A DNA stretch of 64,000 nucleotides from Burkholderia multivorans ATCC BAA-247. GTDB taxonomy: Bacteria > Pseudomonadota > Gammaproteobacteria > Burkholderiales > Burkholderiaceae. Below are positions 1-64,000 of this stretch, piece after piece. The first letter of the stretch is position 1. Each line of letters starts with the position of its first letter. The translations under genes were made by a program, and so were the position numbers. The stretch covers positions 992,001-1,056,000 of the forward strand of contig NZ_CP009831.1 of assembly GCF_000959525.1 (NCBI RefSeq), in the 5' to 3' direction. The notes beneath the pieces were generated by a model. That model did not search any database, was not told the origin of the DNA, and saw only the letters and a list, made by a program, of their open reading frames with translations.

Positions 1-309
1 GCCCTGTTCGGCGGTCAGCGTCTGCGCGATGGGTTCGAGATGGCGGCGCACGAGATCCTGAAACTTCAGCATGATCCGCACGCGCGTGCCGATCGGCGTC
101 GTCTTCCAGGTGTGGAACGCGCGCTGCGCGGCGGCGATGGCCGCATCGATCTCGTCGAGCGTCGCGTACGGCACGCGGCCGATCGCCTGCTGCGTGGCGG
201 GGTTCACGATGTCGCCCCATTCGGTGCTGCGCGAATCGACGAACGAGCCGTCGATCAGCAGCTTGGCGGTGGGCAACGCGAGGGCGGTCTGGGGAACTGC
301 GGCGTTCAT
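1..309 (-). CDS. mmsA: Methylmalonate-semialdehyde dehydrogenase (CoA-acylating), N-terminal part
   Basis: This is the first 103 codons of an aldehyde dehydrogenase; the gene runs off the left edge. The visible protein opens MNAAVPQTALALPTAKLLID, followed by a GSFVDSR...WGDIVNPATQ stretch and an AIGRVPYATLDEIDAAIAAA segment, which is the usual N-terminus of MmsA. MmsA converts methylmalonate or malonate semialdehyde plus CoA and NAD to propionyl- or acetyl-CoA in valine and beta-alanine catabolism. The catalytic cysteine lies outside the window, so activity cannot be judged. It sits 109 bp downstream of an MHS transporter on the same strand and may be co-transcribed with it. The start is the ATG behind a GGAGAC-like ribosome site. 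Confidence 0.85.
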   Translation of the reverse strand, partial: MNAAVPQTALALPTAKLLIDGSFVDSRSTEWGDIVNPATQQAIGRVPYATLDEIDAAIAAAQRAFHTWKTTPIGTRVRIMLKFQDLVRRHLEPIAQTLTAEQG

Positions 310-418
310 GGAAGTCTCCGGAAGAACGGGGTGATGAAGAAACAGGGCGGCCGCGTCCGCCGCGCGCAGCGTGGCGCGCGGACGCGGAACGTGGAGGGAA
401 GCCGGCGCGGCCGGCGTG

Positions 419-1738
419 TCAGTGGCGTGCGGGACGCATCAGCGCCGTGCACACGAGCGCGAACACGCCGAAGCCGACGAGATACGCGATGACGTAGTGC
501 GGCTGACCGCCGCCGGCCTTGAGCAGCGAGGTCGCGATCATCGGCGCGAAGCCGCCGCCGATCACGCCCGCGAGCTGGACCGACAGCGAGATGCCGCTGT
601 AGCGGATTTCGGCGGGGAACTGCTGCGCGAACAGCAGCGATTCGGGTGCGTACAGAATCGGAAACACGACGCCGAGGCCCAGCACGATCGCCCACCACGC
701 GAGCGCGGTCTGCTGCGTGCCGAGCATCATGAAGAACGGTGCGGCGAACACGCACATCAGCACGAGCCCGATCGCGAACATCCGGCGCTGGCCGATCAGG
801 TCGCTCAGATGGCCGCACAGCGGCATCGTGACGAGCGACAGCAGCGCGCCGGCCGTGATCGCGTGCAGCATCTCGGCCTTCGGTAGATGGAGCTGCTGCG
901 TCGCATACGACAGCGCGAACGTGACGACCATGTAGAACCACGTGTTCTCGGCCGCACGCGCGCCGACGATCGTCAGCACTTCACGCGGATGGCGGCGCAG
1001 CGCGGCCGTCACCGGCGACTTCTCGGCCTTGCCCTGGCGCTGCATCTTCTCGAAGTCCGGCGATTCCGGCACCTTCGCGCGGATGAACCAGCCGAGGCCG
1101 ACCAGCGCGATGCTCGCAAGGAACGGCACGCGCCAGCCCCACGACAGCATGTCGGCTTCCGGCAGCGCGGCGACCGCGGCCATCGCGAGCGACGAGAGGA
1201 TCAGGCCGAGCCCGACGCCCGTCTGCGGCAGGCTGCCGAACAGCCCCTTGCGGCCCTTCGGCGCATGCTCGACGGCCATCAGCACCGCGCCGCCCCATTC
1301 GCCGCCGACCGCCATCCCCTGCAGGAAGCGCATCGCGATCAGCAGCGCGGCGGCCCAGTAGCCGATGCGGTCGTACGACGGGATCAGCCCGATGATCATG
1401 CTCGGCACGCCCATCAGCAGCAGCGTGATCATCAGCATCGACTTGCGGCCGATGCGGTCGCCGAAGTGGCCGAACACGATGCCGCCCATCGGCCGCCCGA
1501 TGAAGCCGACCGCGAACGTGCCGAACGCGGCGAGCGTACCGACGACCGGGTCGAGCGACGGAAAGAAGATGCGGTTGAATACGAGCGCGGCGGCGGTGCC
1601 GTACAGGAAGAAGTCGTACCACTCGATCGTCGTGCCGGCCATGCTGGCCCAGCCGGCCAGCAGATGATGCCGCGCGGTGCGCGCGGGGGCCGGCAGCGCG
1701 GCGGTTGCATGCTCGTCGAGCGTGGATCGCGTCTGCAT
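419..1738 (-). CDS. MFS transporter, metabolite:H+ symporter (MHS) family
   Basis: A 439-residue inner-membrane transporter of the MHS branch of the major facilitator superfamily, related to ShiA and KgtP. Seen in the protein: the TIEWYDFFLYG motif of MHS proteins near residues 37-47, the loop 2-3 signature GHFGDRIGRKS near 90-100, GGEWGGAVLMAVE near residue 145, and about twelve hydrophobic segments. Its substrate cannot be read from sequence; the family takes organic acids and compatible solutes. Because it lies just upstream of mmsA on the same strand and faces a LysR regulator across a 160-bp gap, uptake of a carboxylate feeding mmsA is a reasonable inference. The length is typical of the family and no frame damage is seen. 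Confidence 0.88.
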   Translation of the reverse strand: MQTRSTLDEHATAALPAPARTARHHLLAGWASMAGTTIEWYDFFLYGTAAALVFNRIFFPSLDPVVGTLAAFGTFAVGFIGRPMGGIVFGHFGDRIGRKSMLMITLLLMGVPSMIIGLIPSYDRIGYWAAALLIAMRFLQGMAVGGEWGGAVLMAVEHAPKGRKGLFGSLPQTGVGLGLILSSLAMAAVAALPEADMLSWGWRVPFLASIALVGLGWFIRAKVPESPDFEKMQRQGKAEKSPVTAALRRHPREVLTIVGARAAENTWFYMVVTFALSYATQQLHLPKAEMLHAITAGALLSLVTMPLCGHLSDLIGQRRMFAIGLVLMCVFAAPFFMMLGTQQTALAWWAIVLGLGVVFPILYAPESLLFAQQFPAEIRYSGISLSVQLAGVIGGGFAPMIATSLLKAGGGQPHYVIAYLVGFGVFALVCTALMRPARH

Positions 1739-1898
1739 GGTGTCTCCATATTTGGTGTGTGCCGGCGGCTCATGGTCCGCCGGTCACGGTCGAGTATAGT
1801 TATGCGCAGATTCGCGATGTACCGACAAAGAAACCGGTTGGATGTGCATGAATGCATATCGCGGCCGGCCCGGAGACACTTCTCATTCGATCCCGCCG

Positions 1899-2861
1899 AT
1901 GCGACATCCGACCGAGCCGGTTGCCGGCAAGCTGAACTGGGACGACCTGCGCTTCTTTCTCGAAGTGGCGCGCACGCAGCGGGCGAGCGGTGCCGCGAAG
2001 CGGCTCGGCGTCGACTACACGACCGTCGCACGGCGCATCCGCGCACTGGAGGCGTCGCTCGGCACGCTGCTGTTCGACAAGTCGCGCGCGGAGGGCTTCA
2101 CGCTGACGGCCGAAGGGCAGCGGCTCGTCGCCTATGCGGACGCGATGGAGACGACCGTGCAGTCCGCGTGCGACCAGGTCGCGCATACGGGCGAGGCGTT
2201 GTCCGGCCACGTGCGGATCGGATCGACCGAAGGGTTCGGCTGCTTCTTTCTCGCGCCGCAGCTCGCGCGGTTTCGCGCCGCGCATCCGCGCGTGACGGTC
2301 GATCTGCTGCCGGTGCCGCATTTCGTCAGTCTCACGAAGCGCGAGGCCGATCTCGCCGTCACGCTCGAGCGGCCGGAGCGCGGCCCTTACGTCTGCACGA
2401 AGCTTTGCGACTATCAGTTGCGGCTCTATGCGACGCGCGACTATCTGGCGACCCATCCGCCGATCGCCGGCACCGACGATCTCGCGCGGCATACCTTCAT
2501 CAGCTACGTCGACGATCTCGCGTTCAGCAGCGAACTGCTGTATCTCGAGCGCGCGGTGCCGGGCGCGACGGCCGGACTCAGAACGACGAGCGTGATCGCG
2601 CAGTCCTTCGCGGCGCTGCACGGCGGCGGGCTCGCGATCCTGCCGTGCTTCATCGCGGCCGCGCAGCCGGCGCTCGTGCCGGTGCTGCCGGATCAGGTCG
2701 TCGTCACGCGCTGCTTCTGGCTGACCTGCCGCGAGGACTTGCGCAAGCTGCGGCGCGTGACCGCGCTGTGGGACTATCTGCGCGCGGCGGCGGACGCGAA
2801 TCGCGCGTTGCTGTCGGGTGAGTCGAGCGAGTTGCGGTTCGTCGGGGAGCCGGGCGGTTGA
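1899..2861 (+). CDS. LysR-family transcriptional regulator
   Basis: A LysR-type regulator of about 320 residues with an N-terminal winged helix-turn-helix (LNWDDLRFFLEVARTQRASG, then AAKRLGVDYTTVARRIRALE) and a C-terminal co-inducer-binding domain. It is transcribed away from the MHS transporter/mmsA pair, the usual arrangement for a LysR protein controlling its neighbours. The start is uncertain: the ATG at 1899 puts the helix-turn-helix close to the N-terminus as in most family members, while in-frame ATGs at 1842 and 1848 would add up to 19 residues. None has a convincing ribosome site, although GGAGA occurs at 1872. The effector is unknown. Confidence 0.85.
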   Translation: MRHPTEPVAGKLNWDDLRFFLEVARTQRASGAAKRLGVDYTTVARRIRALEASLGTLLFDKSRAEGFTLTAEGQRLVAYADAMETTVQSACDQVAHTGEALSGHVRIGSTEGFGCFFLAPQLARFRAAHPRVTVDLLPVPHFVSLTKREADLAVTLERPERGPYVCTKLCDYQLRLYATRDYLATHPPIAGTDDLARHTFISYVDDLAFSSELLYLERAVPGATAGLRTTSVIAQSFAALHGGGLAILPCFIAAAQPALVPVLPDQVVVTRCFWLTCREDLRKLRRVTALWDYLRAAADANRALLSGESSELRFVGEPGG

Positions 2862-2938
2862 GGGCGGGCGCGTAGCCTGTCGTAGCCCGCGCGCGGCGAC
2901 GGGCCTCGCACATCGAGCACCACGCGTCCGCGCGCCGC

Positions 2939-3658
2939 TCAGTCGCCGCAGCCCAACTGCCGCGCCAGCGCGTGCAGATCGTCGACGACGAAATCCCACG
3001 CGTCTTCCGGCTGCAGATCCGTTTGCTGGCCGGGCCCGTATTCGGTCGGGCGCCGCACGAACGCGGTCGACAGGCCGACGCGGCGCGCGGCCGCGAGATC
3101 GTTGTTGTGCGCGGCCACCATGCAGATCTCGGCCGGCGCGACGCCGAGAATCTCGACCGCTTCGTTGTAGACCTTCGGCGCGGGCTTGTACGCGCGCGCG
3201 ACTTCGGCGCCGAGGATCGCGTCCCACGGCAGTCCCGCATGCTTGGCGATGTCGACCATCAGCCGGATGTTGCCGTTCGACAGCGGCGCGATGATGAAGC
3301 GCTGCTTGAGCCGCGTCAGTGCGTCGACCGAATCGGGCCACGGGTCGAGGCGGTGCCATGCGAGATTCAGCGCGTCGATCGCCGCATCCGGCACGCCGGC
3401 GATCCCGTAGCGCTCGATGATGCGCACGAGATTCTCGCGATGCAGGATGTCGAGCCGCACGTACGAACGGCGTCCGCTGCGGATTTCCTCCATCGACGGC
3501 ACGTATTCGCGCCGCCATGCGTCGGCGAACTCGAACGCGTCGAGCGTCGGCGCGTAACGCTGCAGAAAGACGCCGGCTTCGCGTGCGACGGTGGTTCTCC
3601 AGTCGACGATCGTGCCGAACACATCGAACACGAGCGCCTTGATTTCGGTACGGTTCAT
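2939..3658 (-). CDS. Haloacid dehalogenase, type II (HAD superfamily)
   Basis: A 239-residue cytoplasmic HAD hydrolase. The N-terminal motif VFDVFGT carries the nucleophilic aspartate (about D12), the second motif is seen in PLSNGN, and KPAPKVY supplies the conserved lysine. This length and the FDVFGTIVDWR opening are typical of L-2-haloacid dehalogenases, which replace the halogen of L-2-haloacids with hydroxyl by way of an aspartyl ester. The motif near the C-terminus reads AAHNNDL, similar to the family's asparagine-containing version. A promiscuous phosphatase role cannot be excluded. It is convergent with the LysR gene and appears to be a single transcription unit. Confidence 0.82.
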   Translation of the reverse strand: MNRTEIKALVFDVFGTIVDWRTTVAREAGVFLQRYAPTLDAFEFADAWRREYVPSMEEIRSGRRSYVRLDILHRENLVRIIERYGIAGVPDAAIDALNLAWHRLDPWPDSVDALTRLKQRFIIAPLSNGNIRLMVDIAKHAGLPWDAILGAEVARAYKPAPKVYNEAVEILGVAPAEICMVAAHNNDLAAARRVGLSTAFVRRPTEYGPGQQTDLQPEDAWDFVVDDLHALARQLGCGD

Positions 3659-3789
3659 ATGCGGTCCTGTGCGGGCGGGGGATCGGAGCGGGCCGCAGCG
3701 CGTCGGGCACGGACGGTCGCGGCCGCTTGCATCGGCATTAGACCATGCCGGCGCGCGGCGCGTATCGCAGCCGCGGTCGCTCGCGGGCG

Positions 3790-4761
3790 TCAGTGCGACG
3801 ACACGTACTCGGCATCGGCGAACGCGGGCGGCAACGCGAAGCTTTCGCGCATGCGCTTCGTTTCGGACGCGGGCGTCGCGCCGAACAGCCGCTTGAACTC
3901 GCGGCTGAACTGCGACGGGCTCGCGTAGCCGACCGCGTGGCTCGCCGCTTCCGCCGTCAGCCCCTGTCGCACCATCAGCAGCCGCGCCTGATGCAGCCGC
4001 GTCGACTTCACGTACTGCATCGGCGACACCTGCGTGACGGCCTTGAAGTGACTGTGGAAGCTCGGCACGCTCATGCCGGCTTCGCGCGCGAGCTGCGCGA
4101 CGTCGAGCGGCTGCGCGTAGCCGGCATGGATCGCGCGCAGCGCGCGGCCGATCCGGCCGAACTGGCCGCGCATCGCGAGCGCCGCGCGCATCGACGGGCC
4201 CTGCGCGCCGGTCAGCACGCGAAAGTAGAGTTCGCGCAGCAGGCCAGGACCGAGCACGGCCGCCTCGAGCGGCCGCGTCAGTGCATCGAGCAGGCGCAGC
4301 ACCGATGTGTGCATCGCGTCGTCCATCGGCGTCGACATCATGCTGCGCGGCGCATGCACGGGCGGCGTGCCGCCGGCGCGGTCGATCTGCGCGGCCAGCT
4401 CGGCCGCCATCGCGAAATCGAGATGCAGATACAGCGCGAGCAGCGGCCGCGCCGGCGTCGCGTCGGTTTCCATGCTGAACGGCACGGGCACCGAGACGGC
4501 CAGATAGTGACGCTCGTCGTAGAGGTAGAGCGCGTCGCCGAAGTAGCCGCGTTTGCGGCCCTGACAGACGATCACGATGCCCGGGTCGTACAGCACCGGC
4601 GTGCGCGCGAGCGCGCGGTCCGAGCGCAGGATGCGCACGCTCGGCAGCGCGGTCAGGTTGTAGCCTTCGCGCGGCGCGAGCGCGGCGGACAGCGCGACGA
4701 TCCGGTTCCGGCGATCCGGCGAGCGTTCGCCGTCGCGCCGGTCAGCTTGTATTGCGTTCAT
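3790..4761 (-). CDS. AraC-family regulator with N-terminal AraC_N (cupin-like) domain
   Basis: About 323 residues. The N-terminal 190 residues resemble the AraC_N ligand-binding domain (PVLYDPGIVIVCQG, then GYFGDALYLYDERHYL), and two helix-turn-helix motifs follow at the C-terminus (AREAGMSVPSFHSHFK, and AVGYASPSQFSREFKRLFG). It is divergent from the short-chain dehydrogenase at 4856 across a 94-bp gap, the standard layout for AraC_N regulators that activate an adjacent SDR or alcohol dehydrogenase. The ATG at 4761 is preferred; an in-frame TTG four codons upstream is possible and neither has a strong ribosome site. Confidence 0.87.
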   Translation of the reverse strand: MNAIQADRRDGERSPDRRNRIVALSAALAPREGYNLTALPSVRILRSDRALARTPVLYDPGIVIVCQGRKRGYFGDALYLYDERHYLAVSVPVPFSMETDATPARPLLALYLHLDFAMAAELAAQIDRAGGTPPVHAPRSMMSTPMDDAMHTSVLRLLDALTRPLEAAVLGPGLLRELYFRVLTGAQGPSMRAALAMRGQFGRIGRALRAIHAGYAQPLDVAQLAREAGMSVPSFHSHFKAVTQVSPMQYVKSTRLHQARLLMVRQGLTAEAASHAVGYASPSQFSREFKRLFGATPASETKRMRESFALPPAFADAEYVSSH

Positions 4762-4855
4762 AGTTTTAGGCAAGAAAAACAGCGGAATTCGCGTTAATCG
4801 GCTTCGCGATCGACACTAGTATGCAGGCTCCAATCGATTTTCGGGAGAGACTGCA

Positions 4856-5689
4856 ATGGCATCGAACAAGCTTCTGCTCATCACCGGCGTCAGCAGCGGC
4901 TTCGGCCGCGCACTCGCGCAAGCGGCGCTGGAAGCGGGGCATACGGTCGTCGGCACCGTGCGCAGCGAGCAGGCCGCGCGCGATTTTGAAGCGCTGGACG
5001 CGCAGCGCGCGGTCGCGCGCGTGCTCGACGTGACGGACTTCGACGCGATCGACGGCGTCGTCGCCGACATCGAGCGCACGGTCGGCGCGATCGACGTGCT
5101 CGTCAACAACGCGGGCTACGGACACGAAGGCGTGATGGAGGAGTCGCCGCTGTCGGAACTGCGCCGGCAGTTCGACGTGAACGTGTTCGGCGCGGTCGCG
5201 ATGATGAAGGCCGTGCTGCCGTTCATGCGCATGCGGCGGCGCGGCCATATCGTCAACATCACGTCGATGGGCGGGCACATCACGATGCCGGGGCTGAGCT
5301 ATTACTGCGGCAGCAAGTTCGCGCTCGAAGGCATTTCGGACGCGCTGCGCCAGGAGGTCGCGCCGCTCGGCATCGCCGTGACGGCCGTCGCGCCCGGCTC
5401 GTTCCGTACCGACTGGGCCGGGCGCTCGATGGTGCGCACGCCGCGCTCGATCGCGGACTACGACGGGCTGTTCGATCCGGTCCGCGCGGCGCGCGTCGCG
5501 CGCAGCGGCAAGCAGCCGGGCGATCCGCACAAGGCCGCGCGCGCGATCCTCGCAGTGATCGCCGCCGAGCAGCCGCCCGCCCATCTGCTGCTCGGCAGCG
5601 ATGCGCTCGGCCTCGTCACGCAGCGGCTGTCGGCCTGGCAGGACGAAATCCGCGCATGGGAGGCGCTGACCGTCTCGACCGACGGTTGA
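4856..5689 (+). CDS. Short-chain dehydrogenase/reductase (classical SDR)
   Basis: A 277-residue NAD(P)-dependent oxidoreductase. The dinucleotide-binding TGVSSGFG motif is at residues 10-17, NNAGYG at the end of beta-strand 4, and the catalytic Tyr and Lys are in YYCGSK with a serine about 13 residues before. Length and motifs match classical SDRs annotated as oxidoreductases acting on small carbonyls. The ATG follows GGGAGAGA with good spacing. Divergence from the AraC regulator suggests local control. The substrate is unknown. Confidence 0.88.
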   Translation: MASNKLLLITGVSSGFGRALAQAALEAGHTVVGTVRSEQAARDFEALDAQRAVARVLDVTDFDAIDGVVADIERTVGAIDVLVNNAGYGHEGVMEESPLSELRRQFDVNVFGAVAMMKAVLPFMRMRRRGHIVNITSMGGHITMPGLSYYCGSKFALEGISDALRQEVAPLGIAVTAVAPGSFRTDWAGRSMVRTPRSIADYDGLFDPVRAARVARSGKQPGDPHKAARAILAVIAAEQPPAHLLLGSDALGLVTQRLSAWQDEIRAWEALTVSTDG

Positions 5690-5703
5690 GCGCGCACACA
5701 GCA

Positions 5704-5745
5704 GGCCCGGCCGCGCACACCGCTGTGCGTATGCACGGCCGGGCC
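5704..5745 (+). terminator. Strong hairpin downstream of the SDR gene
   Basis: The 10-bp arms GGCCCGGCCG and CGGCCGGGCC enclose a further CGCAC/GTGCG stem, 15 bp after the SDR stop codon. There is no T-tract, so this is either a GC-only terminator or a transcript-stabilising hairpin. Confidence 0.5.
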
Positions 5746-6038
5746 GTCCGTCGCCGCTCGCATGACGGCGCGCGATGCATCGAATGAATACCTGCGCGAC
5801 GCGCGATTCGCGCGCCGCATGCTGCACCGCACCCACGCGTAACTCCCGATGCCGATCGATACGCCGGCCGTCACGGATTGGTGTTAAATGGATTCGTGTG
5901 AACGGTGGGCGGCGCGCCCGATGCGGCGCGCGAAAACGGGGCGCTCCGGTGCGCGGTGTGAGTCCGGGGCGAAAGCGGTACGAAAGATCGAAATCGAATC
6001 GGGGTGTCGGCCCGGTCGAACGGACGGCAGGATTCATC

Positions 6039-8288
6039 TTGAATACCGAACCGCACAGTGCGCGCTACAGCCTCGGCCTCGCGGCGGAAGTGCTCGCGTC
6101 CGAACAAAGCGTGCTGAAACTGATCACGCGCAATACGCCGCTGCCGGAATTGCTCGCCGAGGTCTGCCGGCGTGCGGAGGCGCTGCTGGGGAAAGGCGCG
6201 GCATGCTCGATCCTGCTGCTCGACGAGGACGGCGTGCACGTGCGCGTCGGCGCCGCACCGTCGCTGCCCGCGCCGTACAGCGCCGCGATCGACGGCGCGG
6301 CGATCGGGCCCGCGGCCGGCTCGTGCGGCACCGCGATGTACACGCGCCGGATGATCGCCGTCGAGGACATCGAGACCGATCCGCTGTGGGACGCATACCG
6401 GTCGATCGCGCTGCCGCTCGGGCTGCGCGCATGCTGGTCGGTGCCGTTCGAGGACGACACGGGCGTCGTGCTCGGCGCGTTCGCCGTCTACTACCGCACA
6501 TCGCGCCGGCCGAGCCGCGAGGAAACCGCGCTGCTGCTCGACATCAGCAACAGCGTCGGGCTCGCCGTGCATCAGGACCGCATCGCGCAGCAGCTCGCGC
6601 GCAGCGAGGAACATCACCGGCTCGTCGTCAACAGCCTCAACGAAGGGATTCTCGTCGTGTCGCGCGACGGCGTCGTGATCGCGAGCAATCCGAGCGCGAA
6701 CCGGATGCTGCGCGCGAAGGGCGAACTCGTCGGGCGCCGGATGTCGACGGTGATCCTGCGCAAGCTGTCCGAGGACGGCACGCCGATCGCGCCCGACCAC
6801 TGGCCGAGCCGGCGCGCGCTGACGAGCGGGACGCCCGTGCTCGACTACACGGTCGGCTTCGGCCTCGCGGACGGCGACGTGATCTGGGTGCGCGGCAACG
6901 CGGTGCCGATCGTGAAGCCGGGCGACACGCAGGCCGCGTCGGTGCTCGTGTCGTTCCACGACATCGGCCCCGTGCGCGAAGCGCAGCAGCAGCTGCGCTA
7001 CCTCGCGACGCGCGACGCGCTGACGGGCCTGTACAACCGCCGCTGGCTGTCCGACCGCATGCGCGAGCTGTTCGGCGGCCGCGATCCGGCGGGCGGCCCG
7101 GCGCGCGTCGCGATCCTGTTTCTCGATCTGGTCGGCTTCAAGAAGGTCAACGACACGGCCGGCCACGACGCCGGCGATGCGCTGCTGCGCAGCGTCGCGG
7201 CGCGGCTCGCGGCGTGCATGCGCGGCCGGCATGCCCTGACGCGCGTCGGCGGCGACGAGTTCGTGATCCTCGTCGACGACTGCGACGATCCCGAGGCGCT
7301 CGCGGCGCTCGCGCGCGAAGTGATCGATGCGATCGCGAAGCCGTTCGCGGTCGCGAACAACGAATACTGGCTCGGCGTGTCGATCGGCATCAGCATCGCG
7401 CCGCGCGACGGCGACGATGCGGCGACGCTGATGCGCAACGCCGATTCGGCGATGTACGACGCGAAGCAGCGCGGACGCAATCACTTCACGTTCTTTACCG
7501 CGCAGCTGAACCTGCGGCTGCAGCGCCGTTTCGCGATCGAGCAGTCGTTGCGGCGTGCGCTCGCGTCGAACGCGCTGCGGCTCGCGTATCAGCCCGTCGT
7601 CGACGCGCGCACCGGTCGCACGGTCGGCGCCGAGGCGCTGCTGCGCTGGACGAGCCCCGAACTCGGGCCAATGTCGCCGGCCGAGTTCATTCCCGTCGCC
7701 GAGGATACGGGGTTGATCGTCGCGATCGGCCAGTGGGTGCTCGAAACCGCGTGCCGGCAGGCGGCGGAATGGCGCCGCACGATTGCGCCGGACCTGATGC
7801 TCGCGGTCAATCTGTCGCCGCGCCAGTTCCACGACGGGCTCGTCGAATCGGTGAACCGCTGCCTTGCGCAGACGCGGCTCGATCCCGGCGCGCTCGAACT
7901 CGAGATCACCGAAGGCGTACTGATGAACGACACCGCGACGGTGCTGCCGATGCTCGAGGCGCTGACCGAGATGAACGTGCGGATCTCGGTCGACGATTTC
8001 GGCACCGGCTATTCTTCGCTCGCCTATCTGAAGCGCTTTCCTCTCCACAACCTGAAGGTCGACCGTTCGTTCGTGTCGGGCGTGCCCGATCATCGCGATG
8101 CGGTCGCGATCACGCAGGCAGTCGTCGCGATGGCGCATTCGCTCGGGATGAAGGTGACGGCCGAAGGCGTCGAGACCGAGGCGCAGTCGTGGTTTCTGCA
8201 GCAGATCGGCTGCGACATGCAGCAGGGCTACCTGTTCAGCCGGCCGCTCGATCCCGTCGACTACGCACGGCGTTTCGCGCTGGTGTGA
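6039..8288 (+). CDS. GAF-PAS-GGDEF-EAL c-di-GMP signalling protein
   Basis: About 749 residues without predicted membrane segments. Order: GAF domain (about 20-180), PAS domain (about 190-310), GGDEF domain with an intact GGDEF at about 404-408, and EAL domain with EALLRW at about 532 plus the DDFGTGYSS loop and AEGVETEAQ. Diguanylate cyclase and phosphodiesterase motifs both look intact, so either net activity is possible. The position of the inhibitory RxxD site before GGDEF reads RGRH and looks degenerate. The start chosen is TTG at 6039 behind AGGA with 7-nt spacing; upstream reading frame has no recognisable domain. It lies next to a CheB/WspR-like pair on the opposite strand. Confidence 0.88.
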   Translation: MNTEPHSARYSLGLAAEVLASEQSVLKLITRNTPLPELLAEVCRRAEALLGKGAACSILLLDEDGVHVRVGAAPSLPAPYSAAIDGAAIGPAAGSCGTAMYTRRMIAVEDIETDPLWDAYRSIALPLGLRACWSVPFEDDTGVVLGAFAVYYRTSRRPSREETALLLDISNSVGLAVHQDRIAQQLARSEEHHRLVVNSLNEGILVVSRDGVVIASNPSANRMLRAKGELVGRRMSTVILRKLSEDGTPIAPDHWPSRRALTSGTPVLDYTVGFGLADGDVIWVRGNAVPIVKPGDTQAASVLVSFHDIGPVREAQQQLRYLATRDALTGLYNRRWLSDRMRELFGGRDPAGGPARVAILFLDLVGFKKVNDTAGHDAGDALLRSVAARLAACMRGRHALTRVGGDEFVILVDDCDDPEALAALAREVIDAIAKPFAVANNEYWLGVSIGISIAPRDGDDAATLMRNADSAMYDAKQRGRNHFTFFTAQLNLRLQRRFAIEQSLRRALASNALRLAYQPVVDARTGRTVGAEALLRWTSPELGPMSPAEFIPVAEDTGLIVAIGQWVLETACRQAAEWRRTIAPDLMLAVNLSPRQFHDGLVESVNRCLAQTRLDPGALELEITEGVLMNDTATVLPMLEALTEMNVRISVDDFGTGYSSLAYLKRFPLHNLKVDRSFVSGVPDHRDAVAITQAVVAMAHSLGMKVTAEGVETEAQSWFLQQIGCDMQQGYLFSRPLDPVDYARRFALV

Positions 8289-8308
8289 CGATCGCGCGCC
8301 GTGCGCAG

Positions 8309-9343
8309 TCAGCGCGCGGGCGGCGGCGGGTCGACCTCGACGCGGTTGCGGCCGTCGCGCTTCGCGCGATAGAGCGCGCGGTCGGCGGCCTCGATCAGCG
8401 CCGTCGTCGGCAGGCCGGGCGCGGGCACGATGCTCGCGCCGCCGATGCTGACCGTCACGTGGCCGGCCGTCGACTGCCCGTGCTCGAGCCGCAGCGCGTC
8501 GACCGCGAGCCGGATCTTCTCGCCGAGCAGTCGCGCGGCACCCGCCGACGTGCCGGGCATCACGACCGCGAATTCCTCGCCGCCGAAACGCGCGGCGAGA
8601 TCGCCGGACGGCCGCAGGCACTGCGCGATGGTCGTCGCGACCTGCCGCAGTACGTGGTCGCCCGAGACGTGGCCGTACGTGTCGTTGTACAGCTTGAAGT
8701 GGTCGACGTCGATCATCAGCAGCGACAGCTCCGCGCGCTCGCGCGTGCCGCGCCGCCACTCGGCGGCCAGGTATTCGTCGAGATAGCGGCGGTTCGACAG
8801 CTCGGTCAGACCGTCCGAATGCATGAGACGCCGCAGTTCGAGATTGGCTTCGAGGAGCTGCTGCTGCGATTGCCGCAGTGCGCGGTAGGCATCGTCGCGC
8901 TGCAGCAGGTTCATGTACGAGCGCGAGTGGTAGCGGATGCGCGCGACGAGTTCGATGCGGTCGGGCAGCTTCACGAGATAGTCGTTCGCGCCGGCCGCGA
9001 ACGCGGCGCGCTTGATCGTCGGCTCTTCCTGCGTCGACAGCACGATGATCGGCACGTCGCGCGTCGCGGGATTCGCACGATACGCGTGCACGAGCGTCAG
9101 CCCGTCGGTGCCGGGCATCACGAGGTCTTGCAGGATCACGGTCGGGCGCGTGTCGATGGCCGCGGCCATCGCGTCGTCGGAGCGCGCGCAGTAGTGGAAG
9201 TCGATGCCGGCCTCGTCGATGAGCGCGCGTCGCACGGCTTCCGCGACGATCGTCTGATCGTCGACCAGCAGCACCATCGCCGGTGCATCGGCGGGCGGGT
9301 ACGGCGCGTGAACGGGCGGCAGGCGCGTCGGGTCGCTAGTCAT
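8309..9343 (-). CDS. wspR: WspR-like response regulator diguanylate cyclase
   Basis: 344 residues: a receiver domain (about 22-140; phospho-acceptor D73 in LQDLVMPG), a short coiled-coil linker (about 150-175) and a GGDEF-type cyclase with GGEEF at 254-258. The linker and the segment [11 protein letters not shown]...[10 protein letters not shown] are close to WspR of Pseudomonas, which makes c-di-GMP when phosphorylated. The usual inhibitory RxxD site just before GGEEF reads RPSGD here, one residue longer than normal, so product inhibition may be altered. It is downstream of a CheB gene with a 54-bp gap, the WspF-WspR order, but no wspA-E genes follow in this window. Confidence 0.85.
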
Positions 9344-9397
9344 GGTCGATGCGTGGGTCTGTCATGGCGGGAAGGGCGTCGGTGGGGCGCGGCAGGT

Positions 9398-10402
9398 TCA
9401 GATGCGCACGAGCGTCGCGAGTTCGCCCGCGATGCGCTCGAGCGGCAGGATCGCGCGCGCGGCGCCGAGCGTCGCGGCCGCCTTCGGCATCCCGTAGACG
9501 GCGCTGGTCGCTTCGTCCTGGGCGATCGTATGGTAGCCCTTCATCCGCAGCGCCTTGAGCCCGATCGCGCCGTCGCGGCCCATGCCCGTCAGCAGCACGC
9601 CGATCACGTTGCCGGACCAGTGTTCGGTCAGGCTGTTGAAGAACACGTCGACCGACGGCCGGTACGGCGTCGCGGCCGGTTCGCGCGTGTACGCGAGCGT
9701 GCCGGCGCGCGTCATCCGCAGATGATCGTCGGTCGCGGCGAGCAGCGCGACGCCCGGCTGCGGGCGATCGCCTTCGCGCGCGACGCGCACGGTGAGCGGC
9801 GTCTGACCGTCGAGCCACTGCGCCATGCCTTCGGCGAACGCGCGATCGACGTGCTGGACGATCACGATCGGCGCATCGAAGTCCGCGGGCAGGCTGCCGA
9901 GAATCGACGCGAGCGCGCCCGGGCCGCCGGCCGACGCGCCGATCGCGACGAGCGGGCCGCCGTGCGCGCGATGCGTCGCGCAGCCGGCGCGCACGCCGCC
10001 CGGCGCATCGAGCAGACGGCCGATCTGGTCGATCTTCGCGAGCAGCAGATCGGCGGTGTCGCCGGCCGCGCCTTCGCGCAGCTGCGGCGTATCGACGGCG
10101 TCGAGCGCGCCGGCGCCCATCGCCTCGTACACGCGCCAGGTGTTCGCGCCGATGCTGCTCGTGACGATCAGGATCGCGCACGGCCGCGCGGAACGCATGA
10201 TGCGCCGCGTCGCCTCGATCCCGTCGAACTTCGGCATGATCAGATCCATCAGCACGATGTCGGGCGGCTGCGCGGCGCAGAGCTCGACGGCCTGCGCGCC
10301 GTCGGTCGCGACCCACAGCACGCGGTGCTCGGGGCGCCGCGCGAGCACGCGGCGCAGTGCCTCGACCGCGAGCGGCAGGTCGTTGACGATGCCGATGTTC
10401 AC
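9398..10402 (-). CDS. CheB-type chemotaxis methylesterase (WspF-like)
   Basis: 334 residues: an N-terminal receiver (phospho-acceptor about D53 in VLMDLIMPKFDG) and a C-terminal CheB methylesterase domain with the serine in AIGASAGGPGAL, histidine in VQHVDR and aspartate in TGMGRDG. The family removes methyl groups from chemoreceptor glutamates or deamidates glutamines. Its position immediately upstream of a WspR-like cyclase suggests the Wsp surface-sensing branch (WspF). No receptor, CheR, CheA or CheW gene is adjacent: upstream lies a 459-bp gap and then a small hypothetical gene. It starts with GTG behind GGAGAG. Confidence 0.87.
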   Translation of the reverse strand: MNIGIVNDLPLAVEALRRVLARRPEHRVLWVATDGAQAVELCAAQPPDIVLMDLIMPKFDGIEATRRIMRSARPCAILIVTSSIGANTWRVYEAMGAGALDAVDTPQLREGAAGDTADLLLAKIDQIGRLLDAPGGVRAGCATHRAHGGPLVAIGASAGGPGALASILGSLPADFDAPIVIVQHVDRAFAEGMAQWLDGQTPLTVRVAREGDRPQPGVALLAATDDHLRMTRAGTLAYTREPAATPYRPSVDVFFNSLTEHWSGNVIGVLLTGMGRDGAIGLKALRMKGYHTIAQDEATSAVYGMPKAAATLGAARAILPLERIAGELATLVRI

Positions 10403-10861
10403 AAGCGGGACTCTCCGGTCGGGTCGTTATCGTGAAGTTGGGCCGGTTTCATCGATGGGGGCCTGTTCGCATGCGCCGCGCCGGCTTCGATGGCCGGGCG
10501 GCGCGGATTGTTTTCGGTTCGCATCGCCCCGCATGCTGTCATGCGGCGCGATTCGCGGCAATCGAAAAATGGGTGAGCGATGCGTTTGTCAGTGCGTTCG
10601 CGCACCGAACGCGCATGTCGGCGGCCGTGCGGCAGCGGAGCCCGGGGGCGCCGCAAGCGGCGGGATGCCGTGTTCGCAGGGCGTGCGACGGGCCGCGCCG
10701 CGCCGCCTGCGGCGTCGGAGCGGGCCATGTCGAAGCCATGTCGAAGCCGCGCCGGGCGAAGCGGGCAGTGAGCGACCGGCGGCGGGCGGCGGTCGAGCGA
10801 CGGGCATGCCCGATGAATGCGCATTGCCGCCGCATCGAACACCGACGGCGGCGGCCGCGGT
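10403..10861. other. Non-coding gap upstream of the cheB/wspR-like pair
   Basis: 459 bp without a credible gene; open frames here have no ribosome sites and arginine-rich, low-complexity translations. It must contain the leftward promoter for the cheB-wspR pair. A short tandem CATGTCGAAGC duplication lies near 10727-10748. No terminator or RNA gene could be recognised. Confidence 0.4.
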
Positions 10862-11086
10862 TCAGTGGCTGCGCGCGTACCCCTGGATCAGTGCGCGCAT
10901 CATGCCTTCGACCGTCGCGTCGCGCAGGTCGGCCTCCTGCTCGGACGCCTCGACGAGCGCGGCATAGGCGGTGGCGAGCGTCACGCGGTCGACTTCGTGG
11001 CGCTGTTCCATCAGCGTCACCATGCCGTCCTTCGCCAGATGAGCGGAGAACGCGCGGCTGCCGATGGTCTGGAAAACGTCAATCAT
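10862..11086 (-). CDS. Small hypothetical protein, 74 aa
   Basis: The protein starts MIDVFQTIGSRAF and is mostly helical in character (TLATAYAALVEASEQEADLR, then ALIQGYARSH). I do not recognise a family. The ATG at 11086 is favoured because GGGAGAG precedes it. No membrane segment or signal peptide is seen. It is divergent from the DUF969 operon and separated from the cheB-like gene by a long gap, so its role cannot be inferred. Confidence 0.6.
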   Translation of the reverse strand: MIDVFQTIGSRAFSAHLAKDGMVTLMEQRHEVDRVTLATAYAALVEASEQEADLRDATVEGMMRALIQGYARSH

Positions 11087-11253
11087 GGCGGCTCTCCCGA
11101 ACGTTGCCGGTGCCTTCCAGTGTAGGTCGCGGCCGCACACGGCGCCATGCGCGGCGCAGCGCGCTGCGATCGCCGCCCGTTCAATGTTTACCCGAATCCA
11201 CAAATCATCGACTTTTTATCGATAAATTCGCGTGATAGATTGCGCGCTCCGAA

Positions 11254-11269
11254 CCCGGTCGAAACCGGG
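11254..11269 (+). promoter_or_regulatory. Leader hairpin upstream of the DUF969 gene
   Basis: A perfect CCCGGT-CGAA-ACCGGG hairpin lies 45 bp before the DUF969 start and is followed by a second GC-rich inverted sequence (about 11271-11293). It is either part of a structured 5' leader or an operator; no known riboswitch class is recognised. Confidence 0.35.
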
Positions 11270-11313
11270 AACGCGGCGGCTCCTGGCGCCGCGCATTCAA
11301 CGAAGGAGGCGTC

Positions 11314-12003
11314 ATGCTGGTGCTGATTGGAGTACCGATCGTCGTGATCGGATTTGCGCTGCGCTTTAACGCGCTGCTGGTGGTGACCGTCGCGGGGCTC
11401 GCGACGGGGCTCGCGGCCGGGATCGGCATCGTCGACATCGTCAGCGCGTTCGGCAAGGCGTTCACCGACAACCGCTACATGGGGCTCATCTGGCTGACGC
11501 TGCCGGTCATCGCGCTGCTCGAGCGCAACGGGCTGAAGGAGCAGGCGAAGCGGATGATCTCGCGCGTGCATGCGGCCACGACGGGCCGCGTGCTGATGCT
11601 GTACTTCGTGCTGCGCCAGGCGACGGCCGCGCTCGGCCTCACGTCGCTCGGCGGGCACGCGCAGATGGTGCGGCCGCTGATCGCGCCGATGGCCGAGGCG
11701 GCGGCGGTCAGCCGCCACGGCGACCTGCCGGAGTCGGTGCGCCAGCAGATCCGCGCGCATGCGTCGGCCGCCGACAACGTCGCGGTGTTCTTCGGCGAGG
11801 ACATCTTCATCGCCATCCAGTCGATCCTGCTGATCAAGGGCTTTCTCGAGCAGAACGGCATCGCGATCGAGCCGTTGCAGCTGTCGGTCTGGGCGATTCC
11901 GACCGCGATCGCGGCGCTGCTGATCCATTGCACGCGGCTCGCGCTGCTCGATCGGCGGCTCTCGCGCGGGCTCGCGGCGTTCGGGCGGGAGGGCGCGCGA
12001 TGA
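11314..12003 (+). CDS. DUF969 family membrane protein
   Basis: 229 residues with several hydrophobic segments, beginning MLVLIGVPIVVIGFALRF directly after an AAGGAGG ribosome site. It matches the DUF969 family, which is almost always encoded next to DUF979. The two are thought to form a two-part permease; I recall a proposed association with 5-oxoproline or peptide-derived substrates but cannot verify it here. The stop codon overlaps the next start (ATGA), so the proteins are translationally coupled, consistent with a complex. Confidence 0.82.
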   Translation: MLVLIGVPIVVIGFALRFNALLVVTVAGLATGLAAGIGIVDIVSAFGKAFTDNRYMGLIWLTLPVIALLERNGLKEQAKRMISRVHAATTGRVLMLYFVLRQATAALGLTSLGGHAQMVRPLIAPMAEAAAVSRHGDLPESVRQQIRAHASAADNVAVFFGEDIFIAIQSILLIKGFLEQNGIAIEPLQLSVWAIPTAIAALLIHCTRLALLDRRLSRGLAAFGREGAR

Positions 12004-12950
12004 TCGGCCTCGAATCGCTGTACACGCTCGCGGGGCTGATGTTCGCGGCGTTCGCCTGCTTCAATCTCGCCGATCGCACGAACGCGCGCCGCGTCTTCAA
12101 CTTCGCGTTCTGGGCGATCTACGCGGTCACGTTCCTGTTCGGTGCGAAGCTGCCGCATTTCGTGACCGGCTGCCTCGCGATCGCGCTCGCGCTGATCGCC
12201 GGCTCGGGCAAGCTCGGCCGCGGCCAGGGCGACGCGGCCGGCGAAGCGGCGGCGATGCGGCGCGATGCGGGCGCGCTGCGCTTCGGCAACCGGCTGTTCG
12301 TGCCCGCGCTGCTGATTCCGGCCGTCACGCTGATCGGCACGTTCGCGCTGAAGCACGTGCCGTTCGTCGACGCGAAGAGCGTGACGCTGATCTCGCTCGT
12401 GCTCGGCACGGTCGTCGCGTTCGTCGTCGCGCTCGCGATGCTGCGCGATTCGCCGGTGCACGCGCTGCGCGACGCGCACCACACCATGAATGCAGTCGGC
12501 TGGGCCGCGATCCTGCCGCAGATGCTCGCGGCGCTCGGCGCGTTGTTCGCGGTCGCGGGCGTCGGCGGCGTCGTGTCGGGGCTCGTCAAGGACTGGGTGC
12601 CGATCGATTCGCCGTTCGCGGTGGTCGCCGCGTATACGGTGGGCATGGCGCTGTTCACGATGATCATGGGCAACGGCTTCGCGGCGTTTCCGGTGATGAC
12701 GGCCGGCATCGGGCTGCCGCTGATCGTCCATCAGTTCCACGGCAATCCGGCGATTGTCGGCGCGATCGGGATGCTGAGCGGCTTCTGCGGTACGCTGATG
12801 ACGCCGATGGCCGCGAACTTCAACATCGTGCCCGCCGCGCTGCTCGAACTGAAGGACAAGAACGGCGTGATCAAGGCGCAATGGCCGACCGCCGTGCTGC
12901 TGCTCGCCGTGAACACGCTGCTGATGTATGCGTTCGTGTTTCGTTTCTGA
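12000..12950 (+). CDS. DUF979 family membrane protein
   Basis: 316 residues, polytopic membrane protein of the DUF979 family, with about nine hydrophobic stretches and conserved segments such as MIMGNGFAAFPVMTAGIG and GFCGTLMTPMAANFN, which look like substrate-path motifs. The start overlaps the DUF969 stop by four bases. Together with DUF969 it resembles the split structure of DcuC/CitM-like anion carriers, which is inference. It is followed 18 bp later by a DUF2891 gene. Confidence 0.82.
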   Translation: MIGLESLYTLAGLMFAAFACFNLADRTNARRVFNFAFWAIYAVTFLFGAKLPHFVTGCLAIALALIAGSGKLGRGQGDAAGEAAAMRRDAGALRFGNRLFVPALLIPAVTLIGTFALKHVPFVDAKSVTLISLVLGTVVAFVVALAMLRDSPVHALRDAHHTMNAVGWAAILPQMLAALGALFAVAGVGGVVSGLVKDWVPIDSPFAVVAAYTVGMALFTMIMGNGFAAFPVMTAGIGLPLIVHQFHGNPAIVGAIGMLSGFCGTLMTPMAANFNIVPAALLELKDKNGVIKAQWPTAVLLLAVNTLLMYAFVFRF

Positions 12951-12968
12951 CCCACCGACGAGATCCTC

Positions 12969-13991
12969 ATGACCGACCGCCTCACGCCCGACCTCGCGTC
13001 GAAATTCGCCGCGCTCGCGCTCGCGCACCTCACGCGCGAGTATCCGAACAAGCTCACGCATGCGCTCGCGGGCCCGCAAGACGTGCAGCCGCCGCGCGCA
13101 CTGCATCCGATCTTCTACGGCAGCTACGACTGGCATTCGTGCGTGCACGGCTACTGGCTCGTGCTGCGCGTGCTCGAACGCTATCCGGCGCTGCCGGAAG
13201 CCGCGCGCATCGTCGGCGTCGTCGACGCACACTTCACCGATGCGAACGTCGCCGGCGAGCGTGCCTATCTCGCGCTGCCGCACAACAGCGGCTTCGAACG
13301 GCCGTACGGCTGGGCGTGGCTGCTCGCGCTGTGCGGTCAGCTCGAGCGGCTCGCGCGTCAGGGCACGGTGCCGCAGGCCGCGCGCTGGGCGCAGACGATG
13401 GCGCCGCTCGCCGAGCTGTTCGTCTCGCGTTTCGAGGCGTTCCTGCCGAAGGCGACCTATCCGCTGCGCGTCGGCACGCACTTCAACACCGCGTTCGCGC
13501 TGTCGCTCGCGCTCGACTTCGCGCGCGACACGCAGCGCGACGGACTTGCCGCGCTGATCGTCGATACCGCGCAACGCTGGCACCTGAACGACGTCGCGTG
13601 CCAGGCGTGGGAGCCGTCGGGCGACGAGTTTCTGTCGCCTGCGCTGATGGAAGCCGAACTGATGCGGCGCGTGCTGCCGCCCGACGCCTTCGACGGCTGG
13701 TTCGCGCGCTTCCTGCCGGACCTCGCGCGCGGCGAGCCGGCGACGCTGTTCGAACCGGCCACCGTCAGCGACCGCAGCGACGGCAAGATCGCGCATCTCG
13801 ACGGACTTAACCTGAGCCGCGCGTGGTGCCAGCGCGCGCTCGCGCGTGCGCTGCCGGAAGGCGACGCGCGCCGCACGAAGCTCCTCGACGCAGCCGAGCG
13901 CCATCTCGCGAGTGCGCTCGCGCATGTCGCGGGCGACTACATGGGCGAGCACTGGCTCGCGACGTTCGCGCTGCTCGCGATCGAAGCGTAG
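12969..13991 (+). CDS. DUF2891 domain-containing protein
   Basis: 340 residues, soluble, no signal peptide. The sequence (LHPIFYGSYDWHSCVHGYW near residues 44-62; LPHNSGFERPYGWAWLLAL near 100-118; WEPSGDEFLSP near 212) is that of the DUF2891 family, which looks like an alpha/alpha-barrel enzyme and has conserved His, Asp and Trp residues. Function is unknown. Third gene of the DUF969-DUF979 operon, so it probably acts on the substrate that pair imports. Confidence 0.8.
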   Translation: MTDRLTPDLASKFAALALAHLTREYPNKLTHALAGPQDVQPPRALHPIFYGSYDWHSCVHGYWLVLRVLERYPALPEAARIVGVVDAHFTDANVAGERAYLALPHNSGFERPYGWAWLLALCGQLERLARQGTVPQAARWAQTMAPLAELFVSRFEAFLPKATYPLRVGTHFNTAFALSLALDFARDTQRDGLAALIVDTAQRWHLNDVACQAWEPSGDEFLSPALMEAELMRRVLPPDAFDGWFARFLPDLARGEPATLFEPATVSDRSDGKIAHLDGLNLSRAWCQRALARALPEGDARRTKLLDAAERHLASALAHVAGDYMGEHWLATFALLAIEA

Positions 13992-14089
13992 GGCTCATCC
14001 GCGGCCGCGCGATCGGCGGGTCGCCGCGGCGCGATGCGTGCGTCTTCATCGCGGCTGCGCCGCGCGTGCCATGCGCGGCCGTGTTCCGT

Positions 14090-14911
14090 CTACATAGGCT
14101 GCGCCGCGTCGGACGCATGCAGCAACGGCGCGAGCCGGCTCGCCGCGTCCTTCAGCTTGGGCACCGTCTCGAGCAGATCGGCGAGCGTCGCGCGCGCAGT
14201 CGGCGCGTGCACGGCGAGCGCCGCGAGCACGCGTCCGCTCGCCGCATCCTTCACGGGCACCGCGACCGCCACCATCCCGCGCACGAATTCCTCGTTGTCG
14301 ATGCCGACACCGCGCACCGACAGCCGGTCGAGCTCGGCCGCGAGCAGTTGCGCATCGGTCAGCGTCCGGTAGGTCATCTTCTTCAGCGTGAGCCGCGCGA
14401 GCATCGCGTTGCGCTCCAACGCGTTCATCTGCGACAGAAACAGCTTGCCGCTCGCCGTGCAATGCAGCGGCACGCGCATGCCGGGCCGCATTTCGAGCCG
14501 CAGCGGTTCGGTCGTTTCGACGCGTTCGACATACAGCACGGTGTCGCCGTCGAGGGCGGTCAGGTTGCAGGTCTCGCCGAGCACGTCGACGAGCGAACGC
14601 AGCACCGAGCGGCAGCCGCGCGTGAACGTGTTGTTCGACAGCGCCGCGAGCGCGAATTGCGCGGCGCGCGGACCGAGCGCGATGCCGCGATCGTGGCCGC
14701 GCGAGTCGGGCATGTGGATCACGTAGCCGCGCGTTTCGAGCGATTCGATCAGCCGCAGCAGCGTCGCTTTCGGAATGTGCAGGCGCGCGGCGAGCTGCGA
14801 CAGCGTATAGGGCTGACCGCCCGACGCGAGCGCTTCGAGGACGGCGAGCGCGCGCAGCACGCGCGCGTCGTCGGGTGCCGCGTCGGGCGGCGCGGGGGCG
14901 GTATCGCGCAT
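14090..14911 (-). CDS. IclR-family transcriptional regulator
   Basis: 273 residues: an N-terminal winged helix-turn-helix (LSQLAARLHIPKATLLRLIE, about 33-52) and a C-terminal IclR effector domain (LGETCNLTALDGDTVLYVER; GIDNEEFVRGMVAVAVPV). The start ATG at 14911 follows GGAGG. It is divergent from a GMC oxidoreductase across 181 bp, so it most likely controls the oxidoreductase/MHS transporter operon. It is clearly related to the second IclR protein in the window at 26541-27302. Confidence 0.87.
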   Translation of the reverse strand: MRDTAPAPPDAAPDDARVLRALAVLEALASGGQPYTLSQLAARLHIPKATLLRLIESLETRGYVIHMPDSRGHDRGIALGPRAAQFALAALSNNTFTRGCRSVLRSLVDVLGETCNLTALDGDTVLYVERVETTEPLRLEMRPGMRVPLHCTASGKLFLSQMNALERNAMLARLTLKKMTYRTLTDAQLLAAELDRLSVRGVGIDNEEFVRGMVAVAVPVKDAASGRVLAALAVHAPTARATLADLLETVPKLKDAASRLAPLLHASDAAQPM

Positions 14912-15092
14912 CTGTCTCCTCCGTCGGGACCGTCGTGCGTCCCGCGTCTGTGCCGCGAGAGAAATGAAACGAATTGAACGGTTTTTGTACCACATTCCCC
15001 GCGTGGACAATAAAACGGCTTGAACGTGCTCCGTGTGCTCAATAAATTTGGACAAAACATACCGAATTTTCATATCGGAACGGAGACACGGA
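14912..15092. promoter_or_regulatory. Divergent promoter region of the IclR and GMC genes
   Basis: 181 bp, more AT-rich than its surroundings, between two divergent starts. The related fragments TTGAACGGTTT and CTTGAACG, and GTGGACAATAAA and TTTGGACAAAAC, are repeated within it and could be IclR sites. No exact palindrome was found. Confidence 0.45.
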
Positions 15093-16745
15093 ATGACACG
15101 CAGCTTCGACTATGTCGTGGTCGGCGCGGGATCGGCCGGTTGCGTCCTCGCCAATCGCTTGTCCGACGGCGGCCGCCATACGGTCTGCCTGCTCGAGGCC
15201 GGCCCCGCGGACAACTACATGTGGATCCACGTGCCGATCGGTTACGGCAAGACGATGTTCCATCCCGTCTACAACTGGGGCTTCCATACCGATCCCGATC
15301 CGAACATGCACAACCGGCGGCTGTACTGGCCGCGCGGGCGCACGCTCGGCGGCTGCAGCTCGATCAACGGATTGATCTACGTGCGCGGCCAGCAGCAGGA
15401 CTACGACCATTGGGCCGCGCTAGGCAACCGCGGCTGGAGCTGGCGCGACTGCCTGCCGTACTTTCGGCGGCTCGAACACAACACGCTCGGCGAAGGGCCG
15501 ACGCGCGGCATCGGCGGCCCGCTCTGGGCGTCGACGATCCGCCAGCGTCACGAACTCGTCGACGCATTCATTGCCGCGTCGAACCGGCTCGGCGTGCGCA
15601 GCGTCGACGACTTCAATACCGGCGATCAGGAAGGCGTCGGCTACTACCAGCTGACGACGCGCAACGGACTGCGCTGCTCGACTGCGGTCGCGTATCTGAA
15701 GCCCGCGCGCGGGCGGCCGAACCTGCACGTCGAAACCGATGCGCAGGCGCTGAAGGTGCTGTTCGACGGCACGCAGGCACGCGGCGTGCGCTACGTGCGC
15801 CACGGCGAGACGCGCGACGTGCACGCGCGGCGCGAGGTCGTGCTGGCGGCGGGCGCGCTGCAGTCGCCGCAACTGCTGCAGGTGTCGGGCGTCGGGCCCG
15901 CCGCGCTGCTGAACCGGCTCGGGATTCCGATCGTCGCCGATCGCGCGGGCGTCGGCGAGAACCTGCAGGATCATCTGCAGATTCGTCTGATCTACGAGGT
16001 CACGAAGCCGATCACGACGAACGACGCGCTGCATTCGTGGCTCGGCCGCGCGAAGATGGGGCTGCAATGGGCGCTGATGCGCGGCGGCCCGCTCGCGGTC
16101 GGCATTAACCAGGGCGGCATGTTCTGCCGCGCGCTGCCCGAATCGGCGACGCCCGACATTCAGTTTCATTTCTCGACGCTGTCCGCCGATTCGGCGGGCG
16201 GCAGCGTGCATCCGTTTCCCGGCTGCACGTATTCCGTGTGCCAGCTGCGGCCCGAATCGCGCGGTACCGTTCGCATCCGCACCGACGATGCGCGCGATGC
16301 GCCGTCGATCCGGCCGAACTATCTCGACACCGAGCTCGACCGCCGCACGACGGTGGCCGGCGTGCGCTTCGCGCGGCGTGTCGCGGCAACCGAGCCGATG
16401 GCGTCGCTGATGAAGCGCGAGGTGCGGCCCGGCGCCGAGGCGCAGACGGACGACGAGCTGCTCGCGTTCTGCCGCGAATACGGGCAGACGATCTTCCATC
16501 CGTCCGGCACCGCGAAGATGGGCGTCGCGAGCGATCCGCTCGCGGTGGTCGACGAGCGGCTGCGCGTCTACGGCACGCGCGGGCTGCGCGTGGTCGACTG
16601 CTCGATCATGCCGACGCTCGTGTCGGGCAACACCAACGTGCCGATCGTGATGGTCGCGGAAAAAGCGTCCGACATGATCCTCGAGGACGCACGCGAGGCC
16701 GACCGCGGCCGCAGCGTCGCGCCGGCCGCCGAAGCCGCCGCCTAG
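15093..16745 (+). CDS. GMC-family oxidoreductase (choline dehydrogenase-like)
   Basis: 550 residues of the FAD-dependent glucose-methanol-choline family. The FAD-binding VVVGAGSAGCVLANRL begins at residue 8; the GMC signature region follows in YWPRGRTLGGCSSINGLIY; the active-site histidine is in FHPSGTAKMG and the conserved asparagine in GNTNVP near the C-terminus. Such proteins oxidise primary alcohols to aldehydes, passing electrons to the respiratory chain. Length and motifs are close to BetA, but the actual alcohol is unknown. The start at 15093 follows GGAGACACGGA. The next gene, an MHS transporter, is probably co-transcribed. Confidence 0.87.
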   Translation: MTRSFDYVVVGAGSAGCVLANRLSDGGRHTVCLLEAGPADNYMWIHVPIGYGKTMFHPVYNWGFHTDPDPNMHNRRLYWPRGRTLGGCSSINGLIYVRGQQQDYDHWAALGNRGWSWRDCLPYFRRLEHNTLGEGPTRGIGGPLWASTIRQRHELVDAFIAASNRLGVRSVDDFNTGDQEGVGYYQLTTRNGLRCSTAVAYLKPARGRPNLHVETDAQALKVLFDGTQARGVRYVRHGETRDVHARREVVLAAGALQSPQLLQVSGVGPAALLNRLGIPIVADRAGVGENLQDHLQIRLIYEVTKPITTNDALHSWLGRAKMGLQWALMRGGPLAVGINQGGMFCRALPESATPDIQFHFSTLSADSAGGSVHPFPGCTYSVCQLRPESRGTVRIRTDDARDAPSIRPNYLDTELDRRTTVAGVRFARRVAATEPMASLMKREVRPGAEAQTDDELLAFCREYGQTIFHPSGTAKMGVASDPLAVVDERLRVYGTRGLRVVDCSIMPTLVSGNTNVPIVMVAEKASDMILEDAREADRGRSVAPAAEAAA

Positions 16746-16872
16746 CGCGACACGCCGAATCGCCCGCGCGGCCCGTGCTCCTGCGCCCGGACGGCCGCCG
16801 CGCGCTCACCGGATGCCTCCGCCGGTACGGCGTCGGGGCAGGTCGCGGCGCATCCACCCTGAAGGAGCTCGC

Positions 16873-18177
16873 ATGGCAATCGATTCCCGGGTCGTCCGCC
16901 GCGTGGCCGCGGCCAGCGTGATCGGCGCGACGGTCGAGTGGTACGACTTTTTCCTGTACGGCGTCGTCGCCGGCATCGTGTTCGACAAGCAGTATTTCCC
17001 GGCCGACGATGCGTTCGTGTCGACGATGCTCGCATATGCGACGTTCGCGGTCGGCTTTATCACGCGGCCGCTCGGCGGCCTGCTGTTCGGTCATCTCGGC
17101 GACCGCGTCGGCCGCAAGTCGGCGCTGATTCTGACGATGCTGATCATGGGCGTGTCGACGGCCGGCGTCGCGTTCCTGCCCACCTACGCGCAGATCGGCA
17201 TGTGGGCGCCCGCGCTGCTGCTGACGCTGCGCGTGCTGCAGGGGATCGGCCTCGGCGGCGAGTGGGGCGGCGCGGTGCTGATGGCGTACGAATACGCGCC
17301 GCCGCATCGGCGCGGGCTCTATGCGAGCCTGCCGCAGATCGGGCTCGCGATCGGGCTGTGTCTCGCGGCCGGCGTCGTCGCCGCGCTGTCGCGCGTGCTG
17401 CCGGACGCCGCGTTCCTGTCGTGGGGCTGGCGCATCGCGTTCGCGGCATCGCTGCTGCTCGTCGCGGTCGGCTTCTACATCCGAACGCGCGTGGCCGATA
17501 CGCCCGAGTTCGTCGCGCTGAAACGGCAGCGGCGCGACACGAAGCTGCCGGTCGTCGAGCTGCTCGGCAGCTACCGTCGCGCGATCCTGCTCGGCATGGG
17601 CGCGCGCTACATCGACGGCGTGTTCTTCAACGTGTTCGCGGTGTTTTCGATCGGCTACATGACGCGCAATCTGTCGATCTCGCGCGGCGACGCGCTGCTC
17701 GGCGTGATGAGCGCCGCGGTCGTGATGTGTGCGTTCATTCCCGTGTTCGGCAGCCTGTCCGACCGGCTCGGCCGCGCGCGCGTGTACCGCTGGGGCGCGA
17801 CGCTCTGCGGGCTGTCGGTGCTGCCCGCGTTCTGGCTGCTGCACGCGCATTCGACGAACCTGCTCGCGGTGTGGCTCGCGCTCGTGATTCCGTTCGGGAT
17901 TTTCTATGCGATGGCGTATGGGCCCGAGGCCGCGTTGTTTGCCGAGCTGTTCGACGCGAACGTCCGCTATACGGGCATTTCGTTCGTCTATCAGGTGTCG
18001 GGCATCTTCGCGAGCGGCATCACGCCGATCGTCGCGACCGCGCTGCTGCGTGCGAACGGCGGCGAGCCGTGGCTCGTCGGGGTTTACGTGATGCTCTCCG
18101 CCCTCCTGTCGATCGTGTCCGCGCGCGCGATCGAGAAAAGCGGCGGTGTGGCCGGCGTCGCGGTGCGCGCGACCTGA
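16873..18177 (+). CDS. MFS transporter, MHS family
   Basis: 434 residues, around twelve membrane segments. MHS signatures are visible: ATVEWYDFFLYG (near residue 18), GHLGDRVGRKS (near 75), GLGGEWGGAVLMAYEYAP (near 125). It is related to the transporter at 419-1738 but is not a close duplicate. It starts 6 bp after AAGGAG. Its place behind the GMC oxidoreductase suggests uptake of that enzyme's substrate or export of a product. Confidence 0.87.
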   Translation: MAIDSRVVRRVAAASVIGATVEWYDFFLYGVVAGIVFDKQYFPADDAFVSTMLAYATFAVGFITRPLGGLLFGHLGDRVGRKSALILTMLIMGVSTAGVAFLPTYAQIGMWAPALLLTLRVLQGIGLGGEWGGAVLMAYEYAPPHRRGLYASLPQIGLAIGLCLAAGVVAALSRVLPDAAFLSWGWRIAFAASLLLVAVGFYIRTRVADTPEFVALKRQRRDTKLPVVELLGSYRRAILLGMGARYIDGVFFNVFAVFSIGYMTRNLSISRGDALLGVMSAAVVMCAFIPVFGSLSDRLGRARVYRWGATLCGLSVLPAFWLLHAHSTNLLAVWLALVIPFGIFYAMAYGPEAALFAELFDANVRYTGISFVYQVSGIFASGITPIVATALLRANGGEPWLVGVYVMLSALLSIVSARAIEKSGGVAGVAVRAT

Positions 18178-18462
18178 TCGCCGCGCGCCCGCGGCGGGCG
18201 GGGCGCGGCATTGCCGCCGCGCATGTCGCAGCCCGCATGCGGTCGCATCTGCGCGATCGCCGTGCGTGGCCGCGCGTGCACCGGAAGCGGCCGCGTCGCG
18301 CGCCGCGCTTGCCGCGTCGGCACGGGCCGCGCGCTGGTCCAAGCGAATCCGCCCGACTGGCCCTACCTGCGAAAAAACGGCCTGCCTACACTTTCCTCGA
18401 CAGATCGCCGCATTGAAGCATCTGCGCTGGATCGACCCGAAGAGAACGATCAGGAGACAGGC

Positions 18463-18582
18463 ATGACCAACAGGCAGTCGGCAGCATGCGCCCGTGCGGC
18501 GGATGCGCGCCCCGCAACCGTCAGTCGAATCGCCGCCGGCGCGCCGTGCGGCGTCGCGGCCGCCACCGTGTCGGAGGACTGA
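18463..18582 (+). CDS. Possible 39-aa upstream ORF
   Basis: A short frame beginning ATG directly behind CAGGAGACAGGC, one of the better ribosome sites of the region. It encodes MTNRQSAACARAADARPA and so on, Ala- and Cys-containing, without recognised domain. Its stop codon ends two bases before the ATG of the FAD oxidoreductase, whose own GGAGG site lies inside the short frame. This arrangement fits a translated leader that couples to the oxidoreductase. It could also be chance. Confidence 0.4.
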   Translation: MTNRQSAACARAADARPATVSRIAAGAPCGVAAATVSED

Positions 18583-18584
18583 CC

Positions 18585-19994
18585 ATGTCGACCATCGAAC
18601 GCACCGCGAGCGGCTTTGCGGCCGGACGCCAGCACGACACGCGCTACGATCCGACCTACGATCCGCTCGTGTCGCCCGGCCCCGGCTGCGGCAAGCAGTA
18701 CGCGCCGACCTACTGGGTCGCCACGGCCGGCAGCCCGCCGCCCGACGACGGCCCCGTCACGCGCGACATGGACGTCGACGTCGCGATCATCGGCGCGGGC
18801 TACACGGGCCTTGCGACCGCGCTGTGCCTCGCCCGCGACCACGGCATCAAGGCGGTCGTGCTCGAAGCGAACCGCACGAGCTGGGGCTGCAGCAGCCGCA
18901 ACGGCGGGCAGGGGCAGAACGCATCGGGCCGCCTGTCTCGCTCGCAATGGATCGAGCGCTGGGGCAAGGAGGTCGCGCTGAAGATGCACGACGAGATCCT
19001 CGAAGGCTTCGAGCACTTCAAGTCGTTGGTCGCCGAAATCGACTGCGATCCGCAGCCCGGCGGCCATTTCCTCATCGCGCACCGTCCGCGCATCATGGCG
19101 AAGCTCGCGGCCGAGGCGAAGGTGTGGAAGGACGTGTTCGGCTATCCGTCCGAACTGCTGAGCGCGGAGACGTTCCGCCGCGAATTCCTCAACGATCACG
19201 AAGCGGCCGGCGCGCTGCACGAGCCCGAAGGGATCGGCATTCATGCGCTGAAGCTCGCGTTCGGCTATCTGCGCCTCGCGCGCGAAGCGGGCGCGAAGGT
19301 CTATACGAGCAGCCCCGTGCTCGGCTTCGAGACGATCGGCGGCGTGCATCATCTGCGTACGCCGGGCGGTGTCGTGCGCGCGCGCGCGGTCGGCATCGCG
19401 ACCGGCGCGTATACGGCGCAGACGCTCCATCCGTCGCTGCGCAGCAAGGTGATGCCGATCCTGTCCAATTCGATGGTCACGCGTCCGCTGACGGACGCGG
19501 AGATCGAAGCGTGCAACTTCCGCACGACGCAGGTGCTGACCGACACGCGCACGCTGCGCTTCTACTACCGTTTTCTGCCCGATCGCCGGCTGCAGATCGG
19601 CAGCCGCAGTGCGATCACCGGCAGCGATGCGCCGAATCCGCGTCACCTCGATCTGCTCAAGGAAGGCATGGCGCGCAAGTTTCCCGCGTTGCGCGGCGTG
19701 CAGATCGACTACTCGTGGTGGGGCTGGGTCGACGTGAGTCACGACATGATGCCGCGCGTCTGCCAGCCCGATCCGCATCAGTCGGTGTTCTACGCGCTCG
19801 GCTACGGCGGCAACGGCGTGTCGTACTCGCAGCAGGCCGGCCGGCGGCTCGCCGAGCGGATCGCCGGCAAGGGCGAGCGCCAGACGCTGCCGATCTTCAC
19901 GTCGCCGCTGCCCGGTCATCCGTTCGCGCCGTTCCGGCGCATCGGGCAACGCATGCTCTACGTCTCGTACTTCAGGCGCGACGAGAAGCCCTGA
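18585..19994 (+). CDS. FAD-dependent oxidoreductase, DAO/PuuB-like
   Basis: 469 residues. A dinucleotide-binding motif DVAIIGAGYTGLATAL lies at about residues 65-80, followed by GCSSRNGGQ, typical of PuuB/OrdL proteins, and the C-terminal segment ALGYGGNGVSYSQQAGRRLAE that closes the FAD site. PuuB oxidises gamma-glutamyl-putrescine; other members act on N-methylated or secondary amino acids. A permease gene of the amino-acid/polyamine type follows 191 bp downstream, which supports amine or amino-acid catabolism. The start at 18585 has GGAGG upstream. Confidence 0.82.
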   Translation: MSTIERTASGFAAGRQHDTRYDPTYDPLVSPGPGCGKQYAPTYWVATAGSPPPDDGPVTRDMDVDVAIIGAGYTGLATALCLARDHGIKAVVLEANRTSWGCSSRNGGQGQNASGRLSRSQWIERWGKEVALKMHDEILEGFEHFKSLVAEIDCDPQPGGHFLIAHRPRIMAKLAAEAKVWKDVFGYPSELLSAETFRREFLNDHEAAGALHEPEGIGIHALKLAFGYLRLAREAGAKVYTSSPVLGFETIGGVHHLRTPGGVVRARAVGIATGAYTAQTLHPSLRSKVMPILSNSMVTRPLTDAEIEACNFRTTQVLTDTRTLRFYYRFLPDRRLQIGSRSAITGSDAPNPRHLDLLKEGMARKFPALRGVQIDYSWWGWVDVSHDMMPRVCQPDPHQSVFYALGYGGNGVSYSQQAGRRLAERIAGKGERQTLPIFTSPLPGHPFAPFRRIGQRMLYVSYFRRDEKP

Positions 19995-20034
19995 GCGCGA
20001 GCGCGCGCGGTGCGCCGCGGACACCGCGGGCCCG

Positions 20035-20063
20035 CTCGACCGAATAACCCTCGACCGAATAAC
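20035..20063 (+). repeat. Two tandem 14-bp repeats
   Basis: CTCGACCGAATAAC occurs at 20035-20048 and 20050-20063 in the gap between the oxidoreductase and the permease. Such a spacing could be a paired regulator site or a small duplication. Confidence 0.5.
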
Positions 20064-20185
20064 AACAGCAAGACCGATCCGTGCGGCCGGGGTCGCAGGA
20101 CCTCGCTCGCCCGTCGACGGCGGCGGTCGCGCGGTGCATCCCGCATCGCGCGACTGGCTCCGGACAACCAGGATATGGAGAAGAC

Positions 20186-21607
20186 ATGCAACCCTCGAAT
20201 CAGAGTGACCTGAAATGTGGCCTCAAGCAGCGCCACATGACGATGATCGCGCTTGGCGGCGTGATCGGTGCCGGGCTGTTCGTCGGCAGCGGCGTGGTGA
20301 TTCAGCAGACCGGGCCGGCAGCGATCCTGTCGTTCCTGATCACGGGCGGGCTCGTCGTGCTCGTGATGCGCATGCTCGGCGAGATGGCCTGCGCGATGCC
20401 GGCCGTCGGTTCGTTCTATGAATATGCGCGGCTCGCGTTCGGCACCTGGCGCGGGCCGGGCAGGATGGCGGGTTTCCTGACCGGCTGGATGTACTGGTAT
20501 TTCTGGGTGATCGTGGTCGCGCTCGAAGCGGTCGCGGGCGCGAAGCTGATCCAGTTCTGGCTACCCGACGTGCCCGCATGGATCATCAGTCTCGCGCTGC
20601 TGGTCGTGCTGACGCTGACGAACCTGATCTCGGTCGGCAGCTACGGCGAATTCGAGTTCTGGTTCTCGTCGATCAAGGTCGGCGCCATCATCGTGTTCCT
20701 GTTCCTCGGCGGCCTCTACGTGCTCGGTCTGTGGCCGTCGTCGATGCATACCACGGCGGTGCTGCCGACGCTGCTCGGTCACGGCGGGTTCATGCCGCTC
20801 GGCATCGGACCGGTAATGAGCGGGGCCGTCGCGGCGACCGGCTTCTACTTCGGCGCCGAGATCGTCACGATCGCGGCGGCCGAGGCGCGCGAGCCGGCCA
20901 AGGCCGTTGCGAAGGCAACCAACTCGGTGATCACGCGCGTGCTGGTGTTCTACGTCGGCTCGGTCGCGCTCGTCGTCGCGCTGGTGCCGTGGAATTCGCC
21001 GCAGATGTCGACGCCGTACGTCAGTGCGCTCGAAGTAATGGGGCTGCCGGCCGCGGCGAACGTGATGAACGCGATCGTGCTGACGGCCGTGCTGTCCGCG
21101 CTGAACTCGGGCCTGTACGCGGCGTCGCGGATGCTGTTCGCGCTGACGCGCCACGGCGACGCGCCGGCTGCGCTCGCGAAGGTCAGCAAGCGCGGCGTGC
21201 CGGTGCGCGCGATCCTGCTCGGCACGGTGTTCGGCTACGTGTCGGTCGTGATGTCCTACGTGTCGCCCGATACCGTGTTCGCGTTCCTCGTCAATTCGTA
21301 CGGCACCGTCGCGATCTTCGTCTACGTGCTGATCGCGTTCTCGCAGCTGCGCCTGCGCAAGCGCCTCGATGCGGCCGCCGCCGCGAAGCTGCGCGTGAAG
21401 ATGTGGGCGTATCCGTACCTGACGTGGGTCGCGATCGCCGGGATGATCAGCATCCTCGTCGCGATGGCCTTCATTCCCGATCAGCGCAAGCCGCTGTGGC
21501 TGGGCGTCGCGAGCCTCGCGGTGCTGCTCGTCGCCTATGCGCTCACGCGCCGCGGCCGCCGCGAGCATCTCGATGAAAGCGACCTGATCGCGTATCCGCC
21601 GCGCTGA
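20186..21607 (+). CDS. Amino acid permease (APC superfamily, GABA permease-like)
   Basis: 473 residues, about twelve membrane segments. The N-terminal motif LKQRHMTMIALGGVIGAGLFVGSG is seen in part as the glycine-rich first helix (GGVIGAGLFVGSG), typical of the AAT family that includes GabP, AroP and LysP; SFYEYARLAFG and AEAREPAKAVAKATNSV are other family signatures. Probable proton-coupled uptake of an amino acid or GABA. It starts after ATGGAGAAG. A terminator follows the gene. Confidence 0.86.
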   Translation: MQPSNQSDLKCGLKQRHMTMIALGGVIGAGLFVGSGVVIQQTGPAAILSFLITGGLVVLVMRMLGEMACAMPAVGSFYEYARLAFGTWRGPGRMAGFLTGWMYWYFWVIVVALEAVAGAKLIQFWLPDVPAWIISLALLVVLTLTNLISVGSYGEFEFWFSSIKVGAIIVFLFLGGLYVLGLWPSSMHTTAVLPTLLGHGGFMPLGIGPVMSGAVAATGFYFGAEIVTIAAAEAREPAKAVAKATNSVITRVLVFYVGSVALVVALVPWNSPQMSTPYVSALEVMGLPAAANVMNAIVLTAVLSALNSGLYAASRMLFALTRHGDAPAALAKVSKRGVPVRAILLGTVFGYVSVVMSYVSPDTVFAFLVNSYGTVAIFVYVLIAFSQLRLRKRLDAAAAAKLRVKMWAYPYLTWVAIAGMISILVAMAFIPDQRKPLWLGVASLAVLLVAYALTRRGRREHLDESDLIAYPPR

Positions 21608-21630
21608 GGCACGGCCGTACGCAGCGCCGA

Positions 21631-21654
21631 AGGCCCGGCGTTCCCGCCGGGCCT
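21631..21654 (+). terminator. Rho-independent-type terminator after the permease
   Basis: The 10-bp arms AGGCCCGGCG and CGCCGGGCCT flank a TTCC loop, followed by TTG rather than a long T-tract, 23 bp after the permease stop. Confidence 0.7.
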
Positions 21655-21815
21655 TTGCATGGGTGCGGCGCGTACCGATGTGCAAACAACTATCGCGCCG
21701 GCCGATAGCTTCGATCGGAGGATGCGACTTTTTGCGGGCGGCGCCCGCGCCTACGATAGACGGACCGATACACGCGTGACCGCCGGGCACCGCGATTCGC
21801 GAACGAGGACAGACG

Positions 21816-24752
21816 ATGGAGCAGCGTGCGCGCGCCCGCGACGAGCGGGCCGAAATCCGGACCACGACGTGCTACATGTGCGCATGCCGCTGCGGCATCC
21901 GCGTGCATCTGCGCGACGGCGAAGTCCGCTACATCGACGGCAACCCCGCGCATCCGCTGAACCAGGGCGTGATCTGCGCGAAGGGCTCGTCGGGGATCAT
22001 GAAGCAGTATTCGCCCGCGCGACTCACGCAGCCGCTGATGCGCAAGCCGGGTGCGGAGCGTGGCGCGGCGCAGTTCGAGCCGGTGTCGTGGGAGGTCGCG
22101 TTCGACGTGCTCGCAAAGCGCCTCGCGCATCTGCGTGCGACCGATCCGAAGCGTTTCGCGCTGTTTACCGGCCGCGACCAGATGCAGGCGCTTACCGGGC
22201 TGTTCGCGAAGCAGTTCGGCACGCCGAACTACGCGGCGCACGGCGGCTTCTGTTCGGCGAACATGGCGGCCGGGATGATCTACACGATCGGCGGCTCGTT
22301 CTGGGAATTCGGCGGCCCCGATCTCGATCGCGCGAAGCTGTTCTTCATGATCGGCACCGCCGAAGATCATCATTCGAACCCGCTGAAGATCGCGCTCGCA
22401 AAATTCAAGCGCGCAGGCGGCCGCTTCATCGCGATCAATCCGGTGCGCACCGGTTATGCGGCGATCGCCGACGAATGGATCCCGATCCGGCCCGGCACCG
22501 ACGGTGCGCTGTTCATGGCGCTCATGCACGAGCTGATCGCGCACGAGGCGTTCGACACGGAATTCGTCGCGCGCTTCACGAATGCCGGTGAACTCGTCGA
22601 CCTGCGCGAGGACGCGGACACGTTCGGCCTGTTCGTGCGCGATCCCGCTGCGCCGGAAGTCAATCCGCTGTATCCGCAGAACCGCATGTGGTGGGACGTC
22701 AACACGCAGCGCGCGGTGCTGCATCACACGGAAGGCGCGGTGCCCGCGCTCGAGGGCCGCTACGCGCTCGACGACGGCACGCCCGTCGCGCCGTCGTTCA
22801 CGCTGCTGCGCGAGCAGGTCGCGCACTGCACGCCCGAATGGGCGGCCGACATCACGGGCATCGCGGCCGACACGATCCGCCGCCTCGCGCGCGAGATGGA
22901 GACCGTCGCGCGCGAACACGCGATCGAGCTGCCGGTGCGCTGGACCGATTCCTGGGGCAAGCAGCACGAGACGGTGAAGGGCGTGCCGATCGCGTTTCAT
23001 GCGATGCGCGGGCTCGCCGCGCATTCGAACGGCTTCCAGACGATCCGCGCGCTCGCGGTGCTGATGTCGCTGCTCGGCACGATAGACCGGCCGGGCGGCT
23101 TCCGGCACAAGGCGCCGTATCCGCGCGCGGTGCCGCCGTCGGCGAAACCGCCGAACGATCCGGATCAGGTGCGGCCCGACACGCCGCTCGCGACCGGCCC
23201 GCTCGGCTGGCCGGCCGGGCCCGAAGACCTCTTCGTGCATCCGGACGGTTCGCCCGCGCGGCTCGACAAGGCGTTCTCGTGGGAATACCCGCTCGCGGTG
23301 CACGGGCTCATGCATTCGGTCATCACGAACGCGTGGCGCGGCGACCCGTATCCGATCGACACGCTGCTGATCTTCATGGCCAACATGGCATGGAATTCGT
23401 CGATGAACACGACGGAAGTGCGCAAGATGCTGGTCGACAAGCGCGACGACGGCGAGTACCGGATTCCGTTTCTCGTCGTCTGCGACGCGTTCGCGTCCGA
23501 GATGACGGCGTTCGCCGACCTGATCCTGCCCGACACGACCTATCTCGAGCGGCACGACGTGATGTCGGTGCTCGATCGTCCGATCTCCGAATTCGACGGC
23601 CCGGTCGACTCGGTGCGCGTGCCGGTCGTGCCGCCGGCCGGCGAATGCAAGCCGTTCCAGGAAGTGCTGATCGAACTCGCGAGCCGGCTGAAGTTTCCGG
23701 CGTTCACGACGCCCGACGGCCGGCGCAAGTTCCGCGACTATCCGGACTTCGTCGTCAACTTCCAGACGGCGCCCGACTCGGGCACCGGCTTCCTGATCGG
23801 CTGGCGCGGACGCAACGGCGAGAAGGCCGTCGTCGGCGAGCCGAATCCCGACCAGTGGCAGCGCTACGCGGAGAACAACTGCGTCTATCACTACCGGCTG
23901 CCGGAGTCGCTGCAATACATGCGCAACTGCAACGGGCCGTACATGGAATGGGCCGTCGACAACGGCATGCGCAAGTTCGGCGTGCCGATCGTGATCCAGC
24001 TCTACTCCGATGTGATGCAGAAATTCCGGCTCGCCGCGCAGGGCCGCACGTCGGGGCGCCAGCCGCCCGACGCGCTGCGCGAGCGCATCGCGCGCTATTT
24101 CGATCCGTTGCCGTTCTGGTATCCGTCGCTCGAGCGCGGCCTGACCGACACGCAGCGCTATCCGCTCGCGGCGATCACGCAGCGGCCGATGGCGATGTAT
24201 CACTCGTGGGACTCGCAGAATGCGTGGCTGCGGCAGATTCACGGCGAGAACCATCTGTTCGTGAATCCTGCGACCGCCGCCGCGCAGCAGATCGACGACG
24301 GCGCGTGGATCTACGTCGAATCGCCGTGGGGCAAGGTGCGCTGCCGCGCGCGCTACAGCGAGGCCGTCGAGCCCGGCACCGTGTGGACCTGGAACGCGAT
24401 CGGCAAGGCGTCCGGCGCCTGGAACCTCGGGCCCGCTGCCGGCGAATCGCAGCGCGGCTTCCTGCTGAATCACGTGATCACCGACGAACTGCCGGCCGCC
24501 GCGCGCGACGGCGCGCGCATCTCGAACTCCGATCCGGTGACGGGGCAGGCCGGCTGGTACGACGTGCAGGTGCGCATCTATCCGGCCGAGGCCGATGCGC
24601 GGACGACGCTGCCGCAGTTCGCGCCGATGCCGGCGCTGCCCGGCTCGACGCGCGTGCTGCAGCGCGTGCAGGCGTATTTCGCGGGCACCGGCGCATTTGC
24701 CGCGCGGCTGCGGCGTGCCGCGTCGTCGGGCCCGCAGTCGGACGATCGCTAA
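21816..24752 (+). CDS. soeA: Molybdopterin oxidoreductase, SoeA-type sulfite dehydrogenase catalytic subunit
   Basis: 978 residues. An N-terminal 4Fe-4S motif C19-x2-C22-x3-C26-x27-C54 is followed by molybdopterin (DMSO reductase family) domains, e.g. FCSANMAAGMIYTIGG, and a C-terminal molydopterin dinucleotide-binding domain (GENHLFVNPATAAAQ...GAWIYVESPWG). There is no twin-arginine signal, so the enzyme should be cytoplasmic. This, the size and the B and C partners match SoeABC, which oxidises sulfite to sulfate at the inner face of the membrane and feeds quinone; I also considered DMSO/thiosulfate reductases, which normally carry Tat signals. Neighbouring xsc makes a sulfite-oxidising role likely. 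Confidence 0.8.
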   Translation: MEQRARARDERAEIRTTTCYMCACRCGIRVHLRDGEVRYIDGNPAHPLNQGVICAKGSSGIMKQYSPARLTQPLMRKPGAERGAAQFEPVSWEVAFDVLAKRLAHLRATDPKRFALFTGRDQMQALTGLFAKQFGTPNYAAHGGFCSANMAAGMIYTIGGSFWEFGGPDLDRAKLFFMIGTAEDHHSNPLKIALAKFKRAGGRFIAINPVRTGYAAIADEWIPIRPGTDGALFMALMHELIAHEAFDTEFVARFTNAGELVDLREDADTFGLFVRDPAAPEVNPLYPQNRMWWDVNTQRAVLHHTEGAVPALEGRYALDDGTPVAPSFTLLREQVAHCTPEWAADITGIAADTIRRLAREMETVAREHAIELPVRWTDSWGKQHETVKGVPIAFHAMRGLAAHSNGFQTIRALAVLMSLLGTIDRPGGFRHKAPYPRAVPPSAKPPNDPDQVRPDTPLATGPLGWPAGPEDLFVHPDGSPARLDKAFSWEYPLAVHGLMHSVITNAWRGDPYPIDTLLIFMANMAWNSSMNTTEVRKMLVDKRDDGEYRIPFLVVCDAFASEMTAFADLILPDTTYLERHDVMSVLDRPISEFDGPVDSVRVPVVPPAGECKPFQEVLIELASRLKFPAFTTPDGRRKFRDYPDFVVNFQTAPDSGTGFLIGWRGRNGEKAVVGEPNPDQWQRYAENNCVYHYRLPESLQYMRNCNGPYMEWAVDNGMRKFGVPIVIQLYSDVMQKFRLAAQGRTSGRQPPDALRERIARYFDPLPFWYPSLERGLTDTQRYPLAAITQRPMAMYHSWDSQNAWLRQIHGENHLFVNPATAAAQQIDDGAWIYVESPWGKVRCRARYSEAVEPGTVWTWNAIGKASGAWNLGPAAGESQRGFLLNHVITDELPAAARDGARISNSDPVTGQAGWYDVQVRIYPAEADARTTLPQFAPMPALPGSTRVLQRVQAYFAGTGAFAARLRRAASSGPQSDDR

Positions 24753-24768
24753 ACGAAGGAGCGCAATC

Positions 24769-25512
24769 ATGACCCAGATGGCTCTCGTCATCGACCTGAA
24801 CGTGTGTGTCGGCTGCCATGCCTGCGTGACGAGCTGCAAGGAGTGGAACACGTCGGGCGAAGCCGGCAGTCTCGCCGACGTGCGCCCGTACGACGACGAT
24901 CCGTCGGGCACGTTCTTCAACCGCGTACAGACGTACGAGGCCGGCGTGTTCCCGATGACCGACACGATCCACTTCCCGAAGTCGTGCCTGCATTGCGAGG
25001 ATCCGCCCTGCGTGCCCGTGTGTCCGACCGGCGCGAGCTACAAGCGCAAGTCGGACGGGATCGTGCTCGTCGACTACGACAAGTGCATCGGCTGCAAGTA
25101 TTGCGCGTGGGCGTGTCCGTACGGCGCGCGCGAGCTCGACGAAGCGCGCAAGGAAATGACGAAGTGCACGCTGTGCGCGGACCGCATCGACAACGCCGCG
25201 CTGCCCGAACGCGATCGCAAGCCGGCCTGCGTGCTCGCGTGCCCGACCTCCGCGCGGCTGTTCGGCGACGTGCACGATCCCGAGTCGGACGTGTCGCGCG
25301 CGATTCGCGAGCGCGGCGGCTATACGCTGATGCCGGAGTGGGACACGCGGCCGTCGAACCACTATCTGCCGCGCGTCACGACGCAGCCGTCGTGCGGCTG
25401 CGGCAGCGGCGGGGGATGCGGCAGCGCATCGAGCGCGGGCGACGACGACTCGTTCGAGGCGCGCGCCGCGCGCGGCGACATCGATCTCGTCGCGCTCGCC
25501 GCGTCGCGCTGA
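24769..25512 (+). CDS. soeB: 4Fe-4S electron-transfer subunit, SoeB-type
   Basis: 247 residues with four ferredoxin-like cysteine groups: CVGCHACVTSC, CLHCEDPPCVPVCPTG, CIGCKYCAWACPYGARELD, and CTLCADR...ACVLACPT. This four-cluster pattern is that of DmsB/NrfC/SoeB proteins, which wire a molybdoenzyme to a membrane anchor. An unusual C-terminal CGCGSGGGCGS tail adds four extra cysteines. It starts 16 bp after soeA behind GAAGGAG. No signal peptide. Confidence 0.85.
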   Translation: MTQMALVIDLNVCVGCHACVTSCKEWNTSGEAGSLADVRPYDDDPSGTFFNRVQTYEAGVFPMTDTIHFPKSCLHCEDPPCVPVCPTGASYKRKSDGIVLVDYDKCIGCKYCAWACPYGARELDEARKEMTKCTLCADRIDNAALPERDRKPACVLACPTSARLFGDVHDPESDVSRAIRERGGYTLMPEWDTRPSNHYLPRVTTQPSCGCGSGGGCGSASSAGDDDSFEARAARGDIDLVALAASR

Positions 25513-25578
25513 GCGCGCGGTAGCGCAAGCACGCGGTCTTCATACGCTTACTTCACTGCATCGACGGAGCCGACCATC

Positions 25579-26526
25579 ATGCGTCCAGCCTTTTCGGTCG
25601 TTTTTCTCACCACGCTGTGCGGCGCGGCGCAGGGCCTGCTGCTCACGCTCGTCGCGGTCGAGGCGCTCGCGCGCGCGACGGGCGCCGACGTCGGGAACGC
25701 GTTCTACGTGACGGGCGCCGCGCTGTCGGTCGCGCTTGGCGCGCTCGGCCTGTTCGCGTCGTTCTTCCATCTCGGCCATCCGGAGCGCGCCTGGCGCGCG
25801 ATCGCGATGTGGCGCACGTCGTGGCTGTCGCGCGAATGCATCGCGCTGCCGGTGTTTCTCGCGTGCGCGTTCGCCTACGGCGCCGCGCATGCGCTCGGCT
25901 GGCGCGGCACGCTGCCGATCGGCGCGGCGGCCGCGCTCGCGAGCGTCGCGCTGTTCGTCTGCACCGCGATGATCTACGCGTGCCTGCGCTTCCTGCAGGA
26001 GTGGGCGAGCCCGCTGACGCTCGTGAACTTCGTGCTGCTCGGCTGCGCGTCCGGCTGCACGCTCGCGACCGCGTGCGCCGCATGGCTCGCACCGTCGCTC
26101 GTCGCCGCGCTGGCGCCGGCCGCCTGCGCGCTGACGCTCGCAGGCGGCGCGACGCGGCTCGCGTCGCTGGCGCGCAATGCACGGCTGCGGCCGAAGTCGA
26201 CCGTGCAGAGCGCGACCGGCATCCGGCAGGCGAAGGTCGAACAGAAATCGCGCGGGTTCACGGCCAGCGCGTTCAATACGCGCGAGTTCTTCCACGGCAA
26301 GGGCGCCGGCACGCTGCGCGCGGTGAAGGCCGGCTTTCTGCTCGGCGCGTTCGCGGTGCCGTTCGTGCTGACCGGCGCGCTCGCGCTTGCGCCGACTTCG
26401 GCGCTCGCCGCCGCGATACTCGGTGCGGCGTTCGTGATCCAGTATGCGGGGCTCGTCGCGGAGCGCTGGTTCTTTTTCGCGGATGCACGCCATCCGCAGA
26501 ACATCTACTACCAGCGCGCATCATGA
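25579..26526 (+). CDS. soeC: DmsC/SoeC-type membrane anchor subunit
   Basis: 315 residues, about eight hydrophobic segments, of the DmsC anchor family. Recognisable blocks are ASFFHLGHPERAWRAIAMWRTSWLSRE, seen as FHLGHPERAW, and the C-terminal IQYAGLVAERWFFFADARHPQNIYY (as AERWFFFADARHPQN). These histidine and arginine residues line the quinone side in the family. Together with the A and B subunits it forms a membrane-attached, cytoplasm-facing dehydrogenase delivering electrons to quinone. It is convergent with the IclR gene 14 bp away. Confidence 0.84.
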   Translation: MRPAFSVVFLTTLCGAAQGLLLTLVAVEALARATGADVGNAFYVTGAALSVALGALGLFASFFHLGHPERAWRAIAMWRTSWLSRECIALPVFLACAFAYGAAHALGWRGTLPIGAAAALASVALFVCTAMIYACLRFLQEWASPLTLVNFVLLGCASGCTLATACAAWLAPSLVAALAPAACALTLAGGATRLASLARNARLRPKSTVQSATGIRQAKVEQKSRGFTASAFNTREFFHGKGAGTLRAVKAGFLLGAFAVPFVLTGALALAPTSALAAAILGAAFVIQYAGLVAERWFFFADARHPQNIYYQRAS

Positions 26527-26540
26527 TGGGCGGCGCGGTG

Positions 26541-27302
26541 CTAGAACGTCTCGGCGAGCGCCCGCGCGGCCTCCTGCACGCGCGGCGCGCTGTCGAGCAG
26601 CCGCGACAGCGGCGCACGCGACACGGGCGCATGCACGGCGACGGCGGCGACGCACGCGCCTTGCGCATCGACGATCGGCGCGGCGATGCAGACGATGCCG
26701 GGGACGAACTCCTCGTTGTCGATCGCGAGCCCGCGGTGCGCGATGCGGTCGAGTTCGGCCTCGAGCAGCGCCGGATCGGCGATCGTGTTCGGCGTATGGC
26801 GCGGCAACGGCATCGCGCGCAGCAGTGCGTTGCGCTCGTCGCGCGGCAGCAGTGCGAGCAGCAGCTTGCCGCTCGCGCTGCAGTGCGCAGGCACGCGCGA
26901 GCCGGGCTTCAGGTCGAGCCGCAGCGGCCAGTCGGCTTCGACGCGGTCCAGATAGACGACGTCGGTGTCGTGCAGCATCGTCAGGTTGCAGGTCTCGCCG
27001 AGATCGGCGACGAGCCGCGCGAGGATCGCATGGCGCAGCCGCCGCGCGCCGGCATTGAGCATCACGCGCGCCCCGAGCCGCGCGAGCCGCGGGCCGACCG
27101 CGTAGGCGTTCTTGCGGCCCGGCTCGCGGATCACGAGGCCGCCCGCTTCGAGCGACGCGAGCATCCGATGCAGCGATGCCTTCGGCATGTCGACGTCGCG
27201 CGCGAGATCGGCGAGCGACACGGCGTCGCCCGCCTGGACGAGGTGTTCGAGCAGCGCGAACGCGCGCAGCGTGGGCGTATCGGCGGGAAGCATCGGCAGC
27301 AT
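26541..27302 (-). CDS. IclR-family regulator of the sulfonate region
   Basis: 253 residues: a winged helix-turn-helix (LADLARDVDMPKASLHRML, about 29-47) and IclR effector domain (LGETCNLTMLHDTDVVYLDRV seen as GETCNLTML; GLAIDNEEFVPGIVCIAAPI). Divergent from the cobST-like pair across 179 bp that contains a 17-bp palindrome. ATG at 27302 is chosen; a second ATG three codons later is possible. A 13-bp sequence found over its start codon (27301-27313) recurs inside the palindrome region (27408-27420), suggesting autoregulation. Related to the IclR protein at 14090-14911. Confidence 0.85.
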   Translation of the reverse strand: MLPMLPADTPTLRAFALLEHLVQAGDAVSLADLARDVDMPKASLHRMLASLEAGGLVIREPGRKNAYAVGPRLARLGARVMLNAGARRLRHAILARLVADLGETCNLTMLHDTDVVYLDRVEADWPLRLDLKPGSRVPAHCSASGKLLLALLPRDERNALLRAMPLPRHTPNTIADPALLEAELDRIAHRGLAIDNEEFVPGIVCIAAPIVDAQGACVAAVAVHAPVSRAPLSRLLDSAPRVQEAARALAETF

Positions 27303-27313
27303 CGTTCCGGAAA
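27301..27313 (+). promoter_or_regulatory. Secondary IclR-type site over the iclR-like start codon
   Basis: ATCGTTCCGGAAA here is identical to 27408-27420, which extends from the right half of the palindrome upstream of the cobS-like gene. Only a half-site of the palindrome is present. It covers the start codon of the IclR gene. Confidence 0.4.
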
Positions 27314-27399
27314 ATGGACTGCGGCCATTGTACCGAACGGCCCCGCACACGCGGCGCGCGGGCCGGCGTGCCGCGCGAAGCGGCCCGCCTTTCATGCAA

Positions 27400-27416
27400 C
27401 GGAACGGATCGTTCCG
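27400..27416 (+). promoter_or_regulatory. Palindromic operator upstream of the cobST-like pair
   Basis: CGGAACGGATCGTTCCG, a perfect CGGAAC-N5-GTTCCG inverted repeat, lies 65 bp before the cobS-like start. The same 17-bp architecture recurs upstream of xsc at 34033-34049. A divergent IclR gene makes this protein the obvious binder, which is inference. Confidence 0.6.
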
Positions 27417-27481
27417 GAAACGGGGCGACGCGCATCGCATCGGCGCGCGTCGGGCCCGCAACGACAGAGGAGCGCAACGCA

Positions 27482-28468
27482 ATGGAAGGGGTAGCGAGCA
27501 AGCCGGACTGCATGGTGTCGGTCCGCGAGCGGTTCGGCATCGATTCGGACCTGACGGTGCCCGCGTTCAGCGTGCGCGACGATCACGTGCCGGATGTCGA
27601 CGACGCATATCGTTTCAACCCCGACGTGACGCTCGCGATTCTCGCCGGCTTCGCGCGCAACCGGCGCGTGCTCGTGCAGGGCATGCACGGCACCGGCAAA
27701 TCGACGCATATCGAGCAGGTCGCCGCGCGGCTGAACTGGCCCTGCGTGCGCGTGAATCTCGACGGCCATATCAGCCGGCTCGACCTCGTCGGCAAGGACG
27801 CGATCGTCGTGCGCGACGACCTCCAGGTGACCGAGTTTCAGGAGGGCATCGTGCCGTGGGCGCTGCAGCGGCCGGTCGCGCTCATCTTCGACGAATACGA
27901 CGCGGGACGGCCCGACGTGATGTTCGTGATCCAGCGGATTCTCGAGCGCGACGGCAAGTTCACGCTGCTCGACCAGAACCGCGTGATTCATCCGCATCCA
28001 TCATTCCGGCTGTTCGCGACGGCCAACACGGTCGGGCTCGGCAATCTGAACGGCCTGTATCACGGCACGCAGATGCTCAATCATGCGCAGATGGACCGCT
28101 GGAACGTGGTCGCGACGCTCGACTACCTGCCGCGCGACGAGGAGATCGGCATCGTGCGCGCGCGCGTGCCGGCGCTCGCGGACGAAGCGGGCCGCACGCT
28201 GCTCGAATCGATGGTGAGCCTCGCCGAGCTCACGCGCAACGGTTTCGCGACCGGCGACGTGTCGACGCTGATGTCGCCGCGCACCGTGATCGACTGGGCC
28301 GAGAACTGCCAGATCTTCCGCGATCCCGCGCTCGCGTTTCGCCTCACGTTCCTGAACAAGTGCGACGACGCGGAGCGGCCGATCGTCGCCGAGTACTACC
28401 AACGCTGCTTCGGCGACGAGCTCGCGATCGGCGCGCGCGTCGGCATCGAGCCGGGAGCCGCGCGGTGA
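27482..28468 (+). CDS. CobS-like AAA+ ATPase (MoxR group)
   Basis: 328 residues. Walker A is GMHGTGKST (67-75), Walker B LIFDEYD (134-140), followed by ATANTVGLG (sensor 1 region). The whole protein is strongly CobS-like, including NWPCVRVNLDGHISRLDLVG (positions about 85-104, given here in part as VNLDGHISRLDL) and the N-terminal FGIDSDLTVPAFS. Genuine CobS works with CobT and CobN in aerobic cobalt insertion into cobyrinate. Here there is a CobT-like partner overlapping by 4 bp but no CobN and no cobalamin gene; instead the neighbours are SoeABC and Xsc/Pta/TauE. It may be a metal-insertion or remodelling ATPase recruited to this pathway. Confidence 0.84.
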   Translation: MEGVASKPDCMVSVRERFGIDSDLTVPAFSVRDDHVPDVDDAYRFNPDVTLAILAGFARNRRVLVQGMHGTGKSTHIEQVAARLNWPCVRVNLDGHISRLDLVGKDAIVVRDDLQVTEFQEGIVPWALQRPVALIFDEYDAGRPDVMFVIQRILERDGKFTLLDQNRVIHPHPSFRLFATANTVGLGNLNGLYHGTQMLNHAQMDRWNVVATLDYLPRDEEIGIVRARVPALADEAGRTLLESMVSLAELTRNGFATGDVSTLMSPRTVIDWAENCQIFRDPALAFRLTFLNKCDDAERPIVAEYYQRCFGDELAIGARVGIEPGAAR

Positions 28469-30186
28469 GCGCCGAGCGCGACGCGGCGCGGCGCGCCCTC
28501 GCGCACGAGACGCTCGGCGCGGCCGCCGTGCGCGCGATGACGCGCGACGCGACGCTGCACTACCGCGCGGGCCGCGTATGCCGGGCGCTTCGGCCGCTGC
28601 CGATCCACGCGCCGCATCTGCGCGCGCAGGCGGCCGACGACGATCGTGCGTCGTGGCGCGGCGCGGCGGACGGCGCCGCATTGCGCATTCTCCATTCGGA
28701 TCCCGATCTGCATCGCGCGCAGCTCGGCGACGATCCGGTCGAGCGCGTGCTGTTCGAAATGCTCGAGCAGCTGCGCTGCGAATCGCTCGCGCCGCCCGCG
28801 CTGCGCGGCGTCGTGCGGAACCTGCGGCACCGGTTCGAAGCCTGGTCGCGTACGTTTCACCTGTCGGGGCAGGCCGACACGCATGTCGGCATCCTCGTGT
28901 ACACGGTCGTGCAGATCGCCTGGTCGCGGCTGTCCGGCTGGCCCGTGCTCGACGAAACCGAAGACCTGATCGAAGCGTCGCGCGCGGCGATCGTGCCGCA
29001 GATCGGCGCGCAGCTCGCCGCGCTGCGCCGCTGCCGGCACGATCAGCGCGCATTCGCGGTGCACGCGCTCGCGCTCGCGCGCCGGATCGCGGCGATGATC
29101 CGCGACGCACGCGCGTCGGTCGTCGACACCGATCCGAACGACACGCGCGAGCCTGACGACGCGCTCACGCAGTTTTCGTTGTGGGTCGACTTCGACGATA
29201 CGGGCGTCGACCTGCCGGCGCTCGTCGAAACGGGCGAGAGCGCGGTGCTGCACGGCGGCGACGGCGTTTATCGCGCGTATACGACGCGCTACGATCGCGA
29301 GCTGAAGCCGGCCGCGCAGATCCGCGCGGCGCTGCTGCGCGAGTATCGCGAACGGCTCGACGCACGGATCGCCGCGCAGCGGATCAACGTGCCGCGCCTC
29401 GCGCGTGTACTGCGTGCGGCGCTGGTCGTGCCGCAGACGGACGGCTGGTCGTTCGGCGAGGAGCACGGCCGGCTCGACGGCCGGCGGCTCGCGCAGCTGG
29501 TCAGTTCGCCGGCGGAGCGGCGGCTGTTCCGGCTCGAGCGTGTGCGGCCGCGCGCCGACTGCGCGCTGAGCTTCCTGATCGATTGTTCGGGGTCGATGAA
29601 GACGTGGATCGACGCGGTCGCGCTGACGGTCGATACGCTCGTGCGAGCCGGGGACGCCGCAGGCCTCGCGACCGAGGTGCTCGGCTTCACGACCGGCGCC
29701 TGGAACGGCGGCCGCGTGCGGCAGGAATGGCTCGCGCGCGGCAAGCCGCGCCATCCGGGCCGCCTGAACGAGGCGTGTCATCTGGTCTTCAAGGATGCGG
29801 CGACGCGCTGGCGCCACGCGCGCACCGGCATCGCCGCGCTGTTCAAGGCCGACCTGTTCCGCGAAGGGATCGACGGCGAGGCGGTCGAATGGGCGTGCGC
29901 GCGACTGGGCGCGCGGCCGGAGGCGCGCCGCATCCTCGTCGTGATCTCGGACGGCAGCCCGATGGACGGTGCGACTGCGCTCGCGAACGATCCGTTCTAT
30001 CTCGACAATCATCTGAAGCAGGTCGTCGCACGCGCGGAAGCGGCCGGCCGCGTCGAAGTGCTCGGGCTCGGCGTCGGTCTCGATCTCGGTCCGTACTATC
30101 GCCACCGGCTCGCGATCGACCTGACGTCCGCGCCCGACATGAAGCGGCTTGCCGAAATTGCCTGCTGGATCGGCGCACGGCGATGA
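28465..30186 (+). CDS. CobT-like VWA domain protein
   Basis: 573 residues. The C-terminal half is a von Willebrand A domain with the MIDAS motif DCSGS at about 373-377, followed by EVLGFTTGAWNGG and RRILVVISDGSPMDG, as in cobaltochelatase subunit CobT. The N-terminal half is helical and less conserved. It starts with GTG overlapping the CobS-like stop (GTGA), so the two are stoichiometric partners. In other AAA+/VWA pairs (CobS-CobT, NorQ-NorD, CbbQ-CbbO, CoxD-CoxE) the VWA protein links the ATPase to the enzyme to be matured. No CobN chelatase is present, so the client is likely different. Confidence 0.82.
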   Translation: MSAERDAARRALAHETLGAAAVRAMTRDATLHYRAGRVCRALRPLPIHAPHLRAQAADDDRASWRGAADGAALRILHSDPDLHRAQLGDDPVERVLFEMLEQLRCESLAPPALRGVVRNLRHRFEAWSRTFHLSGQADTHVGILVYTVVQIAWSRLSGWPVLDETEDLIEASRAAIVPQIGAQLAALRRCRHDQRAFAVHALALARRIAAMIRDARASVVDTDPNDTREPDDALTQFSLWVDFDDTGVDLPALVETGESAVLHGGDGVYRAYTTRYDRELKPAAQIRAALLREYRERLDARIAAQRINVPRLARVLRAALVVPQTDGWSFGEEHGRLDGRRLAQLVSSPAERRLFRLERVRPRADCALSFLIDCSGSMKTWIDAVALTVDTLVRAGDAAGLATEVLGFTTGAWNGGRVRQEWLARGKPRHPGRLNEACHLVFKDAATRWRHARTGIAALFKADLFREGIDGEAVEWACARLGARPEARRILVVISDGSPMDGATALANDPFYLDNHLKQVVARAEAAGRVEVLGLGVGLDLGPYYRHRLAIDLTSAPDMKRLAEIACWIGARR

Positions 30187-30222
30187 GCGCGCGAGCCTCG
30201 CGACGCGCCGGGCGCGCGACGC

Positions 30223-30258
30223 GCGAAGGGCGCGAAGGGCGTGAAGGGCGCGAAGGGC
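30223..30258 (+). repeat. Four tandem copies of a 9-bp repeat
   Basis: GCGAAGGGC occurs four times in a row (30223, 30232, 30241 with one change, 30250) in the 85-bp convergent gap between the cobT-like and TauE-like genes. It is a candidate variable-number repeat; no terminator hairpin is otherwise clear here. Confidence 0.75.
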
Positions 30259-30271
30259 GCCATGCAGCCGC

Positions 30272-31039
30272 TTACGCGCGATGCAGCAGCGGCGGCAGCG
30301 AGGTGGCGATCAGCCCACAGCCGATCGCCACCAGCACGCCGAACGCGAGCCGACGTGTCGCGACGGGCGACAGCGGCGGCGGATAGCGGCGCGCGGCGAC
30401 CGTCGTCAGCATCACGACCGGTGTCGCGAGCGCCGCGAGCAGCCAGATGTCGCGATCGAGCCGGCCTTCGCACAACGTGTAGAGCACGCGCGTCGCGGAC
30501 GTCGTCGTAAACAGCACGATCAGCGCGCAGCGGATCTGCACGAGCGTCAGCGGCTGGCGATAGAACTGGAAGATCAGCGGCGGCCCCGATACGCCGAACA
30601 GGCCGCTCAGCAGCCCGCCGAACACGCCGCTCATGAAGAAGCTGCGATTGTCGGAGCGCACGTCGAGCGGCGTCGGACGCAACGCGGCGCCGACGCCGCC
30701 GTACAGCACGACCGCACCGAGAATCAGCTGCAGCAGGTCGGCCGCCGAACGGCTCAGGCATTCGAGCAGCACCACGCCCGCGACGACCGACGGCAGGATG
30801 CCGAGCGTCGCCGCGCCGACCGCGCGCCAGTCGATGTGATGGAGCCGGCCGGGCAGCGCCGTCGCGCCGTTCGCGAGCGACACGATGCTCATCAGCGTCG
30901 CGACCGTCGCAAGCGGCGCGAGGCCGAAGCCGCTCGTCGCGCCCATCACGATCATCCCGAGCCCGAAGCCCGTGACGGTCTGGAAGTAGCTGCCGGCGCC
31001 GATCAACGCGATCAGGATTGCGAGTTTGTCGGCGGTCAT
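30272..31039 (-). CDS. TauE/SafE-family sulfite/anion exporter
   Basis: 255 residues, about eight membrane helices. The family-type opening MTADKLAILIALIGAGSYFQ is followed by TGFGLGMI, and a second internal GVFGGLLSGLFGVSGPPL repeat (seen as GLFGVSGPPL) shows the duplicated TauE fold. Such proteins are proposed to expel sulfite made by Xsc, or sulfoacetate and similar anions. Its start overlaps the pta stop (ATGA), making it the last gene of the leftward xsc-pta operon. Substrate assignment rests on context. Confidence 0.83.
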   Translation of the reverse strand: MTADKLAILIALIGAGSYFQTVTGFGLGMIVMGATSGFGLAPLATVATLMSIVSLANGATALPGRLHHIDWRAVGAATLGILPSVVAGVVLLECLSRSAADLLQLILGAVVLYGGVGAALRPTPLDVRSDNRSFFMSGVFGGLLSGLFGVSGPPLIFQFYRQPLTLVQIRCALIVLFTTTSATRVLYTLCEGRLDRDIWLLAALATPVVMLTTVAARRYPPPLSPVATRRLAFGVLVAIGCGLIATSLPPLLHRA

Positions 31040-32070
31040 GCGGGTGCCGCCTCGCTCGCCGCGATGCGCTGCGCGGCCGCCTGCGCCTGCACGGTCGTCG
31101 CCGCGATCACGTGATAGACGTCGTCGGCGCTGCAGCCGCGCGACAGGTCGTTCGCCGGCCGGCGCAGCCCCTGCAGCAGCGGGCCGACCGCCTTCGCGCG
31201 GCCGATTCGCTCGGCGAGCTTGTAGCCGATGTTGCCGGCTTCGAGGCTCGGGAACACGAGCACGTTCGCGTGCCCGCCGACCTGCGAATGCACGATCTTG
31301 CGTTCGGCGATCTCCGCGACGATCGCCGCGTCGAGCTGCACGTCGCCGTCGATCGCGAGCGTGGGCCGCTGCGCGCGTACGCGCTCGGTCGCGGCCGTCA
31401 CCTTGTCGACGGCCGCGTGATGCGCGCTGCCGCTCGTCGAGAACGACAGCATCGCGACGCGCGGCGTCTCGCCGAGCAGCGCCTGCGCGCTATCGGCGGC
31501 CGCCATTGCGATTTCGGCGAGCTGCTCGGCATCCGGATCGACGACGAGCGCGCAATCGGAGAAGATCAGTCCGCCCTTGATCGTGTGGAACGGTTCGCAG
31601 AGCATCATCAGGAAGAAGCTCGATACGAGACGGAACGCCGGATCGACGCCGATCAGCTGGATGGCCGCGCGCACGACGTCGGCCGTCGCGTGCACGGCGC
31701 CCGCGACCGAGCCGTCCGCGTCGCCGAGCCGCACCATCAGGTTCGCGTGACACAAGGGGTCGAGCACCGCGTCGCGCGCGGCGTCGGCCGTCATGCCCTT
31801 GTTCTTGCGCAGCGCATGGAGCGTGTCGGCATACGCATCGCGCGACGCGGAAGCGGCCGGATCGACGAGCGTCATGCCGTCGAGCGACACGCCGTCGCGT
31901 GCGGCGGCCGCATGGATCGCCGCGCGCGTGCCGACGAGCACGACGTGCGCGATGCCGTCGCGCGTCGCGCGTGCGGCGGCCGCGAGCACGCGCGGATCGT
32001 CGGCTTCGCTGAGCGCGATGCGCATCGGCCGGCGGCGCGCGGCTTCGAGAATGCGGTCGAGAGCTTTCAT
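31036..32070 (-). CDS. pta: Phosphate acetyltransferase
   Basis: 344 residues, the short single-domain PTA_PTB form. Family landmarks are KNKGMT, DPLCHANLMVRLGDADGSVAG (seen as LGDADGSVAGA), GGLIFSDCALVVDPD as IFSDCALVVDPD, and LLQGLRRPANDLSRG as GLRRPANDLSRG near the C-terminus. It turns acetyl phosphate plus CoA into acetyl-CoA. In sulfonate-degrading bacteria this form is encoded next to xsc, whose product is acetyl phosphate. It is 118 bp downstream of xsc and overlaps the TauE-like gene by 4 bp. Confidence 0.9.
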   Translation of the reverse strand: MKALDRILEAARRRPMRIALSEADDPRVLAAAARATRDGIAHVVLVGTRAAIHAAAARDGVSLDGMTLVDPAASASRDAYADTLHALRKNKGMTADAARDAVLDPLCHANLMVRLGDADGSVAGAVHATADVVRAAIQLIGVDPAFRLVSSFFLMMLCEPFHTIKGGLIFSDCALVVDPDAEQLAEIAMAAADSAQALLGETPRVAMLSFSTSGSAHHAAVDKVTAATERVRAQRPTLAIDGDVQLDAAIVAEIAERKIVHSQVGGHANVLVFPSLEAGNIGYKLAERIGRAKAVGPLLQGLRRPANDLSRGCSADDVYHVIAATTVQAQAAAQRIAASEAAPA

Positions 32071-32188
32071 CGGAAACTCGCAGAAGGAAAAACGGCCGGA
32101 AGCGGCGGCCCGCACGGGGCACGGCATCCGGCCGGGGACCGGCCACGCGCGTCGCGCACGGCCGGCGTCATGCGTCGGCGACGCGGCG

Positions 32189-34006
32189 TTACACGTAGTC
32201 CTTGTACTTGTCGAGGATGCGGACCGGCTTCGACAGCGCATCGCGGCGGAACGGATCGCCGAGTTCGCGCGTGCACATGATCTCGATGATCGTCGTCTTG
32301 CCCTCGTTCATCTGCATGTCGATCGCGCGCTTCAGGGCCGGGCCGACGTCCTCGAGACGATCGACGACGATCCCTTCGGCACCCATCGCACGCGCGATCG
32401 CCGCGAAGCTCTGGTTGTCGAGCTCGCCCGCGACGAAGCGACGGTTGTAGAAGTCGACCTGGTTCTTCTTCTCGGCGCCCCACTGGCGGTTGTGGAACAC
32501 GACGGCCGTGACCGGAATGTTGTGACGCACGCAGGTCATCGTCTCCATCAGGCTCATGCCCCATGCGCCGTCACCCGCATACGACACGGCCGGGCGGTGC
32601 GGCGCGGCGACCTTCGCGCCGATGATCGTCGGGAACGCGTAGCCGCAGTTGCCCCAGCTCATCGCCGCGAAGAAGCTGCGCGGCTTGTTGAAGCGCAGAT
32701 AGCTGTTCGCGACCGAGTTGATGTTGCCGATGTCGGTGGACACCATCACGTCCTCGGGCATCGCCTTCTCGAGCTCGCGCAGCACCTGGCGCGGATGCAG
32801 ATACTGGCCGCCGTTGAAGGTCTTCTCGTGCTTCTGCTCCTCGATCATGTCGAGGCTGAACGCGTCGCGCTCGTGCGTCCATTCGTCGAGTTCCTTCTCC
32901 CACGCGGCCTTCTCGGTTGCGATCTGGTCGGCGCGTTCGCCGCGCGTCGCGTCGCATGCGAGCGTGCGGCCCGCGAGACGCTGCGTGAGCGCGACCGCGG
33001 CTGCTTTCGCATCGCCGCAGATGCCGACCGAGATCTTCTTCACGAGACCGAGCATCTTGTGATCGGCGTCGATCTGGATGATCTTCGCGTCCTTCGGCCA
33101 GTAGTCGAGCCCGTGCTGCGGCAGCGTGCCGAACGGCCCGAGCCGCGAGCCGAGCGCGATCACGACGTCCGCGCGCGACAGCAGCTTCATCGCGGCCTTC
33201 GAGCCCTGGTAGCCGAGCGGGCCGCACCACAGCGGATGATTCGCCGGGAACGAGTCGTTGTGCAGGTAGCTGTTGACGACCGGCGCGCCGAGCCGTTCGG
33301 CGAGCGCCTTGCATTCCTCGACCGCGTCTGCCATCACGACGCCGCCGCCCGAGATGATCACGGGGAATTTCGCCTGCGCGATCAGTTCGGCCGCATCGTT
33401 CAGGCTTTGCTCGCCGCCGGGGCCGCGATCGAGCTTGCGCGGCTGCGGAATCTCGACCTTGATCTTGCCGTAGAAGTAGTCGCGCGGAATGTTGAGCTGC
33501 GTCGGCCCCATCTCGGCCTGCGCGCGGTCGAAGCAGCGCGCGGTGAATTCGGCCATGCGCGCCGGGTGCATGACGTGACCCTGGTACTTCGTGAATTCCT
33601 GGAACATCGGCAGCTGGTTCGCTTCCTGGAAGCCGCCGAGGCCGATGCCCATCGTGCCGGCTTCCGGCGTGACGATCACGACCGGGCTGTGCGCCCAGTA
33701 CGCGGCCGCGATGGCGGTGACGCAGTTGCTGATGCCGGGGCCGTTCTGGCCGATCACGACGCCGTGGCGGCCCGAGACGCGCGCATAGCCGTCGGCCATG
33801 TGGCCGGCGCCCTGTTCGTGCACGACCGGGATCAAGCGGATTCCGGCCGGCGCAAAGATGTCCATCGCGTCCATGAACGCGGAGCCCATGATGCCGAACA
33901 TGTCGGTCACGCCGTTCGCGGCCAGGGTCTCGACGAAGGCTTCGGACGGCGTCATGTCCTGCGGGCCGCTGGACGACGCGCGCTGGGAAGAGGTGTGTTC
34001 GCTCAT
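32189..34006 (-). CDS. xsc: Sulfoacetaldehyde acetyltransferase
   Basis: 605 residues, a thiamine-diphosphate enzyme of the acetolactate synthase fold. The cofactor-activating glutamate is about E64 (VVHEQGAGHMADGYA), the central domain contains PVIISGGGVVMADAVEE, and the ThDP/Mg site is GDGAWGMSLMETMTC...VFHNRQW near residues 470-505. Overall pattern, including MGSAFMDAMDIF and GNCGYAFPTIIGAK, is diagnostic of Xsc: sulfoacetaldehyde plus phosphate gives acetyl phosphate plus sulfite. Full-length. It has its own promoter and a palindromic operator in the 135 bp upstream. Pta and a TauE-type exporter follow. Confidence 0.94.
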   Translation of the reverse strand: MSEHTSSQRASSSGPQDMTPSEAFVETLAANGVTDMFGIMGSAFMDAMDIFAPAGIRLIPVVHEQGAGHMADGYARVSGRHGVVIGQNGPGISNCVTAIAAAYWAHSPVVIVTPEAGTMGIGLGGFQEANQLPMFQEFTKYQGHVMHPARMAEFTARCFDRAQAEMGPTQLNIPRDYFYGKIKVEIPQPRKLDRGPGGEQSLNDAAELIAQAKFPVIISGGGVVMADAVEECKALAERLGAPVVNSYLHNDSFPANHPLWCGPLGYQGSKAAMKLLSRADVVIALGSRLGPFGTLPQHGLDYWPKDAKIIQIDADHKMLGLVKKISVGICGDAKAAAVALTQRLAGRTLACDATRGERADQIATEKAAWEKELDEWTHERDAFSLDMIEEQKHEKTFNGGQYLHPRQVLRELEKAMPEDVMVSTDIGNINSVANSYLRFNKPRSFFAAMSWGNCGYAFPTIIGAKVAAPHRPAVSYAGDGAWGMSLMETMTCVRHNIPVTAVVFHNRQWGAEKKNQVDFYNRRFVAGELDNQSFAAIARAMGAEGIVVDRLEDVGPALKRAIDMQMNEGKTTIIEIMCTRELGDPFRRDALSKPVRILDKYKDYV

Positions 34007-34032
34007 GGGTGTCTCCGAGATTGTTCAATTAA

Positions 34033-34049
34033 CGGAACATCATGTTCCG
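34033..34049 (-). promoter_or_regulatory. Palindromic operator upstream of xsc
   Basis: CGGAACATCATGTTCCG, with the same CGGAAC-N5-GTTCCG layout as the site at 27400-27416. It lies 27 bp before the xsc start and just downstream of a -10 box, a position suited to repression. On this strand it reads CGGAACATGATGTTCCG. Confidence 0.62.
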
Positions 34050-34050
34050 G

Positions 34051-34078
34051 ATACTAGTTTCAGGCGAAGCCGGGTCAA
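34051..34078 (-). promoter_or_regulatory. Sigma-70-type promoter of the xsc-pta-tauE operon
   Basis: On the minus strand TTGACC (34078-34073), a 16-bp spacer, then TAGTAT (34056-34051). The palindrome at 34033-34049 starts one base later, in the initially transcribed region. Confidence 0.55.
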
Positions 34079-34141
34079 GCGATTCCGCTGTCGGCTCGGC
34101 AATATGGAATGAAATGAAATGATTCGTTTCAAATTCGCGGA

Positions 34142-34546
34142 TCAAGCCGGCTGCTTCGGGCGCTCCTTGCGGAACGCGCGCTTGACGGCGATGAGGCCGT
34201 CGCGGAATTCGAACAGGTCGCAGCCTTCGGCCTCGATGCGCCAGCCTTCCGCATGCGTGCCGGTGAATACCCATTCGGACACGCCGCGATTGCCGGTCAC
34301 GTAGTGGCGGCCGCGGCCCCAGTGCGCGTCGGGGAAGGTCTTGAACACCGCTTCGAACGCGGCGCGCACGGCGTCGCGGCCGACGGAGCGCGTGCCGTGC
34401 ACGTCCGGGCCGCCGGCTGCGTCGAACACGCAGTCCTCGGTCATGAAGCCCATCAGCGCATTCGCGTCGTGTCGGTTGAACGCGTCGGAAAAGGCCGCGA
34501 GCGTGGCGGCCGTGACGGCGGCGGGGGCGGTGAGCGTATCTGCCAT
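34142..34546 (-). CDS. NTF2-like (SnoaL-type) small protein
   Basis: 134 residues of the nuclear transport factor 2 fold family: AFSDAFNRHDANALMGFMTEDCVFDAAGG is the usual opening (AFNRHDANALMGFMTEDCVF), then GRDAVRAAFEAVFKTFPDAHW and a WRIEAEGCDLFEFRDGLI strand region. Members bind small ligands or act as isomerases and dehydratases; no catalytic role can be assigned. It is on the same strand and 135 bp upstream of xsc, with the xsc promoter in between. ATG at 34546 follows CAGGAGACACG. Confidence 0.78.
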   Translation of the reverse strand: MADTLTAPAAVTAATLAAFSDAFNRHDANALMGFMTEDCVFDAAGGPDVHGTRSVGRDAVRAAFEAVFKTFPDAHWGRGRHYVTGNRGVSEWVFTGTHAEGWRIEAEGCDLFEFRDGLIAVKRAFRKERPKQPA

Positions 34547-34728
34547 AACGTGTCTCCTGTCGAGTGATGGGCGGCCGCGCTGCGCTGGCACGCATGCGGC
34601 ACGCGGTATCGACACGTTAGTGAGCGGCGGTTTTTGACGGTAGCGCCAGTTCGAGGGTTTCGCTTGGGCCAGCGTGCACGCGCGGCCTCGGCGCGTGCGG
34701 CGCGGATCGTGCGTGCGTCATGCGTGCC

Positions 34729-36258
34729 TTATCCGGCTGGACGCTGGCCGTTCACGCACTGCGCCAGCGCCTGCACCCCCGCATCGATCCGCTCCAGCGG
34801 AATCGCGGAGAAGCCCATCCGGAAACAGCGGCGCGCATCGGCGTCGTCGTTCATGAAGAACACGTCGCCCGGTTCGATCAGGATGCCGGCCGCCTGCGCG
34901 TCGGCCGCGAGGCGCACCGCATCCAGCCACGGCGGGCCTTCGACCCAGCACGACGCGCCACCCGTCACGCGCACGTAGCACGCGTCCGGCAGATGCGCGT
35001 CGAGCGCCGCCATCAGCGCCTGCGAGCGCTCGCTGTACGCGTGCGCGAGCCGGCGCAGCAGCGCATCGTGATGACCGAGCGCGAGAAACGTCGCGAACGC
35101 GCGCTGGATATACGCGACCGGATGGCGCACCATCAGCCGCCGCAACGCGCGCAGCTCGCGGATCAGCGCGCGCGGACCGACCACGTAGCCGAGCCGCAGC
35201 CCCGGCGCGAAGGTCTTCGACAGGCTGCCGACGTAGATCACGCGATCGGCGGTGTCGAGGCTCTTCAGCGCCGGATGCGGCGTGCCCGAGAACGTGTTCT
35301 CGCTCTCGTAGTCGTCCTCGATGATCACGAAGTCGTGCTGCCGCGCACGTTCGAGCAGCGCGCGACGGCGTTCGACCGGCATCGTCGCGGTGGTCGGACA
35401 CTGATGGCTCGGCGTCACGTACACGTAGTCGCAGCGGGCGAGTGCCGCATCCTGCTCGTCGGGCGCGATGCCGTTGCCGTCGACGGGCAGCGGCAGCAGC
35501 CGCGCGTTGCGGTTTTCGAAGATGTTCCGTGCGTCCGGATAGCCGGGATTCTCGAAGCCGACCGTCGTGTGCTTGCCGCACAGCAGATCCGCGATCAGGT
35601 ACAGCGCTTGCTGACAGCCGTTCGTCACGACGATCTCGTCCGGCATCGCGAACACGCCGCGGCGCGGCAGCACGCGCGTGCGGATCTGCTGGATCAGCGA
35701 TTCGTCGTCGCGTTCGATCAGGTCCGGCGCCCAGTTGCGGATCTCCATCACCGACAGCGCCTTCAGGCAGCATTCGCGCCAGTCGTTGGTCGGAAACAGC
35801 GACTGGTCGAACTGCCCATAGATGAACGGGAATTCGTAGTGCTGCCAGTTCGCGGGCTTCACGATGTTGCGCTGCCTCGACGGCGGATGCGCGATCCGCT
35901 CGTGCCACGCGGGGCGGCCCGCATCGTCGTCGCTGTCCGGCTTCGCTTCGGGCGGCGCCGGCGTGAAGCCCGGCAGCCCTTCGAGCATCTTCGGATTGAC
36001 GAAGTGGCCGCTGCGCTCGCGCGAGATGAGGTACCCCTCTTCGACGAGCATCTGGTACGCGAGCACGACCGTGTTGCGCGCGACGCCGAGCTGGTCGGCG
36101 AGTTCGCGGCTCGACGGCAGCGCGGCGTCCGGCCCAAGCTGACCGTCGAGGATCGCGGCGACGAGCATGCGCCGGATCTGGTCCTGCAGGCTCGTCTTCG
36201 ACGTCGACGACCGCCGGAACTGCTGCGCCCATAACGCGGTCGGGGTACGGCTCGACAT
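34729..36258 (-). CDS. MocR/PdxR-type regulator (GntR domain fused to aminotransferase domain)
   Basis: 509 residues. N-terminal GntR winged helix (LQDQIRRMLVAAILDGQLG, then LPSSRELADQLGVARNTVVLAY), linker, then a fold-type I aminotransferase domain with the PLP lysine in GSLSKTFAPGLRLGY. Such proteins sense PLP adducts of amines; TauR, the taurine regulator, belongs here. It is divergent from the GNAT and aldehyde dehydrogenase genes and follows the xsc region, so sensing of taurine or a related aminoalkyl sulfonate or phosphonate is a reasonable inference. Confidence 0.86.
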   Translation of the reverse strand: MSSRTPTALWAQQFRRSSTSKTSLQDQIRRMLVAAILDGQLGPDAALPSSRELADQLGVARNTVVLAYQMLVEEGYLISRERSGHFVNPKMLEGLPGFTPAPPEAKPDSDDDAGRPAWHERIAHPPSRQRNIVKPANWQHYEFPFIYGQFDQSLFPTNDWRECCLKALSVMEIRNWAPDLIERDDESLIQQIRTRVLPRRGVFAMPDEIVVTNGCQQALYLIADLLCGKHTTVGFENPGYPDARNIFENRNARLLPLPVDGNGIAPDEQDAALARCDYVYVTPSHQCPTTATMPVERRRALLERARQHDFVIIEDDYESENTFSGTPHPALKSLDTADRVIYVGSLSKTFAPGLRLGYVVGPRALIRELRALRRLMVRHPVAYIQRAFATFLALGHHDALLRRLAHAYSERSQALMAALDAHLPDACYVRVTGGASCWVEGPPWLDAVRLAADAQAAGILIEPGDVFFMNDDADARRCFRMGFSAIPLERIDAGVQALAQCVNGQRPAG

Positions 36259-36513
36259 GCTTTCTCCTTCGAACGTGGCGGACACCGCGGCGCATCGCGC
36301 GGTCCCGCGGCGGGCGCGCGGTATCGCGAGCATACGCGCGCCGCGACCCAGATGTGGACTCAATGAAAGGCGGCGTCTGGTACTACTGCGCACCGACGTG
36401 GCAAGACGATACTGAACTCGTCGCCGCTGCACGATCCGGAAAACTCCCCGGTACGCAGGCGCGGGACGACGCACGCGCGGCGTGCGTCGCGAAAGCGGAG
36501 CGGAGGGAGCGTG

Positions 36514-36843
36514 ATGCACGTCGTCGTGTTCAGGGATCGTTGCGCGCGCGTGATGCGCATCGTGTTCGACGATGCGCAGGCGCTGGCGGTCGCGTATCGC
36601 GACGACGAAGCGGTCGGCGAGCTAAGCATCGACGACAGTGCGCGTACGCCGCTGCTCGTGCGGCTCTATGTCGAGCCCGCGTACCGGCGCAGCGGCATCG
36701 CGCATACGCTGCTCGCGCATGTGTCGCGCGTGCTCGGCGAGCCGATTCGTATCGATACGCACACGCACGGCCGGCCCGATTCGCCGGCATGGACGACGCT
36801 GTGCCGCTGCCTCGCGCACGAAGGGATCGTCGTCGTCGACTGA
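36514..36843 (+). CDS. GNAT-family N-acetyltransferase, small
   Basis: 109 residues. The acetyl-CoA binding motif appears as VRLYVEPAYRRSGIAHTLLAH (short form: EPAYRRSGIA), with preceding strand AVGELSID. Only one GNAT core is present. The target is unknown; phosphonate and amine clusters sometimes carry such acetyltransferases to detoxify aminoalkyl compounds. The ATG at 36514 follows GGAGGG; a GTG directly before it is an alternative. It precedes the aldehyde dehydrogenase by 28 bp, so the two are an operon. Confidence 0.75.
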   Translation: MHVVVFRDRCARVMRIVFDDAQALAVAYRDDEAVGELSIDDSARTPLLVRLYVEPAYRRSGIAHTLLAHVSRVLGEPIRIDTHTHGRPDSPAWTTLCRCLAHEGIVVVD

Positions 36844-36871
36844 CGAACAACGACAGAAAAAGGGAGACCTC

Positions 36872-38326
36872 ATGAGCACGGTGCTGAAGTCGATTCCCGT
36901 CGCGGACGCACGGCACGAAGCGTTGCGGATCGACGGGCAACGCGTGTGGCGCGACGCGACGATCGACGTGCGCAACCCCTACGACGGCACGCTCGTCGGC
37001 ACGGTGCCGAAAGCGACGCTCGACGACGTGCGGCGCGCGTTCGCGGTGGCGCGCGCGTATCGGCCGACGCTCACGCGCCACGAACGCGCGGCGATCCTGC
37101 GTCGCGCGGCCGACATCGTGCGTGCGCGCACGGGCGAGATCGCCGCGCTGATCACGGCGGAAGCGGGCTTGTGCATCAAGGATTCGACCTACGAAGCGGG
37201 GCGCGTGGCCGACGTGCTGACGTTCGGCGCCGGCGAAGTGCTGAAGGACGACGGGCAGATCTTCTCCTGCGATCTGACGCCGCACGGCAAGAAGCGCCGC
37301 GTGTACACGCAGCGCGAGCCGCTGCTCGGCGCGATCTCGGCGATCACGCCGTTCAACCATCCGATGAACCAGGTCGCGCACAAGGTCGTGCCGTCGATCG
37401 CGACGAACAACCGGATCGTCGTGAAGCCGTCGGAGAAGGTGCCGCTGTCGTGCTACCTGTTTGCGGACATCCTCTATGAAGCGGGCCTGCCGCCGCAGAT
37501 GCTGCAGGTGATCACCGGCGACCCGAACGAGATCGCGGACGAGCTTGTGACGAATCCGGCGATCGATCTGATCACGTTCACGGGCGGCGTGTCGATCGGC
37601 AAGTCGATCGCATCGCGCATGGGCTATCGGCGTGCCGTGCTCGAGCTCGGCGGCAACGATCCGATCATCGTGATGGAAGATGCCGACCTCGACGAAGCGA
37701 GCACGCTTGCGGTGTCGGGCTCGTACAAGAATTCCGGGCAGCGCTGCACCGCGATCAAGCGGATGCTCGTGCACGAGGCGGTGGCCGATCGCTTCACCGA
37801 GCTCGTCGTCGAGAAAACGCGCGCGTGGTCGTACGGCAATCCGGCCGATCCGTCGAACGACATGGGCACGGTCATCGACGAAGCGGCCGCGATGTTCTGC
37901 GAGTCGCGCGTAAACGATGCGATCGCGCGCGGCGCGCGGCTGCTGGTCGGCAATGTACGCGACGGCGCGCTCTATTCGCCGACGGTCGTCGATCGCGTAA
38001 CGCCCGACATGTCGCTCGTGAAGTACGAGACGTTCGGGCCCGTGTCGCCGATCATGCGCTTTCGTGACATCGACGAAGCGATCCGGATGTCGAACAGCAC
38101 CGACTATGCGTTGTCGTCGTCGATCTGCACCAACCGCTTCGACTACATCACGCGTTTCATCACCGAACTCGAGGTGGGCAGCGTGAACGTGCGCGAGGTG
38201 CCGGGTTATCGGCTCGAACTGACGCCGTTCGGCGGCGTGAAGGATTCGGGGCTCGGCTACAAGGAGGGCGTGCAGGAGGCGATGAAGAGCTTCACGAACG
38301 TGAAGACGTATTCGCTGCCGTGGTGA
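36872..38326 (+). CDS. NAD-dependent aldehyde dehydrogenase, phosphonoacetaldehyde/sulfoacetaldehyde dehydrogenase type
   Basis: 484 residues of the ALDH superfamily. Seen: ITPFNHPMNQVAHKV (cofactor region), FTGGVSIGK, ELGGNDPIIV with the general-base glutamate, and the catalytic cysteine in NSGQRCTAIKR. Overall resemblance is to PhnY, which oxidises phosphonoacetaldehyde to phosphonoacetate and in Burkholderia usually sits beside phnW and phnA. Those partners are absent here and xsc lies close by, so sulfoacetaldehyde to sulfoacetate is an equally good guess. It starts behind AGGGAGA and is controlled, probably, by the divergent MocR protein. Confidence 0.8.
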   Translation: MSTVLKSIPVADARHEALRIDGQRVWRDATIDVRNPYDGTLVGTVPKATLDDVRRAFAVARAYRPTLTRHERAAILRRAADIVRARTGEIAALITAEAGLCIKDSTYEAGRVADVLTFGAGEVLKDDGQIFSCDLTPHGKKRRVYTQREPLLGAISAITPFNHPMNQVAHKVVPSIATNNRIVVKPSEKVPLSCYLFADILYEAGLPPQMLQVITGDPNEIADELVTNPAIDLITFTGGVSIGKSIASRMGYRRAVLELGGNDPIIVMEDADLDEASTLAVSGSYKNSGQRCTAIKRMLVHEAVADRFTELVVEKTRAWSYGNPADPSNDMGTVIDEAAAMFCESRVNDAIARGARLLVGNVRDGALYSPTVVDRVTPDMSLVKYETFGPVSPIMRFRDIDEAIRMSNSTDYALSSSICTNRFDYITRFITELEVGSVNVREVPGYRLELTPFGGVKDSGLGYKEGVQEAMKSFTNVKTYSLPW

Positions 38327-38515
38327 GCGACGCGTGTCGTTCCGCTGCGATCGTCGCGGCTAACAGGATCGATGTTGCATGCGAGCGTGCCGAAGCGGGG
38401 CCGGCGTTGCGCGATCGTCGATTCTTGACGCGTGAGGCACTGCGCGCGATCGCATGCGTGCAGCATCGCGCCACCCGACATCGGCGCGACGCGCACGCAT
38501 CGCGCGGAGACGAAG

Positions 38516-39202
38516 TTAGCTCAACCCCACGCGCTTGCCGACCCACCGGCCGAAATCGCGCACCATGTCGGCCGTCAGTTCGTGTCCGGCCGCATAGCGC
38601 CGCGTGTCGTGCGCGACGCCGAGCGCAGTCAATTTCGCGTCGGCCGTTTCGGCCCACGTGACGGGCAGCTTGTCGTCCGCGTCGCCGTGCAGGATCAGCG
38701 CGTGCAGCGAACGCAGTGCGTCGCGCGGCGCGATCAGCGGATCGATCTCGGGCAGGATGCGTCCGCAGAGCACCGCGAAGCCGACGACGTCGGCCGGCGA
38801 CGTGAGCGCGACGCTCGCGCTCATGATGCCGCCCTGGCTGAAGCCGGCGATCACGGTCGGCAGCGCGGCATCCGCGCCGTCCTGCGCGCGGAACGCGTGC
38901 AGCAGCGCGATCAGTTTCAGGCGGCTCGCGTTCGCGCGCGCGGGATCGATCTCAGGGCCGTTCGGCCCGAAGCGCACCGGAAACCATGCATGCTGGCCGG
39001 GACCGAAGCCGAGCGGCGCGCGCAGGAACGCGATCTCGATGCGCGGGTCGATCGCGTCGGCGACGTGCAGCAGGTTCGTTTCGTTGCCGCCCACGCCGTG
39101 CAGCAGCAACAGGCGCGCGGCCGGGCGCGTGCCGGTTGCGGCGCGCAGCCGATACTGCAGGCCGGATTCGGGATCGGTGGTCAGCGGCAGAACGTCGGTC
39201 AT
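38516..39202 (-). CDS. Phospholipase/carboxylesterase-type alpha/beta hydrolase
   Basis: 228 residues. The nucleophile elbow is GFSQGG (S122), the oxyanion region LLLLHGVGGNE (31-41), the acid in HGDADDKLPV, and the histidine in AAGHEL near residue 210. These are features of the phospholipase/carboxylesterase family (AB_hydrolase_2), acting on small acyl esters. No signal peptide. Convergent with the aldehyde dehydrogenase across 190 bp; single gene. Confidence 0.85.
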   Translation of the reverse strand: MTDVLPLTTDPESGLQYRLRAATGTRPAARLLLLHGVGGNETNLLHVADAIDPRIEIAFLRAPLGFGPGQHAWFPVRFGPNGPEIDPARANASRLKLIALLHAFRAQDGADAALPTVIAGFSQGGIMSASVALTSPADVVGFAVLCGRILPEIDPLIAPRDALRSLHALILHGDADDKLPVTWAETADAKLTALGVAHDTRRYAAGHELTADMVRDFGRWVGKRVGLS

Positions 39203-39713
39203 CGTGAGCTTCCGGAACAGGACGAAGCTGACAGTCTAGTGCGTCGCGGTGCGCGCGTGAACGCGCGCGGCGGAACGAGTCCGTTTCTTTTCCCGCATGA
39301 GTGGCCTCGCGCACATCGACGACGTGGGGGCGTGACGACGTGCCGCCCATTGGACGACCGACGCGCCGTAGATAAAAAACCGCGCGATAATCGGTATTCG
39401 GGAATGCGAAAACGTTTGCCGATAATCGAAGAATCGATTTTCGATCGATTATCGATGAGTCATTGAACCGCGCCATACCGCAAGCGACGTGCGGCGCGCA
39501 GCGCCTTTGCCCGACACGGAAGGGCGAAAGTTAACGGCAATCCGCCGAAAATCTTTAGCGTTTTTGATCGCAATAAATCATTGCATTTTCGTCGATGACG
39601 GATCGATTTTGCGTCATCAGACAGTCATATACCTTCCCCGATAATTCGGCGCTCACATTCTTTCAACAGACCAGAGCGCGAGTGAAATCGAATCGCGGCG
39701 GGGAGCAGTTCAC
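39203..39713. promoter_or_regulatory. Long AT-richer control region before the chemosensory-like operon
   Basis: 511 bp with no gene. The palindrome-like nonamer CGATAATCG occurs at 39385-39393 and 39420-39428 and as CGATTATCG at 39446-39454; a related CGATAATTCG is at 39639. An inverted repeat GATGACG/CGTCATC spans 39594-39600 and 39612-39618, about 95 bp before the first operon gene. These are candidate regulator sites. Base composition is clearly lower in G+C than the flanking genes. Confidence 0.5.
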
Positions 39714-42131
39714 ATGACCATTCGTCATCGCATTACGTTGCTGGTTGTTCTGACGTTCGTCGCGTTGTCCGCGATCGGCGTCTATGCCGTGTACCAGACG
39801 CGCAAGAGCGCATCCGAGGTTCGCCAGGTCACGCAGGGCATCGTGCCGAGCGCACTCGCGTCGGCCGATCTCGTCGCCGACGTGAAGAACATCCAGATCG
39901 CGACGATGACGCTCGTGTACGCGCCCGACCCCAACACCGTCGCGCAGGCGGCCGACGAGCTGAAGACGAAGGAGGCCGCATTGCGCGCGGCGCTCGACGC
40001 GCAGGCGCGCTCGGCGGTGGGCCGCGCGCAGCAGGGCCTCGTCGCGCAGGCGAAGGACAGCGCCGCGAACTATTTCGCGGCGATCGACGACACCGTGAAG
40101 ATGAAGACGGCCGGCAAGGCCGAAGTCGCGCAGGCGTACCTGTTCGCGAACGTCGCGCAGTACCGAGACGAACTCGAAAGCATCGTCGACACGCTGCGCG
40201 TCGAGAAGAACCGGCAGAAGGACGACGCGATCCTTGCGCTGAACGGCATGCTGTCGACGACGGCGACCGCGATCGGCGGCGTCGCCGGCACGGTCGTCGT
40301 GCTGCTGACCGCGCTCGGCTTCGTGCTGTATCGGCAGATCACGCGTCCGCTGAGCCGGATGCAGACGATGATGAGCGAGATCGCGACGAGCCAGGACTTC
40401 ACGCGGCGCGTGCCGGTCGGCCGGATGGACGAGATTGGCCACTCGATCGTCGCGTTCAACGGGATGATCGAGAAGATCCAGGAGAACGCCGCGCAACTGA
40501 AGCAGAAGACGGCCGACATCCAGGCGATGCTGCAGAACATGCAGCAGGGGATTCTGACGGTGGTCGACGGCGGCGTCGTGCATGCCGAATATTCGGCGTA
40601 CCTCGAGACGATCTTCGAGACGCGCGACATTGCGGGGCGCGACCTGATGGCGCTCGTGTTCGACGATTCCGACCTCGGTTCGGACGCGCGCTCGCAGGTC
40701 GAGGCGGCCGTGCACGCGTGCCTCGGCGAGGACAGCATGAACTTCGCATTCAACGAGCATCTGCTCGTAAACGAAGTCGCGAAACGGATGCCGGACGGCC
40801 GTCACAAGTGGCTCGATCTGAGCTGGTCGGCGATCACCGACGAGAGCGATACCGTCGTGCGGCTGATGCTATGCGTGCGCGACGTGACCGAGATTCGCGA
40901 GCTGACCGCGCAGGCCGGCGAGCAGCAGCGCCGCCTCGAGATGATCGGCGAGATTCTCGCGATCAGCCAGGAAAAGTTCCACGACTTCGTGCACAGCGCG
41001 AAGGGCTTTCTCAGCGAGAACGAGCGGATGATCCGGCAGCACGAGCGCGCGGATCACTCGGTCGTCGCCGCGCTGTTCCGCAACATGCATACGATCAAGG
41101 GCAACGCGCGCACGTACAGCCTGCAGCATCTGACCAACATCGTGCACGAAGCCGAGCAGGCGTACGAATCGCTGCGCCGCGCGGACAGCGGCCCCGAATG
41201 GAACCGCGACGCGCTGATGGAAGATCTTGCGCGCGTGCGCGAAGCCATCGATCACTACGCGACGATCAACGCCGTCACGCTCGGCCGCAGCGGCGGCCCG
41301 GCCGACGGCGCGCCGGCCGATTATCTGATGGTCGAGCGTGCGCATATCAGCGAAAGCCTGCGGATGCTCGATCGCGCCGACCCGGCAAACGCGGCCGACT
41401 GGCGCGCGGCGCGCGATGCGGTGCGCCGGATGCTGAGTCAGCTCGGCACGCAGGGGATCGGCGACGCGCTCGGCGGCGTGATCGAATCGCTGCCGTCGCT
41501 CGCGACCGAACTCGGCAAGCCGGCGCCCGTCGTGCACATCGACAGCCGCGGCTGGCGCGTGCGCAGCGAGATCGCGCCGACGCTGAAGAACGTCTTCATG
41601 CACCTGATGCGCAATGCGATCGATCACGGGATCGAGACGTCCGACGAGCGCCGTGCGGCCGGCAAGCCGGCGGCGGGCACGATCGACGTCGCGGTCGACG
41701 TCGATGCAGAGGCGCTGCGCTTCGTGCTGCGCGACGACGGCCGTGGGCTCGCGCTCGAGCGCATTCGCGCGATCGCGCACGAACGCGGCTGGCTCGATGC
41801 GGATGCGCCCGCGCTGTCGGACGAGGCGGTCGCCGAACTGATCTTCCGGCCGGGCTTCTCCACCGCGCGCGCGGTGACCGAGGTATCGGGGCGTGGCGTC
41901 GGAATGGACGCGGTGCGTAACTTCCTGAAGCGCGATGGCGGCGACATCGTGCTGCGCTTTACCGACGCGTGCGTCGGCGCGCCGTATCGTGCGTTCGAGA
42001 CGATCGTGTCGCTGCCCGCACGCTTCGCGGCGGACGGCCACGCGCACGGCGACGGACACGCGGCCGACGCCGCACGGCAGCCGGCCGACGCCGGCATCGG
42101 CGCACGCTTCAGTACCGCGGAGCGATCGTGA
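39714..42131 (+). CDS. Membrane sensor fused to CheA-like histidine kinase (MCP-like N-terminus, Hpt, HATPase)
   Basis: 805 residues. Order: transmembrane helix 1 (about 7-27), a helical extracytoplasmic domain like the four-helix bundle of chemoreceptors (30-185), helix 2 (about 185-208), HAMP (about 210-262), coiled coil, a PAS-like segment (about 275-390), an Hpt domain with HTIKGNART and phospho-acceptor H459, and a CheA-type ATPase with NAIDHGIE (N634), DDGRGLALERIR and SGRGVGMDAV. A CheA would normally end with a CheW-like regulatory domain; here a His/Ala-rich tail follows and no such domain is seen. The kinase is thus directly attached to its sensor. First gene of a five-gene run, overlapping the next by 4 bp. 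Confidence 0.82.
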   Translation: MTIRHRITLLVVLTFVALSAIGVYAVYQTRKSASEVRQVTQGIVPSALASADLVADVKNIQIATMTLVYAPDPNTVAQAADELKTKEAALRAALDAQARSAVGRAQQGLVAQAKDSAANYFAAIDDTVKMKTAGKAEVAQAYLFANVAQYRDELESIVDTLRVEKNRQKDDAILALNGMLSTTATAIGGVAGTVVVLLTALGFVLYRQITRPLSRMQTMMSEIATSQDFTRRVPVGRMDEIGHSIVAFNGMIEKIQENAAQLKQKTADIQAMLQNMQQGILTVVDGGVVHAEYSAYLETIFETRDIAGRDLMALVFDDSDLGSDARSQVEAAVHACLGEDSMNFAFNEHLLVNEVAKRMPDGRHKWLDLSWSAITDESDTVVRLMLCVRDVTEIRELTAQAGEQQRRLEMIGEILAISQEKFHDFVHSAKGFLSENERMIRQHERADHSVVAALFRNMHTIKGNARTYSLQHLTNIVHEAEQAYESLRRADSGPEWNRDALMEDLARVREAIDHYATINAVTLGRSGGPADGAPADYLMVERAHISESLRMLDRADPANAADWRAARDAVRRMLSQLGTQGIGDALGGVIESLPSLATELGKPAPVVHIDSRGWRVRSEIAPTLKNVFMHLMRNAIDHGIETSDERRAAGKPAAGTIDVAVDVDAEALRFVLRDDGRGLALERIRAIAHERGWLDADAPALSDEAVAELIFRPGFSTARAVTEVSGRGVGMDAVRNFLKRDGGDIVLRFTDACVGAPYRAFETIVSLPARFAADGHAHGDGHAADAARQPADAGIGARFSTAERS

Positions 42132-42868
42132 GCGTGTGGACGATCGCGATCGCTGTGGCGCTCGCATCCGGTTTCGTCGTCGTGCTGGCCGCAATCGGCG
42201 TGCTCCGCGTGCGCGACGCACGGCGCGTTGCCGCGCTGACCGGCGAAACCGGTGCATTGCGCGCCGCGCTCGCCGCGGCCGACGCGCGCGCCGACGAAGC
42301 GACCGCAGCGCATGCGGACGCGGCGGCCGCATGGGCGGAGCGCGAAGCGCAGCTCGAGGACGCGCTCGCGCGCGCGCGTGCCGAATGCGACGCGCAGCGT
42401 GACGCCTGCCGTACGCTCGCCGCCGAACGCGACACGCTCGCGCAGCACGCGACGAAGATCGCCGACGAAGCGGCGCGCCTGCGCGGGCTCGCGGGCACGT
42501 TCGAGCGCTGGCACGAGCAGATGATCTCGCTGACCGCGCAGAACCAGGACATGCGCATGAAGAACCAGGAGCTGTCGGCGATCGTCGCGCACGTGTCGAT
42601 CGTGTCGCTCAATGCGTCGATCGAAGCCGCGCGTGCGGGCGCCGCGGGCCGCGGCTTCTCGATCGTCGCGAGCGAGGTGCGCGGGCTCGCCGCGCGCTCG
42701 CAGCAATTGTCGAACAGCTATCGCGACAGCCTGAACCGCAACGATCTCGTGACGGCCGCGACGTTCCAGGACATTCAGGCCGGCGGCAAGATGATCACGG
42801 CCGCGCTCGCGACGGTCGAGACGCTGGCCGGCCAGCTGCGCGCCCGACTCGACGGAGCGGCCGCGTGA
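42128..42868 (+). CDS. Anchored coiled-coil protein with chemoreceptor signalling-tip sequence
   Basis: 246 residues. One N-terminal membrane helix (about 4-24), a long Ala/Arg/Glu-rich coiled coil (about 35-130), then a chemoreceptor-like tip region: VSIVSLNASIEAARAGAAGRG (shortened: NASIEAARAGAAGRG) and SIVASEVRGLAARS. There is no ligand-binding domain and no HAMP, and the region after the tip is short (about 60 residues). Starts GTG, overlapping the kinase stop. It could form a signalling scaffold with the fused kinase. Methylation-site pairs cannot be pointed out confidently. Confidence 0.78.
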   Translation: MSVWTIAIAVALASGFVVVLAAIGVLRVRDARRVAALTGETGALRAALAAADARADEATAAHADAAAAWAEREAQLEDALARARAECDAQRDACRTLAAERDTLAQHATKIADEAARLRGLAGTFERWHEQMISLTAQNQDMRMKNQELSAIVAHVSIVSLNASIEAARAGAAGRGFSIVASEVRGLAARSQQLSNSYRDSLNRNDLVTAATFQDIQAGGKMITAALATVETLAGQLRARLDGAAA

Positions 42869-43467
42869 TCAGCGCACAGGCGAAGGCCGGTTTCGAGCGG
42901 ATCTTCTTCGACGCCGCGCGCACGCGGCTCGCCGCCGACAGCGCGTGCGACATCCGCCCCGTCGCGCACGATGCAGGCGATGCTTCGAGCGCGTCTACGC
43001 CCCCGTCCGCGTCGCGCCCGACGCCACGCCCGAACGCGCGCGCGGCCGAGCACCTTGCCGTGCTGACGATTTCCGCGCTGCATTTCCGGCTGCTGCTCGC
43101 GCTGAATTTTCGCGACGACGAAGCGACACGCCGCCATTTCGCGTCCGCGATGCAGACGGGCGGTGCACAGCGGCCGTTGCCGGAAGCGTTCATGGAGATT
43201 GCGAATCTGTGTTGCGGGGCGATCAACCAGGCGCTGACGGCGGCGTTCCCCGATCTCGGGATGTCGACGCCGTATCTGCTGCACGGCGCGAGCGTCGACT
43301 ATCTGGCCGCGCTTCGCCCGGACCACATGGCCGCCTACGACGTGACGCTCGACGGCGACGTGCGGATCGGCGCGACGCTCTGCGTCTGCGCGAACGCGCC
43401 GGTCGACTTCCACGTGCCGGAAACGGCCGCCGCGGTAGACGCCGGCGGCGCGCTCGAACTGTTCTGA
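42865..43467 (+). CDS. CheC/CheX-like phosphatase family protein, short
   Basis: 200 residues, GTG start overlapping the previous stop. After a Pro/Ser-rich stretch (about 45-60) the protein contains FMEIANLCCGAINQ, i.e. the E-x2-N active-site signature of CheC/CheX/FliY phosphatases, followed 21 residues later by a proline. The C-terminus reads GGALELF, almost the same as GELELF at the end of the next protein. Only one ExxN motif is present, as in CheX. Probable role: dephosphorylation of the operon's CheY. Overall similarity to named CheX proteins is weak by eye. Confidence 0.6.
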   Translation: MISAQAKAGFERIFFDAARTRLAADSACDIRPVAHDAGDASSASTPPSASRPTPRPNARAAEHLAVLTISALHFRLLLALNFRDDEATRRHFASAMQTGGAQRPLPEAFMEIANLCCGAINQALTAAFPDLGMSTPYLLHGASVDYLAALRPDHMAAYDVTLDGDVRIGATLCVCANAPVDFHVPETAAAVDAGGALELF

Positions 43468-43524
43468 CCGGCCCCGACGAACCCCGCGCGCGTGCCGCGC
43501 GATCGAACCCGAGGATTTCGCGAG

Positions 43525-44481
43525 ATGACCGAAGACCAACCCGTCAGCAAGGTGCTGGTGCTCGAAGACAGCCGCGCGCATGCAGACGCGATCAAGCGCT
43601 TTTGCGACGAACATCATCTGGTCGGGCTGACCGTGCGACGCAACCGGCTGCTGCAGGTGCTGCGCTCGAACATCGACCTCGGCGCGATCCTGCTCGCCGA
43701 AGACTACGGCGGTTCGCCGGCCGAGAGCGCGATCGTCGCGACGCAGATCGACGCGCTGCGCCCGGAGTTGCCGATCATCCTGCGCCGCACGTCGCTCGCG
43801 TCGCGCGAGGGGCTGCCGGAGGCGCTCGCCCGCGTCGCCTGCGCCGCGTACGTCGCGGACGACATGACGCCGCTGCGCCGCGCGATCGACGAATACCTGT
43901 TCAGCCGCGACTACCCGAACGCGCTCGTGCGCGGCATCTCGGAGATCACCGAGGCGCGGCTCGACACGCTGTTTCCGGGCATGACGATCGAGCGCGACAC
44001 GCCGTGCATCGTGCGCGACCAGATCATCTTCGGCGAGGTGTTCAGCCTGATCGCGCTGGAAAGCGCGTGGTGCCGCGGCTACATGCTGCTGCAGACGAGC
44101 GAGCAGCCGCTGCTCGACATGATCGGCAGCGTGCATCGCGACCGGGCGCCGGACTTTCGCGACGTCAACGGCGTGCTCGGCGAACTGACGAACCTCGTCT
44201 GGGGCGCGTTCAAGAACCGCTACCTCGGCGACGCCGACGCGCTCGCGCGTCATCCGGTGCAGGTGCCGCTCGTCGTCAATCACAAGCAGAAGTTCATCTC
44301 GTTCGGCGGCGACTGTCCGCAGCTCTGTTTCAAGTACCGGATGACGGACCCGTCGAGCGGCCGCGCGGTGCAGATCGATCAGCGCTTCGTGTTCAGTCTC
44401 AGCTGGTCGCCGGAGGATTTCCGCGAGCAGGTGCCGGACGTCGGGCCGATGGTCGAGTCGGGCGAACTCGAACTGTTTTGA
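43525..44481 (+). CDS. Receiver-like domain fused to CheX-like domain
   Basis: 318 residues. The first 120 residues look like a receiver (KVLVLEDSRAHADAIKRFCDE; ILLAEDYGG), with the usual phospho-acceptor position occupied by AED, so phosphorylation is uncertain. The C-terminal half has a CheX-like region with E-x2-N in GVLGELTNLVWGAFKNRY and VVNHKQKFISFGG, and ends GELELF. ATG at 43525 is preferred over a GTG at 43492 because GAGG lies 12 nt before it. Likely phosphatase or phosphate-flow modulator for the CheY encoded next. Confidence 0.65.
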   Translation: MTEDQPVSKVLVLEDSRAHADAIKRFCDEHHLVGLTVRRNRLLQVLRSNIDLGAILLAEDYGGSPAESAIVATQIDALRPELPIILRRTSLASREGLPEALARVACAAYVADDMTPLRRAIDEYLFSRDYPNALVRGISEITEARLDTLFPGMTIERDTPCIVRDQIIFGEVFSLIALESAWCRGYMLLQTSEQPLLDMIGSVHRDRAPDFRDVNGVLGELTNLVWGAFKNRYLGDADALARHPVQVPLVVNHKQKFISFGGDCPQLCFKYRMTDPSSGRAVQIDQRFVFSLSWSPEDFREQVPDVGPMVESGELELF

Positions 44482-44511
44482 AGTCAGCAACACACGAAAG
44501 GGGAATACCGC

Positions 44512-44877
44512 ATGGCAAAGATTCTGGTGGTCGACGATTCGGGCACGGTGCGCGACGAGGTCGCGGGCTTTCTGCGCAATCACGGGCTCGACGTCGCGAC
44601 GGCGGTCGACGGCAAGGACGGGCTCGCGAAGCTGCGCACGACGCCGGGCGTGCGGCTCGTGATCAGCGACGTCAACATGCCGAACATGGACGGGCTGACG
44701 ATGGTCGAGAAGATCCGCGGCGAGCTCGCGAATACGTCGGTCAACGTCGTGATGCTGACGACCGAAAGCAGCCCGGCGATGAAGGAGCGCGGCAAGGCCG
44801 CGGGCGTGAAGGGCTGGATCGTGAAGCCGTTCAAGGGCGATGCGGTGCTCGATGCGCTAAAGAAGCTCGCGAGCTGA
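44512..44877 (+). CDS. CheY-like single-domain response regulator
   Basis: 121 residues, receiver only. DD at 8-9 (VVDDSG), phospho-acceptor in VISDVNMPNMDG (about D55), threonine in MLTTES and lysine in VKPFKGD are all present. The NMPNMDG and KPFKGD segments are typical of CheY. Strong ribosome site (AAAGGGG). It is the last gene of the chemosensory-like operon and presumably receives phosphate from the fused CheA-like kinase; the output is unknown. Confidence 0.88.
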   Translation: MAKILVVDDSGTVRDEVAGFLRNHGLDVATAVDGKDGLAKLRTTPGVRLVISDVNMPNMDGLTMVEKIRGELANTSVNVVMLTTESSPAMKERGKAAGVKGWIVKPFKGDAVLDALKKLAS

Positions 44878-44997
44878 GCGCGGCGTCGCGCGGCGCCGCC
44901 GGCGACTGGACGGCGCGCCGAATGTGGAGGACCATTTGACCGTCTTCGTCTGTCGATGCCGGAGCGAATCCGGCCGAACCTCGTCGAGCGGAACATC

Positions 44998-45792
44998 ATG
45001 GAACCCGATCACGCGACTTCCGAGCCGATCCTGTTGCGCGACATGCGCGACGGCGTCGTCACGCTGCGGCTGAACCGGCCGCAGCAGTTCAATGCCTTGT
45101 CCGAAGCGATGCTGGCCAGCCTGCGGGACGCATTCGATTCGCTGGCGGCCGACGCGCGCGTGCGCTGCGTCGTGCTGGCCGCCGAAGGCAAGGCGTTCTG
45201 CGCGGGGCACGACCTGCGCGAGATGCGCAGCAAGCCGGATCTCGACTATTACCGCACGCTGTTCGCGCAATGCAGCCGCGTGATGCTCGCGATGCGCGCG
45301 CTGCCGGTGCCGGTGATCGCGCGCGTGCACGGGATCGCGACGGCGGCCGGCTGCCAGCTCGTCGCCGCCTGCGATCTCGCGATCGCCGCCGACACCGCGC
45401 GCTTCGCGGTGTCCGGCATCAACGTCGGGCTGTTCTGCTCGACGCCGGCCGTCGCGCTGAGCCGCAACGTATCGGCCAAGCGCGCGTTCGACATGCTCGT
45501 GACCGGGCGCTTCGTCGATGCGGCGACGGCCGCCGCGTGGGGCCTCGTCAACGAGGCCGTGCCGGCCGATGCGCTCGACGCGGCGGTCGCGCGCAAGGTT
45601 GCGGAGATCGTCGCGAAGAGCCCGGCCGCGGTGCGCTACGGCAAGCAGATGTTCTACCGGCAGCGCGAATTGCCGCTCGACGACGCGTATGCGTACGCGG
45701 GCGACGTGATGGCGCGCAACATGATGGAAGAGGATGCCGGCGAGGGCATCGATGCGTTCCTGGAAAAGCGCGCGCCGACCTGGCGCGCGTAG
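44998..45792 (+). CDS. Enoyl-CoA hydratase/isomerase family protein
   Basis: 264 residues of the crotonase fold. Oxyanion-hole segments are GKAFCAGHDLREM and GIATAAGCQLVAACDLAIAA (seen as AAGCQLVAACDLA). The usual second catalytic glutamate position reads GLFCSTPAVALSRNV, as in enoyl-CoA hydratases annotated ECHDC3-like, which may lack true hydratase activity. The ATG at 44998 is chosen because the ATG at 44956 has no ribosome site. It starts 120 bp after cheY on the same strand. Confidence 0.84.
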   Translation: MEPDHATSEPILLRDMRDGVVTLRLNRPQQFNALSEAMLASLRDAFDSLAADARVRCVVLAAEGKAFCAGHDLREMRSKPDLDYYRTLFAQCSRVMLAMRALPVPVIARVHGIATAAGCQLVAACDLAIAADTARFAVSGINVGLFCSTPAVALSRNVSAKRAFDMLVTGRFVDAATAAAWGLVNEAVPADALDAAVARKVAEIVAKSPAAVRYGKQMFYRQRELPLDDAYAYAGDVMARNMMEEDAGEGIDAFLEKRAPTWRA

Positions 45793-45838
45793 CGGGGCGG
45801 CGGGCACTGCGCCGCGGTCGGCGCGGCGCTGACCGGAA

Positions 45839-45859
45839 CGCGGCGGCGCGGCCGCCGCG
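45839..45859. terminator. Bidirectional GC hairpin between convergent genes
   Basis: Perfect 9-bp arms CGCGGCGGC and GCCGCCGCG with a GCG loop, between the hydratase and alanine racemase stop codons. No T-tract on either side. Confidence 0.5.
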
Positions 45860-45862
45860 CGT

Positions 45863-46984
45863 TCAGCGCCCGTAGCTGCCGGTGCGCAGCGCGGGCTGGA
45901 GCGTCGACGCGCCCGGCGGCACGATCGCGACCGGCACGCGGCGCGCGAGCGCGCACATCAGCTCGTAGCCGATCGTGCCGCTCGCTTCGGCCACGTCGTC
46001 CACCTTCACCTGGTCGCCCCACAGCTCGACGCTCGAGCCGATCCCCGCGTTCGGGCACGGCGTGAGGTCGACCGTCAGCATGTCCATCGACACGCGGCCG
46101 ACGACGCGCGTGAGCACGCCGTCCACCGCGATCGGCGTGCCGGTCGGCGCGTGACGCGGATAGCCGTCCGCGTAGCCGCACGCGACGACGCCGATCCGCA
46201 TCGGCCGCTCGGCCGTGAAACGGCGGCCGTAGCCGACCGTCTCGCCGGCCGCGAGCGACTGCACGCCGATGATCTTGCTCGTCAGCGTCATCGCGGCCAT
46301 CAGCGGCGTATCGGCGATGTGCCGCGACGCGCCGGTCGGCGAGGCGCCGTACAGGATCGTGCCGGGCCGCACCCAGTCGCGGTGCGCGCGCGGATGCCAG
46401 AGCACGGCGGCCGAATTCGACAGCGTGCGCTCGCCGGGAATGCCGGCCGTGGCGGCGTCGAACTGCGCGAGCTGCCAGTCGATTTCGCCTTCGTCCGCAT
46501 TCGCGAAATGCATCATCAGCGTGATCCGGCCGATCGACGGCGCGCTCGCCGCGCGCTCCCACGCGGCGCGGAATGCGTCGGGCCGGTAGCCGAGCCGGTT
46601 CATTCCGGAATTCATCTTCAGCTGGATGTCGATCGGCTGCTGCGGCCTGGCCGCGATCAGCAGGTCGAGCTGCTCGTCGCAGTGAACGGCGACCGTCAGC
46701 CGATGGCGCTCGACGAGTTCGACGTCGGCCGGCTCGAAGATGCCCTCGAGCAGCAGCACGGGCTTGTCCCAGCCGAGTTCACGCACGCGTACCGCTTCGT
46801 CGAGGTCGAGCAGCGCGATGCCGTCGGCGGCCGCGAGGCCCGGGTAGATGCGCTCGATGCCGTGGCCGTATGCGTTGGCCTTCACGACGGCCCATACGCG
46901 GGACTGCGCGGCTGTCCGGCGGATGAAGTCGAGGTTGTGGCGGACGGCGTCGGGACGGATATGGGCGACGATGGGACGGGGCAT
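45863..46984 (-). CDS. alr: Alanine racemase
   Basis: 373 residues, PLP-dependent fold-type III. The PLP lysine is K35 in [11 protein letters not shown]; the catalytic tyrosine region is SMDMLTVDL with VGYGRRF before it. It makes D-alanine for peptidoglycan, or acts as the catabolic racemase (DadX); sequence alone does not separate the two, though absence of a neighbouring dadA leaves Alr more likely. ATG at 46984 is preferred to a GTG ten codons upstream. Divergent from a MAPEG gene across 281 bp. Confidence 0.9.
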
Positions 46985-47265
46985 GTCGGGGCTCGTATCG
47001 ATGGTCTTCGGCACGCGCGGCGGCGCGGGGCTGGCTCGCGCGAGAATGCGTCGAGCCAGTGTCGACCGCTATCTTATTGGTGTTCGACCAGTTTTAATTA
47101 ACGTTTTTATCGCGGATTTGGTAGAAGTTTATGGTTCGCGCGACCGTCGCACGGCCATGACGCCCGAGTCTGCCGTCTAGAAAACCGGTGCACGACCGGC
47201 GCGCCGCAATGCTAAGCTCTCGCGACCTTGTCATTGATCAATGTAACCATAAGGAGGAGACGAAG

Positions 47266-47637
47266 ATGACGACCTCGCAGCTATGCCTGTTCATCGTCGC
47301 GCTGTTGCCGTTCCCGATGACGATGCTCGCGAAGGCGCGCAAGGGCTATGACAATCACGCGCCGCGCGAGTACCTCGCAAAGCTTGAAGGCTGGCGTGCG
47401 CGAGCGCAGGCCGCGCACCAGAACGCGTGGGAAGCGCTCGCGCTGTTTACGGCCGCGCTCGTGGTCGCGTGGCATAACGGCGCGAACGCGCAGCACGTCG
47501 ACCGGCTCGCGATCGCGTTCGTCGCGATCCGGATCGTCTATGCGCTGATGTATCTGCTGAACTGGGCGTCGCTGCGCTCGCTCGTCTGGTTCGCGGGCAT
47601 GGTCTGCATCGTGTCGCTGTTCTTCGCCGGCCCGTGA
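47266..47637 (+). CDS. MAPEG-family membrane protein
   Basis: 123 residues with about four hydrophobic helices. GWRARAQAAHQNAWEALALF is the conserved MAPEG block (in short: ARAQAAHQNAWEAL), and YLLNWASLRSLVWFAG the C-terminal one. The family includes glutathione-dependent membrane enzymes. Very good ribosome site AAGGAGGAGA. Single gene; substrate unknown. Confidence 0.85.
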   Translation: MTTSQLCLFIVALLPFPMTMLAKARKGYDNHAPREYLAKLEGWRARAQAAHQNAWEALALFTAALVVAWHNGANAQHVDRLAIAFVAIRIVYALMYLLNWASLRSLVWFAGMVCIVSLFFAGP

Positions 47638-48144
47638 CGGCCGTGCATCGCTGATCGTCGACCGGCGGCGCGCACCGCGAGTGCGGATGCGCGCACGATC
47701 GCCGACCGCTTCCCCTCGGCGCGCGCGTCGCCGATGCGCGCGCCCGAATCTTGGCGCGACGTGCCGACGACGGCCGTCGCCGCTTCCGTTGACCCGCCCC
47801 GCAACGTCCTGCCGTGCCGACTGCATCGCGTCGGTCGCGCGCACGTCCTTTCCTCCGCCGCCACGCGTCGTCTCCGGCCGCGTCGCACCCGTCCGGGTTC
47901 GTCTCGATGCAAATGCATGCTGCGCACTCTTTTGTTGTCGTTGTATTGCTGTTGACAACATATGTTGTATCGATATCTAATTGCGCATCGCATGTTGTGA
48001 TGCCGGCCGACGTGGTCGTTCGTGCCGGCCCGCGGCCGGCGCCTCGCTCGATCATGCGGAGAAGGCGACCCGATCGACCGGCCGCCGATGCCGCGGCTGA
48101 AGGAGTTTCTCAAATACGTGTCCTGAACCTCTGACCGATACGAT
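47638..48144. other. 507-bp gap with one clear promoter
   Basis: No gene is credible in the first 310 bases. The right part is AT-rich and contains the promoter/operator described at 47952-47979. A second TGTTGT-like fragment (CATGTTGTGATG) lies near 47991-48002. Confidence 0.5.
47952..47979 (+). promoter_or_regulatory. Promoter overlapped by a perfect 14-bp palindrome
   Basis: TTGACA (47952-47957), 16-bp spacer, TATCTA (47974-47979). The spacer and -35 box are covered by ACAACATATGTTGT (47955-47968), a perfect palindrome and therefore a likely repressor site. It drives the C45 peptidase gene 165 bp downstream. No regulator gene is adjacent. Confidence 0.62.
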
Positions 48145-49194
48145 ATGCCGCTTACCGTTTCTCCCGTCATCGCCGGCACGCCGTTCGGCATCGGCGTGCG
48201 CCTCGGCGAGCTCGCGCGCCCGGTGTTCGACGCGTACATGCAGCAAAGCCGCGCATGGGCGGCCGTGCGCCGCTGGCGCGGCCACCCGTTCGTCGATGCG
48301 CTGCGGCAGGCCGCGCTCGCCGCCTATCCCGATCTCGTCGCGGAGCTCGACGGGATCGCGGCTGGCGTCGGCTGGCACGCCGACGACATCTTCCTCTGGA
48401 ATTGCCGCGGCGAACTGATCCACAACGCGCCGGACGGCTGCACGACGCTCACCGCGCGCGGCGCCGGCGGCACGCGCTGGATCGCGCACAACGAGGACGG
48501 CGATCCGTTCCTGCGCGAGCGCTGCCTGCTCGTCGACGTGAAGCCGCACGGCAAGCCGGGCTTCGTCAGCTTCTACTACCCCGGTTCGCTGCCGGGCCAT
48601 ACCTTCGCGGCGAACCGCGCCGGCATCGCGCAGGCGATCAACAATCTGCGGATCCGCACGCCGGCCGTCGGCGTACCGCGCATGATCCTCGCCCGCGCCG
48701 TGCTCGACGCGACGTCGCTCGACGCGGCGCTCGACGTGCTGCGCACGCACGCGCGCGCGAGCGGCTTTCATCACACGCTCGGCGCGACCGGCGATGCGCG
48801 ACTGATGAGCGTCGAAGCGAGCGTCGCACGCTGCTCCGCGATCGACGTCGCGCAGCGCGCCGGCCACGCGAATTATCTCGTGCATCGCGGCAGCGAAGCG
48901 GAACTGCAGATCGTGACGCAATCGTCCGACGATCGCCAGCGGCGCGTCGACGTGCTGCTGCCCGAACTCGACGCGATCGACGAAGCGGCGTTGCGGCGTG
49001 TGCTCGCCGACCGCGCGCCGCACGGGCTGCCCATCTATCGCGACGATCCGGCCGATCCCGACGACGAAAACACGCTTGCGACGGCGGTGTTCGCGATCGG
49101 CGCGTCGTCGATCGATTTCACGATTCATCAGCACGGCGCCGCGTGTTACGCGACGCGCATCGTGCCCGACGCACGCGCGCACGACGCGCACTGA
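48145..49194 (+). CDS. C45-family autoproteolytic acyltransferase/hydrolase
   Basis: 349 residues of the acyl-CoA:6-aminopenicillanate acyltransferase (peptidase C45) family, an Ntn-hydrolase. The expected N-terminal nucleophile after autocleavage is C99 in DGCTTL; GGTRWIAHNEDGDP (seen as WIAHNEDGD) and NRAGIAQAINNL are other family blocks. Members hydrolyse or transfer N-acyl groups. It lies 15 bp upstream of an aminotransferase gene, suggesting deacylation of an N-acyl amine followed by transamination. No signal peptide. Confidence 0.82.
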   Translation: MPLTVSPVIAGTPFGIGVRLGELARPVFDAYMQQSRAWAAVRRWRGHPFVDALRQAALAAYPDLVAELDGIAAGVGWHADDIFLWNCRGELIHNAPDGCTTLTARGAGGTRWIAHNEDGDPFLRERCLLVDVKPHGKPGFVSFYYPGSLPGHTFAANRAGIAQAINNLRIRTPAVGVPRMILARAVLDATSLDAALDVLRTHARASGFHHTLGATGDARLMSVEASVARCSAIDVAQRAGHANYLVHRGSEAELQIVTQSSDDRQRRVDVLLPELDAIDEAALRRVLADRAPHGLPIYRDDPADPDDENTLATAVFAIGASSIDFTIHQHGAACYATRIVPDARAHDAH

Positions 49195-49209
49195 ACCATG
49201 AGGCAACGC

Positions 49210-50544
49210 ATGACGACCGTTTTCCATCGCGCGCCGCGCGCCACCTTGCCCGTCGCCGTGGCCGGCGACGGCATCGAGATCATCGATTCGACCGGCAAAC
49301 GTTACATCGACGCCTGCGGCGGCGCGGCCGTCTCGTGTCTCGGTCACAGCAACCAGCGCGTGATCGACGCGATCAAGCGGCAGGTACAGCAACTGCCGTA
49401 TGCGCATACGTCGTTCTTCACGACCGACGCGGCCGAGGAACTCGCCGACCGGCTCGTCGCCGCGGCGCCGGCCGGCCTCGAACACGTGTACTTCGTGTCG
49501 GGCGGCTCCGAGGCGATCGAGGCCGCGCTGAAGCTCGCGCGACAGTATTTCGTCGAGAAGGGCGAGCCGCAGCGTCGCCACTTCATCGCGCGCCGGCAGA
49601 GCTATCACGGCAACACGCTCGGCGCGCTCGCAATCGGTGGCAATGCGTGGCGGCGCGAGCCGTTCCTGCCGCTGCTGATCGAAGCGCATCACGTGAGCCC
49701 GTGTTACGCGTACCGCGAACAGCGCGCCGATGAAACCGAGGAGGCGTTCGCGCAGCGCCTCGCCGACGAACTCGAAGGCAGGATCGTCGAGCTCGGCGCG
49801 GAAAACGTCGCGGCGTTCGTCGCGGAGACGGTGGTCGGCGCGACGGCCGGCGCGGTGCCGCCGGTGCGCACGTACCTGAAGAAGATCCGTGCCGTGTGCG
49901 ACAAGTACGGCGTGCTGCTGATTCTCGACGAGATCATGTCGGGGATGGGGCGCACCGGCTATCTGTTCGCCTGCGAAGAGGACGGCGTCGCGCCCGATCT
50001 GCTGACGATCGCGAAGGGGCTGGGCGCCGGCTATCAGCCGATCGGCGCGACGCTCGTCAGCGACCGCATCTACCGGACGATCGTCGACGGATCGGGCTTC
50101 TTCCAGCACGGTCACACGTATCTCGGCCATGCGACCGCGTGCGCGGCCGCGCTCGAAGTGCAGCGCGTAATCGCCGAAGACAATCTGCTCGACAACGTGC
50201 GCGCGCGCGGCGAGCAGTTGCGCGCGGCACTGCGTGCGCGTTACGACGCGCATCCGCATGTCGGCGACGTGCGCGGCCGCGGCCTGTTCGTCGGCGTCGA
50301 ACTCGTGCGCGATCGCGACAGCAAGACGACGTTCGATCCCGCGCTGAAGCTGCATGCGACGATCAAGCGCGAGGCGATGCAGCGCGGTTTGATGGTGTAT
50401 CCGATGGGCGGTACGATCGACGGGCGCCACGGCGACCACATCCTGATCGCGCCGCCGTTCATCTGCACCGCGCAGCAGATCGACGCGATCGTCGAGCGGC
50501 TGTCGGACGCGATCGACGCGGCGCTGGCCGCCGCGCGCGCATGA
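49210..50544 (+). CDS. Class III (omega) aminotransferase
   Basis: About 444 residues of PLP fold-type I. The Schiff-base lysine is in LTIAKGLGAGYQPIGA; substrate-side segments include YFVSGGSEAIEAALKLARQY (short: VSGGSEAIEAALK) and LILDEIMSGMGRTG. It belongs to the aspartate-aminotransferase-superfamily group that includes omega-amino acid:pyruvate and diamine aminotransferases. The ATG at 49210 is chosen because AGG precedes it; an in-frame ATG at 49198 lacks a site. Operon with the C45 enzyme and a carboxymuconolactone-decarboxylase-like gene. Confidence 0.88.
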   Translation: MTTVFHRAPRATLPVAVAGDGIEIIDSTGKRYIDACGGAAVSCLGHSNQRVIDAIKRQVQQLPYAHTSFFTTDAAEELADRLVAAAPAGLEHVYFVSGGSEAIEAALKLARQYFVEKGEPQRRHFIARRQSYHGNTLGALAIGGNAWRREPFLPLLIEAHHVSPCYAYREQRADETEEAFAQRLADELEGRIVELGAENVAAFVAETVVGATAGAVPPVRTYLKKIRAVCDKYGVLLILDEIMSGMGRTGYLFACEEDGVAPDLLTIAKGLGAGYQPIGATLVSDRIYRTIVDGSGFFQHGHTYLGHATACAAALEVQRVIAEDNLLDNVRARGEQLRAALRARYDAHPHVGDVRGRGLFVGVELVRDRDSKTTFDPALKLHATIKREAMQRGLMVYPMGGTIDGRHGDHILIAPPFICTAQQIDAIVERLSDAIDAALAAARA

Positions 50545-50608
50545 CGACGCCCGCACGCACACGTTGCGGCGCTTGCCGCGTTCACCTTTTCATCGACCGT
50601 CGATCGTG

Positions 50609-51163
50609 ATGACAGACAGACTGCCTCCATTCGATGCCGCCACCGCGTCCGACGCGCAGAAGGCGGTGCTCGCCGAGATCCTGAACGGCCCGCGCGGCAA
50701 CCTGAACGGGCCGTTTCTCGGCTGGATCGCGAGCCCCGAACTCGCGCAGCATGCCCAGCGCCTCGGCGCGTTCTGCCGCTACCGGACCGGGCTGCCGCTG
50801 CGGCTGTCCGAGCTCGCGATTCTCGTGACGGCCGCGCGCTGGCGCTCGCAGGCGGAGTGGCACATCCACTATCCGATCGCGCTCGACGCCGGCGTGCCGG
50901 CGGCGACGGCCGACGCGATCCGCCGCGGCGTCGAGCCGCCGTTCGAGTCGGACGACGACGCGCTGATCCATGCGTTCGCGACCGAGCTGTACGACACGCG
51001 GCGCGTGAGCGACGCGACGTTCGCGCGCGCACAGGCGCGCTTCGGGCACGCGGTCGTCGTCAATCTCGTCGCGCTGCTCGGCTACTACGCGCTCGTCGCG
51101 ATGACGCTCAATACGTTCGATATGCGCGCGGACGGACAAACTGAATTGCCGTTTCCGGAATAA
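50609..51163 (+). CDS. Carboxymuconolactone decarboxylase (AhpD-like) family protein
   Basis: 184 residues. The central helix pair reads LRLSELAILVTAARWRSQAEWHIH (in short: ELAILVTAARWRSQAEW), where CMD proteins have the conserved E and W-x-H region; the AhpD CxxC motif is absent, so a peroxidase role is unlikely. The ATG at 50609 is preferred to a TTG 15 codons upstream. It is 64 bp behind the aminotransferase on the same strand. Substrate unknown. Confidence 0.8.
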   Translation: MTDRLPPFDAATASDAQKAVLAEILNGPRGNLNGPFLGWIASPELAQHAQRLGAFCRYRTGLPLRLSELAILVTAARWRSQAEWHIHYPIALDAGVPAATADAIRRGVEPPFESDDDALIHAFATELYDTRRVSDATFARAQARFGHAVVVNLVALLGYYALVAMTLNTFDMRADGQTELPFPE

Positions 51164-51288
51164 TCTGCCCGCCCGCGCGCCGGCGCGGCCGCGCGCGGGT
51201 TTGCGCGCGTGCCGCGGCGCACGCGTGACAGCGCAAGAAATTTTCTCCGTCATTAGAATGCCGTCAACTGGCTTACGGGGAATCGGAA

Positions 51289-52188
51289 ATGCGTTGGCTC
51301 CTGTTGATCGTCTTTCTCGCGTGCGTCGTCTACACGCATCGACGGGGCAGGGTGCGACACCGGTTTTTCCGCCAACTGTCCGATCATTCGACGTTCACCG
51401 CGCCGCTGAACTGCTTTTCGTATGCGTTTTCGGCGGTGCCGACGACACCGTTCATCGACACGCGTCATTTTCCGGAACTCGAGGCGCTGCGACGCGAATG
51501 GCGCACGTTCCGCGGCGAGGCGATTGCGTTGCGCGACGCGAGCCGCATCAAGGCGTCGGACGCATACAACGACATCGGCTTCAATTCATTTTTTCGCCGC
51601 GGCTGGAAGCGCTTCTATCTGAAGTGGTACGACGCGCCGCATCCGTCCGCGCAGGCGCTGTGTCCGCGGTCGGTCGAGATCCTGTCGCGCTTTCCGTCGA
51701 TCAAGGCGGCGATGTTCGCGTCGCTGCCGCCGGGCGGCACGCTCGGGCTCCATCGCGATCCGTACGCGGGCGCGCTGCGCTACCACCTCGGGCTCGATAC
51801 GCCGAACGACGACGCGTGCCGGATCGTCGTCGACGGCGAGCCGTACGCGTGGCGCGACGGCGAAGCGGTGATGTTCGACGAGACGTATCTGCACTGGGCC
51901 GAGAACCGCACCGAGCACGACCGGATCATCCTGTTCTGCGATATCGACCGGCCGATGAAATTCCGCTGGGCCCAGTGGATCAACGATGCGTTCGGGCAGC
52001 TGCTGATGCGCGCGGCCGCGTCGCCGAACGAGACCGGCGACCGCACGGGCGGACTCAATCGCGCGTTCCGCTATCTGTATATGATTCGGCTCGCCGGCAA
52101 GCGGCTGAAGGCGTGGAATCGCACGGTCTACTACATCGTCAAATGGGCGCTGTTCGGCGGCATCGCCGTCGCGATCTTCTGGCTCTGA
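51289..52188 (+). CDS. lpxO: LpxO-like aspartyl/asparaginyl beta-hydroxylase
   Basis: 299 residues with an N-terminal membrane anchor (1-15) and a C-terminal hydrophobic helix. The iron(II) site is H155-R-D157 in GLHRDPYAG and H202 in LHWAENRT, with R212 for 2-oxoglutarate. LpxO hydroxylates a lipid A acyl chain in an oxygen-dependent manner on the inner membrane; length and ends fit that group. Burkholderia often carry more than one such gene, so the exact substrate is not certain. Confidence 0.82.
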   Translation: MRWLLLIVFLACVVYTHRRGRVRHRFFRQLSDHSTFTAPLNCFSYAFSAVPTTPFIDTRHFPELEALRREWRTFRGEAIALRDASRIKASDAYNDIGFNSFFRRGWKRFYLKWYDAPHPSAQALCPRSVEILSRFPSIKAAMFASLPPGGTLGLHRDPYAGALRYHLGLDTPNDDACRIVVDGEPYAWRDGEAVMFDETYLHWAENRTEHDRIILFCDIDRPMKFRWAQWINDAFGQLLMRAAASPNETGDRTGGLNRAFRYLYMIRLAGKRLKAWNRTVYYIVKWALFGGIAVAIFWL

Positions 52189-52311
52189 AAGTAGGCCGCG
52201 GCCGATCCGTCCGACGATCGGCCCGAGATGCAACCAAATGTATTCGTCCGCGATGGCGCGGCGGCGCTCGAGTATGATGGCTTGTTCACGTCGTTCCGTC
52301 GGTGAGCAAGC

Positions 52312-53040
52312 ATGACGAGTACCCGTAAGACCCTGATGATTGCCGGTGGGCTGCTGGTCGCCGCAGCGGCCACCGGATACGTGATGTTGCTGCGCGCGGA
52401 TCATCGCGCGATCGCCGAGGCCGGCTTGGCGGATTCGTCCGCGCCTGGGCCCGCGCCCGCACCCGCGATTGCCACGCCGCCTGCAGACGACAGCCATACC
52501 GCGCAAGGCGCGATCGCGCCGCCCGTCGCGAAGGCCTCGAGCGCCGCGCACCCGACCCTTTCCGCTTCCTCCGCACCCGCGGCGATCGCGCCGGCGCCCG
52601 CCGTTGCCGCGGCGCCGCCCGCGCCTGCGCCCGCTCCGCCCCGGCCGGCTGCGACGCCATCCGTGAAGGTCGTGACCGTCGACGCGCAGGATGCACCCGC
52701 GCCCGCACCGGCGCATGCCGCGCCGCCGCAGCAGCACGCGCGACGCCAACGCGACGGCATCGAGCGCCATGCGGCCGTGAAGCCGGCAACGACGAAGGCG
52801 GAAATGAAAGCGGAAACGCCCGAAACGGCCGCGCTCGTCCGCGAATCGGCGAAGCTCGATCCATCGCTGCCGCCGCCGGCGATGCCGGTCGTCGCGACGA
52901 CCGGCACGGCGCACACGAGCGCCGCGCGCCACGGTGCTTCGTCGGGCGCGAATCCGGTCGCCGCGGCGATGACCGAGCAACTGGTCCGCGAATCGACGAA
53001 CCTGAGCGCGCCGCCGCGCGACAGCGCACCCGCGAAATAA
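52312..53040 (+). CDS. Ala/Pro-rich membrane-anchored hypothetical protein
   Basis: 242 residues. A single N-terminal membrane segment (about 8-24: MIAGGLLVAAAATGYVMLL) is followed by a long, low-complexity Ala/Pro stretch (about 45-120) and a mixed C-terminal tail with repeated RESxxL segments (VRESAKLD, VRESTNLS). No domain recognised. It could be a periplasmic spacer or envelope protein. The stop codon overlaps the T-tract of the ahpF terminator that reads the other way. Confidence 0.65.
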   Translation: MTSTRKTLMIAGGLLVAAAATGYVMLLRADHRAIAEAGLADSSAPGPAPAPAIATPPADDSHTAQGAIAPPVAKASSAAHPTLSASSAPAAIAPAPAVAAAPPAPAPAPPRPAATPSVKVVTVDAQDAPAPAPAHAAPPQQHARRQRDGIERHAAVKPATTKAEMKAETPETAALVRESAKLDPSLPPPAMPVVATTGTAHTSAARHGASSGANPVAAAMTEQLVRESTNLSAPPRDSAPAK

Positions 53041-53076
53041 AAAAGCGCCCCGCACGCTGACCAGCGCATGCGGGGC
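53038..53076 (-). terminator. Rho-independent terminator of ahpF
   Basis: On the minus strand GCCCCGCA...TGCGGGGC arms (53076-53069 and 53054-53047) with an inner CGCTG/CAGCG stem are followed by GC and a run of six T. The T-run overlaps the stop codon of the opposite-strand gene. Confidence 0.8.
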
Positions 53077-53101
53077 GAAGAGAGATGCGTTGTGTCGCGC
53101 G

Positions 53102-54700
53102 TCAGGCGGCGACCGCTTCGTCGGCTTGCGGCTGCGCGGCGACAGCCGGCGTCGCGTCCTGGCGGATCAGATGATCGAACGCGCCGAGCGACGCCTTGGC
53201 GCCTTCGCCGACCGCGATCACGATCTGCTTGAACGGCACCGTCGTCACGTCGCCGGCCGCGAACACGCCGGGCACCGACGTCGCGCCGCGCGCATCGACG
53301 ACGATCTCGCCGTGCTTCGACAGCTCGACTGTGCCCTTCAGCCATTCGGTGTTCGGAACGAGTCCGATCTGCACGAACACGCCTTCGAGTTCGATCTTCT
53401 TCACTTCGCCCGAGCGACGGTCCGTATACACGAGCCCATTCAGCTTGCTGCCGTCGCCGGTGAGCTCGGTCGTTTGCGCTTCGGTGATGACGGTTACGTT
53501 CGGCAGGCTGCGCAGCTTGCGTTGCAGCACTTCGTCGGCGCGCAGCTGCGCGCCGTATTCGATCAGCGTGACTGCCTTCACGATGCCCGCGAGATCGATC
53601 GCGGCCTCGACGCCCGAGTTGCCGCCGCCGATCACCGCGACGCGCTTGCCCTTGAACAGCGGGCCGTCGCAGTGCGGGCAGTATGCAACGCCGCGGTTGC
53701 GGTATTCGCGTTCGCCGGGCACGCCGATCTCGCGCCAGCGCGCGCCCGTCGCAAGCACGACCGTCCTGGCCTTCAGCACGGCGCCGTTCGCGAGGCGGAT
53801 CTGATGCACGTCGCCGGGAATCAGCGCTTCGGCGCGCTGCACGTCCATGATGTCGACGTCGTACTGCTTCACGTGCTGTTCGAGCGCAGTCGCGAACTTC
53901 GGTCCTTCGGTTTCCTGCACCGACACGAAATTCTCGATCGCCATCGTGTCGAGTACCTGGCCGCCGAAACGTTCGGCGACCACGCCGGTCGCGATGCCCT
54001 TGCGCGCGGAGTAGATCGCGGCCGCGGCACCGGCCGGGCCGCCGCCGACGATCAGCGTGTCGAACACCGGCTTGTTCTCGAGCGACTTTGCCGCGCGTGC
54101 GCCGGCGCCCGTATCGAGTTTCGCGAGGATTTCCTTCACGCTGCTGCGGCCCTGGCCGAACGATTCGCCGTTCAGGAACATCGTCGGCACCGCCATGATC
54201 TGGCGTGCTTCGACTTCGTCCTGGAACAGCGCGCCGTCGATCGCGACGTGACGGATGCGCGGATTGATCAGCGACATCACGTTCAGCGCCTGCACGACTT
54301 CCGGGCAGTTCTGGCACGACAGCGAGAAGTACGTCTCGAAGGCATAGTCGCCGTCGAGCGCGCGGATCTGTTCGATCACGTCGTCGTCGAGCTTGATCGG
54401 ATGGCCGCCCGTCTGCAGCAGCGCGAGCACGAGCGACGTGAATTCATGGCCCATCGGAATGCCAGCGAAGCGGATCCGCGCGGGCTGGCCCGGTTCGCCG
54501 ATCGAGAACGACGGCGTGCGCGCCTCGTCGTCGCGGCGTTCGATCACGGTGACGCGCGTCGTCAGCGATGCAATCTCGTCGAGCAGCGCACGCAGTTCCT
54601 GCGACTTCGCGCTGTCGTCGAGCGATGCGACGAGTTCGATCGGGCGCGTGATTTTTTCGAGGTACGCTTTGAGTTGGGTCTTGAGATTGGCGTCGAGCAT
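53102..54700 (-). CDS. ahpF: Alkyl hydroperoxide reductase subunit F
   Basis: 532 residues. The N-terminal double thioredoxin-like domain has the redox CxxC in SCQNCPEVV (about 129-132); the C-terminal part is an FAD/NAD(P)H disulfide reductase with [17 protein letters not shown] and CPHCDGP (second CxxC). It transfers electrons from NADH to AhpC. Full-length. The ATG at 54700 is chosen as the family start ([16 protein letters not shown]). It lies 118 bp downstream of ahpC on the same strand. Confidence 0.95.
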
Positions 54701-54818
54701 GGCGTTTCGGATTCCGTAGCGAAGGTTCCGGCCGGGCACTGCATGCCGGAGAAGGGGATGCGGGCCGCGCGATGCGGCGGCCCGCCGTCGCGCGCCTCTG
54801 CGGCGCGCGGGGCGATCG

Positions 54819-55382
54819 TCAGATCTTGCCGATCAGGTCGAGCGACGGGGTCAGCGTTTCCGCGCCCGGCGTCCACTTGGCCGGGCAGACTTCACCCGGA
54901 TGCGCGGCGATGTATTGCGCGGCCTGCACCTTGCGCAGCAGTTCGCCTGCGTCGCGGCCGATGCCGTTGTCGTGAATCTCGCAGAGCTTGATCTCGCCTT
55001 CCGGGTTGATCACGAACGTGCCGCGCAGCGCCATCCCTTCTTCCTCGATCAGCACGTCGAAGTTGCGCGACAGCGTCAGCGTCGGATCGCCGATCATCGG
55101 GTACTTGATCTTGCCGATCGTGTCCGACGTGTCGTGCCATGCCTTGTGCGTGAAGTGCGTGTCGGTCGACACTGCGTAGATCTCGACGCCGAGCTTCTGG
55201 AATTCCGCGTAGCGGTCGGCGAGATCGCCGAGTTCGGTCGGACACACGAACGTGAAGTCGGCCGGGTAGAACACGACGACGGACCACTTGCCCTTGAAGT
55301 TCTCGTCGGACACGGGCACGAATTCGCCGTTGTGGTATGCGGTGGCCTTGAACGGTTTGATCTGCGTGTTGATGATCGGCAT
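54819..55382 (-). CDS. ahpC: Alkyl hydroperoxide reductase subunit C (peroxiredoxin)
   Basis: 187 residues, typical 2-Cys peroxiredoxin. Peroxidatic C47 in [11 protein letters not shown] and resolving C166 in GEVCPAKW are present, with the [15 protein letters not shown] block. Reduces hydrogen peroxide and organic peroxides using AhpF. Starts [11 protein letters not shown] after AAAGGGAAA. No clear OxyR site was identified by eye in the 170 bp upstream, though a small CGGGT/ACCCG hairpin is at 55429-55440. Confidence 0.95.
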
Positions 55383-55554
55383 CTGGTGTTTCCCTTTGCG
55401 TCGGTGATGAATGGAGAGACGCCAGTATCCGGGTTCACCCGCAGTCTGTGAAATTGCTTGTTTTAATCCGCGGCATCGGGAAATTCTATGTGCGGTGCCG
55501 GCGAGCGTCGCGGCGAACGGTCGGCCGGCTCGCCGGGGCTGTGTTCGAGGCGAT

Positions 55555-55800
55555 TCAGCCGTCGGCGCGTCGCGGTTCGCACGACCATTCGGCGCGCGCA
55601 TCGCGCTGATAGTCGATGCCGGACCGCGCGCGATGGCACCACAGACCGAACACGTCGGTGCTGCGTGCCTCGCCGATCCTGGCGACGTGGCGGCCGATGG
55701 CGTCGCGAATGACGGCATCGAGCGCGCGGTGTTCCGATTCGGCAATCCGCGTCAGTTCGGCGACGACCGTAGCAGGCAGATTGATTGAGATGCGACGCAT
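55555..55800 (-). CDS. Ribbon-helix-helix (CopG/VapB-type) antitoxin-like protein
   Basis: 81 residues: [20 protein letters not shown] is the ribbon and first helix, [13 protein letters not shown] the second, and the C-terminal part DVFGLWCHR...[12 protein letters not shown] matches the toxin-binding end of VapB/CopG antitoxins (FGLW...DYQxxxRxEW). No PIN or other toxin gene is next to it: the downstream 170 bp lead to ahpC. Either an orphan antitoxin or the remnant of a pair. ATG at 55800 follows GGAGGG. Confidence 0.72.
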
Positions 55801-55894
55801 TGTCACCCTCCGACTGTAGGACGCTCGTAGAGCGCCAAAGGGCGTGCTGCCCGTTGCTGTGAACGGGCATGCTGCGGCAATGCGAACGGCTATG

Positions 55895-56797
55895 TCAACC
55901 GTGCACTCCCGCCATCTCCCTCAACCATTCCGCGAGCCGCCTCGCGCCGTCCGGCAAGTCCGCGTCCTCGCGCGTGCACAGGTAGTAGTCGCGGCCGTCC
56001 TCGAGCGCATGATCGAACAGCTGCACGAGTTCGCCGCTCGCGAGTTCGCGCTCGACGAGCGGCGCGCGCAGCAGCGCGACGCCGAGATCCGCGCGTGCTG
56101 CGCTCAATGTGAGCTGCCCGTCCTCGAACATCGGGCCGACCGCGTGCGAGACGTTGCGCACGCCCGCGCCTTGCAGCCAGTTCACCCACGCGCTGCGATC
56201 CTCGTCGTGCACGAGCGGCGCATGCGCGAGATCGGCCGGCGTGGAAAACGGCCCGTGGCGCTTCAGGAACGACGGGCTGCACATCGGCATCATCGCGCCC
56301 GGCACCAGCCGTTCGCAGCGGTAGCCGGGCCAGTCGCCCGTGCCGAAGCGGATCGACAGATCCGACGCATCGCTGCGGTAGTTGCGGTGGTGCGCGTAGA
56401 GCACGGTGACGTCGACGTCCGTGTTCTCCGCAAGAAACGCGTGCAGCCGCGGAATGAACCAGCCGATGCCGAACAGCGGTATCAGGCTGATCGTGATCTG
56501 CCGCAGCGACGAACGGTCGCGCACGAAGCGCGTCGCGCTGCGCAGTACCGAGAACGCGGCGCTGATCGACCGGTAGTAGTCGCGTCCTTCGTCGGTCAGC
56601 GCGAGCAGCCGGCCGTCGCGTACGGTCAGCGGCGTCTGGATGAACGCTTCCAGCAGCTGCAGCTGATGGCTGACCGCGGACGGCGTGATGTCGAGTTCGG
56701 CGGCCGCCGCCGTGACCGAGCCGAGGCGCGCGAACGCCTCGAACGCGCGCACGGCACGCAACGGCGGATCGTCGTGTAACTGTTCGATATTTTTCAT
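55895..56797 (-). CDS. LysR-family regulator (GcvA-like)
   Basis: 300 residues. Winged helix-turn-helix LRAVRAFEAFARLGSVTAAAAELDITPSAVSHQL (in short: SVTAAAAELDITPSAVSHQL), then a substrate-binding-like domain with ITISLIPLFGIGWFIPRLH in the GcvA manner. Divergent from the solute-binding protein gene across 175 bp, so it probably controls the amino-thiazoline carboxylate cluster. A 13-bp repeat lies over its start codon and again near the other gene. Confidence 0.87.
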   Translation of the reverse strand: MKNIEQLHDDPPLRAVRAFEAFARLGSVTAAAAELDITPSAVSHQLQLLEAFIQTPLTVRDGRLLALTDEGRDYYRSISAAFSVLRSATRFVRDRSSLRQITISLIPLFGIGWFIPRLHAFLAENTDVDVTVLYAHHRNYRSDASDLSIRFGTGDWPGYRCERLVPGAMMPMCSPSFLKRHGPFSTPADLAHAPLVHDEDRSAWVNWLQGAGVRNVSHAVGPMFEDGQLTLSAARADLGVALLRAPLVERELASGELVQLFDHALEDGRDYYLCTREDADLPDGARRLAEWLREMAGVHG

Positions 56798-56947
56798 GTA
56801 TCGAATTTTATAGAAAAATCAGGGTAAGCGACAACAATAAAAATGACCATGTTTTCATGGTGTTGGCGTATCGTGTGCGGAACGGCATAAGCATCCAACG
56901 ATTGAGTATTTGGGATGTTCGTGTCGATTATTTAATATTTTTCATGT
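56787..56947. promoter_or_regulatory. Divergent control region with 13-bp direct repeats and a hairpin
   Basis: ATATTTTTCATGT occurs at 56787-56799 (over the LysR start codon) and at 56935-56947 (26 bp before the solute-binding-protein gene). Between them ACCATG-TTTT-CATGGT forms a perfect inverted repeat at 56846-56861. The region is AT-rich compared with its neighbours. Confidence 0.55.
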
Positions 56948-56972
56948 TTTGACAGACTCACGGTCCCCGCAC

Positions 56973-58139
56973 ATGAAAATCGCTCGTTTCACCGTTGGCT
57001 TCGCGTTGTCCGCGTTCGCGCTGGTCGCGTCCGTTACCGCCGGCGCGCAATCCGCGCCGCAGACGATCCTGATCGGTCTCGCCGCGCCGCTGACCGGCCC
57101 GTCCGCGCGCATCGGCAAGGATCTGCAGAACGGCGCGCAACTCGCGATCGACGATGCGAACGCGAAGCATCCGACGATCGGCGGCAAGCCCGTCGTGTAC
57201 AAGCTCGTCGCAGCCGACGACCAGTCCGACCCGCGCACGGCCGTCGCGGTCGCGCAGCAGCTCGTCGACCAGCACGTGATCGGCGTCGTCGGGCACTGGA
57301 ACACGGGCTGCAGCGTGCCGGCTTCGCGCGTCTATCGCGACGCGGGCATTCCGCAGATCGCGCCGGCGTCGACGGGCCATCAGTACACGCAGCAGGGCTA
57401 CGCGACGGCCTTCCGCATCATGGGTCACGACGATGCGGGCGGCAACTTCACGGGCGCCTACGCGGTGAAGACGCTGAAGGCGAAGCGCATCGCCGTGATC
57501 GACGATCGCACGTCGTTCGGGGCGGGATTGGCCGACCAGTTCATCAAGGGCGTGCAGGCGAACGGCGGCACGATCGTCGATCGCCAGTACGTGAACGACA
57601 AGACAACCGACTTCAGCGGCGTGCTGACCGCGATCAAGGGCAAGCGCGCGGATCTGGTGTTCTTCGGCGGGCTCGATGCGCAGGCCGCGCCGATCGCACG
57701 CCGGATGCGCCAGCTCGGCGTGAACGTGCCGCTGCTCGGCGCGGGCGGTTTCGTGAGCCAGACCTTCCTGTCGCTCGCAGGCAAGGACGGCGACGGCGTG
57801 ACCGCGCTCGAACCGGGCCTGCCGCTCGAGCGGATGCCGGGCGGCAAGGCGTTCGACGCGCAGTACCAGGCGCGTTTCCGCGCGCCGATCGAACTGCATG
57901 CGCCGTTTGCGTACGACGCGGCCGCCACGCTGATCGCGGCCGCGCAGAAGGCAGGCTCGACGCAGCCGGCGAAGCTGGTCGCCGCCGTGCGCGAGATCGA
58001 CCGGCCGGGCGTGACGGGCGAGATCGCGTTCGACAAGGAAGGCAACCTGAAGAATCCGGCTTTCACGATCTATCAGGTGTGCGGCGGGAAGTGGACAGTC
58101 GTCGATGTGCTCGGCGGCGCGCGGACTGCGGCGAAGTAA
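56973..58139 (+). CDS. Branched-chain-type ABC transporter substrate-binding protein (LivK/J family)
   Basis: 388 residues. Signal peptide with cleavage near VTAGA-QSAP (about residue 25), then a type I periplasmic binding fold: TILIGLAAPLTGPSARIGKD, GVVGHWNTGCSVPASRVYRD (short: VGHWNTGCSVPAS), and a C-terminal VREIDRPGVTGEIAFDKEGN (short: GVTGEIAFDKEGN). Family members bind branched-chain amino acids, amides and related acids. No permease or ATPase gene of the Liv type is present in this window, so it must use a transporter encoded elsewhere. Likely binds the substrate of the downstream hydrolases. Confidence 0.86.
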   Translation: MKIARFTVGFALSAFALVASVTAGAQSAPQTILIGLAAPLTGPSARIGKDLQNGAQLAIDDANAKHPTIGGKPVVYKLVAADDQSDPRTAVAVAQQLVDQHVIGVVGHWNTGCSVPASRVYRDAGIPQIAPASTGHQYTQQGYATAFRIMGHDDAGGNFTGAYAVKTLKAKRIAVIDDRTSFGAGLADQFIKGVQANGGTIVDRQYVNDKTTDFSGVLTAIKGKRADLVFFGGLDAQAAPIARRMRQLGVNVPLLGAGGFVSQTFLSLAGKDGDGVTALEPGLPLERMPGGKAFDAQYQARFRAPIELHAPFAYDAAATLIAAAQKAGSTQPAKLVAAVREIDRPGVTGEIAFDKEGNLKNPAFTIYQVCGGKWTVVDVLGGARTAAK

Positions 58140-58148
58140 AGGACGACC

Positions 58149-58292
58149 GCTTTGCAGGGGCTCGGAGAAGCGCTCAAGCGCCAACTCGGGACGACAGCTT
58201 TGCATGGGGCCCGAGTAAGCGCTAAAGCGCTAACTCGGGCCGACGCTTTGCATGGGGCCCGAGTAAGCGCTAAAGCGCTAACTCGGGCCGAC
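58149..58292 (+). repeat. Three tandem 48-bp repeats, each forming a hairpin
   Basis: Units at 58149-58196 (diverged), 58197-58244 and 58245-58292 (identical to each other). Each good unit holds CCCGAGT...ACTCGGG arms around two self-complementary AGCGCT hexamers, so the RNA could fold into a long stem. The array sits between the solute-binding protein stop and the next gene's start, ending 14 bp before its ATG. Confidence 0.9.
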
Positions 58293-58306
58293 ACGGAGAC
58301 GATTCC

Positions 58307-58846
58307 ATGACCGAAACTACCAAAACCTCCACGACCACTCCGGAAGACACGCGCCTCGGCATCCTCGCGCGGCGCCGCATCGAAGCCGAAATCATCAAGC
58401 CGATCTACGAGATCATGAAGCGCGAATTCGGCACCGAGCGCGCGCAGGCCGTGATCGCGGAAGCGGTGCGCGGCGCGGCGGTCGACGCGGGCCGCACGTT
58501 CGCCGCGCAGGAGCCGCACGGCACGAGCGTGAAGTCGTTCATCGCGCTGCAGGTGCTGTGGGAGAAGGACGATGCGCTCGACGTCGAAGTGCGGCGCGCG
58601 GACGATGCGCACTACGACTACGACGTACATCGCTGCAGCTATGCCGAGATGTATCACGCGATGGGGCTCGGCGAGATCGGACATCTGCTCAGCTGCGCGC
58701 GCGACAGCTACTTCATCGAGGGCTACGATCCGCGCATCGCGCTGACGCGCACGAGCACGATCATGCAGGGCGGCAAGCGCTGCGATTTCCGCTACGCACT
58801 GCAACCGGCGCCGCAGGGCGGCGCACAGGAGGCCGGCGATGCGTGA
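58307..58846 (+). CDS. L-2-amino-thiazoline-4-carboxylate hydrolase (AtcB-type)
   Basis: 179 residues, matching the ATC hydrolase family by its landmarks: ILARRRIEAEIIKPIYEIMK (short: RRRIEAEIIKPIYEI), an RCSYAEMYHAMGLGEIGH block and SCARDSYFIEGYDP. The enzyme opens the ring of L-2-amino-thiazoline-4-carboxylate to N-carbamoyl-L-cysteine. The start lies after GGAGACGATTCC. It overlaps the next gene by 8 bp. I assign the family with fair confidence; the substrate rests on the pairing with the amidohydrolase. Confidence 0.75.
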   Translation: MTETTKTSTTTPEDTRLGILARRRIEAEIIKPIYEIMKREFGTERAQAVIAEAVRGAAVDAGRTFAAQEPHGTSVKSFIALQVLWEKDDALDVEVRRADDAHYDYDVHRCSYAEMYHAMGLGEIGHLLSCARDSYFIEGYDPRIALTRTSTIMQGGKRCDFRYALQPAPQGGAQEAGDA

Positions 58847-60110
58847 CGAAGCGCAAGCGGGCCTCCGCGCAGCGGGGCCGCGCGTCGACGGCGAGCGGCT
58901 CTGGGCGTCGCTCGAACGGATGGCGCAGATCGGCGCGACGCCGAAGGGCGGTGTCTGCCGGCTGGCACTGACCGATCTCGATCGCGAGTCGCGCGACCTG
59001 TTCGTGCAGTGGGCGCGCGACGCGGGCTGCACGGTGCGCGTCGACAAGATGGGCAACGTGTTCGCGCGGCGCGCGGGCCGCCGCGCCGACGCGGCCCCCG
59101 TGATGACGGGCTCGCACGCCGATTCGCAGCCGACCGGCGGCCGCTACGACGGCATCTACGGCGTGCTCGGCGGCCTCGAAGTCGTGCGCGCGCTGAACGA
59201 CGCGGGCATCGAGACCGAACGGCCGATCGATGTCGTGATCTGGACCAACGAGGAGGGCTCGCGCTTCGCGCCGGCGATGGTGTCGGCCGGCGTGTTCGCG
59301 GGCGTCTATTCGCTCGAATACGGGCTGTCGCGCACCGACGCAGCGGGCAGAACGATCGGCGACGAACTGGAGCGCATCGGCTATGCGGGCGCCGAGCCGG
59401 TCGGCGGCTATCCCGTGCATGCCGCGTACGAGCTGCATATCGAGCAGGGCGCGATTCTCGAACGCGCGGGCAAGACGATCGGCGTCGTGACGGCCGGGCA
59501 GGGGCAGCGCTGGTACGAGGTGACGCTGACGGGCATCGATGCGCACGCCGGCACGACGCCGATGGAATTTCGCCGCGATGCGCTGGTCGGCGCTGCGCGG
59601 ATGATCGCGTTCGTCGATGCGCTGGGCCGCCGCCACGCGCCGCACGCGCGCGCGACGGTCGGCATGATCGACGCTCGGCCGAACTCGCGCAACACGGTGC
59701 CGGGCGGCTGCTTCTTCACGGTCGAGTTTCGTCATCCGGACGACGCCGTGCTCGACGAACTCGACGCGGCGTTGCGTGCGGAGCTGACGCGTATGGCCGC
59801 CGAAACCGGGCTCGGCGCGCAGATCGAACAGATCTTCACGTATCCGCCTGTGCCGTTCGCGGCCGCCTGCATCGACGCGGTGCGCGACGCGGCCGAATCG
59901 CTCGGGCTGTCGCACATGGACATCGTCTCCGGTGCGGGCCACGATGCGTGCTATATCGCGCGCGTCGCGCCGACCGGGATGATTTTCGTGCCGTGCGTCG
60001 ACGGTCTGAGCCACAACGAAGCCGAAGCGATCACGCCGGAGTGGGCGACCGCGGGTGCGGACGTGCTACTGCGCGCGGTGCTCAAAAGCGCGCAGGAAAC
60101 CGGCGCGTAA
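58839..60110 (+). CDS. Zn-dependent N-carbamoyl-L-amino acid amidohydrolase (AtcC-type)
   Basis: 423 residues of the M20/hydantoinase-carbamoylase family. Metal-binding signature regions: GSHADSQPTGGRYDGIYGVL (first His and Asp), WTNEEGSRF (Glu pair), and HNEAEA near the C-terminus; the dimerisation domain sits around 215-330. Converts N-carbamoyl-L-amino acids to free amino acid, CO2 and ammonia. With the upstream hydrolase this gives L-2-amino-thiazoline-4-carboxylate to L-cysteine. It begins behind AGGAGG within the previous gene's end, so translation is coupled. Confidence 0.86.
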   Translation: MRDEAQAGLRAAGPRVDGERLWASLERMAQIGATPKGGVCRLALTDLDRESRDLFVQWARDAGCTVRVDKMGNVFARRAGRRADAAPVMTGSHADSQPTGGRYDGIYGVLGGLEVVRALNDAGIETERPIDVVIWTNEEGSRFAPAMVSAGVFAGVYSLEYGLSRTDAAGRTIGDELERIGYAGAEPVGGYPVHAAYELHIEQGAILERAGKTIGVVTAGQGQRWYEVTLTGIDAHAGTTPMEFRRDALVGAARMIAFVDALGRRHAPHARATVGMIDARPNSRNTVPGGCFFTVEFRHPDDAVLDELDAALRAELTRMAAETGLGAQIEQIFTYPPVPFAAACIDAVRDAAESLGLSHMDIVSGAGHDACYIARVAPTGMIFVPCVDGLSHNEAEAITPEWATAGADVLLRAVLKSAQETGA

Positions 60111-60124
60111 CGGCGTCGTTGCCG

Positions 60125-60967
60125 CTAGCGCGGCGCTTTGCGGCGCGCGACGTAGGCCAGATACGCGACGATCTCGTCGAGTTCTCGATCGCTCAGCTGC
60201 GTCGGCGGGAACGCCGGCATCGCGCGGCCCGGCCAGTCGCGCACCGACGCCGGGTTGCGGATATAGCGGCGCAGCGCGGCCGGCTGGAAATAGTCGACGG
60301 GGTTCATCGGCGCGTTCAGGTCGGGGCCCGCGTGGCTGCTGCCGGCGCCGTCGATCCGGTGGCACGCGAGGCATTGCGTGACGAACAGGCGCTGGCCCGT
60401 GCGCGCGGGGGCGTCCGCAGGAACGGACGGATCGACGGCGAGCGACGGCCAGCGTGCGAGCGGCGCCGATTCGACGGTAATGCGCACGATCTGATACGGC
60501 CACTGTTCGCCGCGCACCGACGACGCGTGCGGCCCGACCCACACGAGATAGAACGGCCCGGCGCTCACGGGCTTGCCGGGCAGCTTCGGCCACGGGCGCG
60601 ACGGATCCTCGACCGCGAGCCACGCGACCGCGCCGGCCGCCGCGCCGCGGCGCACGAGATCGAGCGGCAACTGCGCGGCGAAGCCGTCGGCGGCGCGCGT
60701 CTCGAGCACGCCATCGGCCGGCAGCGGCGCACCGCCGAACAGGTTCACGAACGGCACCGCGCGGAACGTCATCGGGCGGCCGTATGCGATGTCTTGCGGC
60801 ACGTGGATGTCGATGGCGTCGGCGCGCGCGAGCAGCGCTTGCGGCGTCAGCATCTGCGGCGTGCCGTCGATGTCGAGTTCGAGCGCCGGCGCGGACTGCG
60901 CGAGCGCGCGCGGGCCGATCGCGTAGAGGATCAGCAACAGAAGCGAAAACCACCGACGCATGAGCAT
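60125..60967 (-). CDS. Exported c-type cytochrome with N-terminal extra domain
   Basis: 280 residues. Signal peptide MLMRRWFSLLLLILYAIG..ALAQS, a 150-residue N-terminal domain reminiscent of the molybdopterin-oxidoreductase sulfite-oxidase fold (FLYLVWV..., VAWLAVEDP; weak), then a class I cytochrome c with CLACH haem motif and MPAFPP methionine ligand. One haem is expected. It is convergent with the amidohydrolase gene 14 bp away. Partner enzyme unknown. ATG at 60967 follows GGAGAACGA. Confidence 0.75.
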   Translation of the reverse strand: MLMRRWFSLLLLILYAIGPRALAQSAPALELDIDGTPQMLTPQALLARADAIDIHVPQDIAYGRPMTFRAVPFVNLFGGAPLPADGVLETRAADGFAAQLPLDLVRRGAAAGAVAWLAVEDPSRPWPKLPGKPVSAGPFYLVWVGPHASSVRGEQWPYQIVRITVESAPLARWPSLAVDPSVPADAPARTGQRLFVTQCLACHRIDGAGSSHAGPDLNAPMNPVDYFQPAALRRYIRNPASVRDWPGRAMPAFPPTQLSDRELDEIVAYLAYVARRKAPR

Positions 60968-61436
60968 TCGTTCTCCGGGAAGCGGCGTTCCGGGCGGCGC
61001 GATGCGCGGCCGCGGGTGACGAAACGGGTCGGGCGACAGTCTATCCGCTTCGCGCGCTGCCCGCGATCCCGATTTCGATGGCCGCGATGTCGGCGCGTGC
61101 TCGGATGGAGGCCGGTGCGTCTGCAACGATCCACGCTGCATGCCCGATAGCACAATGTCGCCAGCCGCGCACCGGCAATGTCGGTAGACCGCGCGCGCCC
61201 ATATCGGTCGATACCGGCCGCTGCGGTCGCGCGCCAGCGGATTTCCGACGATGCTCGACGCGCATCCGGACGTGCTCGGCCGGCATGCGCGCAGACGCAC
61301 GCTCGACTAGCAGAGGGCGAAACGGGGCGGGCACTGCATCGTGCGATTCGGCGAGGCAGGCGCATGCAGGAGCTCGCCCGACCGTAGCGGCGGCGCGGCC
61401 CGCGCTACCGCGACGCGGGTCCGCGCACGCGCGCGC
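60968..61436. other. Non-coding gap
   Basis: 469 bp between two leftward genes. The open frames present have no ribosome site and unusual composition. It must contain the cytochrome promoter. I recognise no repeat, RNA gene or terminator in it. Confidence 0.4.
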
Positions 61437-62735
61437 TCAATGCGTCGAGCATTGCGTATCGGCGGCCGACATCGACGTATTCAGCACCGGTCCGAAGTCG
61501 GCTTCGCGCGTGCCCGACGAGGTCAGCGACACGAAATGCATCGCGTCGCCGTTCGAGCGGAACGCCGCGATGCCGGTCGAGCCCCACGGAATCGGCGAGC
61601 GCTGCGAGCCGGTCACGGCGATCGCGGCAGGCCCAAGCGTCAGCGTCAGCAATCGCCCGTCGCGCGTCGGCACGTAAGCGCGGGATCCGTCGACGCCGAT
61701 CTGCGCTTCGCGCACCGATGCGGGCAGGCAGTCGAGCGTCGCGGTGCGCTGACCGTCCGGCGCGACGAGCATGGCGACGCCGCGACCGGCCGAGGTCGTC
61801 GTCACGACGATGAAGCGGTCGATCGCCGGCACGTAGGCGGCCGAGTACACGTAGTACTGGATCGCGTCGTTCAGCGTGCCGAGCTTGTCGAGCTGCGCGG
61901 ATACCGGATCGAACATCGCCGCTTCGAGCGTCGCGTCGGTGCTGCCCGGAATGAATTTTTGCCAGAGCAGCAGCGCCTTGCCCGGCGAGCCCGCGATCAT
62001 CGGCCACCATTCGCGGCGATGTGCGACGACGGGGACGTGGTTCAGCACGCGGCCGGTCGCGTCGTACGTCTTCACATAGACGCCGTTGCCGGTGCCGAGA
62101 TTGTCCACGCCGCCGCCGTCGACCCAGCCTTCCGAATAGAACACGACGAAGCGGTCCGACGCGGTCGCGACGTGGCCGGAGTGGCCGCCCGCTTCGACGT
62201 CGTTCGGATAGGGCTTGATCGGCCGCAGGTCGCGCCGATAGATTCCGTAGCGCTGGTTCACGACCTGCGGCGTGTTCCAGCCGTCCTCGAACGTGACGAA
62301 GATGTCGCCGCGTGCGTTCTGCGCGATCGACACGGGCTCCTGCGCTTCCGGCCGGCTGATGAACGTGCGCACGCGCGCGATGCGCGGCTGGCCCGGGCTC
62401 CACTGGCCGACGTACACGTCGTGCGGCCAGTTGCCGTCTTTCATCGCGCCGCGCGGCACGCGCCCCGAACTGCTGAAGAACACCCAGCGCTTGCCGTTGC
62501 CCGCGTCGGCGACGCCGATGCCGTGCATGAAGCGGCGCGGGTCGCCGGTATCCTTCGCCGTGCCGTTCGGATCGACGGTGACGGTGTGCACGACCGGCGC
62601 GCCGGCGCGTGCGGCCGGCGGCGCCGCGCCGACGCAGCATGCGCTGCAGACGATCGACGCGGCGATCCATGCCGCGGCGCGACGGCCGGCGCCCGGCCGC
62701 GCGCCGGCGGAGGTGGCGACGCGCGGCGCCGTCAT
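61437..62735 (-). CDS. Exported hypothetical protein, probable beta-propeller
   Basis: 432 residues. A basic N-terminus and hydrophobic stretch (about 20-40) with AGA or ARAGAP sites suggest export; two cysteines (C30 and C33/34) could allow lipidation or not. The rest is strand-rich with recurring aromatic and glycine motifs ([51 protein letters not shown]), compatible with a beta-propeller. No enzyme family recognised. Its ATG overlaps the glmS stop (ATGA), which implies co-transcription and coupling. Confidence 0.68.
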
Positions 62736-64000
62736 TCGACCGTCACCGATTTCGCGAGGTTGCGCGGCTTGTCGACGTCCGCGCCGCGCGCGCAGCCGAC
62801 GTGATACGCGAGCAGCTGCAACGGGATCACGTTGACGATCGGCGACAGCGCATCGCCCGATTCGCGCACGCGGATCAGATGCGTGTCGCGGTCGGCCTCG
62901 AGTTCGAGCTGATCGCCGGCAAGCACGTACAGCCGCCCGCCGCGCGCGCGCACCTCGGCCATGTTCGACTTCAGCTTCTGGAACAGCTGGTCGTCGGGCG
63001 CGATCGTGACGACGGGCATCGCGCTCGTGACGAGCGCGAGCGGGCCGTGCTTGAGCTCGCCGGCCGGATAGCCTTCGGCGTGGATGTACGACACCTCCTT
63101 CAGCTTCAGCGCGCCTTCCATCGCGATCGGGAAATGAATGCCTCGCCCGAGGAACAGCGCGTTCTCGCTCTTCGCGAACTTCTCGGCCCAGCCCATGATC
63201 TGCGTCTCGAGCGCGAGCGCATGGCCGATGCGCGCGGGTAGCGCATGCAGCTGCTGCAGTCGTTCGGCCGCCTGTGCCGGGTCGAGCCGGCCGCGCATCT
63301 GGGCGAGCGTGAGCGTCAGCAGGTACAGCGCGACGAGCTGCGTCGTGAACGCCTTCGTCGACGCAACACCGAGCTCCGCGCCGGCGCGCGTCAAAAAGCG
63401 CAGCGGCGAGTTGCGCGCGATCGTGCTCGTCGCGACGTTGCAGATCGCCATCGACAGATCCTGGCCCGTCGTGCGCGCGCGTTCGAGCGCGCCGATCGTG
63501 TCGGCCGTCTCGCCGGACTGCGAAATGCCGACGACGAGCGTGCGCGGATCGGCAACCGCGTCGCGATAGCGGTATTCGCTCGCGATCTCGACCTGCGCGG
63601 GCACGCCGGCGATCGACTCGAGCCAGTATTTCGCGGTGAGCCCCGCGTAATAGCTGGTGCCGCAGCCGAGCAGCAGCACGCTTTTCACTTTCGACAGCAG
63701 CGCGCGCGTGTCCGCGTGCGCGTCGAAGAGGGCGGGCGAGATTTCCTCGATCCCTTCGAGCGTGTTCTCGATCGCCTTCGGCTGCTCGAAGATTTCCTTC
63801 TGCATGAAGTGCTGGTACGGGCCGAGCGCGGCATCGCTGTCGCGCGCGCGCACTTCGCAGAGCGGGCGGCGCGCTTCTTCGCCGAGCGCATCGACGACGT
63901 CGATACGGTCCGGCGTGATCAACGCGACGTCGCCGTCTTCGAGATAGACGAAGCGGTCGGTCAGGTCGCCGAGCGCCGCGCAGTCCGATGCCAGATAGTT
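62732..64000 (-). CDS. glmS: Glutamine-fructose-6-phosphate aminotransferase, C-terminal part
   Basis: The 3' 423 codons are present; the N-terminal glutaminase domain is mostly beyond the right edge. The two SIS domains are seen through [26 protein letters not shown] and [12 protein letters not shown]-like [24 protein letters not shown], and the protein ends with the GlmS-typical [10 protein letters not shown]. It makes glucosamine-6-phosphate from fructose-6-phosphate and glutamine for peptidoglycan and LPS. The visible edge runs through [22 protein letters not shown]. Confidence 0.95.

Follow-up and report, generated by a model that had tools for sequence, protein, structure and literature searches.

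Can a chemosensory kinase that carries its own membrane sensor work without CheW? This question is raised by five same-strand genes of Burkholderia multivorans ATCC BAA-247, located at positions 39714-44877 of the window, i.e. the whole stretch of 64,000 nucleotides that was analysed. The coordinates (Table 1) bear out the five co-directional genes with short or overlapping junctions that had been predicted originally. A scan for promoter and terminator consensus sequences gave a result near chance level.

Table 1. Genes of the unit and codons of the common tail (nucleotides of the window), followed by the domains of KIN (residues)
Feature	Position	Strand	Remarks
KIN, membrane sensor kinase, 805 aa	39714..42131	+	ATG start
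TIP, receptor-tip protein	42128..42868	+	GTG start; overlaps KIN by 4 nt
CHX1, CheX-like phosphatase (predicted)	42865..43467	+	GTG start; overlaps TIP by 4 nt
RECX2, receiver-CheX fusion	43525..44481	+	ATG start; 57-nt gap after CHX1
CHY, single-domain CheY, 121 aa	44512..44877	+	ATG start; 30-nt gap after RECX2
C-terminal tail codons of CHX1, including stop	43447..43467	+	tail common to CHX1 and RECX2
C-terminal tail codons of RECX2, including stop	44461..44481	+	tail common to CHX1 and RECX2
KIN, 4HB sensor	1-161		
KIN, HAMP	205-257		
KIN, PAS-like domain	268-391		
KIN, Hpt/P1	441-510		H459
KIN, short P3-like hairpin	~542-575		
KIN, P4 ATPase	623-~774		
KIN, disordered tail			no P5

The five genes are a real, conserved unit in Burkholderia and distant relatives. 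Comparison of synteny, proposed as a check of the prediction, recovered the order KIN-TIP-CHX1-RECX2-CHY in 83 of the 87 related loci compared, even where kinase identity falls to about 40%, and this conservation rules out a chance assembly of genes. Paraburkholderia xenovorans LB400 has an orthologous unit (locus L101). In contrast, the neighbouring frames are of unrelated kinds (10 scanned of 18 picked). Nevertheless, the parts are not always found as a set, because RECX2 is absent from Ideonella, where the CHY frame is also short (90 aa), stands alone in the stretch fetched from Caballeronia sordidicola, and has a second, solitary copy in genome G293. In another genome, G299, TIP-CHX1-RECX2-CHY occur without an adjoining kinase, and two KIN-type kinases are encoded elsewhere. 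The idea of a five-gene machine is weakened by this separation of output genes and kinases. Distances between KIN and TIP across loci are unreliable, since start codons were chosen by rule. No relative of KIN was found in viral contigs.

KIN, with the layout 4HB-TM-HAMP-PAS-Hpt-ATPase, matches the Pfam families 4HB_MCP_1, HAMP, Hpt and HATPase_c, and CheA is its best solved-structure match by sequence. The phosphorylatable H459 of the Hpt domain is kept in all 85 KINs (window and 84 loci), and N634, D674 and G728 in 84/85 each. In a profile of 19 KINs, residues 538-752 align with P3 and P4 of CheA, which suggests that some of the dimerisation region may be retained. The alignment with P3 starts at residue 538 and the structure model shows a short hairpin, but H-kinase_dim was neither matched by Pfam in KIN nor among the 25 of 30 Pfam families listed for 18 KIN proteins. 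CheW is likewise missing from those 25 families and has no match in KIN itself at E≤1 (Pfam, 10 families matched). A P5 CheW domain was found in none of the Pfam, profile or kinase-clade scans, and the model ends after P4. The possibility that P5 was overlooked is rejected by the agreement of profile, Pfam and structure model, and the same three sources support the receptor-fused, CheA-type kinase without a CheW-like domain that had been proposed. A phylogeny of the kinases, suggested beforehand and based here on P4, gathers the relatives of KIN in one clade (support 0.983), apart from the CheA proteins of the same genomes. All nine KIN-clade kinases compared, window included, end 5-55 residues past P4 and none has a CheW match, whereas 18 of the 21 CheA pieces taken from these genomes match this domain (tree and end comparison were built from 30 of 37 matches). 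KIN thus has the P1 Hpt and P4 domains in common with CheA, with a profile match that extends over part of P3, but differs in lacking P5 and in having its own membrane sensor, HAMP and PAS.

The sensor part of KIN is variable, and the Hpt-ATPase core is kept. Full KIN frames of three loci (L033, L117 and L119) have no 4HB match, and that of L035 lacks HAMP and carries an additional PAS_3, but Hpt and HATPase_c are present in all four. This combination fits input in cis. Domain counts from rule-chosen starts (4HB 14/18, HAMP 16/18) were not used for this claim; such starts cut the sensor from some aligned rows, including those of the same four loci. The PAS-like domain of the B. multivorans kinase, between HAMP and Hpt, lies just under the Pfam cut-off and had not been noted before.

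Two genes of the unit encode CheX proteins. RECX2 matches CheX above the Pfam cut-off and also the solved structures 3iic, 3h2d and 6vpw. CHX1 is a weaker member of the family, because its match is under the cut-off (E 0.0016); its matches to 6vpw (E 0.035) and 3h2d (E 0.29) are weak as well. The E-x2-N motif of CheC/CheX phosphatases, ascribed to both proteins from the outset, corresponds to E111-x2-N114 in CHX1 and E219-x2-N222 in RECX2 (numbering without the first Met), and it is kept in 87/87 sequences of each (window and 86 loci). Unlike in known CheX/CheC systems, there are two divergent copies per operon, one of them fused to an apparently degenerate receiver, with a common C-terminal tail. 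The two families align weakly in hhalign (probability 25.8, E 7e-4), and the alignment includes the tail. CHX1 ends in GALELF and RECX2 in GELELF. The pattern G-x-L-[ED]-x-F terminates 87/87 CHX1 and 87/87 RECX2 sequences, versus 0/87 TIP, 0/85 KIN and 0/87 CHY. At the codon level, the 6.3-Mb genome contains G-x-L-[ED]-[LF]-F-stop twice, and both matches belong to this operon. This tail was not part of the original prediction.

The N-terminus of RECX2, about residues 6-127, adopts a receiver fold in the structure model. Pfam does not show this receiver at E≤1, the comparison with PDB profiles gives a weak match to 3n53 (E 0.41), and hhalign aligns it with CHY over the first 26 residues only, including the acidic pair. 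At P0004 position 57, which terminates strand 3 according to a visual reading of the register in the model, Ala is found in 65/87 sequences and Asp in 4/87; the next residue is Glu in 79/87. The region where Lys is expected reads A-D-D in the window, again with the register taken by eye from the model. This apparently degenerate receiver had also escaped earlier notice.

CHY matches Response_reg in Pfam, with receiver residues D8/D9, D53, T83 and K105; D8, D9 and K105 are kept in 87/87 sequences and D53 in 86/87, in line with the assignment of the fifth gene as CheY. It consists of a single receiver domain without an effector domain. In seven distant loci, no other protein of the unit is as well conserved as CHY, which is 64-84% identical to its orthologues there; its closest counterpart among the other CheY proteins of the same genome is 43% identical. 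TIP starts with a hydrophobic stretch (read by eye), which is likely a membrane anchor, and continues with a long helix-forming stretch and a chemoreceptor hairpin tip. The latter, recognised originally, is confirmed by a Pfam MCPsignal match at residues 155-238 of P0002 (E 1.1e-14). TIP shares this hairpin with chemoreceptors but has no sensor or HAMP domain detected by Pfam at E≤1.

Taken together, the unit is probably a self-contained, CheA-derived phosphosignalling pathway with a sensor in cis, its own CHY and two tail-docked phosphatases. Judging from the domain composition, the kinase would be under cis control, exerted through HAMP by a four-helix sensor in the periplasm and a PAS-like domain in the cytoplasm, which would take the place of receptors plus CheW in standard systems. 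Within the KIN dimer, P4 would phosphorylate the Hpt domain at H459, from which the phosphate would pass to D53 of CHY. CHX1 and RECX2, with their intact E-x2-N sites, are predicted to take it off again. CheZ docks on CheY through a peptide at its C-terminus, and the common tail may by analogy hold both phosphatases to CHY or to a common scaffold. The degenerate receiver of RECX2 could have a fixed role in binding or regulation, and TIP may recruit CHX1, RECX2 and CHY, either to receptor arrays or to KIN.

The output of the pathway is likely the flagellar motor. FliM is found in 7/7 and 21/22 carriers in two tests, versus 190/369 genomes of the class, the carrier without a match being one metagenome bin. 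This background is that of the class as a whole, so the link may only reflect the relatedness of the carriers. A target other than the motor, such as pili, c-di-GMP enzymes or something else, runs counter to this presence of FliM and seems somewhat unlikely. It would agree with the neighbour frames, where the ten scanned (seven loci; 18 picked, nine loci) contain no motility gene except an MCP in L035, and with the P4 tree, in which the KINs have as their sister group five large kinases whose open frames measure 1868-2332 aa (support 0.874, unrooted), a length typical of ChpA-type pilus kinases.

Original claims on the surroundings of the kinase were upheld at the locus. There is no CheW match in the window and the 87 related loci (E≤1), in a scan whose controls, stretches L123 and L124, were positive in five frames, and no CheR match in the window or the 87 loci (E≤1e-3 for the loci); in three of these loci, less than 1 kb of sequence is present on one side of the unit. 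CheB matches in the loci (E 1.6e-8 to 8.4e-4) are significant where they cover the receiver portion of each query, and the sole row over a catalytic motif has an i-E of 2e+03. A CheB-like gene lies 30 kb from the unit, within the window. CheW is, however, encoded elsewhere in 6/6 carrier genomes checked and in the B. multivorans genome itself, which has further CheA, CheW and CheY proteins. TIP, for its part, keeps the receptor hairpin core LNAxIEAARAGxxGRGF. The CheW-free character of the system therefore holds for the locus but is weakened for the cell, where cross-talk or CheW acting in trans is possible. These observations, together with FliM in the carriers, would suit a side branch of the chemosensory array that serves the flagella, with TIP in mixed arrays via the main CheW and CheA, and KIN and CHY feeding or draining the same motor signal. 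We consider such an arrangement unlikely: TIP lacks the FQTN stretch that precedes the hairpin in the own receptor of L123 and has conserved, family-specific flanks, CheW and CheR are missing from the loci, and CHY is much closer to its distant orthologues than to any other CheY of its genome. That CHY and the two CheX proteins are mainly a phosphate sink, with a drop in phosphate on another CheY as output, would accord with two phosphatases per one CheY without effector domain, but is improbable given the kept catalytic residues and the superior conservation of CHY, which suggest a specific partner.

Within the self-contained pathway, a more specific version can be put forward tentatively. 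A CheW-free branch of CheA would have a sensor ruling a P5-less CheA in cis, a dedicated CheY, and a reset by two tail-docked CheX phosphatases instead of receptor methylation, one of them governed by a non-phosphorylatable receiver. Several interchangeable sensor kinases might feed one TIP-phosphatase-CheY unit, as hinted by the two free kinases of G299.

A lineage with P1 and P4, without P5 and with its own sensor would show a chemosensory kinase working outside the receptor array or, alternatively, how such a kinase became a simple sensor kinase. In a survey of 13,673 CheA proteins, the CheW domain, treated as invariant CheA core, was detected in 100%, and the dimerisation domain never occurs without it (PMC10782961, excerpted text). 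The minor receptor-CheA fusion class mentioned in the original prediction could not be traced in that excerpted text, where 'transmembrane' and 'sensor domain' have no occurrences and 'HAMP' appears only in a reference title. Surveys that define CheA by the CheW domain would probably miss such systems. No description of the unit or of the tail was found among the listed titles and abstracts of open-licence papers. A V. cholerae motility-regulator paper (PMC8789113) was set aside, its excerpts being related by terms but not in content, and excerpts of PMC2673030 yielded no passage on the CheZ C-terminus.

The common tail of two divergent phosphatases provides a compact prediction of a docking motif. 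The genome of B. multivorans encodes a protein after flagellar cheY that we take to be CheZ-like from its position and a motif, not from a profile. The likeness of this protein to CHX1 and RECX2 concerns the C-terminal ends, fold aside: it too ends in an acidic-hydrophobic peptide with a terminal Phe.

Five co-directional genes, with junctions of -4, -4, +57 and +30 nt, make up the operon and encode, in order, a sensor kinase (KIN), a receptor-tip protein (TIP), a CheX-like protein (CHX1), a receiver-CheX protein (RECX2) and CheY (CHY). No description of this five-gene unit was found among the titles and abstracts listed in searches of open-licence papers. In Pfam searches, KIN (805 aa) consists of 4HB_MCP_1, HAMP, PAS-like (slightly under the cut-off), Hpt (H459) and HATPase_c domains; TIP has a chemoreceptor hairpin with no detectable sensor or HAMP domain. 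Both CHX1 and RECX2 carry the E-x2-N phosphatase motif, and CHY is a complete single-domain CheY. KIN is 99% identical to a kinase on a Burkholderia multivorans plasmid record.

The original observation that the kinase has no CheW-like domain (P5) is borne out. Pfam yields no CheW match in KIN at E<=1, and the domain is absent among the 25 families shown, of 30, for 18 KIN proteins. Solved CheA structures align with a profile built from 19 KIN relatives, both in P1 (Hpt; approximately aa 422-518) and in P3 and P4 (dimerisation and ATPase; aa 538-752), with E 3e-57 for the whole match; the best-scoring stretches shown reach aa 771 at most, before any P5. Consistently, the final strand of the predicted KIN structure spans residues 772-774 and is followed by a tail with pLDDT <50. 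A P4 tree was built from 30 of 37 matches (seven had no locus), which represent 8 genomes and comprise 9 KINs and 21 CheA proteins. In it, KINs separate from CheA proteins as a single clade (support 0.983); all nine lack CheW and end 5-55 residues past P4. The closest to this clade, in the unrooted tree, are five large kinases (support 0.874). Among the CheA pieces, 18 of 21 match CheW; L159, L173 and L174, which do not, sit in fetched stretches of limited length, and for two of them the Pfam CheW model found the domain in the same frames (G633 C1, G293 C470). In a CheA survey (PMC10782961), all 13,673 CheA proteins (100%) were found to contain a CheW domain, and no dimerisation domain occurred without kinase and CheW domains; since that set was taken from a database classification, this universality may partly be a matter of definition. 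By that standard KIN falls outside CheA, but it may nevertheless work like one.

The genus sample comprises 37 genomes, own genome counted, and 33 of them contain KIN at E<=1e-30, in three cases in two pieces or as a partial match; one additional match (G040) is limited to aa 586-747. In G008 and G014, KIN is split into two overlapping pieces, a frameshift or assembly error. At E<=1e-8, own genome included, RECX2 occurs in 4/369 genomes of the class sample and 5/398 of the phylum sample. Across 84,980 species genomes scanned, 319 stretches with RECX2 relatives were found, of which the best 80 were retained; these are mostly from Burkholderia, Paraburkholderia, Caballeronia, Trinickia and Pandoraea, and include four named Propionivibrio, Sterolibacterium (two) and Rhodocyclaceae. 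With 7 further loci, 87 were compared, and the five-gene order is intact in 83. The exceptions are L076 (contig edge), L034 (no adjacent KIN), L114 (RECX2 alone) and L031 (RECX2 missing, CHY short). Every locus except L031 was chosen by, or around, a RECX2 match, so the conservation test rests on the other four genes. Distant full copies (L033, L035, L041; start codons set by rule) share 39-46% identity in KIN, 39-56% in TIP, 25-41% in CHX1, 43-51% in RECX2 and 64-80% in CHY. Ten neighbour frames scanned from seven loci (of 18 picked in nine) belong to unrelated families, one being an MCP adjoining the unit in L035. Solitary RECX2 copies keep the C-terminal tail G-x-L-[ED]-x-F common to CHX1 and RECX2, as GELEFF in L036 (also L030) and GELDLF in L114.

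Coordinates of the operon and of related features
Feature	Location	Strand	Remark
Five-gene operon	window 39714-44877		
CheB-like protein (receiver + CheB_methylest)	window 8312-10426	minus	adjoins receiver-GGDEF protein; ~30 kb from operon
Free-standing KIN-clade kinase, G299	L180 7467-10745		
Free-standing KIN-clade kinase, G299	L181 7723-11013		
MCP + STAS-domain gene	L035 3473-4981		immediately downstream of unit; distant genome
Unit without RECX2	L031 8001-13333		Ideonella dechloratans plasmid; CHY frame short; integrase next; near diversity-generating retroelement genes
RECX2 relative	L036 5900-6883		other four genes not nearby
RECX2 relative	L114 8860-9954		other four genes not nearby

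No cheW or cheR match was found beside the unit in relatives. To look for CheW, an HMM was made from the five such domains that the own genome encodes; it matched five frames of two control stretches and, at E<=1, nothing in the window or in any of the 87 loci. CheR was likewise not found in any of these loci at E<=1e-3. In 84/87 loci the unit is flanked on both sides by 1 kb of sequence or more. CheB queries did give matches in these loci, with E-values from 1.6e-8 to 8.4e-4; what is significant in them falls within the receiver part of the query, and the single match covering a catalytic motif had an i-E of 2e+03. No CheR or CheW match accompanies the CheB-like gene in the window. Outside the cluster, the own genome does encode CheW, as do 6/6 carriers of the unit tested, so a cluster without CheW does not mean a cell without it.

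Judging from sequence, the signal would pass from the sensor through KIN to CHY, with two phosphatases. KIN is probably controlled in cis by its own sensor, since a variable sensor is set on a constant core and P5 is lacking. In genome G299, two KIN-clade kinases (4HB, HAMP, GAF, Hpt, HATPase) lie on other contigs than the output genes, with no TIP, CheX-like or unit-type CHY genes beside them in 16-kb stretches, and the TIP-CHX1-RECX2-CHY set has no adjacent kinase; this suggests that the kinases provide the input to an output module formed by the last four genes. The tail may dock the CHX1 and RECX2 phosphatases, because it is invariant. The own genome's CheZ-like protein ends in VDDLLASLGF, and the tail's resemblance to this end is presumably one of analogy. 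FliM, taken as a motor marker, is present in 7/7 carriers and in 21/22 further genomes picked out of the 80 loci (the 22 include one with RECX2 alone), versus 190/369 genomes of the class, which suggests the flagellar motor as output, the carriers being interrelated and the comparison class-wide rather than family-wide.
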